Assembly (NCBI GenBank): GCA_013140485.1
Contig: JABFSS010000116.1
Span: forward strand, 1 to 37,495
Direction: 5' to 3'
Origin: Candidatus Peribacteraceae bacterium
GTDB lineage: Bacteria; Patescibacteriota; Gracilibacteria; Peribacterales; Peribacteraceae
Length of the DNA: 37,495 bases
Shown: positions 1 through 37,495 of the stretch, piece by piece
How the letters are laid out: every line of letters starts with the position of its first letter
How positions within the stretch are numbered: position 1 is the first letter of the stretch
The notes under the pieces: model-generated
Database searches by the model: none
What the model saw: only the letters and a program-made list of their open reading frames with translations
What the model was told of the DNA's origin: nothing
Translations under genes and position numbers: made by a program

Positions 1-2588
1 CGGTCACTGATGATCACGGCGTCTTCGAAGTTGTAGCCTTCCCACGACATGTACGCGACGAGCAGGTTCTGCCCGAGCGCCAACTCCCCTCCCTGGACAG
101 ATGAACCGTCGGCGAGCGGCTCGCCGCGGCGGACCTTTTGGCCGCGCGATACCTGCGGCCGCATGTGGAAGCAGGTTCCCTGATTGCTGCGGACGAACGT
201 GTGGAGTTTGTAGGTTTTCTTCTTGCCCGAGCTGTAGACGATGGAGACTTCGCGAGCGTCGGCAGCGGTGACTTCGCCGTCATCTTCGGCGAGCAGGGCA
301 TGACCGGATGCGCGCGCGGCGAGACCTTCCATGCCGGTGCCGACGTACGGCGAGTGAGGCTTGATGAGCGGAACCGCTTGGCGTTGCATGTTCGTTCCCA
401 TGGACGCACGGGTGTTGTCATCGTGCTCCAGGAAGGGGATGAGCGAGGTGGAGATCGAAAGAATTTGGCGGGGGCTGACGTCGACGTGCGTGATGTCGCG
501 GACGTGAGCGAGCAGCGGCTCCCCTGCTTTGCGCGACGAGATGCGGGTCGTCGGGAATTCGCTGAACTGATTCAAGTGCGTTTGCGCCTGGGCGATGGTC
601 AGATGGCGCTCCTGCTCGGCGTCGACATAGAGCACTTTACTCGTGATATACGGACGGACAGGGACGCTGTTTTTTCCTTCCTTCTTCAGAATCGCGATGG
701 CCTTTTTGGCGGTCTCCTTCGAATCGACGACGTCGCCTTCTTTGATGATGACTTTGCGGCTTTCTTTGACCGTGACGTCGATGATGCGGCCGAAAAGTTT
801 TTCGGGATCGAGCGGCACATCGTGCTTGATTTCGCGATACGGCGTCTCGAGGAATCCGTATTCGTTGACGCGGGCGAAGCCTGCCAAGTGAACGACGAGA
901 CCGATGTTGGGGCCTTCGGGAGTGGCAATGGGACAGATGCGGCCGTAGTGGGACGTGTGCACGTCGCGGACGTCGAAGCTCGCACGCTCGCGGCTGAGTC
1001 CTCCGGGACCCATCGCCGAGAGGCGGCGCTTATGGGCGAGTTCGGCCAGCGGGTTGGTCTGGTCCATGAACTGCGAGAGCTGGGACGACGCGAAGAATTC
1101 GCGCATCGCGGCCGTGATCGGACGGCAGTTGATGAGCTGGGTGGGGGTGACCGTTTCGATGTCCATGACGGTCATGCGGTCCTTGACGATGCGTTCCGTG
1201 CGGACGAGACCGACGCGGTACTTGTTCTGCACGAGTTCTCCGACGGAGCGGACGCGGCGGTTACTGAGGTGATCGATGTCGTCGGCGACGCCCACGCCGT
1301 TGTTGAGCTTCACGAGTTCACGCAGGATCGCGACGAAGTCGCTGACTTGGAAGACGCGATGCTGCTCGTCGTTCGGCGTCTTGATGTTGAAGCGGCGGTT
1401 GAGTTTGTAGCGGGCGATGGAACCCATGTCGTACTTCTTGAAATCGAAGAAGAGCGAATCGATGAGCTGCTTGGCGTTCTCGGGAGTGGCCAGATCGCCG
1501 GGGCGGATCTTGCGGTAGACGCTCTGGTACGCCTCCTCGACGGTGCGGATGGGATCTTTTTCGAGCGTCGTGAGGATGTAATCGTGCTCGGCGGCGGTGA
1601 CGTCTTTAAAGAGATCGATGATCTGGCTGTCGGCGACGTACCCGAAGACGCGGAGAAGCTGCGTGATGGGGATCTTGCGCTTGCGGTCGATTTTGCAGCT
1701 GATGATGCCGCGGCGGTCGGTTTCGATTTCGAGCCAGACGCCGCGCTTGGGGATGATTTTTGCCGCGTGGTAGCGAGGATGGTCGGGCATCTTGCTGAAG
1801 AAGACGCCGGGGGAACGGACCAATTGATGAACCACGACGCGCTCGATGCCGTCGACCACGAAGGTTCCGGAATCGGTCATGAGCGGAATGGATCCGAGGA
1901 AGACGTCTTGTTCCTTGATTTCGCCGGTCTCCCGGTTGATGAGCTGGACGTAGCCCTTCATCGCCGATTCGTAGCTGAGGTTACGACGCTTACAGGTGTC
2001 GGGGTCGTACTTGGGAGGATCGAACGTGTGGCCGAGAATGCGGAGCTCGAGCTTCTTGCCCGAGAAGTCGGTGATCGGCGTGATTTCTTCGAGGAGTTCC
2101 TTGAGACCCTCGGTGAGGAACCACTTGTAACTGAGGATCTGCATTTCGATCAGCGACGGAACGTGCGCGTTCTCTTCGTCTTCGACGAGCGCCACACGCT
2201 GCATTTCGACTTTCTTCGGCTTGAGATGATCGGGCAAGCGCGAGAAAACGGCGGGGATCCGGCCCGGAGGAGGAATGACGTGCGGATGCACTTGAGGCAA
2301 AACTTCGTCGTCGACATGCATTTGGTACGGCTTCTTCGGCACGTTGATTTTCTTGAGCGGCCGGAGAATGTCCGTCGTCTGCACCGGCTTGCTGCTGATT
2401 TTCTTGTTGAACTGCGCTTTCGGCTGGGGCTTCAGGATCGGTTTGAGCTTAGGTTTTTCTGCCACCACTGGCTTCTTCACGGACACTTTCTTTACCGCTT
2501 TCTGAGGAACGGGCTTTTTCTTCAGCGCGGGCTTCGCTGTCTTCACAGACTTTTTTGCAGCCTTAGCCGCCTTCTTCTTCGTTGCCAT
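1..2588 (-). CDS. rpoB: DNA-directed RNA polymerase subunit beta, C-terminal part outside the window
   Basis: Reverse-strand translation from ATG at 2588 is open to the window edge, so it is absent from the ORF track. After a Lys/Pro-rich N-terminus it reads ...PSLIEMQILSYKWFLTEGLKELLEEITPI..., ...YVQLINRETGEIKEQDVFLGSIPLMTDSGTFVVDGIERVVVHQLVRSPGVFF..., typical RpoB N-terminal motifs. Confidence 0.96.
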   Translation of the reverse strand, partial: MATKKKAAKAAKKSVKTAKPALKKKPVPQKAVKKVSVKKPVVAEKPKLKPILKPQPKAQFNKKISSKPVQTTDILRPLKKINVPKKPYQMHVDDEVLPQVHPHVIPPPGRIPAVFSRLPDHLKPKKVEMQRVALVEDEENAHVPSLIEMQILSYKWFLTEGLKELLEEITPITDFSGKKLELRILGHTFDPPKYDPDTCKRRNLSYESAMKGYVQLINRETGEIKEQDVFLGSIPLMTDSGTFVVDGIERVVVHQLVRSPGVFFSKMPDHPRYHAAKIIPKRGVWLEIETDRRGIISCKIDRKRKIPITQLLRVFGYVADSQIIDLFKDVTAAEHDYILTTLEKDPIRTVEEAYQSVYRKIRPGDLATPENAKQLIDSLFFDFKKYDMGSIARYKLNRRFNIKTPNDEQHRVFQVSDFVAILRELVKLNNGVGVADDIDHLSNRRVRSVGELVQNKYRVGLVRTERIVKDRMTVMDIETVTPTQLINCRPITAAMREFFASSQLSQFMDQTNPLAELAHKRRLSAMGPGGLSRERASFDVRDVHTSHYGRICPIATPEGPNIGLVVHLAGFARVNEYGFLETPYREIKHDVPLDPEKLFGRIIDVTVKESRKVIIKEGDVVDSKETAKKAIAILKKEGKNSVPVRPYITSKVLYVDAEQERHLTIAQAQTHLNQFSEFPTTRISSRKAGEPLLAHVRDITHVDVSPRQILSISTSLIPFLEHDDNTRASMGTNMQRQAVPLIKPHSPYVGTGMEGLAARASGHALLAEDDGEVTAADAREVSIVYSSGKKKTYKLHTFVRSNQGTCFHMRPQVSRGQKVRRGEPLADGSSVQGGELALGQNLLVAYMSWEGYNFEDAVIISD

Positions 2589-2745
2589 ACGAAATGAGGG
2601 GAACGCAGATATCCTCCTGAGAAATACAGGGGGACCGGTTCGCGACACTCACAACTCAATCGGAAGCCGCCGCGAGATGGGCATAGTGTAAGGAGGTTTT
2701 TCAGGAGGTCAAATCCTTCTTAATAAAGAAAACGAGGGAAACAAT

Positions 2746-2808
2746 GAAAACGAGGAAAACGAGGATCTTGCCCTGAGCGGGCGAAGGGTCCTCGTTTTCC
2801 TCGTTTTT
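2746..2808 (-). terminator. Long inverted repeat (19-20 bp arms of AAAACGAGG units) between the repeat protein and rpoB; probable terminator
   Basis: gaaaacgaggaaaacgagga (2746-2765) pairs with tcctcgttttcctcgttttt (2789-2808). The loop holds ccctgagcgggcgaaggg. Confidence 0.6.
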
Positions 2809-2832
2809 CTTCGATTTCTGCGTTTGCTTCCG

Positions 2833-5800
2833 TTACGGCAGACACGTCACCATCGTCGTCGCCGTCGCGGAGTTGTTGCTCATATTCGTATCCGTGCCCG
2901 CGGTGGTCGATACGTTCGCCGACTTCGTGAACGGCGTATTGCACCGGTAATCGGAGACGACGCGCAGGAAGACCATGAAGGTCTTGCTCTCGCCGGGCGC
3001 CAAGCTCGGCACGATGCACGTGACTTCCGTTCCGTTGGACGTGCACTCATCGCTGGAGAGCAGGTCGCTGAAGAGGAAGTCCCCGGGCGGCGGCTGAATC
3101 ATCTTGGCCGATGCGACAGTGGTGGTGCCGACGTTCTTCACGACGATCGTTTCGGGGAGATCGAATCCGCGGTTGACCTGCGGCGGCAGACTGAGCGTCA
3201 CCGACAGATCGACGGCTGCACCGCCGCCGTTCGTCTCATCGTTGTCCTGTGAGTTGACGCAGCCGGGATCGGAGGAGTCGACAAGACCGTCTCCGTCGTT
3301 ATCAACGCCGTCGCTGCATTGGGCCGGAGGAGCGGAGTTGAACTCATCATTGTCCTGGCTGTTCACACATCCGGGATCGACTGCATCGGCTTTGCCGTCT
3401 CCGTCGTTGTCGACGCCGTCCTGGCATTGCGATTTCGGATTCGTTTCGTCGTTGTCGGTCGCGGCGCTGCAACTGAAGTCGCTCAAGTCCGTAAATCCGT
3501 CGCCGTCGTTATCGATGCCGTCTTGGCACTGGGCGAGTGCGCAGACGGGCGGGAATCCGCAGAAGGTGAATGACGAGTAGCCGTTGCCCCCAAAGGTGAT
3601 GCCATTCGTGCCGAAGCCATTATGGAAACCCACTCCCTGAATTGCGGACGCGGCGCTGCCGCCGGCGCCGATGGACATGGACGGGGCGGAACCTGCGGGC
3701 ACTTTGGTGCCGTTGCTGAAGACGAGCTCAATGGCATCGATGTTATTGCCGACATTGCTGACCGGACCCGGCGTGAACGCCTGGACGGTGAAGCAAGGAC
3801 CGCTCGAATCCAATTGACCCGCGGAGTTGCTGACGAAGAAGTCGTACTTCTCGCCAAAAGTCAGGCCGGTATCAAGGTCTGCGTTGCCGGGACCTTGCGC
3901 GATGTCCTGGATCAGACGCACGTCATTTTTGGCGTAGCTGTACTTGGCGGTCGGCTCAGGAGTGGGACCGGACGATTGTTCGTAGATATCAAACCCCACG
4001 AGTCCCGGCATGTTCAGAAGAGACGTGGTGGGATTGGGGCACGAAGAGGAATTCGACTCGTCCGTATCTTGCGCATTGGAACATCCCGGATCCTGCGGGA
4101 AATCGACGAGTCCGTCGCCGTCGTTGTCGATGCCGTCCTGGCATTGCGCGGCCGGAGCGGCATTGGATTCATCGTTGTCTTGCTTGCTCGAGCAACCTGC
4201 ATCCTGCGGGAAGTCGACTGCGCCGTCGCCGTCGTTATCGAAACCGTCCTGGCACTGCGATTTCGGGTTCGTCTCATCATTGTCCGTCGCGGAACTGCAA
4301 CTGAAGTCCGCGGAATCGGTCGCGCCGTCACCGTCGTTATCGATACCGTCATTGCACTGGAATACTGTCGGAGGAGGCGGGCCGGAGCAGGTGATAAGAA
4401 CGGAATCCGTCGAGGTGTTGTTGGACGAATTACCGTCGACTGCCGAGGTCGTGCTGACCGTCGCCTGTTTAGTGATGGTCGAGTTGCATGCCTGGGAAGG
4501 CGAGACTGTCAGGTACGTCCAGAAAACGGTGGACTGGCCGGGCGCGAGGTTACCGACGGTGCACGTCACGGTCACGCCGTTCGAAGAACAATTTTGGCTG
4601 GAGAGCGAGGAATTGAACGTGAGACCGGCGGGGAGCGCCTGCGTCACCAAGGAACTCGCAATCGCCACGGAACCCACGTTCTGGACCGCAATTTTCTCCG
4701 GCATGTTGTCACCGCGATTGATCTGCGGATCGATGGCGAGGAACACCGCGAGATCCGCGTTCACGGGCGGCGCGTTGAATTCGCTGTCGTCCTGCAAGCT
4801 CACGCATCCCTGATCCGACACGTCGACGAATCCGTCGCCGTCGTTATCGATGCCGTCCTGACACTGGGCCTTGGGGAAGGTTTCGTCATTGTCTGTCGGT
4901 GAACTGCAGCTGAAGTCGCTCGGGAAGTCGGTCGCGCCGTCGTTGTCGTTGTCGATGCCGTCCTGGCACTGCGCGGCAACCGGCTGATTGAATTCGATAT
5001 TGTCCTGCTTGCTCGCGCAACCCGGATCCTGCGGGAAGTCGACGAGGCCGTCGGCATCGTTATCGACACCGTCCTGGCATTGCGACTTCGGGTTCGTCTC
5101 GTCGTTGTCGGTCGGGGCGTCGCAACTGAAATCATTCGGGAAGTCCGCGGCTCCATCGTTGTCATTATCAATGCCGTCTTGGCATTGCGCGGCCGGCGGA
5201 GGCGGGTTCCCGCCGCACGTCACGCGGAATGAATCCGAAGCGGTGTTGTTTGCGGCATTGATGTCGGTGACACCGATGGCGGTGACCGTCGCTTGTTTGT
5301 TGACGATCGAATCGCAGGGCCATGTGGAGGGAATCGTGAGGAAAACGACGAAGGTCTTCGACTGTCCCGGAGCGAGACTGGCCACGGTGCAATCGATGCT
5401 GACGCCGTTGAAGGCGCATGCGGGATCGGACAGGGCGGCGTTGTATCCGAGACCCGTCGGAACGATTTGCTTTACCGTGGCGCTCGGCACCGTGACGGAA
5501 CCGACATTCTGCACGCCAATCTTCTCAGCCATATTGTCGCCGCGGTTGATCTGCGGATCGATATCGAGACTGACTGCGAGATCGGCGCCGGCGGGAGGCG
5601 GAGGAGCATTGAACTCACCATCATCCTGCTTGCTTGTGCAACCCGGATCGCCGGGGAAGTCCGTCTGACCATCGCCATCGTTATCGATGCCATCCTGGCA
5701 TTGCGACTTCGGGTTCGTCTCGTCGTTATCCGTCGGAGCACTGCAACTGAAGTCGTTGGGGAAATCCACGGCTCCATCATTGTCGTTGTCGATGCCGTCC

Positions 5801-8220
5801 TGACATTGGAAGAGGGTGGGCTGAGTGAACTCATTATTGTCCTGATTGCTGGAACAGCCGGAATCCTGCGGGAAGTCGGTTGCGCCGTCTGCGTCGTTAT
5901 CAACGCCATCCTGGCATTGGGCTTTGGGATTCGCTTCGTCGTTGTCGGACGAAGAACCGCAGCTGAAGTCGTTCGGGAAGTCTGTGGCTCCATCGTTGTC
6001 ATTATCGATGCCGTCGCTGCATTGCGGCGCGGGCGGCGGGCCGTCCGGACAGGTGATGAGGACGTTCCCCGACGCGGTGTTATTTGCCGGATTCGTATCG
6101 GTGGCCGACGTCGTGGTGACGGTGTCCTGGAATGTTGCGGCAGAACCGCAGGGCGTCGTTGCGGGAACGAGCAATGCAACTTGGAAAGCAATGGACGCGC
6201 CTGGAGCGAGGTTCGAAACCGGGCAAGTGACGAATGCGGTATCCGACGTGCAGGCGGGATTCGAGGACGCGGGAACGAAAACGTATCCGGCCGGAATCGG
6301 CTGCTTCAAAACGGCGGACGCAACGGCCACGCTACCGAGGTTTTTTACACCGAGAATTTGCGTGAGATTGGTGCCCCGGTGGTTTTGCGGGGGAACCGAA
6401 ATAGTCGCTTGCAGGTCGACACCCGCTCCGCCTCCACCGTTCGTTTCGTCGTTGTCCTGCTTGCTCGCACATCCGGAATCCTGTGAGAAATCAGAGAGAC
6501 CGTCTCCGTCGTTATCGACGCCATCCTGGCACTGCGCCTTGGGATTGGTTTCGTCGGTGTCGGTCGCGGAGCTGCAACTGAAGTCGTTCGGGAAGTCGAC
6601 TGCACCGTCGCCATCGTTATCGACGCCGTCGGAGCATTGTGAAGCTGTTCCGTTGCAGGATTTCTGGAAGTTCAGCAGATTCACGTAGTTCTCCGTACGC
6701 TTGGGGCCGCAACTCAGCAGTCCCGTCTCGTTGGTATTGAATACCACCGATCCGTGCCCGTTCTGGGCCGGCGTGAATGCAATGGCAACCTGTGCCGTGG
6801 AATTGAGGATCGCGATCGACGACGGCAATGTGCCGCCCCATGCGGCAGAATTAGTGAAGGTGATCAGCGCATCGGTATTGCGGCCCACAATTTTTTCACC
6901 GGTGAAGATGGGATGCGTGGTTGTCACCGCTTGGCACGCTCCGCCTGCGGTATTATCAAGCGTGCCACTGAACTGTATGCCAAGATTTCCGGCGATTTGG
7001 TTCACGCGCGCCGTGCAATTGCCGAGGCGCTGCTGACCGTGCCCGGTGTCGCCGTACGCATCGTCCGCTGTGAGGCTCAAGCTTCCACCCGCGAGGTAGA
7101 AGCTGCGGATCACAGCGAGTTCAGCTGACGAGAGAAGCCCCGTATTGCCGCCGCAACCGTTGTGGAAGTACGAGATATCAAAATTATTCTTGTTGAGGAC
7201 GGAAGACGTGATCGTGGGAAGTGAATTCCTATTGTAAAACGTAACGTTGTATCCGAGATTAACAAGGCCTTGCTCTTCGGATGGAATAAGTGGCGGGTTC
7301 GGTTGAAGATCAATGTAGATGATGCGCGCTGCACGGCACGAAATCTGATCGGATTCGTCATTGTCCTGCGCGTTGACGCAGCCGGCATCAACCGCGTCGA
7401 ATTTTCCGTCACCATCGTTGTCGATGCCGTCCTGGCACTGCGACTTCTGGTTCGTTTCGTCGTTGTCGGTCGGAGCGTCGCAACTGAAGTCATTCGGGAA
7501 GTCGGTCGCACCGTCACCGTCGTTATCGATGCCGTCGTTGCACTGCACATCGCCGCATGCGGCCGGGTACCCTCCGAACGTGAATCTGGAGTAGCCGTTG
7601 CCTCCAAAGGTGATGCCATTCGTGCCGAAGCCATTATGGAAACCTACTCCCTGAATGGAGGACGCGGCGTTGCCTCCGACGCCGATGGACATGGACGGGA
7701 CGGAGCCGGCGGCCACCTTGGTGCCATTGCTGAAGACAAGTTCGATCGCATCGATGTTATTGCCCACGTTGCTGACCAGTCCGGGCGTCCAGGCTTCGAC
7801 CGTAAAGTACGCGCCCGTCGGATCCAATTGACCCGCGGCATTGCTGACGAAGAAGTCGTACTTCTCGCCGAGAGTCAGGCCGGTATCAAGGTCTGCATTG
7901 CCGGGACCTTGCGCGATGTCCTGGATCAGACGCACGTCATTTTTGGCGTAGCTGTACTTGGCGGTCGGCTCAGGAGTGGGACCGGACGATTGTTCGTAGA
8001 TATCAAATCCCACGAGTCCCGGCATGTTCAGAAGAGACGTGATGGGATTGCTACAGGCTGCCGGCGCGTTCTGACTTACCTGAAGTGCCGATCCGGAAAC
8101 GTCGTACGCCGTTCTCGCGTGAGCGAACGCCGGAAACAGAGTTGCGGACAAAACCATCGCGGTCATCGTGAAACATCCCACAAATTTTTGAAGTCGCAGG
8201 AGACAAAAACGGCTTTGCAT
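2833..8220 (-). CDS. Large secreted repeat protein: signal peptide, 18 Cys/Asp-rich 'CxDGxDNDxDG' units, four DUF11/CARDB-like domains, two copies of a ~160-aa domain
   Basis: ORF of ~1,795 aa. N-terminal signal peptide ...MTAMVLSATLFPAFAHA. Repeats such as QCQDGIDNDGDGAVDFPNDFSCSSATDNDETNPKS resemble thrombospondin-type-3/EF-hand-like Ca-binding repeats. DUF11-like units: ADLAVSLDIDPQINRGDNMAEKIGVQNVGSVTV.... Confidence 0.9.
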   Translation of the reverse strand: MQSRFCLLRLQKFVGCFTMTAMVLSATLFPAFAHARTAYDVSGSALQVSQNAPAACSNPITSLLNMPGLVGFDIYEQSSGPTPEPTAKYSYAKNDVRLIQDIAQGPGNADLDTGLTLGEKYDFFVSNAAGQLDPTGAYFTVEAWTPGLVSNVGNNIDAIELVFSNGTKVAAGSVPSMSIGVGGNAASSIQGVGFHNGFGTNGITFGGNGYSRFTFGGYPAACGDVQCNDGIDNDGDGATDFPNDFSCDAPTDNDETNQKSQCQDGIDNDGDGKFDAVDAGCVNAQDNDESDQISCRAARIIYIDLQPNPPLIPSEEQGLVNLGYNVTFYNRNSLPTITSSVLNKNNFDISYFHNGCGGNTGLLSSAELAVIRSFYLAGGSLSLTADDAYGDTGHGQQRLGNCTARVNQIAGNLGIQFSGTLDNTAGGACQAVTTTHPIFTGEKIVGRNTDALITFTNSAAWGGTLPSSIAILNSTAQVAIAFTPAQNGHGSVVFNTNETGLLSCGPKRTENYVNLLNFQKSCNGTASQCSDGVDNDGDGAVDFPNDFSCSSATDTDETNPKAQCQDGVDNDGDGLSDFSQDSGCASKQDNDETNGGGGAGVDLQATISVPPQNHRGTNLTQILGVKNLGSVAVASAVLKQPIPAGYVFVPASSNPACTSDTAFVTCPVSNLAPGASIAFQVALLVPATTPCGSAATFQDTVTTTSATDTNPANNTASGNVLITCPDGPPPAPQCSDGIDNDNDGATDFPNDFSCGSSSDNDEANPKAQCQDGVDNDADGATDFPQDSGCSSNQDNNEFTQPTLFQCQDGIDNDNDGAVDFPNDFSCSAPTDNDETNPKSQCQDGIDNDGDGQTDFPGDPGCTSKQDDGEFNAPPPPAGADLAVSLDIDPQINRGDNMAEKIGVQNVGSVTVPSATVKQIVPTGLGYNAALSDPACAFNGVSIDCTVASLAPGQSKTFVVFLTIPSTWPCDSIVNKQATVTAIGVTDINAANNTASDSFRVTCGGNPPPPAAQCQDGIDNDNDGAADFPNDFSCDAPTDNDETNPKSQCQDGVDNDADGLVDFPQDPGCASKQDNIEFNQPVAAQCQDGIDNDNDGATDFPSDFSCSSPTDNDETFPKAQCQDGIDNDGDGFVDVSDQGCVSLQDDSEFNAPPVNADLAVFLAIDPQINRGDNMPEKIAVQNVGSVAIASSLVTQALPAGLTFNSSLSSQNCSSNGVTVTCTVGNLAPGQSTVFWTYLTVSPSQACNSTITKQATVSTTSAVDGNSSNNTSTDSVLITCSGPPPPTVFQCNDGIDNDGDGATDSADFSCSSATDNDETNPKSQCQDGFDNDGDGAVDFPQDAGCSSKQDNDESNAAPAAQCQDGIDNDGDGLVDFPQDPGCSNAQDTDESNSSSCPNPTTSLLNMPGLVGFDIYEQSSGPTPEPTAKYSYAKNDVRLIQDIAQGPGNADLDTGLTFGEKYDFFVSNSAGQLDSSGPCFTVQAFTPGPVSNVGNNIDAIELVFSNGTKVPAGSAPSMSIGAGGSAASAIQGVGFHNGFGTNGITFGGNGYSSFTFCGFPPVCALAQCQDGIDNDGDGFTDLSDFSCSAATDNDETNPKSQCQDGVDNDGDGKADAVDPGCVNSQDNDEFNSAPPAQCSDGVDNDGDGLVDSSDPGCVNSQDNDETNGGGAAVDLSVTLSLPPQVNRGFDLPETIVVKNVGTTTVASAKMIQPPPGDFLFSDLLSSDECTSNGTEVTCIVPSLAPGESKTFMVFLRVVSDYRCNTPFTKSANVSTTAGTDTNMSNNSATATTMVTCLP

Positions 8221-8467
8221 ACGCAAGAAGGTGAGAGATAAAAAAGGAAGTTACTGTGAGGCAGACGCAGTCAGCGGTCAATCCTTACCGGGCTGTTTCT
8301 ATCATGTTGTAGCCAATAGTTGCTCTTCCGCCCGTGAGTAAGCGGATGGTGATCATGAATAATTACTAATAAGTAACTTTTAAGTATTATTGTCAATATT
8401 CATGGTATTTGGCTCTGTGTAGGCTTCTTTGGAATTAATTATGAAGGAAATTGTTGTGTAACACAGT

Positions 8468-8487
8468 GCCCTTCGACAGGCTCAGGG
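8468..8487. repeat. Short REP-like palindrome CCCTTCGACAGGCTCAGGG
   Basis: gcccttcgacaggctcaggg; the same CCCT...AGGG design occurs in the loop at 2771-2788. Confidence 0.5.
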
Positions 8488-8515
8488 TCACTTCGCAGAT
8501 TCAGGAACAAGGAAA

Positions 8516-9700
8516 TCAGGATGCAGGTATTTGTTGAGTGACACAGTGAAAAGACCCCCACCCCCAGGTCAGCACGCGGCTGTCGATGGGAACGATTCGG
8601 CGATGCGGAAAACATTTTTGCAGGGTCTCGATGGCCGCAGCGTCATTGGGGTCATTCCACACGGGAAGGAGGACGCATTCATTCGCAACATAGAAATTCG
8701 CGTAGCTTGCGGGAATGCGGAATCCCTCGTCGGGAACACCGGACATGCTGCTCGGTTTTTTCCCGTGCACCAGCACCGGCTTCGGCTGGGCGGTGGTGAT
8801 GATCTCAAGTGCGTGGCCGTCCTGATCTTTCATCGATTGCAGCCGTCGGAGATTTTCCTGCAGCGGCGCGTAATCGGGATCGGCGGAATTCTCGTTGATG
8901 ATCGTGACGACGGTCCGCGGTCCGACGAAGCGCGCGAGATCGTCGACATGCCCGCTCGTGTCGTCACCCATGATCCCCTTCCCCAGCCAGAGGACGTTGG
9001 TGACGCCGAGGTGATCTTTGAGCGACTGCTCGATCTGCTCCTTCGTCATGCCGGGATTGCGGTTGGGATTCAGGAGACAGTCTTCCGTCGTGAGAAGAGT
9101 GCCCAGTCCGTTGACGTCGATGGATCCTCCTTCGAGGATCATCGGCACGGTGAGTGACTGCTGACCGAGTTTTCGCGCGATCAGTGTTGGTACTTGATCA
9201 TCCAGTTCGTACTCCCACTGTCCTCCCCATGCGTTGTAGCCCCAATCGAGAAAAAGTCTCCCCTCTCCTGGAGCCTGTCCCGAGCCGAGCCGAGGGGCAG
9301 CGGGAGAGGGTGGCGCCGCAGCGCCGGGTGAGGGCTGTTTGACGACCACAATCGGCCCATGATCGCGCGCCCAACTGAAGTTATTCGGAATGCGGTGAAG
9401 ATGAACGCGGTTGCCCTGCACGTTTGCCTTCTTCATTTCACTCTTGGCGTTTTTTTCGGTCTCATCATCATTGATAAGCACATGGACGTCCTCGCCCACT
9501 TCCAATTCCTTGACCATCCGTGCCCAGATTGCAGGCACTTGATCAAAGAGACCCGGCCAGTGGGGATGGACGCCGTGTTCGCCTGGACGAGAATGGGGCC
9601 AGGTGAGGATGGTGGCCTCATGCGGTTCCCATTCGGCCGGCATTCTGTATCCCGATGCTGATTGCGGTGACGAGGCCATATGAGAAGAATTGTGAATCAT
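8516..9700 (-). CDS. aguA: Agmatine deiminase
   Basis: MPAEWEPHEATILTWPHSRP..., ARDHGP..., LDWGYNAWGGQWE, catalytic-Cys region WGWGSFHCVTQQIPA. Alternative start at MASSPQ. Confidence 0.93.
   Translation of the reverse strand: MIHNSSHMASSPQSASGYRMPAEWEPHEATILTWPHSRPGEHGVHPHWPGLFDQVPAIWARMVKELEVGEDVHVLINDDETEKNAKSEMKKANVQGNRVHLHRIPNNFSWARDHGPIVVVKQPSPGAAAPPSPAAPRLGSGQAPGEGRLFLDWGYNAWGGQWEYELDDQVPTLIARKLGQQSLTVPMILEGGSIDVNGLGTLLTTEDCLLNPNRNPGMTKEQIEQSLKDHLGVTNVLWLGKGIMGDDTSGHVDDLARFVGPRTVVTIINENSADPDYAPLQENLRRLQSMKDQDGHALEIITTAQPKPVLVHGKKPSSMSGVPDEGFRIPASYANFYVANECVLLPVWNDPNDAAAIETLQKCFPHRRIVPIDSRVLTWGWGSFHCVTQQIPAS
9254..9334. repeat. GC-rich palindromic repeat element inserted in frame within aguA
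   Basis: ctcccctctcctggagcctgtcccgagccgagccgaggggcagcgggagagggtggcgccgcagcgccgggtgaggg. Encodes PSPGAAAPPSPAAPRLGSGQAPGEG between the expected RDHGPIVVV and LFLDWGYNAWGG motifs. Confidence 0.75.
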
Positions 9701-9746
9701 GAAGCATGAATTACGAACCGTGATTCATGATTCATCTTTCATGATT
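9692..9746. repeat. Inverted array of ATGATTC/GAATCAT units between aguA and aguB
   Basis: gaatcatgaagcatgaattacgaaccgtgattcatgattcatctttcatgattca. Confidence 0.55.
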
Positions 9747-10609
9747 CAGGACACAAGATCATCGTACACTTCGGGTCTTCGATTCTTCAGAAACATCCAT
9801 GCATCTTGCAGCGGCTTCACTTTGCCCAGATCGCACTTCACAATGACGATCTCTTCTTGATCTCCCGCCTTGGCGAGGATCGTGCTGCTGGGATCAGCGA
9901 CGAACGATCCGCCCCAGAAGTTCATCGCGGATTCCCTGCCGACACGATTGAGCGCGCAGACGAACACGTTGTTGGACGCCGCGTGTCCGAGCTGGGCATT
10001 GCGCCACATCTGTTCCCAATCGCCGGTGATGTTCTCTTCGACCGAATCATCGATCGTCCCGATGGCCGTGGGATAGAAGAGAATTTCGGCACCCTTGAGG
10101 ACGGCCATGCGGGCCGCCTCGGGATACCACTGGTCGTAACAGATCAGCGGGCAGATCTTTCCGTATTTCGTATCGAAGACTTTGATGCCGGTATCGCCCG
10201 GGCTGAAGTAATGTTGTTCGTGATAGAGGATGTCTTCGGGAATGTGCGTCTTTCGGTACGTGCCGAGCAACACACCGTCGGTATCGAAGACGGGCGTGGT
10301 GTTGTAGAACTTTCCATCGGCGTTCTTCTCGAAGATAGATCCGCCGACGAGGACGATCTGATGCTTCTTCGCGATCTGACTGAGCGCCTGCGTTGTGGAT
10401 CCGGGAATCGGCTCCGCGGTCTCAAAAGCCGATTCGTCATCTTTTTTCTGGCAGAAGTACGGGCTCAGGAAGAGCTCGGGGAGGCAGACGATCTGAGCAC
10501 CTTTCGTGACTGCGTGCGCGATCATTTCCTCTGCGTGACGGAGATTCTGCACAGAATCCGCAGACATCTTCATTTGGATGAGGCCGACTTTGACGATAGG
10601 TCGTAGCAC
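9746..10609 (-). CDS. aguB: N-carbamoylputrescine amidase (nitrilase superfamily)
   Basis: VKVGLIQMKMSADSVQNL..., CLPELFLSPYF, YRKTHIPED, ICPLICYDQWYPEAAR, GGSFVADPSS. The ORF extends to 10684; a GTG at 10609 fits the family N-terminus better, but the start is uncertain. Confidence 0.92.
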   Translation of the reverse strand: MLRPIVKVGLIQMKMSADSVQNLRHAEEMIAHAVTKGAQIVCLPELFLSPYFCQKKDDESAFETAEPIPGSTTQALSQIAKKHQIVLVGGSIFEKNADGKFYNTTPVFDTDGVLLGTYRKTHIPEDILYHEQHYFSPGDTGIKVFDTKYGKICPLICYDQWYPEAARMAVLKGAEILFYPTAIGTIDDSVEENITGDWEQMWRNAQLGHAASNNVFVCALNRVGRESAMNFWGGSFVADPSSTILAKAGDQEEIVIVKCDLGKVKPLQDAWMFLKNRRPEVYDDLVS

Positions 10610-10616
10610 GAGAAGG

Positions 10617-10720
10617 AGAATAATAGAATAATAGAGTATTAGGAACCACTGGCTGACAAGAATGGCGGCATAAACCGCGCACAACTGTTCCTACTATTCT
10701 ATTATTCTATTACTCTAATC
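10617..10720. repeat. Inverted repeat with AATAATAG-unit arms in the divergent aguB/dhs intergenic region
   Basis: gaataatagaataatagagtattaggaac (10617-10645) versus gttcctactattctattattctattactctaatc (10687-10720). Confidence 0.6.
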
Positions 10721-10726
10721 ACGCCC

Positions 10727-11821
10727 ATGAAAAAATTCGAAAATCTCTCCCCCGCTCTTCGGAAGTTCATCCTCCCGGAAACCGACATCTCGCAGCTCGG
10801 CACCGTGTCCGATCTCGTGAAAAAAAGTGATACTCCGGTCTCTGCCTTCGCCGAAAGGACGCTTCGGCACTGCAACGGCGGCTCGACGCTCCAGGCCGCC
10901 CTCTGGCTGAAGGAACATCTGGCGAACGGAGGCAAGATCGTCGTCACGATCGCGGGCGCACTGAGTTCGTTCCAAGTCGGCGTCACGCTGGCGGAGTTGA
11001 TCCGAAAAGGAAAAGTTCATCTCGTCTCCGCGACCGCCGCGAACCACGAGGAATCGTACTATCGCTACGTCGCCCATTCGCACTACGCCTACATCCCCCG
11101 TTACACCGAACTCACGCCGGAACAGGAAGCCGAGCTGCGGGATGCCGGTCTGCGGCGGATCACCGATACGTTCCTCCCCGAGGATGAGAGCGTGCGCATC
11201 ATGGAGCCGCACCTCTGCAAAATGTGGCAGGACGCGCAAAAGAAAGGAGAGCGATACTTCCCGCACGAATACTTCCGCCGCCTCTACGCCGAAAAGTTGA
11301 TCCGGCCCGACCCCATGGCGAACGCCGGCGACTGCTGGACCTACGCCGCATACGAGAAAAATATTCCCATCGTCATCCCGGGCTTTGAAGATTCGACGAT
11401 GGGCAACATCTTCGCGAGCTACACGTACGGCGGAAAGTGGCGGACCGACAAGAGCATCCTTCTCGACCCCACGATCATGAAGGGCGGACTGGAGTACTTC
11501 ACCTGGATGTACGACTGGTACATGGAAGAGTCGAAAGACAGCCCCATCGCCTTCCTGCAGCTCGGCGGAGGCATCGCAGCCGATTTCCCCATCTGCGTCG
11601 TCCCCTCCCTGAAACACGATCTGCAGCACAAAGATGTCCGCGACTGGGCCGGCTTCGTCGAAATCGGTTCCTCGCCCATGTCATACGGCTCCTACTCCGG
11701 CGCGGGCGGAAAAGAGAAGATCACGTGGGACAAGCTCTCGACCAAGAGTTACTTCCAGATCATTCAAAGTGACGTCACCGTGGCCTTCCCCTGGATTGCA
11801 GCCATCCTCTTAGATCTCTGA
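10727..11821 (+). CDS. Deoxyhypusine synthase-like protein (possible homospermidine/spermidine-forming enzyme)
   Basis: LRHCNGGSTLQAALWLKEHLANGGKIVVTIAGALSSFQVG..., PMANAGDCWTYAAYEKNIPIVIPGFEDSTMGNIFASY, candidate active-site Lys in KITWDKLSTKS. Confidence 0.88.
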   Translation: MKKFENLSPALRKFILPETDISQLGTVSDLVKKSDTPVSAFAERTLRHCNGGSTLQAALWLKEHLANGGKIVVTIAGALSSFQVGVTLAELIRKGKVHLVSATAANHEESYYRYVAHSHYAYIPRYTELTPEQEAELRDAGLRRITDTFLPEDESVRIMEPHLCKMWQDAQKKGERYFPHEYFRRLYAEKLIRPDPMANAGDCWTYAAYEKNIPIVIPGFEDSTMGNIFASYTYGGKWRTDKSILLDPTIMKGGLEYFTWMYDWYMEESKDSPIAFLQLGGGIAADFPICVVPSLKHDLQHKDVRDWAGFVEIGSSPMSYGSYSGAGGKEKITWDKLSTKSYFQIIQSDVTVAFPWIAAILLDL

Positions 11822-11883
11822 AGTCCAAACAGAGCGAGAGGACTAAAAAAATAATCACTCGGCAGGCGGCAAAAAGAAAATTT

Positions 11884-11911
11884 TTGACACGACACTCACG
11901 CTCACTATACT
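11884..11911 (+). promoter_or_regulatory. Sigma70-type promoter TTGACA-N16-TATACT upstream of the decarboxylase gene
   Basis: TTGACA at 11884-11889 and TATACT at 11906-11911; ATG at 11938. Confidence 0.75.
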
Positions 11912-11937
11912 TCGACTCTGTTTGCTTTTTTCTCGAA

Positions 11938-13536
11938 ATGAAAAAACGTTCTCAGGAATCCAAGAAGCGCAACACCATCGGACATCCGGTCAACAGCCGA
12001 TACATGCGCGACCGGTGGAGCAGTTTCCTCAGCCAAACCAAAGACGGCATGCTGATGATCGAAGGTGTGCGCGTCGATGACATCGTCAAGAAGTACGGCA
12101 CTCCCCTCTACATCATGGTCGAGGGCGAAATCCGCGACCGTCTGCGGCGCTTTAAGAAAACATTCGGCGCCCGCGTGAGCTTGCAGTACGCGGTCAAGTG
12201 CAACAGCAACCTGGCGATCCTCCGCATCATCCGCGAAGAGGGTTTTGAGCTCGACTGTTCCAGCGTGGGCGAATTGATCCTGGGCCTGCTCGCGGATTTC
12301 AAGCCGCGCCAGTTGGTGCTCACGAACCTCTTCAAGAGCGAGCAGGATCTCTACTTCGCCGCCAAGATGGGCATCCAGGCGATTACCGCGGACTCCATAG
12401 AGGAGATCGAGCACATCGCCGCGACGGCGAAGAAATTGAAGAAGCACATCCGCATGCTCATACGCGTGAATCCGATGGTCCAGGTGGGAACATGGTCGAC
12501 GCGAGGCAACAAGTACGGCATCCCCATCGGGTACATCGACCGCGCCGTGGATTTGGCCGTCCGAAGCCCGTACGTGGACTTCGACGGATTCCACTTCTTC
12601 GGAGGCTACGTGTACCAAGCCCGCGTCTACAAGGCCGTGGCGCGCGTGCTCGTGAAGCTCATCAAGCGCTGCCAGAACCGCGGCATCCGGGTGCGCCGTC
12701 TCGACATGGGAGGAGGATTCCCCGCCGCCATCGGCGACGAGGAGGCGTTCCCTATCGAAGAAATGAAGGACTTCCCCGCCTATTTCCAAAAACTGATGGA
12801 CCAGAACGGTCTTCCATCGCTTGAACTGATTTTTGAACCGGGGAAGAGCATCGTGCTCAACGCCGGCATTGGACTCATGAAGGTGATCGCGCGCAAGCGC
12901 CTGGGTGCCAAGCACCGCATGGTGAACGTCGACGGCTCCAGTTACAACTTCGTCCCCGACACCCTCGTGCAGGGAGCATTGAAGGTGGAAGAAGGCGGCC
13001 TCCGGTACGACGTGCTCCCGGCGACCAAGATGAACGCCCCCCGCATCCATACGGTCTCCATCGGCGGCAACACCTGCGACTGCTGGGATCTGATGGCCCG
13101 CAACGTCGAACTCCCCAAGATGCGCGTGGGCGACACGGTCGCCATCATGGACGTGGGAGGATATGCGCAAGTGCTTGCGAACAACTTCAACACGATCAAG
13201 CGCGCCTCAGTGGTGATGATCCGGCCGGACGGTTCCACGACCCTCATCCGCCGGCGCGACCGCTACAGCGAAATGTTCGGTCCGGAACTCGACGTCCTCA
13301 AGCTCGCCGGTCCCGACGAGTTGGAGAAATACAACAACATCTACCGCGTGAACATCGACGAAATCTGGCGCGGCGGCGGCATGACGGCCTTTGAGAAAAA
13401 GAAAAAGGGCGGCGGAAACGGCAACGGGAATGGCCACGGGAACAAAATGAAAAAGGCGTTCGAGAAAATCGAGCAGCAGCACAACGTGAGCGCCGGGAAG
13501 GGCAAGGCGAAGAGGGCGGTGGGAGGGACTCCGTAA
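11938..13536 (+). CDS. PLP-dependent alanine-racemase-fold (fold III) decarboxylase, arginine/ornithine/diaminopimelate decarboxylase family
   Basis: LQYAVKCNSNLAILRIIREEGFELDCSSVGEL, LDMGGGFPA, FEPGKSIV, GGNTCDCWDLMARNVELP. The start at 11938 is supported by the promoter upstream. Confidence 0.87.
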   Translation: MKKRSQESKKRNTIGHPVNSRYMRDRWSSFLSQTKDGMLMIEGVRVDDIVKKYGTPLYIMVEGEIRDRLRRFKKTFGARVSLQYAVKCNSNLAILRIIREEGFELDCSSVGELILGLLADFKPRQLVLTNLFKSEQDLYFAAKMGIQAITADSIEEIEHIAATAKKLKKHIRMLIRVNPMVQVGTWSTRGNKYGIPIGYIDRAVDLAVRSPYVDFDGFHFFGGYVYQARVYKAVARVLVKLIKRCQNRGIRVRRLDMGGGFPAAIGDEEAFPIEEMKDFPAYFQKLMDQNGLPSLELIFEPGKSIVLNAGIGLMKVIARKRLGAKHRMVNVDGSSYNFVPDTLVQGALKVEEGGLRYDVLPATKMNAPRIHTVSIGGNTCDCWDLMARNVELPKMRVGDTVAIMDVGGYAQVLANNFNTIKRASVVMIRPDGSTTLIRRRDRYSEMFGPELDVLKLAGPDELEKYNNIYRVNIDEIWRGGGMTAFEKKKKGGGNGNGNGHGNKMKKAFEKIEQQHNVSAGKGKAKRAVGGTP

Positions 13537-13547
13537 ATACTTTGCTG

Positions 13548-14186
13548 CTATTGCTTATGCCGCATTCTCCCCTCCCGGTATTCCCAAAGCATTGTCGCCC
13601 ATACATGCTCCCAAGAATCGGGGAAGTCTTTTGTACATCTCTCCCGCGTTTGCTCAAGGACCTGTTTATAGCGTAACCAATAGAGATTCATCCTGGGAAG
13701 CGGATATTCTTCCGTGACATGCTCCGCGAAAAGGCCGTCATTTTTCAGACCATCGCGTAAATAGGGAACAAGCAACTCATTTAAAATTTTTCTGGCCTCG
13801 TTCGGTTCCCCGCCATAGTCATCTGAGTCGCTCTTCAGAGTGACTGCATCATCAAGCGATATTGATACTGTTCCTCCTCCGACTATGGTCATTTGTCGTG
13901 GGGGAAGCTTGCTATGATGACCAGGCACTGCGTAGTGCCGCCCACCAAGAGCCGGTTCAGGAGAAAGAAAAAGAGCATACGACTTGGAAGAAGTTTCAGA
14001 TTGTCCTTCTTCTATCAATGCTCCCGTACGGGAAATGAAATCTTCAATAACAACATACTTGTTGCCGAGAAAAAAAGACTGTGGAGTACCACACTGGACT
14101 CCGCCGATACAAAAATGCGCCTCCGCGAAATCTCGACTACCAGGATCAACAAGTCTCATGCAGTCATGATCACACATTTTTATCAC
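13548..14186 (-). CDS. Hypothetical protein
   Basis: 212-aa ORF in an intergenic-sized gap; no family recognised. Confidence 0.6.
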   Translation of the reverse strand: MIKMCDHDCMRLVDPGSRDFAEAHFCIGGVQCGTPQSFFLGNKYVVIEDFISRTGALIEEGQSETSSKSYALFLSPEPALGGRHYAVPGHHSKLPPRQMTIVGGGTVSISLDDAVTLKSDSDDYGGEPNEARKILNELLVPYLRDGLKNDGLFAEHVTEEYPLPRMNLYWLRYKQVLEQTRERCTKDFPDSWEHVWATMLWEYREGRMRHKQ

Positions 14187-14196
14187 GAATCAATAT

Positions 14197-14805
14197 TTAC
14201 TTCTGAGCCTCGAAAAAACGTCTCTCCACCTCCTTCCAATTCACCACATTCCAAAAGGCTTTCAGATAGTCCGGCCTTTTATTCTGATATTTGAGGTAGT
14301 AGGCGTGCTCCCACACGTCGACCCCGAGGATCGGCGTCTTGCCCTCCATCATCGGTGAATCCTGATTCGGATAGCCTTTGAGGATGAGCTTTCCCGAATC
14401 GACGTAGAGCCATGCCCAACCGGAACCGAACTGATTCGTCGCCGTCTCCTCGAACTTCTTCTGGAAGTCTTCAAAATTTCCGAAGGCGCCTTCAATGGCT
14501 TTCAGAAGTTCTCCGGAAGGCTTTCCCTCCGATTTGGGACCCATCACGGCCCAAAAGAGACTGTGATTGAAGTGCCCGCCGCCGTTGTTCTGCACCGGTT
14601 TCTTCTTATCGGCAGGGAGCTTGTCGAGGTTCTGGAGAACCTCTTCAATCCCCTTCTCCGCCCATTCGGTACCTTCCAGCGCCTTGTTCACTTTGTCGAT
14701 ATACGCCTGATGATGCTTGGTGTGATGGATTTCCATCGTCTTCGCATCAATATGCGGTTCAAGCGCATCGTACGCGTAGGGGAGTTTTGGCAGGGTGTAC
14801 GGCAT
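14197..14805 (-). CDS. sodA/sodB: Superoxide dismutase (Fe/Mn)
   Basis: [40 protein letters not shown]..., [34 protein letters not shown]. Confidence 0.97.
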
Positions 14806-14810
14806 AGGGT

Positions 14811-14820
14811 GAGTATACTC
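14811..14820. promoter_or_regulatory. Palindromic -10 element GAGTATACTC shared by divergent sod and femAB
   Basis: The intergenic gap is 23 nt (14806-14828). TATACT is readable on both strands. Confidence 0.55.
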
Positions 14821-14828
14821 TGAGACGC

Positions 14829-15851
14829 ATGGAGATTCGACTTCTTACCGATCCGGAGGACCTGAAGCGCTACGGCGAATGGATCCGAACACACCCGGAA
14901 GGCTCGCTCTGGCAATCGCCGGAATGGAAAACGTACCAGGAATCCCTGGGCCGGCAGGTGAGGATCTACGCGGCGATGGAGGGGGCGGAGATCCGTGCCT
15001 CGGCGCTGGTGGTGATTGACCACACGACGTTCGGGCTGACGACGTGGGAGATTCCTCGCGGCCCGCTCGGAATAATTGAAAATGGAAAATTGAGAATTGA
15101 GAATAAAAACTTTCTGGAAAAGATTATCCGAGATGCAAAAGATGACCGCTGTTTATCAATCTATTGCTCTCCCGTTCATCCATTCTCAATTCTCAATTCT
15201 CAATTCTCAATTTCACGCCGATTGGTGATGCCCGAAGCCACCCGCATCATTGATCTCACCCTGAGCGAAGAAGATCTTCTGGCGCAGATGAAACCGAAAG
15301 GCCGGTACAATATCCGACTAGCCGAGAAGCACGGCGTTCGCGTAATGCCCTCCAGTGACGTGCAGGCCTTTGCGCGCTTGGCAGAGGAGACTGCTCGACG
15401 GGACGGTTTCAGAGGCCATTCTGCAGCCTTTTATGAACGATTTTTGACCTGTCTACCGGGCGCATTTTTGCTGTTCGCACTTCCTCCAGAGATTGTCATC
15501 CCGAGTAGCTCGCTGCGGAGCAGCGAGCGTATCGAGGGGGCAGGGCTCTTGGGGGTGATCTGGGGTAAGACTGGCATCTACTACTACGGAGCTTCCTCGC
15601 ATGCGCAAAAGGAACTCATGGCGCCCTATCTGCTCCAGTGGTCAGCAATGAAGCACTGCAAAGCTCATGGATGCACTTCGTATGACCTCTTTGGTATTGC
15701 CCCCGAAGGCGCAGTCGATCATCCATGGTCGGGAGTGAGTGACTTCAAAGTGAAGTTCGGCGGCTCGGTTGTGAACTATCCGCCGGAACAGGAGATTGCC
15801 CTCCGCCCTTTTCTCAAATATCTCCTGAAAATAAAACGAGGCTTGGTATGA
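14829..15851 (+). CDS. FemAB/peptidoglycan bridge-type aminoacyltransferase (GNAT fold)
   Basis: [22 protein letters not shown]..., [46 protein letters not shown]...[11 protein letters not shown]. Confidence 0.88.
15074..15213. repeat. Inverted array of GAATTGA units inside the femAB-like CDS
   Basis: aattgaaaatggaaaattgagaattgagaat (15074-15104) and attctcaattctcaattctcaattctcaattt (15182-15213), reverse complements over 18-19 nt. Confidence 0.75.
15495..15538 (+). repeat. GTAGCTCG-hairpin repeat, copy 1, inside the femAB-like CDS
   Basis: gtcatcccgagtagctcgctgcggagcagcgagcgtatcgagggg. Confidence 0.75.
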
Positions 15852-15855
15852 CTTT

Positions 15856-16068
15856 TTACAGAACTCCTTGAGCAAGCGCTCTCGCACGCTCAAGACGAAC
15901 GACGACGGCCGAGCAGGCGACATCCAGTCCTTCTGATCGCAATCTAGCGGACTCGACTTGTGCCTGCGCGAACAAGCCTTTCACTTCCCCATTATCGCTA
16001 TGGGCCTGAGCCAGGGTTTCGAATTCTTGTAATGCCCCTAAATAATCGCAACTATGTTTTACAACCAT
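15856..16068 (-). CDS. Small hypothetical protein (70 aa)
   Basis: MVVKHSCDYLGALQEFETLAQAHSDNGEVKGLFAQAQVESARLRSEGLDVACSAVVVRLERARALAQGVL. The longer ORF-track version overlaps the S-layer gene and is unlikely. Confidence 0.4.
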   Translation of the reverse strand: MVVKHSCDYLGALQEFETLAQAHSDNGEVKGLFAQAQVESARLRSEGLDVACSAVVVRLERARALAQGVL

Positions 16069-16147
16069 GCGGACAGAGTAGCAAAATCTCGTCCTGAGAA
16101 AAGCCCTTTTGGAAGCCAATAACCGGCTCAATCTTCTCTCAGCGTTT

Positions 16148-16192
16148 GTCATTCCGAGTAGCTCGTGGCGGAGCCACGAGCGTAACGAGGAA
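16148..16192 (+). repeat. GTAGCTCG-hairpin repeat, copy 2 (intergenic)
   Basis: gtcattccgagtagctcgtggcggagccacgagcgtaacgaggaa. Confidence 0.75.
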
Positions 16193-16195
16193 CAA

Positions 16196-16224
16196 CAAAA
16201 AAGCCTCTCCTTTCGGAGAGGCCT
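16196..16224 (-). terminator. Rho-independent terminator of the S-layer gene
   Basis: Minus strand GCCTCTCC-GAAA-GGAGAGGC-TTTTTT. Confidence 0.85.
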
Positions 16225-16264
16225 TCTTGTACTGAATGGGAACTCTATCCCAACAGATTGGTAA

Positions 16265-19200
16265 TTAACCCTGGTAACTCGTCGACTTGATCGTGGTCTC
16301 CGGATACTCCACCCAGAGGAAGCTGGAGGAGGTCGTGTGACCGGCCGAGATCGTCGAGTTGTCGGAATCCACCCACTCGAAGTGGCTGAGCGTGGAAGCG
16401 ACACCGAAGGTTGTGAGCGAGAACGAGTCGAAGTTCACGATGCTGACTTGCAGCGTGGACGTCGATGTCGAGCTGAGCTTGGGGTTGATGATCTTCGCCT
16501 GGAGGACGAAGGTCTGATCCGAGCCCGGATCGATGGTCGCGTTGACCAAGCTCGTCGCAGTCTTGGACAAGCCGCTGCAGTACACAACGAAGGAACCGGA
16601 GGAGACGTACGATGTCGTCAGCGCTGTGCTGGCAACAGGGTTGAAGGCCGTGCAGGCCTCCGTCACCGTGGAGTTCGACTTGTTGTAGAACTTGAACAGC
16701 GAGGTGTCCATACCGACGTTCGTGGCGTTGACGTTGAAGACCACGCCCGAGAGAAGGACTTTGTTCAAGCCGTTCTTCGAGTTGCCGTTCGGAGCAGCCG
16801 AGATCTTGAATTGACCGATGTTCGACACATCTGTCGGGATGTTGCTGCCGTTGGCGTCGGGGTTGGCGTTCGCGATCGTGAGGATCTGCGAGAGGACGAC
16901 GAAGTGGCGGTTGCCGACGATATAACTGTTCGTCGTGGCCGTCTTCGTTCCGATGAAGATTTCGCCTTCACCGGAGGTGTCGCCGTCGTTGACTGCGAGC
17001 GTGTTGCTCGACTGGTCGCCGCGTGCGCGGATAGCGCCGGAACCGTTGGCGTTATCAAACGCTGCGTCGCGGGGGATGTAGAGCTGGACGCCGGTGCCGG
17101 AGATTGCGCCGTCGACGTCCGACTTGATGCGCGCCTTGACGAGCACTTTGACGTCAGAACCCTTCGGAACAACGAGCGAGCGGTTCTGCATCTTGAGACA
17201 GAACGCCTTGGTCGGAGCGAGGCCCTGACCTTCGTTGATCGAGCGAGTGCGATCGGATCCGCATCCACCGATGGTGGCGGAACCGAAGGACGTCGTCGAA
17301 CCTTCCTTGAAGAGTTCAAGACGATCGACGGACGACATGATCGAACCCGAAGAGTTCAATTGAATGTCGGTGACGTCGATGTCTTCGTTCTCGGAGTGGA
17401 GGTTCAAACGGAGAATGGTGTCTCCGAGAGCTCCGCCGAGGAGCTGGCGGTTGCGGACAGGCGTCGTGTCAACGGAGACGAAGAGGTCACCCTGACTGAC
17501 GAGAGCCCAGCGCTGCGCGGTGACGGTCGAAACCGTGATGTCCGCGCTGGTCGCTCCGCCGATGAGCGAGCCGTCGAGCTTGATGCCCGAGAGGCTGCTG
17601 CCGCGGTCAACTGTTTCAGCTTCCACGAACGTATCAGCCGTGGAGAACGCGAGGAGGAGATCGTCGTTCGTGAGGGAAGCGGCGATGTCCGAGTGCACCT
17701 CGAACACCACTGTCTTCTCTTTCGGAATAACGAATCCGCCGCCGGTCAACTGTGCGAAGGTGACCTTGTTGCTCTGAGAGGTTTGACCCTTCTCGAGCAC
17801 AGTGTCGACCTTGCCGTCGCCGTCGGTGTCTACCCAGAGCGTGTAGTTCAAGCCGTTCTGGAGGGACGTTGCGCCGGTGCCGGAGTTGAAGATGAACTTG
17901 GTCAAGAGAATATCCTTTGCTTCACCTGCGCGAGATTCGAAGCGGAACAGGTTGATGTTCTTGCTGTTCTTGACCGCGACATCGGACGTGCCGGTCGCCT
18001 TGACGGCGATCGTCAGGTTCGCGTCGGCGATGCGCTGCGAGTTACCCGTGATGGTGTTGCGCGGGCGGACGTCGTTGACTTTGTCGCCCGTGCTCAGACC
18101 TTCGACCTGCATTTGGTAGCTGGTGACGGTCTGCGCGATGTGACCTCCGAAGGTGCAACCGACCGTGTTGGTGCCGGTGCTGACCTGCGTCGGTTCGCCA
18201 CAGATGTGGATCTTGAACGTGTCTCCGTTCTTCGGGTGGTTGCCGGAACCGTTGTCGATGAAGTCGACGCGGAGCTCGTAGGTCTCCTTGCCGTTTACCG
18301 TGAAGTCATCGAAGCGGTAGATCTGGTATGTACCCACGCTGGCTGTCTGACCGGAGGTGCCGCTGTCGGTGAGACGGACGGCATCAATGCTGCGGCCGGT
18401 TGCCTTGTTGCGGAGCTGGACGTTTTCGAGAACTTCGTTAATAGCGTCGTAGGACGAAGTGCCGCTGGAAGCGAGCGTCGCACCTGTGCTGGTCTTGCCT
18501 TCGACAGCAACGAAGAGTTTGCGAACGTTCACGCGCTCGCCACCGGTCGTGAAGATGATGTTGGCGAGGACTGCTTCGTTCTGATCGCGTGTGTAGCTCT
18601 GCTGTGACGGACCGTCGATTTCGATGGTGAATTCACCGGCATCGATGGTAACCGTGGCGGGCAGAGTGGAGGTCTCCGCGATGATCGCAATGCGCGAGCC
18701 GTAGAGTTGTCCGTTCACGCCGTACCCGTACAGGGAACCGACGGCGAAAATGTCGGACGTCTCCTCGAAGTGCATCTTCGCGGTGTCACCGGCGCCGCCG
18801 ATGACGTCCGCAATGATGTCCATCGTGAGCTTGTCGCCCTCAAGAACCGTGAAGGGCGGATCGAAGACGAAGGTCATGAAATCTCCGACCGACGTCTCGA
18901 CGGTGTTCGTGAGAACCGTACCGTCGCTGCGGCGGAGCTTCAAATTCGTGAGATCTCCGTCGTGAACCGTACCGTCGTTCTCAATGGTCATGGAGTAAAC
19001 CGTCTGGTCCTCGGTGGAGTCGGTCGAGATCTGGAACTTACCGACGACGACACCCTTGTCGCCGACTTCGACCTCATCCGGAGAAACCGTGCGGTACTCA
19101 ATGCTGACGCGTCCGCTGCGGACGGCGGCGACCTTGAAGGTGCTGCCGCGGAGCGGGAAGTTACCCGTCACCTGCTTCGCGTTCGTCGTGATATCGGACG

Positions 19201-20539
19201 GAAGTTCGGCTGCCAAGTTGTGCTCGGCGGACGTGGTTGCCGTGGAGTTGAAGTCCGCGGCGATGTCGACAGTGACGGTCTTGCACGCAGCAACCTGGAG
19301 CGTGTTGCTCAAGTGGATGCTTGCAGTCTGGTCCTTGCTGTCGATCGTGCGCTTGCGCGAGATGCGGGCGCCGTTGACGGTCGCGTAGACGCCGTCGATG
19401 TCGTTTTCGTCACCAAAACCTTCATGGAGAACCGTGAGGTCGGTGATGGACGCCTGATCGTCACAGGACGCCGTGATGTCGATGGAAAGCATCGTCACGC
19501 CGACCGCTCCCTGGGGGATCGTGTCGCCAACCGGGTTCTTGGAAGAAACCGAGATGGAGAGCGTGCTGTTGCTGGTCGGGAGAGCCGTGTAACCCGTGAA
19601 CGTGTCGGAATCGGAAAAGATCGTGCCATCCGAACCCTTAACGTCGGTTGCGGTGACCGTGTATTCCTTTCCACCCGTGAGATCGCCGGAGAGCGTGAGC
19701 TCAACCGTGTCGTCCGCAACGAGCTTGGCGGAGGTGACGGAGACTTCCGGGTTCGCACCCGTGACCGAGTAGTGACTGGCCGTCTCTGCGGAGGTCTTGT
19801 CCATGTTGATGGAGAACTCAACCTCGACTGTCTTTGAACTCGTCGCCTTCACGCTGGCCATGCCAACAGTGACGGGACCTCCATCGTCGCCGCAATCGAC
19901 GCCGTAGGAGAGACCCTGGTCCACGCGGTAAAGCATGACGACCATTTCAGCGCGGTTCATGTTGTCGCTCGGGCGAACGCGGCCCGTGGAATCGTCACCC
20001 TGGAGAACGCAGTGATCTGCGGACGTCTGGATAGACTCCGTGTACCACTGGCCACCCGGGTTATCGACGAACTGGGGAGCTGCACCCGTCGCCTCGAGCC
20101 CGAAGGCGCGGACGATGAGAGCGGCTGCCTCGGCGCGGTTAATGTTTGCGCCTGGGCGTGCGTAGCAAGGATGGGTGCCGTAGCAGTTGCCATCGCCGCG
20201 AACCCACTGCTCTTTCGCAGCCTCTTCCATGTAAGCGTAGTACCAGGCCGATGACCCAACGTCATCGAAGCTGGCGACTGCGGGCGGGGTCGAGAGGAGA
20301 CCACCGTTCAGCATGACGAGGAGCTTAACGAACTCCGCGCGGTTGGCGTTGTCGCCGCCGCGGAAGCGCGGTTGGCTCGCGTCTAGGATGCCGTTGTCCG
20401 TGAATGCGGAGACGGCTTCCTCGAACCAGACCCCGGAGGCCACGTCGGAATAAGCAGCAAACACGCTCGACACTGGGCTGAGCATGATGGCGCTGGCCGA
20501 GAGACCTGCGAGGACTTTCTTAAAGCGAGAAATGTCCAT
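16265..20539 (-). CDS. S-layer protein with three N-terminal SLH domains and Ig-like surface domains
   Basis: MDISRFKKVLAGLSASAIMLSPVSSVFAAYSDVASGVWFEEAVSAFTDNGILDAS...NRAEFVKLLVM...; SLH repeats; long beta-rich region. Start set at the signal-peptide Met rather than the 21034 ORF start. Confidence 0.92.
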   Translation of the reverse strand: MDISRFKKVLAGLSASAIMLSPVSSVFAAYSDVASGVWFEEAVSAFTDNGILDASQPRFRGGDNANRAEFVKLLVMLNGGLLSTPPAVASFDDVGSSAWYYAYMEEAAKEQWVRGDGNCYGTHPCYARPGANINRAEAAALIVRAFGLEATGAAPQFVDNPGGQWYTESIQTSADHCVLQGDDSTGRVRPSDNMNRAEMVVMLYRVDQGLSYGVDCGDDGGPVTVGMASVKATSSKTVEVEFSINMDKTSAETASHYSVTGANPEVSVTSAKLVADDTVELTLSGDLTGGKEYTVTATDVKGSDGTIFSDSDTFTGYTALPTSNSTLSISVSSKNPVGDTIPQGAVGVTMLSIDITASCDDQASITDLTVLHEGFGDENDIDGVYATVNGARISRKRTIDSKDQTASIHLSNTLQVAACKTVTVDIAADFNSTATTSAEHNLAAELPSDITTNAKQVTGNFPLRGSTFKVAAVRSGRVSIEYRTVSPDEVEVGDKGVVVGKFQISTDSTEDQTVYSMTIENDGTVHDGDLTNLKLRRSDGTVLTNTVETSVGDFMTFVFDPPFTVLEGDKLTMDIIADVIGGAGDTAKMHFEETSDIFAVGSLYGYGVNGQLYGSRIAIIAETSTLPATVTIDAGEFTIEIDGPSQQSYTRDQNEAVLANIIFTTGGERVNVRKLFVAVEGKTSTGATLASSGTSSYDAINEVLENVQLRNKATGRSIDAVRLTDSGTSGQTASVGTYQIYRFDDFTVNGKETYELRVDFIDNGSGNHPKNGDTFKIHICGEPTQVSTGTNTVGCTFGGHIAQTVTSYQMQVEGLSTGDKVNDVRPRNTITGNSQRIADANLTIAVKATGTSDVAVKNSKNINLFRFESRAGEAKDILLTKFIFNSGTGATSLQNGLNYTLWVDTDGDGKVDTVLEKGQTSQSNKVTFAQLTGGGFVIPKEKTVVFEVHSDIAASLTNDDLLLAFSTADTFVEAETVDRGSSLSGIKLDGSLIGGATSADITVSTVTAQRWALVSQGDLFVSVDTTPVRNRQLLGGALGDTILRLNLHSENEDIDVTDIQLNSSGSIMSSVDRLELFKEGSTTSFGSATIGGCGSDRTRSINEGQGLAPTKAFCLKMQNRSLVVPKGSDVKVLVKARIKSDVDGAISGTGVQLYIPRDAAFDNANGSGAIRARGDQSSNTLAVNDGDTSGEGEIFIGTKTATTNSYIVGNRHFVVLSQILTIANANPDANGSNIPTDVSNIGQFKISAAPNGNSKNGLNKVLLSGVVFNVNATNVGMDTSLFKFYNKSNSTVTEACTAFNPVASTALTTSYVSSGSFVVYCSGLSKTATSLVNATIDPGSDQTFVLQAKIINPKLSSTSTSTLQVSIVNFDSFSLTTFGVASTLSHFEWVDSDNSTISAGHTTSSSFLWVEYPETTIKSTSYQG

Positions 20540-20584
20540 AAAAGAAATAAAGAAAAGAGGAAATAAAAGCGAATTGGATTGATT

Positions 20585-20633
20585 GTCAGTTCGAGTAGTT
20601 CGTCCGCCTGAGGCGGACGAGCGTATCGAGGAA
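20585..20633 (+). repeat. GTAGCTCG-hairpin repeat, copy 3 (upstream of the S-layer gene)
   Basis: gtcagttcgagtagttcgtccgcctgaggcggacgagcgtatcgaggaa. Confidence 0.75.
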
Positions 20634-21285
20634 GATTCAATAAACGTGCAAAGATTGTCCACGCACCTGGATGTTGTTGGGAATGAGTGCCAGAAGGCAC
20701 TCCCCTCCTTAAATATAAAGAGATGAAACACACCCGATACATGTCCTGCTGCGAACAGCAGAAAGCCCCCAAAAAAGAAGGGGGGTTGAACAATCGAAAA
20801 TTCATACGAAACACGATCCGAACCCAAAAGGGATTGGATGTGGGATAACTGTCGCTCTGTAAGAGAGGCAGGTGCCGAATTTTCAAAGATCAGATACGCG
20901 TCGACCACGCTCACCGTTTTTTGGAGCGGATCAGGGGGATGGTACAGAACCCGTTTCCCGCTAATCAAGCGTCCAAACTGGCTTGGGTGGCAGTGCAGAT
21001 AACGCTCCGGCCCGGGGGGTGTTACGGTCCGCATAAGGAGAATGTCCTGTTTGCGGCATCTACGGGCACAGCGTTTGGCGATTCTCTAACGAATTTAGAC
21101 GCCAAAAGTGGGGTTGGGGACCGGGGCATTTGACTGGAAATACGGTTGCAAAAATGGGGTTTCGGTACATAGTCGGCCCCTATATTCAGGATCACGCGTA
21201 AAGAGGAGTTTCCGGAAAGAATACTGCACGCAAGAATTCCTGACGTCAGCTTCTCTCGACTCGATGTACAGAAGAACGAAGAGGA

Positions 21286-22737
21286 TCACCGTGCCTCCTT
21301 TATAGTCTGTCCCTGTGCAGTGTCTTTCACATCCCATCCCCTGTCCTTTATAGCATCGCGGAGGCGGTCGGATTCTTTGAAGTCTTTGGCTGCGCGCGCG
21401 GCCTCTCTATCCTTTATAAGGGAGAGCACATCATCGGGAACGGGCTCGGCCTGAGACTCAGGTTCGAAGCAGCCGAAGGTCGTCTTCACTTCCTCTATAA
21501 AGGAGGAGAGAGCACTGAGAGATTCCGTCGACCATCCCTTCTGATTCCGCGACCATGCCATACAATCAAAAATAACCGCTAAGGCTTGCGGAGTATTCAG
21601 ATCGCCGTTCATTGCATCTGCGAAGTCCTCCGCAAAGTTTTTTTTGGAATCATCACTCCCCTTTCCTGCGCTGAACGTCACGCATTCCCGTATCCACTCC
21701 ACGATCTTCGTTCGCGCCTTGCGCGCATCGTCCATCCCCTTCCACGCGAACTTCAGATTGGTTCTGTAGTGCACGGAGAGGAGGTAATAGCGCAGATCGA
21801 GAGGCGAATATCCCTTTTCGACGATGTCGGGCACGGTGAGGATATTGCCAAGACTCTTTGACATCTTGGCGTCTCCGAGGTCGATTCTCCTCTTATGGAG
21901 CCATAACCGGACGAACTGCTTCCCCGTGGCGCACTCGCTCTGCGCAATCTCGCACTCGTGATGCGGGAAAATGTTGTCTTCGCCGCCGGTGTGCAGATCG
22001 ATCTGGTCTCCCAATAAGGAAGAGCTCATCGCGGAGCATTCGATATGCCAGCCGGGAAATCCCGATGACGCATCTTCGCCTGAACTCTGACTGACCTCGC
22101 CCGTCGAAAATTTCCAGCGCAGAACGTGCCGTCCATTGTCACCCACGCATTTTTTCCAGAGTGCGAAATCCGCAGGATGCTTTTTCTTCTCGTCGACGCC
22201 TACGCGCGCGCCGGCATTGAGGTTCTGAAGAGTATTGCCGGAAAGGGCTCCGTAGTGCGGAAAAGTCTCTACTGCGAAGTAGATGCCGTCATCGGTTTCG
22301 TACGCATTCCCCTTCTCCAGCAGCACCTTGATGATCGCAAGTTGTTCTTTGATGAACTCACTCGCGCGCGGGCGCGCCATGGGCTCGAGCATGTTCAACG
22401 CCTTCTCATCTTCGAGATACTGCTCCGTGTACCGCCTTGCGATTTCGAGCGGGTGCAATTTTTCCGTCTCCGCCTGTTTTTGAATTTTATCGTCACCGTG
22501 ATCACTGTCATGCAGCAGATGCCCGACGTCGGTGATGTTCTTCACGTGTTTGACCTGATAGCCGCTCACTTCCAGCCACCGGCGGAGCAAATCGGCCATT
22601 AAAAACGAGGAATAATTGCCGATATGCGGCCGTCCGTAGACCGTGGGGCCGCACGTGTACATCGTCACCTGTTTTGGCGTGAGGGTGACAAGTTGTTCAT
22701 CCTTTTTGGAATACGTGTTGTACAGAGAGAGGGGCAT
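21286..22737 (-). CDS. cysS: Cysteinyl-tRNA synthetase
   Basis: MYTCGPTVYGRPHIGNYSSFLMADLLRR, FPGWHIECSAMSSSLLG, IFPHHECEIAQSE, KMSKSLGN. Confidence 0.97.
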   Translation of the reverse strand: MPLSLYNTYSKKDEQLVTLTPKQVTMYTCGPTVYGRPHIGNYSSFLMADLLRRWLEVSGYQVKHVKNITDVGHLLHDSDHGDDKIQKQAETEKLHPLEIARRYTEQYLEDEKALNMLEPMARPRASEFIKEQLAIIKVLLEKGNAYETDDGIYFAVETFPHYGALSGNTLQNLNAGARVGVDEKKKHPADFALWKKCVGDNGRHVLRWKFSTGEVSQSSGEDASSGFPGWHIECSAMSSSLLGDQIDLHTGGEDNIFPHHECEIAQSECATGKQFVRLWLHKRRIDLGDAKMSKSLGNILTVPDIVEKGYSPLDLRYYLLSVHYRTNLKFAWKGMDDARKARTKIVEWIRECVTFSAGKGSDDSKKNFAEDFADAMNGDLNTPQALAVIFDCMAWSRNQKGWSTESLSALSSFIEEVKTTFGCFEPESQAEPVPDDVLSLIKDREAARAAKDFKESDRLRDAIKDRGWDVKDTAQGQTIKEAR

Positions 22738-22814
22738 CAACGAGAGGATATAGAAGGAGGAGAGCTGAGACGAGCCTTATAAAACAAGGGCCGCACATCA
22801 TGTGCGACCCCGCA

Positions 22815-22839
22815 CTGACCTCCAGGTCAGTTTTTTTGA
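22815..22839 (+). terminator. Hairpin CTGACC-TCCA-GGTCAG followed by T7 on the plus strand
   Basis: ctgacctccaggtcagttttttt. On the minus strand the loop is UGGA. Confidence 0.5.
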
Positions 22840-23021
22840 TTGGGTGGGTCGTGTCCTCGTGGACGACGACCCGGTGGAAACTCCGGAACTTGAGGGACAT
22901 CCTTGGGCTCCGAAATTTGGGAAGTTGGGTCTACAGGAGACCCATTGACCGTGACAACGGTGACCTTGAGGTCTTCGTTGATAACGATCGGCTTCCCGCT
23001 CTCTCTGGAAATGATGAACAT
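22827..23021 (-). CDS. CsrA-like small protein (64 aa, divergent C-terminal part)
   Basis: MFIISRESGKPIVINEDLKVTVVTVNGSPVDPTSQISEPKDVPQVPEFPPGRRPRGHDPPNQKN. Matches the CsrA N-terminal pattern (MLxLxRxxGExixIxxxxxVxVxxxxG) and ends in an 'xPKDVPV'-like segment. AAGGAG Shine-Dalgarno 8 nt upstream of ATG. Confidence 0.6.
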   Translation of the reverse strand: MFIISRESGKPIVINEDLKVTVVTVNGSPVDPTSQISEPKDVPQVPEFPPGRRPRGHDPPNQKN

Positions 23022-23149
23022 TTCCGAACTCCTTGTTGTAGAGAGAACGCCTGAACTCGCTAGGTCAACCGTGACCAAACTGTCAGGAATAGCGAAAGAG
23101 TACAGTATACAAATAGTAATACAAGAGAATATTTTCCTATTGCGTCAAA

Positions 23150-23884
23150 TTATGTAACGTTCTTCTGTGGCTGCACAGGCATGCCAAATTCTGCAAGCGA
23201 GACCATAAGGTCCGGCTGCTTTTCTAACTGATTATTGAGCTTCCTGTAAATGCTCTGGTTGTAGAGAAAGTAACCTCCCTCTTTCAGCATACGTTTGACC
23301 TCCCCCGTGATGGCAACATCTAAGTCTTCCAGTTGGTCATGAGTAAGACGATCAATCAGCTCAGGAGCAGTAACATCGCCACCCCAACGTGAATCTTCTT
23401 TGATGCGCGACGGTGCAACTAAGAAAGCCGAACTGTTAATCAGATCAAAGGAGTCGTCATCAAACTCTCTAAGAAGAGCAGCACAGTCAGAGGCATCTTT
23501 GAGCTCAATTTTCTTGTGTTCGTAATTTTCTCCTGGGCTTGGACGACGATCAATGCCCGTGACATTTGCGCCACAGGCAGCGGCAAATCGTGCAAACCAT
23601 GGTTCATACATTCTTGGGAGAAATCCTGCATGCTCACCTCGATTTGCAACATCCGTAAACTCGCTACCATCTCGCGGCTTGGCACCGCAACCGATATCCA
23701 AAATCCGCATCTTCGGTAAATTCGTGAATCCATTGGTGACGACATGCAAACGATGCCACTGAAAATTCATCAAACCATCGACTCTTTCTGTGGGAGAAAG
23801 CTGGAATTCCTTGTCTATCACTGCACTCGCGGCATCAACGATATTTTGCTCTTCTGCCTTATCGCGCAATGATCGTAGAGCCAT
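23150..23884 (-). CDS. Class I SAM-dependent methyltransferase
   Basis: MRILDIGCGAKPRDGSEF...VTGIDRRPSPGENYEHKKIELKD...FDLINSSAFL. Confidence 0.75.
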   Translation of the reverse strand: MALRSLRDKAEEQNIVDAASAVIDKEFQLSPTERVDGLMNFQWHRLHVVTNGFTNLPKMRILDIGCGAKPRDGSEFTDVANRGEHAGFLPRMYEPWFARFAAACGANVTGIDRRPSPGENYEHKKIELKDASDCAALLREFDDDSFDLINSSAFLVAPSRIKEDSRWGGDVTAPELIDRLTHDQLEDLDVAITGEVKRMLKEGGYFLYNQSIYRKLNNQLEKQPDLMVSLAEFGMPVQPQKNVT

Positions 23885-23974
23885 AAATTCATTATATCAC
23901 TTATTATGAATTAGTCAAAACACCAATAAACCCATGGCACATGATACACTGAGACATCTTTCTTCACTGCTCAC

Positions 23975-25045
23975 ATGAAGTTCCAAGACATCCGCTCTCT
24001 CCTCGGCGACAAAGCAGACTCGCTGCTCAATCACGTCTCGAAAACTATCCCCAAAGAGAAGCTTCACCTCCCGAGTATGAAGAACATACAAGAGGTTTTT
24101 TCGGCTTCGGATAGATCAAAGAAGGTGCAGGACAATTTGAAGACGCTCTACGGTCACGGACGGTTGGGCGGCACCGGCTACCTCTCGATTCTGCCCGTCG
24201 ACCAGGGCATCGAGCACTCGGCAGGCGCCTCGTTTGCGAAAAATCCGGACTACTTTGACCCCGACAATATCGTGCAACTCGCGATCAAGGGCGGCTGCAA
24301 TGCGGTGGCGTCGACGGTGGGCGCACTCGGCATCGTGTCGAAGAAATATGCATCGAAAATTCCCTTCATCGTGAAGCTCAATCATAACGAACTCATGACC
24401 TATCCGAACAAGTTCGATCAGATCATGTTTTCGACGGTGGAGCAGGCGGCGGACATGGGCGCGCTGGGTGTGGGTGCGACGATTTATTTCGGATCGCCGG
24501 AGTCGGGACGGCAGATCGTGGAGGTGGGGCAGGCCTTCGCAAAAGCGCATCAGCTAGGGCTCTTTACGGTGCTGTGGTGTTACCTGCGCAACTCCGGTTT
24601 CAAGAAAGACGGAGTCGATTATCACCTGGCCACGGACCTCACGGGACAGGCCAATCACCTCGGCGTGACACTCGAAGCCGACATCATCAAACAGAAATTA
24701 CCGGAGGTGAACGGCGGGTTCACGGCGCTCAATTCCGGCACAAGTTCGTACGGAAAATTGGACAAACGCATGTATGAAAAACTGAGCAGTGATCACCCCA
24801 TCGATCTGTGCCGCTATCAGGTCGCCAACTGCTATATGGGACGCATCGGACTCATCAACTCCGGCGGCGCGAGCGGTGAGAATGACCTGCAGCAGGCGGT
24901 GATGACGGCCGTGATCAATAAACGCGCGGGCGGGGCGGGACTCATTTCCGGTCGCAAAGCTTTTCAGAAGCCGATGAACGAAGGCGTGGAGATTTTGAAT
25001 GCGATTCAGGATGTGTACCTGTGTAAGGAGGTGACGGTCGCTTAA
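23975..25045 (+). CDS. fbaB: Class I fructose-bisphosphate aldolase (FbaB/DhnA family)
   Basis: [47 protein letters not shown]..., [41 protein letters not shown]. Confidence 0.93.
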
Positions 25046-25047
25046 AA

Positions 25048-25104
25048 GTTAATTTGTTAACTGGTTAATTGGTATCTCTTGCGAGTACCAGTTAACAAAT
25101 TAAC
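25048..25104. terminator. Bidirectional terminator-like inverted repeat between convergent fbaB and yidC
   Basis: gttaatttgttaactgg (25048-25064) is perfectly complementary to ccagttaacaaattaac (25088-25104). Confidence 0.65.
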
Positions 25105-25119
25105 CAATTATCTTCGAGT

Positions 25120-26541
25120 TTAGACCCGCAAATGTTCGCGATTCACGATGACCTGCTGCCCAATCGCAAACACTGTCGACACTCCCCAGTAGAGCGCCAC
25201 AGCCGCGGGAAATTGAAGAGCGAAGAATCCGATCATAAACGGAAGACCGTAGAGCATCATCTTCTGTTGCATGTCCTGCGATGACATTTCCGCTTTTTTC
25301 GGATTGCCCTTCTCATCGACGTCAATAACTTTTTCTGGGCCGGATGAAGAATCTTGCTTATTCTTTTTTCTCTTCTGGATGCTGAAAGAAAGCTTCATCT
25401 GGAAGAACTGCAGCGCCATCAGAAGCACAGGCATGATGAGCCAGTTCGGCTCCAGAAGATCAAGCCCCAAGAAGCCGGTCCCGAATTGCCACGAGAGATC
25501 TTGGTTGAAGCCGTAGAGAAGGTGTTGTGAAAGCGCGACATCACTCGCGTCACGGATCACATAGAAGAGACCGATCAGAACCGGGAATTGGAGGAGCATG
25601 GGAAGGATGCTCTGGAACGGATTGATCTTGTGCTCTTTCCAGAGATTCATTGTCTCTTCCTGAATCTTCTTGGCGTCGCCTTTGTACTTCGCTTTGAGCG
25701 CCTCGAGTTTCGGCTGGAGCATCTGCATTTTTTTCTGCCCCTCCAGCGCATGCTGCGTGGGGAAGAAGAGCAGGATTTTGACGGCCAACGTGAGGAGAAT
25801 GATCGCGACACCGAGGTTGTATCCCGGCGTCATCGACGCGACGAAAACGAGGAAATTGAGGAAGGGCGCGGAGATGAACGTGCGGAATGTTTTGCGGAAA
25901 ATTCCCGGCTCCACGAGGGAGAAACGCGCGACGTTCTTGGGCACGCTGATCGTCCCCGTGCCGGTTGCCTTCGGTGGCGTGACGGTTGCTCCGGGGAGGC
26001 GGACTTCATACGTTCCCGGCTTCTCAAAGATGGAGTACTTCCATGGCGCGAGGCTGATCGACGCAATCTCTCCGGGCTCGAGAACCGGAACGGATTCGCA
26101 GGCAATCACCGTCTCTCCGGACTGCACGGGCGTGAGTTTTTCATCGGCTTCCCCGGGCTTTTCCACGACGAAGATATCGAACGGAGGATTCGGACAGCGG
26201 TTGGCGAGCGTGTACGGCGTGCCGGAATAGACGACGGCTTTCGCCGTGCACTTTCCCGTTTCGGAAGACACCGTGAAAAACCTGTGTGCCGCGCACCACT
26301 TCGACGCGATCCATCCCGTGATGCCAAAAGATTGTTCGGATGCCGCCTTGTTGGTGAGAGTCACGACCGGATGATTGCCGAGCGTGAAACTGGAACTTGC
26401 GGTGAGCTCGGGACCGGAGACCATCTGCTGCGGCGTTTTCGACGGGAAGAATTGCCCCATGATGAAGTTCATCCCGATATAGAGCGTCAGGAACAACAGG
26501 AGAAATTGGAAGATGCTACTGCGCTTTTGGGGCTCGGCCAT
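25120..26541 (-). CDS. yidC: Membrane protein insertase YidC/Oxa1
   Basis: MAEPQKRSSIFQFLLLFLTLYIGMNFIMGQFF..., LNFLVFVASMTPGYNLGVAIILLTLAVKILLFFPTQHALEGQKKMQMLQPKLEALKAKY.... Confidence 0.95.
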   Translation of the reverse strand: MAEPQKRSSIFQFLLLFLTLYIGMNFIMGQFFPSKTPQQMVSGPELTASSSFTLGNHPVVTLTNKAASEQSFGITGWIASKWCAAHRFFTVSSETGKCTAKAVVYSGTPYTLANRCPNPPFDIFVVEKPGEADEKLTPVQSGETVIACESVPVLEPGEIASISLAPWKYSIFEKPGTYEVRLPGATVTPPKATGTGTISVPKNVARFSLVEPGIFRKTFRTFISAPFLNFLVFVASMTPGYNLGVAIILLTLAVKILLFFPTQHALEGQKKMQMLQPKLEALKAKYKGDAKKIQEETMNLWKEHKINPFQSILPMLLQFPVLIGLFYVIRDASDVALSQHLLYGFNQDLSWQFGTGFLGLDLLEPNWLIMPVLLMALQFFQMKLSFSIQKRKKNKQDSSSGPEKVIDVDEKGNPKKAEMSSQDMQQKMMLYGLPFMIGFFALQFPAAVALYWGVSTVFAIGQQVIVNREHLRV

Positions 26542-26899
26542 GGGAACGGGAGGAGAGGAATGCAGAGATGTCGCTCTGAATCTCAGCGAACGGAGCACCT
26601 AGGCTAGTGGAGCGGGGGGCAAGCAACAACTGAGTCGTCGGCAAACCGTCTAGAGTTTTGAGGGCGATACGCAAGCTCTCGCGGCACCGGCGGCGCATGC
26701 GGTTGCGTTTGACGGCGGACTTGTCGAGTTTTGTAGAGGCCAGGGTTCCCACGTAAATGCCCTCAGACGCGCGATTGACCCCCGGATGGCGTGGATGACC
26801 GGGCAACCACCGAACGACCATGTGACGGCCTTTCCAGACGTTTCCCTGCCGTATGAGGCGGTCACAGGTCTTACGGCCACGTAATCGCAGAAGCTTCAT
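26516..26899 (-). CDS. rnpA: Ribonuclease P protein component
   Basis: MKLLRLRGRKTCDRLIRQGNVWKGRHMVVRW...KLDKSAVKRNRMRRRCRESLRIAL (RNR motif); next to and overlapping yidC. Confidence 0.93.
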   Translation of the reverse strand: MKLLRLRGRKTCDRLIRQGNVWKGRHMVVRWLPGHPRHPGVNRASEGIYVGTLASTKLDKSAVKRNRMRRRCRESLRIALKTLDGLPTTQLLLAPRSTSLGAPFAEIQSDISAFLSSRSHGRAPKAQ

Positions 26900-26905
26900 G
26901 AATCA

Positions 26906-26988
26906 ATGATCAATCATCAAGTCTCAATCATCAATGCATTTAGATAAACGAGTTTTGTTGATGATTGAGCGGTTGATCATTGATCATT
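26906..26988. repeat. Long imperfect inverted repeat (~28-bp arms) between divergent rnpA and gatC
   Basis: tgatcaatcatcaagtctcaatcatcaa versus ttgatgattgagcggttgatcattgatca. Confidence 0.6.
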
Positions 26989-27015
26989 TCGCGGAGGATC
27001 CCCTATTCTGCGAAC

Positions 27016-27312
27016 GTGACTCAACTTACTGGCGACCAGGTCCGGCATATCGCGAAGCTCGCCCGTCTCCAATTGACCGATGCCGAGGTTGAAAAGTTCG
27101 CCAAGGAACTCACCTCGATTCTGCAATACGTCGACATGCTGCAGGAAGTCGACACCAAGAACGTCCAGCCAACCGCACAGGTAACGGGTCAGTCGAACGT
27201 GTTTCGGGAAGATGTCATTCGCCGGGACGGAACATCGGCGGATTCTTTGCTCTCGTGCAGTCCCCTCCCCCTCGCCGATCATCAGATTGTTTCACCCTCC
27301 GCTCATGGATAG
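27016..27312 (+). CDS. gatC: Asp/Glu-tRNA(Asn/Gln) amidotransferase subunit C
   Basis: VTQLTGDQVRHIAKLARLQLTDAEVEKFAKELTSILQYVDMLQEVDTKNVQPTAQV...NVFREDV; probable GTG start; overlaps gatA. Confidence 0.93.
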   Translation: MTQLTGDQVRHIAKLARLQLTDAEVEKFAKELTSILQYVDMLQEVDTKNVQPTAQVTGQSNVFREDVIRRDGTSADSLLSCSPLPLADHQIVSPSAHG

Positions 27313-28774
27313 CTCGATGACCATCGCCGAGGCCCATGACAAGCTTGCTCATCGCGAAGTGAGCTCGACTGAACTGGTTCAAGCCTGCATCGACCGAATT
27401 GAGAAGGTCGACGGAACTCTCAATGCCGTCGTGTATAGGAATTTTGACAAAGCCCTAGATCAAGCCAAAAAAGTCGATAGTGCAGGCAAGTTTGATCACC
27501 CCCTGACGGGAATCCCCTACCTCGTGAAAGACGTGTATTGCGAAGAGGGCGTTCAAACGACAGCCTGCAGTAATGTTTTACGTGAAAAAAATTACATTCC
27601 GCCATTTGACTCGACCACATCGAAGAGGCTTAAAGCAGTGGGTGCCATCAGCATCGGCAAAACGAATACCGATGAATTCACGATGGGAGCCTCCACGGAG
27701 ACTTCCTGCTATGGCGTCACAAGAAACCCGTGGGATACCACCCGGGTCGCCGGAGGCTCCTCGGGAGGCTCTGCCGCGGGCGTTGCCGCAGGCGAGGGAA
27801 TTTTCGCATTAGGAACGGATACCGGCGGTTCTATTCGCCAACCGGCGGCCTTTTGCGGCATCACGGGTCTTCGAGTGACCTACGGCCGCACGAGTCGCTA
27901 CGGAGTGATGAGTATGGGCAGCTCGATTGATACCATCGGACCGCTCTGCAGGAATGTGGAGGATTTGTGCATCGTGACGCAAGCGATAGCCGGTAAGGAT
28001 CCCCTGGATGCGACTACGGGCGACGTTCCTGTCCCCGATTACCGTTCCGAACTGAAGAAAGGAGTGAAGGGGCTGCGTGTGGGTATACCCAAGGAGTACT
28101 TTTTGGAGGGCATGAATGCTGAGGTGGAGGCCTCCGTGAAGGCCGCCACGGAGGTGTTCAAAAAACTCGGCGCAACGGTGATAGATATTTCCCTGCCACA
28201 CACGAAATATGCCACGGCAACGTACTATGTTATCTGCCCGTGCGCAGTGAGTTCGAACATGGCCCGATACGACGGCATTCGGTACGGGCATACGGCGGAT
28301 AAGCCGCAGAATCTTCTCGAGTATTACGAGTGTGTACGCAGCACCGGCTTCGGTGCCGAAGTGAAGCGCCGCATCATGATCGGAACGTATGCGCTCTCGG
28401 CCGGGTACGTTGATCAGTATTACCGACAAGCGCAGAAAGTCCGGACGCTCATCAAGAAAGACTTTGACGATGCATTCCGGACCGTAGATGTGATCGTCTC
28501 GCCGGTCTCCCCCACTCCGGCATTCACTATCGGAGCGCATGACGCAAATCCGATCGACATGTATCTCGAAGATATCTTTCTCACGAGTCAGGTCATGGCG
28601 GGCATCCCCGCACTCTCCGTGCCCTGTGGATTTTCCAAAGCACAGGGCTCCGTCCCCGCTCTCCCGCTCGGACTCCAGATCATGGGAGCGCAATGGCAGG
28701 AAGCAACCATCCTCCGTGCTGCACATGCGTACGAACAGGCGACGGAGTGGCATATGAAGAAACCCGTTCTATAG
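27305..28774 (+). CDS. gatA: Asp/Glu-tRNA(Asn/Gln) amidotransferase subunit A
   Basis: LTGIPYLVKDVYCEEGVQTTACSNVL, amidase signature VAGGSSGGSAAGVAAGEGIFALGTDTGGSIRQPAAFCGITGLR. Confidence 0.97.
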   Translation: MDSSMTIAEAHDKLAHREVSSTELVQACIDRIEKVDGTLNAVVYRNFDKALDQAKKVDSAGKFDHPLTGIPYLVKDVYCEEGVQTTACSNVLREKNYIPPFDSTTSKRLKAVGAISIGKTNTDEFTMGASTETSCYGVTRNPWDTTRVAGGSSGGSAAGVAAGEGIFALGTDTGGSIRQPAAFCGITGLRVTYGRTSRYGVMSMGSSIDTIGPLCRNVEDLCIVTQAIAGKDPLDATTGDVPVPDYRSELKKGVKGLRVGIPKEYFLEGMNAEVEASVKAATEVFKKLGATVIDISLPHTKYATATYYVICPCAVSSNMARYDGIRYGHTADKPQNLLEYYECVRSTGFGAEVKRRIMIGTYALSAGYVDQYYRQAQKVRTLIKKDFDDAFRTVDVIVSPVSPTPAFTIGAHDANPIDMYLEDIFLTSQVMAGIPALSVPCGFSKAQGSVPALPLGLQIMGAQWQEATILRAAHAYEQATEWHMKKPVL

Positions 28775-28856
28775 ATCAACTTCATTTGATTTTTGGAATT
28801 TATTTTTTTTGCTTCGTCTGACGGTGAAAAAAGTTTAAATCTCAAACACCAAAAAT

Positions 28857-29441
28857 CTATCGGAAGAGCCAACTCAGTACCCCCTTCTTCGGAGCCTCCG
28901 TGGAGTCCTTCTTGAAGACTCCATGCTTGGCCTCCATGACTTTCTTTTTTGTGGCTCTCTTGATCTCGATGGAGGGCTCCATGGAGGGTGTGTCGACGGT
29001 GACCGGAGTAGGGGATTCAGCAGCCGGCGGAGCGAGTCTTTGTTGCAAGGATCCCATGAGAATGTTTCCTTCGCGTAATCTGTCATTCAATGACTGGATG
29101 ACATCCCACTGCTTTTCGATTTGCTGGTTCTTGAGATCGAGCTCACGGCGGAGAATTTTCAAAATGTCTTCCGTGAGGCCCGATGACGAATCCGAGTGCG
29201 ATTTTTTCTCTACTGTCGGGGCTGAAGCAAAATTCCTCAGAAGGACGTCTTCTCGGATCTTCCAGGTGAAGTTTTCTCCTTTCTTCTTGAACGCATCGAC
29301 TTCCTTTAGTGACGGCTCGATCCCCGCACGGTCCGGATGCGACGCAGCCTCGGCGATCGTCTTGATCAAGCGGCGGACGGTGCTGTGAGAACGACCTGTC
29401 CTGGTTGCCGCTTCGGCGATGGTTAAGAGGGGAGTAGTCAT
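28857..29441 (-). CDS. HTH DNA-binding protein with coiled-coil region
   Basis: MTTPLLTIAEAATRTGRSHSTVRRLIKTIAEAA (HTH) followed by ILRRELDLKNQQIEKQWDVIQSLNDRLREGNILMGSLQQRL coiled coil. Confidence 0.7.
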   Translation of the reverse strand: MTTPLLTIAEAATRTGRSHSTVRRLIKTIAEAASHPDRAGIEPSLKEVDAFKKKGENFTWKIREDVLLRNFASAPTVEKKSHSDSSSGLTEDILKILRRELDLKNQQIEKQWDVIQSLNDRLREGNILMGSLQQRLAPPAAESPTPVTVDTPSMEPSIEIKRATKKKVMEAKHGVFKKDSTEAPKKGVLSWLFR

Positions 29442-29444
29442 GGG

Positions 29445-29506
29445 CTCCAAACTACCCTCCACGGAGCCTCCATGGAAGCCTCCAGACTGCGAATGACTAG
29501 CCTCCA
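29445..29506. promoter_or_regulatory. Five CTCCA motifs at 11-12 / 22 bp spacing upstream of the HTH gene (putative operator array)
   Basis: CTCCA at 29445, 29457, 29468, 29480 and 29502. Confidence 0.45.
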
Positions 29507-29534
29507 CGGCATCCTGATTGGATTATTGCATTCG

Positions 29535-31217
29535 TCAGTACGTGTGCTGCTCATAGCACTGCACGCAGTAGACCTTGTATCCGCGTGCCGGATCAAACGA
29601 CGAAGGTGTGGGCTTTCCGCAGTTCTGGCACTGCACCTCCCAAAGCTTCTGCGGATTACGCCGCTGCATGCGGATTTCGTTGCGCTCGTCCTGGTGCAGG
29701 CGAGGCAACGCGCGGCCGCGCGAACGGAGGTACTCGAATTCTTTCGGCATGATCTGATATGGCCGCCCTGTTTTTTCGCACCGAAGCACCTGCTTGCAGA
29801 TGGATACGTCCACCGCGGCATCGTCCTGAGGCAACGCCTGCATCGTGCCGGAGTAGCTCTGCTTCCGTTCCCAATCGAGGTGGGTATCTTCTTCGTACAG
29901 CCATCCGCGCGCCTGAATCTGTTCTTTGGTGAGGGGGAAGTACTTCTGCGCGACGGTGAAGTTGTAGGGGAAAGGGGAGAGGCGGGCGGGGAAGAATTCT
30001 CCCCACTCGCCGGTCGACTGCATGTGCGCGATGATGCGCGGGAGAAGGCTGAGGTACTCGTCTTTGGTGTACTGCTTGTTGAGGATGCAGTACTTGTGGT
30101 GGTGCAGCGATACGCATCCAAACACGTCGCGGCACGAGATGCAGTATTCGCTGTAGTGCGTATCGTGGCTGAAGTGACAGAGGATGGTGGAGATACACGA
30201 ATGCTGCCCGAACGCCGAGAAGCCTTCGTACAGCTTTTCGATCCTCCCGAAGAAATCCATGTCCTGGCACGTCCGTCCCTCGAAGCCGAAGCTCGAGTGG
30301 GACACGTCATCGCATTTCTCCAGATCGAAACTGTTGGTGCAGCGCAGGCAGCGCCACAGCCGGTCGCCGGTGACGCTCTCGCTCTGGATATTCTTGACGC
30401 CGCAATGGGGGAGTCGTCTGCGCATCGCTTCGTAGCGCATTTGGAACTCGGTCCACGCCTCCGGATTTTGTTTCAGCTCCTGTACTTTGAGTTTGTAGTC
30501 CTGCTCCGACATGCTCTCGTTGAGCACGTAGTACTTTTTGTGGCGCAGGCCCACGCACCCCAGACAGTCGGAACACCCTTTGCAGTCGTAACAGCTCTCG
30601 CAGTCCATCATGTTCTCGGAGCTGTCGACGTTGTAGCAGTTGAAGCAGACGCGCGCGTCCACACACGAGTGGCAGAGCTCGCAGTCGTAGGAAAGCGAAC
30701 AATCGAAACAGTCCCGGCAGCGAATAGCCCAGTACGTGAAATAGCATCCTTCGCACAGGTCGCTGCCGATGGCCAGGTAGCAGTCTTTGTTGGAGACGCA
30801 GTGATTTCCGTAGAGCGCGTTCTCCACGTTGGTATTGTGGAGATTCGGCCGCGGCACCACGGCCTTGAGTGCCGCGAATTGCTCGAAGAACGGCCTCGAG
30901 AAATCGTAGTCGCGCCCAAAGTGCAGCGGATCCATTTTGTCGTAGTCCCACCAGGAGCGTTGCTCAAACGTGACGATTTTCTTTACGGATTCCTGCGGAT
31001 AGAGGGCGATTATCCTGACGCCCGATTGGTCGCATGTCCGGTAATACATGTGCCGCTCATTGCGGAACGCGAGCCGGCGCTGACGACGACACTGCGGACA
31101 ATTGCGCGGCGGCCCGGGGAGTCCCATCTCGCGGAGGAATTCCTGTTCCGGCTTCTCAACCGAGAACTCTTGGCCGCAGGTGGAACAGGGGGATGCGGAG
31201 AGTGATGTGGGATTCAT
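29535..31217 (-). CDS. Cysteine-rich (about 40 Cys) zinc-ribbon-type protein
   Basis: CSTCGQEF...NCPQCRRQRR; DCYLAIGSDLCEGCYFTYWAIRCRDCFDCSLSYDCELCHSC...CESCYDCKGCSDCLGC; C-terminal CQNCGK...YCVQCYEQ. Confidence 0.85.
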   Translation of the reverse strand: MNPTSLSASPCSTCGQEFSVEKPEQEFLREMGLPGPPRNCPQCRRQRRLAFRNERHMYYRTCDQSGVRIIALYPQESVKKIVTFEQRSWWDYDKMDPLHFGRDYDFSRPFFEQFAALKAVVPRPNLHNTNVENALYGNHCVSNKDCYLAIGSDLCEGCYFTYWAIRCRDCFDCSLSYDCELCHSCVDARVCFNCYNVDSSENMMDCESCYDCKGCSDCLGCVGLRHKKYYVLNESMSEQDYKLKVQELKQNPEAWTEFQMRYEAMRRRLPHCGVKNIQSESVTGDRLWRCLRCTNSFDLEKCDDVSHSSFGFEGRTCQDMDFFGRIEKLYEGFSAFGQHSCISTILCHFSHDTHYSEYCISCRDVFGCVSLHHHKYCILNKQYTKDEYLSLLPRIIAHMQSTGEWGEFFPARLSPFPYNFTVAQKYFPLTKEQIQARGWLYEEDTHLDWERKQSYSGTMQALPQDDAAVDVSICKQVLRCEKTGRPYQIMPKEFEYLRSRGRALPRLHQDERNEIRMQRRNPQKLWEVQCQNCGKPTPSSFDPARGYKVYCVQCYEQHTY

Positions 31218-31576
31218 GAGATGAGGGGGAACGTCGATAATCTGAGTTGGAGTGCGATTTCTGCAGTGAGCTGTGATGCGAGCGTCGCATTCCCCGGATC
31301 GCGCACCGATTTTCCGACGAACTGAAAACAGTTGTAGACGCTGCTGAGAGTCAATCGGTACAGCACGTCCGCAAATGTCGGAATGGTGATTGTGGGATGC
31401 TCCGTGACAAAGAGCGCGAAGGATTCAATGCTGGGGAGTGCAATGCACGCATCTTCATCCATCACCCGGCGGTCGACGTACGCGCGAATCTCCGCACGGA
31501 GAATGCGGTGAAGGTCTTCCAGCTCTTGCCTCGAAAGAAGAGAGCGGGAAGCGAGTGATGTACGGGAGCGGGACAT
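31214..31576 (-). CDS. Hypothetical protein, translationally coupled (ATGA) to the Cys-rich protein gene
   Basis: MSRSRTSLASRSLLSRQELEDLHRILRAEIRAYVDRRVMDEDACIALPSIESF...; stop TGA overlaps the downstream ATG. Confidence 0.65.
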   Translation of the reverse strand: MSRSRTSLASRSLLSRQELEDLHRILRAEIRAYVDRRVMDEDACIALPSIESFALFVTEHPTITIPTFADVLYRLTLSSVYNCFQFVGKSVRDPGNATLASQLTAEIALQLRLSTFPLIS

Positions 31577-31607
31577 ACGTATGCGGGAAAATGAAAGAAA
31601 TCGTGAA

Positions 31608-31665
31608 GAAAAAATTTCAATGTGTGGGCGGTGTACAGAGATCCGAAGATCTCCGAGCACACCGC
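31608..31665 (-). terminator. Rho-independent terminator with a long stem
   Basis: GGGCGGTGT (31624-31632) pairs with ACACCGCCC (31657-31665), with an inner GAGATC-CGAA-GATCTC. T-rich tract follows on the minus strand. Confidence 0.7.
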
Positions 31666-31704
31666 CCTACGACACATTCACAGGGAGGTCATCACTTTTC
31701 AGTG

Positions 31705-32184
31705 TTAGGCGTGACATAACGCCCTCCAACCCAGACGGAAAAACTTCCATACTGGTTCCAGAAACGACGGCTTCAAATCTGTGGTGTCGATGTAGAACGG
31801 CGGCGGTTCGATGAGCATTGACTTGGTCCCGTCTGCTGATGACGCATGAATCACCAGCATCACGTGGACCCTGACACCTTTCCAGCGCTCACGGACCCGC
31901 TTGATGATTTCCTCTATGATCATCGATGTGGCGGTCTCAAAATCGCGATCCTCTCTCAGTGTGATGCCACTGAGGTTGTAACTGATCATGCTGCCATCAG
32001 CAGGATCACAGTAATCACAGAACTGGTTGTAGCAAGCAGCCGGCCCCCAATTCACTTTGTCGTGAGGATCTGCATGGAATTTGGGGACAACCACATTGCT
32101 AAACAGCCACCTTCTGAATCGCCAATTGATACTGAACGCCAAGGAGAACGGCGCATCTGCAGATAGGACAACTTTCGACTTCAT
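31705..32184 (-). CDS. Hypothetical protein (159 aa)
   Basis: MKSKVVLSADAPFSLAFSINWRFRRWLFSNVVVPKFHADPHDKVNWGP...; AAAGGGG Shine-Dalgarno upstream of ATG at 32184. The longer ORF to 32373 is possible. Confidence 0.55.
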   Translation of the reverse strand: MKSKVVLSADAPFSLAFSINWRFRRWLFSNVVVPKFHADPHDKVNWGPAACYNQFCDYCDPADGSMISYNLSGITLREDRDFETATSMIIEEIIKRVRERWKGVRVHVMLVIHASSADGTKSMLIEPPPFYIDTTDLKPSFLEPVWKFFRLGWRALCHA

Positions 32185-32541
32185 CGAGAACCCCTTTCTA
32201 GGTATTGGAGATGACTCTCCCGTGTTTTGAATGATCAGTCGCACCCCACTTGGGTTCCATGGCACACGCCACAGAAGTGAGGGGCCAAGAATCCAGGCCC
32301 ATAGCAGTTCGTGCAAAGGTGAGGCTAAAGCAGAATATGGAGTTTTAAGCTTCATTAAGCCAAAAAACCGCACTTGCGAATGTGTAACTGCAAACCGACG
32401 ACAGGTCTCTGCTTTTTTTCGACCGCATGCTGTTGTTGGAAATGTGACAACAAAACACTGCCGATTTGAACCTGATACTTCCTACTCTTCGTTGCAAAAC
32501 AAGGTATAGTCACAACTAATCCGACACTTCCCACCTCACAG

Positions 32542-33345
32542 ATGATCGAAGCATTTCTGCAGACCCTCGGCCTCAACGAGAATGAAATTAAGATCTACCT
32601 GTACCTGCTCACGCACGGGGAATCGATTGCGAGCATCATCGCCAAGCGCCTCACGATGAAGCGCGCGACCGTGTACCAAGTGCTGGAAACACTGGAGAGC
32701 AAAGAGCTGGTGTCGAGCTTTGAGAAGAATAAGGTGGCGCACTTCGATGCCGTGGATCCGGAGGATATCGTGCGTCTGTGCGAGCAGCGCGTGAGCCAGA
32801 TGCAGCGCATCCGCGAAAAGGCGGACGTACTGAAAGGGGAGTTCAAGAAGCTTCGCGAGCGCGGGAAGATGCCGACACTCGAGATTCGCGGGAAGATCAA
32901 ATACTACGAAGGGATGGATGCCGTCACAGACTTGATCAACGAGACGCTGGAGGAGAAGCACAGCGAGCAGCTCTGCTTCGGACTCAATACGTACCATGCT
33001 GAGCTGGCCGGTGACGATTGGGGGCAGTACACGAAGCTGCGCGTAAAGAAGGGGATGCACGTGAAGAGCATCCAGCCCGATACCGAGGCCGCCATTGAGT
33101 ACAAGTCACGCGACAAAGATGAGCTGCGGGAAACGCTCCTGGTCCCGCACGAGAAATTCCCCGGCCGCTGCGAGATCAACCTGATCGGCAACATGATCGC
33201 GATCTACACCACGCGCGGCCAGTCGCCGATGGGCATGAAGATGTACAACAAAGATATGGCCGAAGCGCTCACAAGCCTCTTTCGATTAGCATGGGAACGG
33301 GCGGAGTTTTATGACAAGAAGAAGCCGAAGGGGAATTTGCAATAA
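32542..33345 (+). CDS. TrmB-family transcriptional regulator
   Basis: MIEAFLQTLGLNENEIKIYLYLLTHGESIASIIAKRLTMKRATVYQVLETLESKELV (winged HTH), then YYEGMDAVTDLINETL effector-domain pattern. Confidence 0.85.
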   Translation: MIEAFLQTLGLNENEIKIYLYLLTHGESIASIIAKRLTMKRATVYQVLETLESKELVSSFEKNKVAHFDAVDPEDIVRLCEQRVSQMQRIREKADVLKGEFKKLRERGKMPTLEIRGKIKYYEGMDAVTDLINETLEEKHSEQLCFGLNTYHAELAGDDWGQYTKLRVKKGMHVKSIQPDTEAAIEYKSRDKDELRETLLVPHEKFPGRCEINLIGNMIAIYTTRGQSPMGMKMYNKDMAEALTSLFRLAWERAEFYDKKKPKGNLQ

Positions 33346-33365
33346 TACAGAAAATATTGTATAAT
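33337..33365 (+). promoter_or_regulatory. Sigma70-like promoter TTGCAA-N17-TATAAT
   Basis: TTGCAA 33337-33342, TATAAT 33360-33365, ATG at 33381. Confidence 0.65.
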
Positions 33366-33380
33366 ATAGACAACATCCAC

Positions 33381-33521
33381 ATGAGCCTCTCACAAGCCCG
33401 CAGCGGCAAATTCTCTCTCGGTATCTTCCACGATGCCCAGGTGCGGGCGGGCGTCTATCTCTGGCTCGTCATCGCCGGGCTCTGCGTGCTCCTGGCGAAT
33501 ATGGTGGGGGTGGGCGCCTGA
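33381..33521 (+). CDS. Small membrane protein (46 aa), below the ORF-track cutoff
   Basis: MSLSQARSGKFSLGIFHDAQVRAGVYLWLVIAGLCVLLANMVGVGA. One TM helix; promoter immediately upstream. Confidence 0.6.
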   Translation: MSLSQARSGKFSLGIFHDAQVRAGVYLWLVIAGLCVLLANMVGVGA

Positions 33522-33627
33522 TTGCCGTTACAGAACAATAATGATACGGTGTGCCGGCTCCTCACGAACACACCCGAGGAGACAAAGGTGACAGCTCTTT
33601 TTTGCATCACGAAGTTCTTTCTATCGC

Positions 33628-33703
33628 GGACTCGTAGCTCAATGGTTAGAGCGCTTCCCTGTCACGGAAGAGGTTGCGGGTTCGAGCCCCGTCGAGTCCG
33701 CCA
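33628..33703 (+). tRNA. tRNA-Asp (anticodon GTC), CCA encoded
   Basis: GGACTCG TA GCTC AATGGTTA GAGC G CTTCC CTGTCAC GGAAG ... GCGGG TTCGAGC CCCGT CGAGTCC GCCA; acceptor and anticodon stems pair perfectly. Confidence 0.97.
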
Positions 33704-33720
33704 GAATTTCTTTCCGAAAT

Positions 33721-33954
33721 ATGAATAGTGAAAAAAGCGAACAAAAGGATTTTCTTAAAATGTCAGTAGACGATCTAATGGCACTTGAATTGGGTGCTGG
33801 AGTAGATGCCTCAGCACGATTACGCAATCAGATCGTTAATTTCAAACTTCAAAAACAACTCTTAGAGAAAAATCGGAGTTTGGTATGGGCAACTTGGATA
33901 CTAGCAATCGCGACAATCATTCTTTCGATTCTCACATTATATCTTGGTGCTTAG
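33721..33954 (+). CDS. Small coiled-coil/TM hypothetical protein
   Basis: MNSEKSEQKDFLKMSVDDLMALELGAGVDASARLRNQIVNFKLQKQLLEKNRSLVWATWILAIATIILSILTLYLGA. Confidence 0.6.
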   Translation: MNSEKSEQKDFLKMSVDDLMALELGAGVDASARLRNQIVNFKLQKQLLEKNRSLVWATWILAIATIILSILTLYLGA

Positions 33955-33989
33955 AACCAATTTCGGTAGTATTCCTCGATAATACTAAT

Positions 33990-34646
33990 ATGAGCAGAGA
34001 GAAATATATTGCATGGATTCGGCCAGCAAAAGGTTATTTGGAGGCAATGAAACTCTGCTGCCAGGAATTATTGGATCCGAAACGGAATCGTCTTGAGAAT
34101 GATCCAACAGCTCCCAAAGGTTGGGAGATGGGTTATTACATTGAGAATCTTATTTCGCCGATTATTTATAACATAAAGCACGGAATTGAGGTTTTCTTAA
34201 AAGGAATACTTTTCCGATTTGGTACTCCCAATGAAAAGTCTCATGATTTAAGAGAACTTTTTGCTTCTGTAAAAAAAATTGTATTAGAAACTGATTGGCA
34301 GCCGATAGATATGGAGTCAGGTCAGAAGGTAATTGATCAGGCAGAAATTGATCGCGTAAAGACTGAGGTACTTAATAAGTTAGAGCCACTCATTGAATAT
34401 TTTTATAACAATCGAATTTTAAGTGAAAAATTGGGAATGAAAGATTTGCCTGATCCAAAAAATGAATTATTCAGATATCCGAACATGAGAGGAGACGCAC
34501 CATTTGATCATATTGGATTTGTAAATAAACTCACTGAGGGCGACATTAAGACAATCTGGGAGAAGATTGATGAAATCCTTCGGCACCTCAATGATATTGG
34601 CTATTTGATTTCTGTTGATGCTCGTTATAAACCAAGAAAATCTTAG
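33990..34646 (+). CDS. HEPN-like hypothetical protein
   Basis: GYYIENLISPIIYNIKHGIEVFLKGILFRFGTPNEKSHDLRELF resembles the HEPN pattern (HxIExxLKxxL...K.HDLxxLF). AT-rich gene. Confidence 0.55.
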   Translation: MSREKYIAWIRPAKGYLEAMKLCCQELLDPKRNRLENDPTAPKGWEMGYYIENLISPIIYNIKHGIEVFLKGILFRFGTPNEKSHDLRELFASVKKIVLETDWQPIDMESGQKVIDQAEIDRVKTEVLNKLEPLIEYFYNNRILSEKLGMKDLPDPKNELFRYPNMRGDAPFDHIGFVNKLTEGDIKTIWEKIDEILRHLNDIGYLISVDARYKPRKS

Positions 34647-34681
34647 TTATTCGAATCACGTTCATGGGCCGGATGCCGAGC

Positions 34682-35716
34682 TCACTCCAAATACAGCTCC
34701 GGGTTCCGTTTGACGCCTTTCACGCGCACTTCGAAGTGGAGGTGAATGCCCGTGGGGCCGTGGACGAGGCCGGTGTTGCCCATTTCAGCGATCAGTTGTC
34801 CGCGCTTTACGACGGCGCCGTTCTCGACGTTGAGTTTCCGGTTATGCGCGTAGAGCGTGACAAGGTCGTTGCCGTGGTCGATCTCGATGACGTTCCCGAA
34901 GCCGCCGTTCCATCCCAGATCCGCCCGAATGACGGTGCCGTCCTCGGCGGCGAAGATCGGTCCGCCGCCGCGCGTCTGGAGGTCAATCGCGTAGTGGCCG
35001 GGGTGGTACTTCTGCGTAAAGAAACAATCCGCGCAGGGCAACTGAAGCAGCGTCTGCGAGAGGATCGCACTGACGGTGGGCGCGACCGCCTTGCCGCCGG
35101 ACGGGAGGGCAATGGGGAGGCGAATATCTTTGGACGGCAGAGCGTCGGCAAATCGGAGCGCCTGGTCGACGGACGCGATGGCCGAATCTCCGGTGACGGG
35201 CTTGCCTCCCGGAATGATGATTTGTTCGCCGGCGACGACGAAGCCGCCCTTGATCCGGTTCTGTCGGACGATGTCGTCGAGAGGAATGTCGTAGAGCTGC
35301 GCGATGCGGGTGAGCGTCTGGCCGCGGCGCACGGTGTGGAGCACGCCGTCGACCGGGAGAATGACGAGTTCTTGGTTTGGCTTGAGCCGCGACGAATCGG
35401 TGAGGCCGTTGGTCCACCGGACCGTCTGCGCCGAGACGCCGTAGCGCGATGCGATCTTCTCGACGGATTCTCCGTCCTTCACGGTGTGAACGAGGCCCTC
35501 GCTGAACGCAAGGCGCGATCCCTGTTCACCGAGGGACGATGTCTTCATCAGGAAGCCTTCCTCAACGAAGAGAAATTGTTGGGTGGGAAATTCCATGTCT
35601 TCCGTGCTTCCCGCGGACGTTTGGGCGTACGGAGGTAACAGGGCGCTTGCAAGAAAAAGGAGTACGAGGAGACCGCGCACGCGCAGAGACAGCCAGCGGA
35701 TGAGGGGGGTGCGCAT
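34682..35716 (-). CDS. LysM/M23 peptidoglycan endopeptidase
   Basis: Two LysM-like units (HTVKDGESVEKIASRYGV..., HTVRRGQTLTRIAQLYDI...) and M23 motifs HPGHYAIDL and HLHFEVRV. Confidence 0.93.
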   Translation of the reverse strand: MRTPLIRWLSLRVRGLLVLLFLASALLPPYAQTSAGSTEDMEFPTQQFLFVEEGFLMKTSSLGEQGSRLAFSEGLVHTVKDGESVEKIASRYGVSAQTVRWTNGLTDSSRLKPNQELVILPVDGVLHTVRRGQTLTRIAQLYDIPLDDIVRQNRIKGGFVVAGEQIIIPGGKPVTGDSAIASVDQALRFADALPSKDIRLPIALPSGGKAVAPTVSAILSQTLLQLPCADCFFTQKYHPGHYAIDLQTRGGGPIFAAEDGTVIRADLGWNGGFGNVIEIDHGNDLVTLYAHNRKLNVENGAVVKRGQLIAEMGNTGLVHGPTGIHLHFEVRVKGVKRNPELYLE

Positions 35717-35720
35717 CGGA

Positions 35721-36599
35721 TCAGGCGAAGAACGAGCTGAGTACGCGCATCACGGTTCGAAGATCGACGTACCGCTCATTGGAGCCAAGCAGCACGACGA
35801 GGTATTCGCGCTCGCCTTCTTTTATGAGCGTGAAAAGGCACTGCCGCGCGGCGAGCGTCGTGCCGGTTTTTCCCGCAAGAATGGCTCCACCCTTGGCGAG
35901 AAGCGCATGGGTGTGCTCAAGAGTGATACTGTGACCTGCTTTGCTCTTGATGGAGGCATGAGCCGTGGACATCCGGCTGCGAATATCGGGATTGCGCAGC
36001 GCGAACGCGGCGAGCCAGGCGATGTCGCGCGGCGTCGACCATTGCGCGGAATCGTCGAGCCCGCTGGGATTGGCGAAGGATGTGTTCGCGAGACCGAGCA
36101 TTTGGGCCCTAGCGTTCATCTCGGCAACGAATGCCGTATCGGAACCGCTGTGGAACCGCGCGAGCGCGTCGGCTGCGTCGTTGGCGGATGCGATGAGGAG
36201 CGCCGAGAGAAGATCGCCGACGGTGAAGCGCGAACCGGGCGGGAGGCGCACGGTGCTGCCGTCGATCTCGGCGATATCGCTGGGGATCACGACGATTTCA
36301 TTGAGTTCATGCGACTCGGCGATGATGATCGCGGTCATGATCTTGGTGAGACTCCCCACCGACCGGCGGCGGTCCGCGTTGCGCGCGAAGAGTTCTTGGC
36401 CGCTCTGCAAATCGAGAATCGTGACGCCCGACGCGGAGAGCCCTTTGGCAAGGCTGCGACCGGGGAAAAGCTTGCCTGCCGCGATGGCGGGGGGCGACAG
36501 CGGCACGTCGTGAATCGTCAGCGGGTTCGATCCCGCACCCGGGGCCACCGGAAGGAGCCCCATCAGGAAGACCGACAGGAGAAGATGTAAACTTTCCAT
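35721..36599 (-). CDS. D-alanyl-D-alanine carboxypeptidase (S11, DacA family)
   Basis: SVGSLTKIMTAIII (SxxK), SANDAADAL (SxN), GKTGTT (KTG). Confidence 0.94.
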   Translation of the reverse strand: MESLHLLLSVFLMGLLPVAPGAGSNPLTIHDVPLSPPAIAAGKLFPGRSLAKGLSASGVTILDLQSGQELFARNADRRRSVGSLTKIMTAIIIAESHELNEIVVIPSDIAEIDGSTVRLPPGSRFTVGDLLSALLIASANDAADALARFHSGSDTAFVAEMNARAQMLGLANTSFANPSGLDDSAQWSTPRDIAWLAAFALRNPDIRSRMSTAHASIKSKAGHSITLEHTHALLAKGGAILAGKTGTTLAARQCLFTLIKEGEREYLVVLLGSNERYVDLRTVMRVLSSFFA

Positions 36600-36682
36600 C
36601 CGGGGGATTCTAGCAGTCGAACCGCTATGGAGAACCAAAAGCAAGGGTTTTGTCTACCTTCGGACCTTAATGTCCGAACGGC

Positions 36683-37465
36683 CTATTTATACACGACTCT
36701 CCCAATCAGTCTCAGATCTACGTAGCTTTTCACATCCTTCAATTTCACGTTCTCCAGAAACGTCCGGAAGCGCTGCAGTTGGTCTTCGAGAGGAGAGCGG
36801 ACATCGAACCAGAAACTGATCGTTGGACCGTCGAGATGGAACTCGCGCGCGCGGAGGTAGACCGTCCGCGTGCGGATTTGCTGCCCGAACTCGAGCGTGA
36901 GCGCGTCTTCGGCCCGGCGCATGCGGTCGAGAAATTCGGGAGCCAGTAAGGGCATCATAGGAACCGGGCGGGCGCCCCAGTCGACGATGCGAATGACGGG
37001 GAGCGGCTGAGAGAGGGACGTATGCACGGTCGAGACGAGCAGTCCGTTCTCGGAGAGAAAATCCGTGGGGCGCGCCGCGACGATCGCACCCGAGCCCTGC
37101 GTGATCACGCTCCCCGATGACGTATCGGAACCGAGCGGCGGATCGATGACGACGCGCGCGACGAGAGGGACGACCGCGATGCGCACTTCGAGCTTCGAAA
37201 AATAATGCTTGCGCACGGTCACCTCGCTGGCATCGGGCACCACTTCGCGGATGTGCTGTCCGATCTCATTCGCCGAGACGAAGAGCAGGTGGCGCCCGTA
37301 GAACGGCGACAGCACCCGCAACACGGCGGGGAGATCGACGCGGCCTTCGGTGCGGACCACCTGGATTTCGCGCACATGCATGATGGGCGAAAAGAGGAAG
37401 AGGCAGACGACGAAGAGCGCCAGTCCCGCGGCCAGGAACTTCACCCACTGCTTCGCGCGCGCCAT
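36683..37465 (-). CDS. ftsQ: FtsQ/POTRA-type cell division protein (N-terminus may extend beyond the window)
   Basis: Single N-terminal TM helix followed by a POTRA-like region HVREIQVVRTEGRVDLPAVLRVLSPFYGRHLLFVSANEIGQHIREVVPDASEVTVRKHYFSKLEVRI. The frame stays open to the window edge. Confidence 0.75.
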   Translation of the reverse strand: MARAKQWVKFLAAGLALFVVCLFLFSPIMHVREIQVVRTEGRVDLPAVLRVLSPFYGRHLLFVSANEIGQHIREVVPDASEVTVRKHYFSKLEVRIAVVPLVARVVIDPPLGSDTSSGSVITQGSGAIVAARPTDFLSENGLLVSTVHTSLSQPLPVIRIVDWGARPVPMMPLLAPEFLDRMRRAEDALTLEFGQQIRTRTVYLRAREFHLDGPTISFWFDVRSPLEDQLQRFRTFLENVKLKDVKSYVDLRLIGRVVYK

Positions 37466-37495
37466 CCACTCTTCGAGAGCGCTGCGGAACCGGCG

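What the first reader, a model, noticed from the sequence alone, without database searches (positions are those of the whole stretch)
9254..9334. Palindromic repeat element inserted in frame inside aguA, adding about 25 aa
Between two canonical agmatine-deiminase motifs (ARDHGPIVVVKQ and LFLDWGYNAWGG) lies PSPGAAAPPSPAAPRLGSGQAPGEG. The DNA encoding it is a GC-rich composite palindrome (ctcccctctcctgg...cgggagaggg...gggtgaggg) of a kind normally intergenic. The frame and catalytic motifs are intact, so the element appears tolerated in a loop. This parallels Rickettsia palindromic elements (RPEs), which are also found within ORFs.
Basis: partly seen in the sequence, partly recalled or inferred. 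Interest (0 to 1): 0.72.

Follow-up and report, generated by a model that had tools for sequence, protein, structure and literature searches.

The report
In-frame mobile palindrome inside agmatine deiminase
A short repeated DNA palindrome that is scattered through this uncultured Peribacteria-type genome has landed inside an apparently intact metabolic gene, adding a floppy 25-residue loop, and the same has happened in at least a dozen other conserved genes of the same genome.

Summary
AguA (window 8516-9700, minus) carries 25 residues (123-147; DNA 9260-9334) where close homologues have a short turn. The two AguAs found in sister species of the genus lack it, and AlphaFold2 puts it in a low-confidence loop between two strands. 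Pieces of its DNA recur about 30 times in the genome (BLAST E<=10; about 20 at E<0.05). It is composite: a two-hairpin repeat (family A, about 15 copies) whose first hairpin loop holds a second, 27-bp repeat (family B).

Intragenic insertion is genome-wide. Palindrome families A, B, C, E and probably D sit in frame in conserved genes: carA (twice), murB, yebC, der, trpE, HMG-CoA reductase, diphosphomevalonate decarboxylase, tsaB, a femAB-type gene in this window, and others. Several of these loops hold a different element in a sister species. AguA loops in other phyla also contain palindromes.

Most likely these are REP-like non-autonomous mobile palindromes tolerated in surface loops, the same kind as Rickettsia RPEs and the intragenic REPs of Di Nocera et al. 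2013. One REP-associated tyrosine transposase gene is present, but a role for it is only inferred. I found no earlier report for this bacterial group in the searched library.

The parts
8516..9700 (-). aguA, agmatine deiminase (PF04371; TIGR03380 below its cut-off), 394 aa, the host gene
   Evidence: residues invariant in 38 homologues present
9260..9334 (-). Inserted 25 codons, residues 123-147 PSPGAAAPPSPAAPRLGSGQAPGEG
   Evidence: gap in solved homologues; absent in G023 and G024; loop 39 aa against usual 16-21
9261..9335 (+). Family A element: hairpin 1 arms 9261-9268 (CCCTCTCC) and 9303-9310 (GGAGAGGG); hairpin 2 at 9312-9325 (GGCGCCGCAGCGCC); tail GGGTGAGGGC 9326-9335
   Evidence: about 15 copies in the genome with covarying hairpin 2
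9271..9297 (+). Family B element (GAGCCTGTCCCGAGCCGAGCCGAGGGG), 27 bp, in the loop of A's hairpin 1
   Evidence: identical 27-mer at G000:C68:4837; several B copies lie in the loop of another palindrome
9746..10684 (-). aguB-like N-carbamoylputrescine amidase (PF00795), next enzyme of the pathway; context
   Evidence: best NCBIfam match TIGR03381 aguB, below its cut-off
15500..15538 (+). Family C palindrome (CCCGAGTAG-CTCGCTGC-GGA-GCAGCGAG-CGTATCGAGGG) in frame in a FemAB-type gene (14829-15851), giving [14 protein letters not shown]
   Evidence: absent in sister genes G023, G024, G036
15074..15212 (+). Inverted AT-rich repeat pair (15074-15104 and 15182-15212) inside the same FemAB-type gene; read as [13 protein letters not shown] and [11 protein letters not shown]
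   Evidence: (I1), reading frame; not followed by a genome search

Best explanation
The segment is a non-autonomous, REP-like mobile palindrome that inserted into aguA. It survived because it landed in frame in an exposed turn between two strands and is read in a mild Pro/Ser/Ala/Gly/Glu frame. Shown: it is a dispersed multi-copy repeat; it is absent from the homologues in sister species; it lies in a predicted low-confidence loop; insertions of the same and of other families exist in frame in many conserved genes. Inferred: the copies spread as hairpins in single-stranded DNA through a RAYT-type (HUH, IS200-like) enzyme, of which this genome has one gene; out-of-frame or core insertions are removed by selection; the extra peptide itself has little or no function. 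The B part inside hairpin 1 is a second insertion into, or replacement of, the loop of the first element.
For: Copies and structure. In family C, own arms pair at 94% over 8 bp against 51% between copies, with 30 different left arms. In-frame insertion seen against homologues: CarA twice, Der, MurB, YebC, FemAB-type, TrpE, HMG-CoA reductase, MVD and an FAD/NAD reductase, plus Pfam or NCBIfam context for DnaX, GalU, TsaB, PRK07208 and F420 ligase. Frame: all five family A insertions in conserved genes are read in the frame that gives Gly-Glu-Gly from the GGAGAGGG arm. All family E insertions with a recognised host gene read SAQT..(S)EL/AL except the copy in the RAYT gene, which reads VSADAVVCADM because its arms differ; the consensus E element is stop-free in only one frame per strand. 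Loop position. aguA against G023: dN 0.125, dS 2.28. RAYT: NF047646, 81.5 bits against cut-off 80, with a family E palindrome just upstream and another inside its ORF. Family A exists in other genomes of the family (17 of 74).
Against: The sites are not clean insertions: G023 has 18 nt (NRAGER) where G000 has 81 nt, so some ancestral sequence was lost or replaced. No target duplication was seen. Family A has no GTAG or CGTC tag, so it cannot be tied to the RAYT by sequence. RAYT/Y1 genes occur in 53 of 74 family genomes and exact family E only in this one, so presence of such a gene does not predict the element. dN/dS averages over the whole divergence and does not date selection to after the insertion; dS is near saturation.
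Confidence: 0.85

Rival explanations
1. Hairpin-driven local mutagenesis: the palindromes are not inserted by a transposase but are made or perfected in place by template switching at quasi-palindromes, so loop sequence is replaced rather than interrupted.
For: Several insertions are nearly length-neutral (HMG-CoA reductase +3 aa, MVD +4 aa, TsaB about 0). HMG-CoA reductase of G023 has a different, perfect 14+14 nt palindrome at the same codons, differing from G000 by four stem changes each matched in the other arm; MurB shows one such change. Template switching as a route to perfect arms is discussed in PMC6649704.
Against: The same family sequences recur at unrelated loci (27-39 identical bases), which local mutation alone cannot give. 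It could explain maintenance of the arms but not dispersal.
Confidence: 0.15
2. Adaptive insertion: the loops gained a function (binding, regulation by an mRNA hairpin, localisation), so the insertion was selected rather than tolerated.
For: The same loops are occupied in different species (YebC, FemAB-type, AguA).
Against: Different element families and different peptides occupy the same loop, the AguA peptide is predicted with low confidence as a loop, and the hosts are unrelated enzymes. This fits tolerance better.
Confidence: 0.05
3. Assembly or binning artefact, or a pseudogene.
For: The genome is in 130 contigs and its relatives are metagenome assemblies.
Against: The site is interior to a 37-kb contig, frame and invariant residues are intact, an independent species (G023) shares the MurB insertion, and insertions recur on many contigs.
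Confidence: 0.03

Closest known systems
Rickettsia palindromic elements (RPEs; Ogata et al. 2000, 2002, as summarised in PMC10969869)
   Same: Dispersed palindromic repeats, several families, many in frame inside unrelated conserved genes.
   Different: Shorter (about 27-80 bp here against about 150 bp), GC-rich, nested one in another, in a Peribacteria-type genome rather than an alphaproteobacterium. PMC6649704 states that RPEs lose arm identity with time; here arms stay paired with matching changes in the two cases compared.
GTAG/CGTC-tagged intragenic REPs (Di Nocera et al. 2013, PMC3733652)
   Same: 20-40 bp palindromes, mostly intergenic, some inside ORFs; RAYT gene in the genome. Family C has GTAG directly 5' of the stem.
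   Different: Families A, B and E lack the tag next to the stem. The hosts here are mainly metabolic and housekeeping genes, not the DNA-repair bias reported there.
IS elements that target REP palindromes (PMC1525189, title and abstract only)
   Same: One mobile sequence inside the palindrome of another, as B inside A or E.
   Different: B is 27 bp, codes for no enzyme and is itself a short repeat.

Membership tests
Intragenic REP / protein-coding palindrome (general kind) | Multi-copy dispersed palindromic repeat | tested here: met
Intragenic REP / protein-coding palindrome (general kind) | In frame inside a conserved gene, absent in orthologues | tested here: met
GTAG-type REP | Unpaired GTAG at one end of the stem | tested here: not met
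   Not in family A, B or E, so the aguA element is not filed here. Family C does have it.
GTAG-type REP | RAYT gene in the genome, flanked by the cognate repeat | tested here: inconclusive
   RAYT present with family E next to and inside it; the scan found no A or C copy around it
Rickettsia RPE | Sequence match to an RPE family | not tested
   RPE sequences were not fetched. Rfam gave only a tRNA in the window.
Classical DNA transposon / MITE | Target-site duplication at a clean empty site | tested here: not met
   Ancestral sites differ in length and sequence and no duplication is visible; IS200-type enzymes are not expected to make one (own knowledge)

The most novel reading that the evidence does not exclude
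Certain protein loops, the AguA turn among them, are repeated landing sites for unrelated palindromic elements across species and even phyla; and once in a gene the palindromes keep their arms paired by matching changes in both arms, so that the hairpin itself, not its sequence, is what persists.
Probability: 0.4. Interest if true: 0.68.

Novelty: new variant of a known kind. Interest (0 to 1): 0.52.

Why it matters
It extends protein-coding palindromes, best known from Rickettsia and some Proteobacteria and Verrucomicrobia, to a reduced genome of the Candidate Phyla Radiation type. It offers sister species in which full, empty and differently filled sites can be compared gene by gene. That makes two open questions testable: how REP-like palindromes enter genes, and whether their arms are held together by selection or by template-directed repair. 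It is also a warning for gene annotation and structure prediction in such genomes.

Tried and rejected
Folding energy as evidence: not significant against dinucleotide shuffles. Rfam: no match but a tRNA. The whole genome was not available as a file, so the census rests on pattern and BLAST searches and misses diverged copies. Exact family E in sister genomes: none. A Y1/RAYT link across the family: genes in 53 of 74 genomes, not a discriminating test. B copies in L010 and L016 share flanks but show no hairpin around B, so 'B always sits in a hairpin loop' is too strong; five of seven clear B copies do. Self-copies of the long AguA loops of other phyla within their own fetched loci: none of length, apart from a tandem 27-bp match in L180 and a 14-bp match in L239; whether those are genome repeats is open. 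Not all long loops are palindromic (L205, L183 and L240 are not). Open reading frames over element copies without a recognised domain (L107, L120, L132) were not counted as intragenic.

Full report
What is there. The window is contig C93 of a 1.52-Mb, 130-contig genome, 97.6% complete. The closest named AguA relatives are Candidatus Peribacteria and Peregrinibacteria metagenome genomes. The minus-strand ORF 8516-9700 is agmatine deiminase, next to an aguB-like gene, a deoxyhypusine-synthase-like gene and an ornithine/arginine-decarboxylase-like gene, so it sits among polyamine genes. Residues 123-147 are extra. The stretch between the two flanking motifs is 16-21 residues in 88 of 106 homologues and 39 here. 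G023 and G024 of the same genus read GPIVVKNRAGERLFLDW and GPIVIKNQKGERFFLDW; the third member of the genus, G025, had no AguA match. AlphaFold2 on an alignment of 38 sequences (mean pLDDT 87.7) gives strands at 117-121 and 148-154 with a low-confidence loop between them.

The DNA. On the plus strand the element reads CCCTCTCC-TG-[GAGCCTGTCCCGAGCCGAGCCGAGGGG]-CAGCG-GGAGAGGG-T-GGCGCCGCAGCGCC-GGGTGAGGGC. Without the bracket it is family A: the bulk of it is found 39/39 at C26:8133, 37/38 at C26:8619 and 35/35 at C104:3650, about 15 copies in all, and by a strict pattern in 17 of 74 genomes of the family, with almost no match of the reversed control pattern. Its second hairpin varies between copies but stays palindromic (seven variants). 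The bracket is family B, with an identical 27-mer at C68:4837 and one mismatch at C114:21302. At C14, C68 and C114, B lies in the loop of a third palindrome, family E or a near variant of it (TCAGCTCAGACG..CGTCTGAGCTGA, 17 sites by exact pattern), and at C89 in another hairpin. So B inside A in aguA follows a pattern: one palindrome nested in the loop of another. In sister G025, hairpin 2 of an A copy is itself replaced by CCCGAGCGAAGTCGAGGGA (C48:3382).

Genome-wide picture. Family C (CCCGAGTAG-arm-loop-arm-CGTA.CGAGGG) has about 65 copies. Its arms differ between copies but match within a copy: 94% own pairing over 8 bp, 51% between copies, 30 distinct left arms. It has GTAG next to the stem, as in GTAG-type REPs (PMC3733652). 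Most C copies look intergenic. A, B and E are often intragenic: 5 of 15 A copies, 5 of 7 B copies and 8 of 17 E copies lie in frame in genes with a recognised family (one B host, bactofilin-like, is below the Pfam cut-off). The hosts are AguA, CarA (twice), an FAD/NAD oxidoreductase, a PRK07208 flavoprotein, TrpE, DnaX, a bactofilin-like protein, an amine-oxidase-family protein, Der, TsaB, HMG-CoA reductase, diphosphomevalonate decarboxylase, a glycosyltransferase, a protein with an acetyltransferase domain and the RAYT itself. C adds MurB, YebC, the FemAB-type gene of this window (15500-15538), F420 ligase and a PMT-like protein. D, a looser family, appears in GalU and an SDR protein, less securely. 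The CarA and Der insertions stand as gaps in solved homologues. The MurB, TrpE, HMG-CoA reductase, MVD, YebC, FemAB-type and FAD/NAD cases were aligned with sister species.

Same loop, different element. In YebC the same loop holds C in this genome and A in G025. In the FemAB-type protein it holds C here and a CCCCTCCTCC/GGAGGAGGGG hairpin in G032. In AguA, G032 has CCCCGAGCGAAGTCGCGGGG where this genome has A plus B. HMG-CoA reductase has family E here and, at the same codons, a perfect 14+14 nt palindrome in G023 that differs at four stem positions, each matched in the other arm. MurB carries C in both G000 and G023 with one matched change. AguA loops of a planctomycete (13-nt arms, 0 of 200 shuffles) and a Chloroflexaceae genome (11-nt arms, 1 of 200) also hold palindromes. 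An acidobacterial one has two adjacent palindromes with weaker support (p 0.045 for the longer). These were found after looking at the longest loops and are not corrected for that choice; shuffles there were by base, not dinucleotide. The element of aguA itself does not pass that single-arm test (8 nt, p 0.13), because its arms are short and the loop is filled by B.

How it probably works. The simplest account is a set of REP-like, non-autonomous palindromes that spread as folded single strands. Insertions that break a gene are lost; those in frame in loops stay. Reading frame supports selection: all five A insertions in conserved genes are read in the frame that gives Gly-Glu-Gly from the GGAGAGGG arm, and the consensus E element is stop-free in only one frame per strand. 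The genome has one REP-associated tyrosine transposase, just over the NCBIfam cut-off, with E beside it and inside its own ORF. TnpA-REP enzymes process folded single-stranded REP in vitro (PMC8266576, abstract). A link to E or C is therefore reasonable, but a link to A is not shown. Covarying arms can come from selection on the hairpin or from template switching (discussed in PMC6649704). My data do not separate the two.

Standing. Intragenic REPs and protein-coding palindromes are known (RPEs; PMC10969869, PMC3733652). No paper in the searched library reports them for Peribacteria or Peregrinibacteria, but the library lacks most subscription papers. What is new here is the taxon, several co-resident families, nesting, and repeated use of the same loops.

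Noticed in passing
window 8470-8486: A CCTTCGACAGGCTCAGG repeat (family D) just downstream of the aguA stop codon; an identical 17-mer at C112:15629.
   Followed up: partly
window 2747-2807: A 19-nt perfect inverted repeat (AAAACGAGGAAAACGAGGA) enclosing CCTTCGCCCGCTCAGG, another palindrome-in-palindrome.
   Followed up: partly
window 16133-16190: A second, intergenic family C-like copy about 650 bp from the intragenic one, with TTCCGAG in place of CCCGAG.
   Followed up: no
window 2833-8226: A 1797-aa minus-strand protein with many near-identical CQDGIDNDGDG-type repeats and repeated larger blocks.
   Followed up: no
L144:2716-3363: RAYT-like ORF whose own coding sequence carries an in-frame family E palindrome.
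   Followed up: partly

Follow-up and report, generated by a model that had tools for sequence, protein, structure and literature searches.

How does a segment of a protein-coding gene come to recur, as DNA, between genes? The question is raised by the femAB gene of a Candidatus Peribacteraceae bacterium, a member of the Patescibacteria. Specifically, 45 nt of this gene, which code in frame for a 15-residue peptide (residues 223-237), resemble two sites located farther along the window, by which we mean the whole 37,495-nt stretch of DNA that was analyzed. The first-pass annotation of the window regarded the segment as a second type of repeat within femAB and suggested that the genome tolerates invasion of its open reading frames by repeats. 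It proposed a genome-wide covariance-model search, with the copies inside genes counted and their reading phase and position relative to predicted loops recorded, and it named an observation that would speak against it: the same peptide, at the same position, in FemAB homologs that lack the DNA repeat. Here, we report that the segment belongs to a genus-level family of dispersed, REP-type palindromes, and that the protein loop it occupies is filled, in other species of the family, by repeats of unrelated kinds.

The femAB gene and its two repeats

The Pfam FemAB profile matches the product of the gene at 8e-43, and an AlphaFold2 model built from 18 sequences (mean pLDDT 89.1) matches FemX structures in Foldseek at 1.4e-24. 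Residues that are invariant among 18 FemAB orthologs are retained in the host protein, and the nearest named relatives come from metagenome genomes assigned to Candidatus Peribacteria or Peribacteraceae. The element, which occupies positions 15495-15539 (+), sits in a predicted loop of low confidence: the only stretch of the model with pLDDT below 50, residues 223-227, lies in the loop between the strands at residues 212-218 and 238-245. The annotation had the sequence and the frame of the element right, but ended it one base short.

Two unrelated repeat families in frame in one gene, as had been claimed, are indeed present. femAB holds both the REP palindrome and a heptanucleotide inverted repeat, the arms of which are 90% complementary and built from 7-nt units (Table 1). 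This inverted pair falls in two FemAB loops, and most species possess different repeat-like units there. Elsewhere in the window, positions 2833-8226 (-) encode a very large protein in which the motif CxDGxDNDGDGxxD is repeated many times, and positions 10727-13536 (+) contain, in this bacterial genome, a deoxyhypusine-synthase-like gene beside a PLP decarboxylase gene.

Table 1. Features of the femAB region, in window positions
Feature	Positions	Strand	Remarks
femAB gene, FemX-like aminoacyl-transferase fold	14829..15851	+	340 aa, open throughout
Heptanucleotide inverted repeat (first repeat type), left arm	15074..15104	+	residues ~83-93
Heptanucleotide inverted repeat, right arm	15182..15212	+	residues ~119-129
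REP-type palindrome inside femAB	15494..15540	+	covariance-model match, 47 nt
GTAG at hairpin foot	15505..15508	+	alignment columns 12-15; last G opens the stem
Hairpin: 9-bp stem GCTCGCTGC / GCAGCGAGC, GGA loop	15508..15528	+	alignment columns 15-23 and 27-35
REP copy downstream of femAB, outside genes	16147..16193 (16148-16192 in the first-pass annotation)	+	86% identity by BLAST; covariance-model match
Divergent REP copy, 11-bp stem	20585..20633	+	outside genes, upstream of the likely start of a minus-strand SLH-domain gene

A family of dispersed palindromes

Both intergenic copies reported by the annotation exist, and both lie outside genes. The second, at 20585, is divergent: its stem differs and is longer, its score is weak (21.8 bits versus approximately 50), and its flanks and fold are retained. 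The chance expectation for the 45-nt element in the window, allowing up to three mismatches, is 0. Further copies are present throughout the host genome, which is a 1.52-Mb draft in 130 contigs. BLAST yields 66 matches to the element, a profile search confined to the regions surrounding those matches yields 71 copies, and the covariance-model search yields 83 matches at E ≤ 0.001. The core of the femAB copy is identical, at 37 of 37 positions, to that of a copy on another contig (C66:5681-5717). Over positions 14800-20700 of the window, no Rfam family matches near its gathering threshold.

Thirty-seven full-length copies align gap-free across 47 positions and reveal the anatomy of the element. 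Four blocks, TGTCA, CGAGTAG, CGTA, and CGAG, are invariant among them, and the stem is variable. The structure comprises an outer 4 bp and an inner 9 bp, with GTAG at the 5' foot of the hairpin in all 37; in femAB, the order is TGTCATYCCGAGTAG, the 9-bp stem with its GGA loop, and CGTAACGAGGRA. Across this alignment, stem positions are paired in 99.6% of cells, and changes on both sides are found at 11 of the 13 stem pairs. None of 500 shuffles equaled the observed pairing and covariation, and in a sliding-partner control, pairing falls to 33-51%.

Most REP copies lie outside genes, as judged from the genome stretches around the copies, and clusters of copies in opposite orientation occur in the host genome. 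Arrays of four units, ordered - - + + and spanning approximately 230 bp, are found on six host contigs (C37, C51, C62, C66, C68, and C91). The similar order of members in these arrays suggests a composite unit.

The host's Y1-type transposase was considered as the mobilizer of the REP copies. This role is not supported; a different palindrome is located upstream of its gene and inside it. The gene (L009:1294-1953, on host contig C104) is the only Y1-type transposase gene found in the host genome. Its internal palindrome, GTCAGCGCAGACG/CGTCTGCGCTGAC, is in frame and perfect, the upstream palindrome is its sister, and their family occurs at 23 places in the host genome. In one congener, a related transposase gene has a REP copy approximately 240 bp upstream, a placement that chance could produce with 44 copies.

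Copies within other genes

At least six genes harbor internal REP copies in frame: femAB, murB, yebC, and the genes encoding an F420-ligase-like protein, an M23 peptidase, and a PMT-like membrane protein. The last two are weaker cases: the M23 peptidase copy sits in an inherently variable linker, and the PMT-like case comes from the host gene. The element also supplies the C-terminal tail of four products, one a dCTP-deaminase-like protein and three encoded by other ORFs. In-gene copies were called by a simple codon-usage score to which homology was added, the score itself being too weak to sort all copies (it missed femAB). Regarding reading phase, four of the element's six frames are open in most copies, and the in-gene copies, which occur in both orientations, use three of those four.

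In comparisons with congeners, stem sequences change but pairing persists. The murB insert is common to the host and one congener and is absent in two other congeners. The stems of the two carriers are CTCCCGGC/GCCGGGAG and TTCCCGGC/GCCGGGAA; a C-G pair is replaced by T-A, on both arms, and the encoded amino acids change from L to F and from A to T. Similarly, the site of the F420-ligase copy is occupied in one congener by a copy whose stem is perfect yet different throughout, and it is empty in another congener. Replacement of one copy by another, i.e., conversion, could explain the difference. Outside genes, the congener site matching the 16148 copy also holds a REP copy, in which changes on both arms have turned a C-G stem pair into T-A.

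Two of these genes contain other repeats as well. The F420-ligase-like gene (L103, on host contig C75) is a second gene with both repeat types in frame, and the unit at its heptamer site differs in each of three congeners. At the yebC loop occupied by the REP in the host, one congener has another palindrome and a second has a GGGCTC-type tandem (L104 and L105), so that yebC may offer another case of a recurrently filled loop.

A recurrently filled loop

The REP family is concentrated in the host's genus. Next to the 83 covariance-model matches in the host, three congeners have 44, 33, and 9, and most other genera have few or none. A FemAB match is present in all 74 family genomes. The REP peptide is found at the corresponding position in 0 of 49 family orthologs, and all three congeners are without it. 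Thus, the host segment is an added repeat and not an ancestral look-alike peptide, in keeping with the first-pass reading. No closely matching empty femAB site was found; the congeners are approximately 65% identical to the host in FemAB.

Among 50 species of the family, the loop is 7-11 residues long in 29 and at least 12 residues long in 21. Outside the family, it is 7 residues long in nearly all FemAB proteins examined. Repeats account for approximately 17 of the 21 long loops, an approximate count assigned by eye and partly checked by genome searches, and shared ancestry means that not all of these filling events are independent. By eye, the repeats fall into three classes: the REP (in the host), C/G-rich palindromes of the CCCTCCCCC type (seven), and tandem units, mostly of 7 nt (nine). 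The remaining 4 of the 21 long loops are ambiguous. Dispersed matches to the C/G-rich palindrome class are present in six relatives (1-8 each), and one heptamer-type loop has 16 matches in its own genome. The same FemAB loop is, in short, recurrently filled by unrelated repeats, and this is the unusual part of the finding.

This pattern bears on the suggestion that the genome tolerates repeat invasion of its ORFs. The suggestion holds insofar as intragenic copies exist in at least the number given above, but most copies are extragenic, and tolerance belongs to certain loops throughout the family rather than to the host genome alone.

Origin and maintenance of the in-gene copies

Are the in-gene repeats useful to their hosts? 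Loop repeats might be kept for a useful length or composition, for example in substrate or partner binding, and might supply raw material for adaptive loop diversification. The filling of one loop by different repeats in approximately 17 of 50 species fits such a role, as does the persistence of the murB and F420-ligase inserts between species. Nonetheless, we consider it unlikely: loop sequences are unrelated between species, 29 of the 50 species possess the short loop of 7-11 residues, the femAB segment has very low model confidence, and two amino acids of the murB insert changed with no loss of base pairing. That same change on both arms of a coding copy, along with the strong pairing and covariation, could alternatively signify selection on RNA structure, with the in-gene hairpins functioning as mRNA elements in translation pausing, decay, or attenuation. 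However, copies point both ways with respect to genes and sit at unrelated places in them, and the femAB copy is absent in congeners. Moreover, template switching yields changes on both arms and can by itself keep hairpins perfect (PMC8794818). An RNA function strikes us as improbable.

Other explanations dispense with insertion or with the gene itself. Local slippage or template switching could have given birth to the loop repeats on the spot, and in several other species the loop does contain simple tandem repeats of approximately 7 nt that are locally expandable. We judge a local origin very unlikely, because the core of the femAB copy matches C66:5681-5717 at 37 of 37 positions on another contig, and because the copy has all of the family-conserved flanks, which local events would not create. 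Finally, given a draft assembly of 130 contigs, one might suspect that the host femAB is a pseudogene or a misassembly. That suspicion is very hard to sustain: the 340-codon ORF is open and keeps the residues invariant among 18 orthologs, the AlphaFold2 model is confident, the downstream context is common to a congener, and independent species behave alike at the same loop.

The best explanation, and as a whole probably the correct one, is REP/HUH-type spread with tolerated in-frame loop inserts and maintained stem pairing. The notion is that copies would spread via single-strand-DNA transposition of the REP/HUH kind and land both within and between genes, and copies that break genes would be lost. 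The surviving in-gene copies would be those located in exposed loops and read in one of the four open frames of the six; they would persist as tolerated extensions of 13-15 residues that have no required function. Stems would stay paired because the two arms are rewritten in concert, by template switching in hairpins or through selection for mobility, with amino-acid changes accepted as a price. These two forces are alternatives that the present data do not separate. The FemAB loop would be an especially tolerant site, and so the active repeat of a lineage would tend to end up there. A further and more speculative possibility, less likely than not, is that a few housekeeping-protein loops in the Peribacteraceae serve as standing landing pads at which dispersed repeats are time and again inserted, exchanged, or converted in frame. 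Loops would then turn over with the repeat active in each lineage, as a general and continuing mode of loop evolution and not as isolated accidents.

These results add a small-genome family of Patescibacteria to Rickettsia and the few other bacteria in which palindromes are known to be inserted in frame. They provide a natural series in which unrelated repeats are added to one loop across approximately 50 species. The murB pair, in which a dispersed hairpin kept its pairing while two amino acids changed, makes template switching versus selection testable. For annotation, peptides of the form VIPSSSxRSxERxEG or SLVTxxxPxxxTRDD in Peribacteraceae genomes flag repeat-derived segments.

Comparison with known systems

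GTAG together with a palindrome is what TnpA-REP proteins recognize in vitro (PMC8266576), and GTAG-tagged REPs, including intragenic ones, have been described (BMC Genomics 2013, 14:522, PMC3733652). The Peribacteraceae repeat family displays several of the features by which REPs are recognized: a GTAG foot, a stem-loop with complementary variants, and many mainly extragenic, opposite-paired copies. Its likeness to the GTAG-REPs of PMC3733652 encompasses a short hairpin with GTAG at its foot, complementary alternatives among the stem residues, pairs in opposite orientation, and a mainly intergenic location with some in-frame intragenic copies, dual inserts among them. There is also a precedent for different repeats at one site, in that recB of two Xanthomonas species contains different REPs at about the same place (PMC3733652). 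Unlike the GTAG-REPs, the Peribacteraceae hairpin is enclosed by a conserved, pairing outer part (TGTCA-YCC ... GGRA), most of its stem varies freely, and no linked RAYT was found. The host, moreover, belongs to a Patescibacteria lineage, and the word Candidatus is absent from PMC3733652.

The Rickettsia RPEs are palindromes present in frame in genes of unrelated proteins, with products that are likely functional, and two of them, RPE-4 and RPE-6, are CGTC-tagged (PMC3733652). The Peribacteraceae element resembles them in its in-frame presence within protein genes, the functionality of the proteins being inferred here from conservation. Membership in the CGTC-tagged/RPE class is ruled out, as TGTC stands in place of CGTC in 37 of 37 copies. 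Regarding the other repeat type, heptanucleotide short tandemly repeated repeats are known from cyanobacteria. Units of 7 nt likewise make up the first femAB repeat and many of the relatives' loops, but here they are coding, they lie at conserved loop positions, they form an inverted pair in femAB, and the unit differs in most species. No relevant report of repeats like these turned up in a search of the Peribacteria literature. Intragenic REPs and RPEs are already a known kind of element, and the Peribacteraceae element is a variant of that kind; the recurrent filling of one loop across a family and the both-arm changes in a coding copy are what should interest a specialist in this variant.
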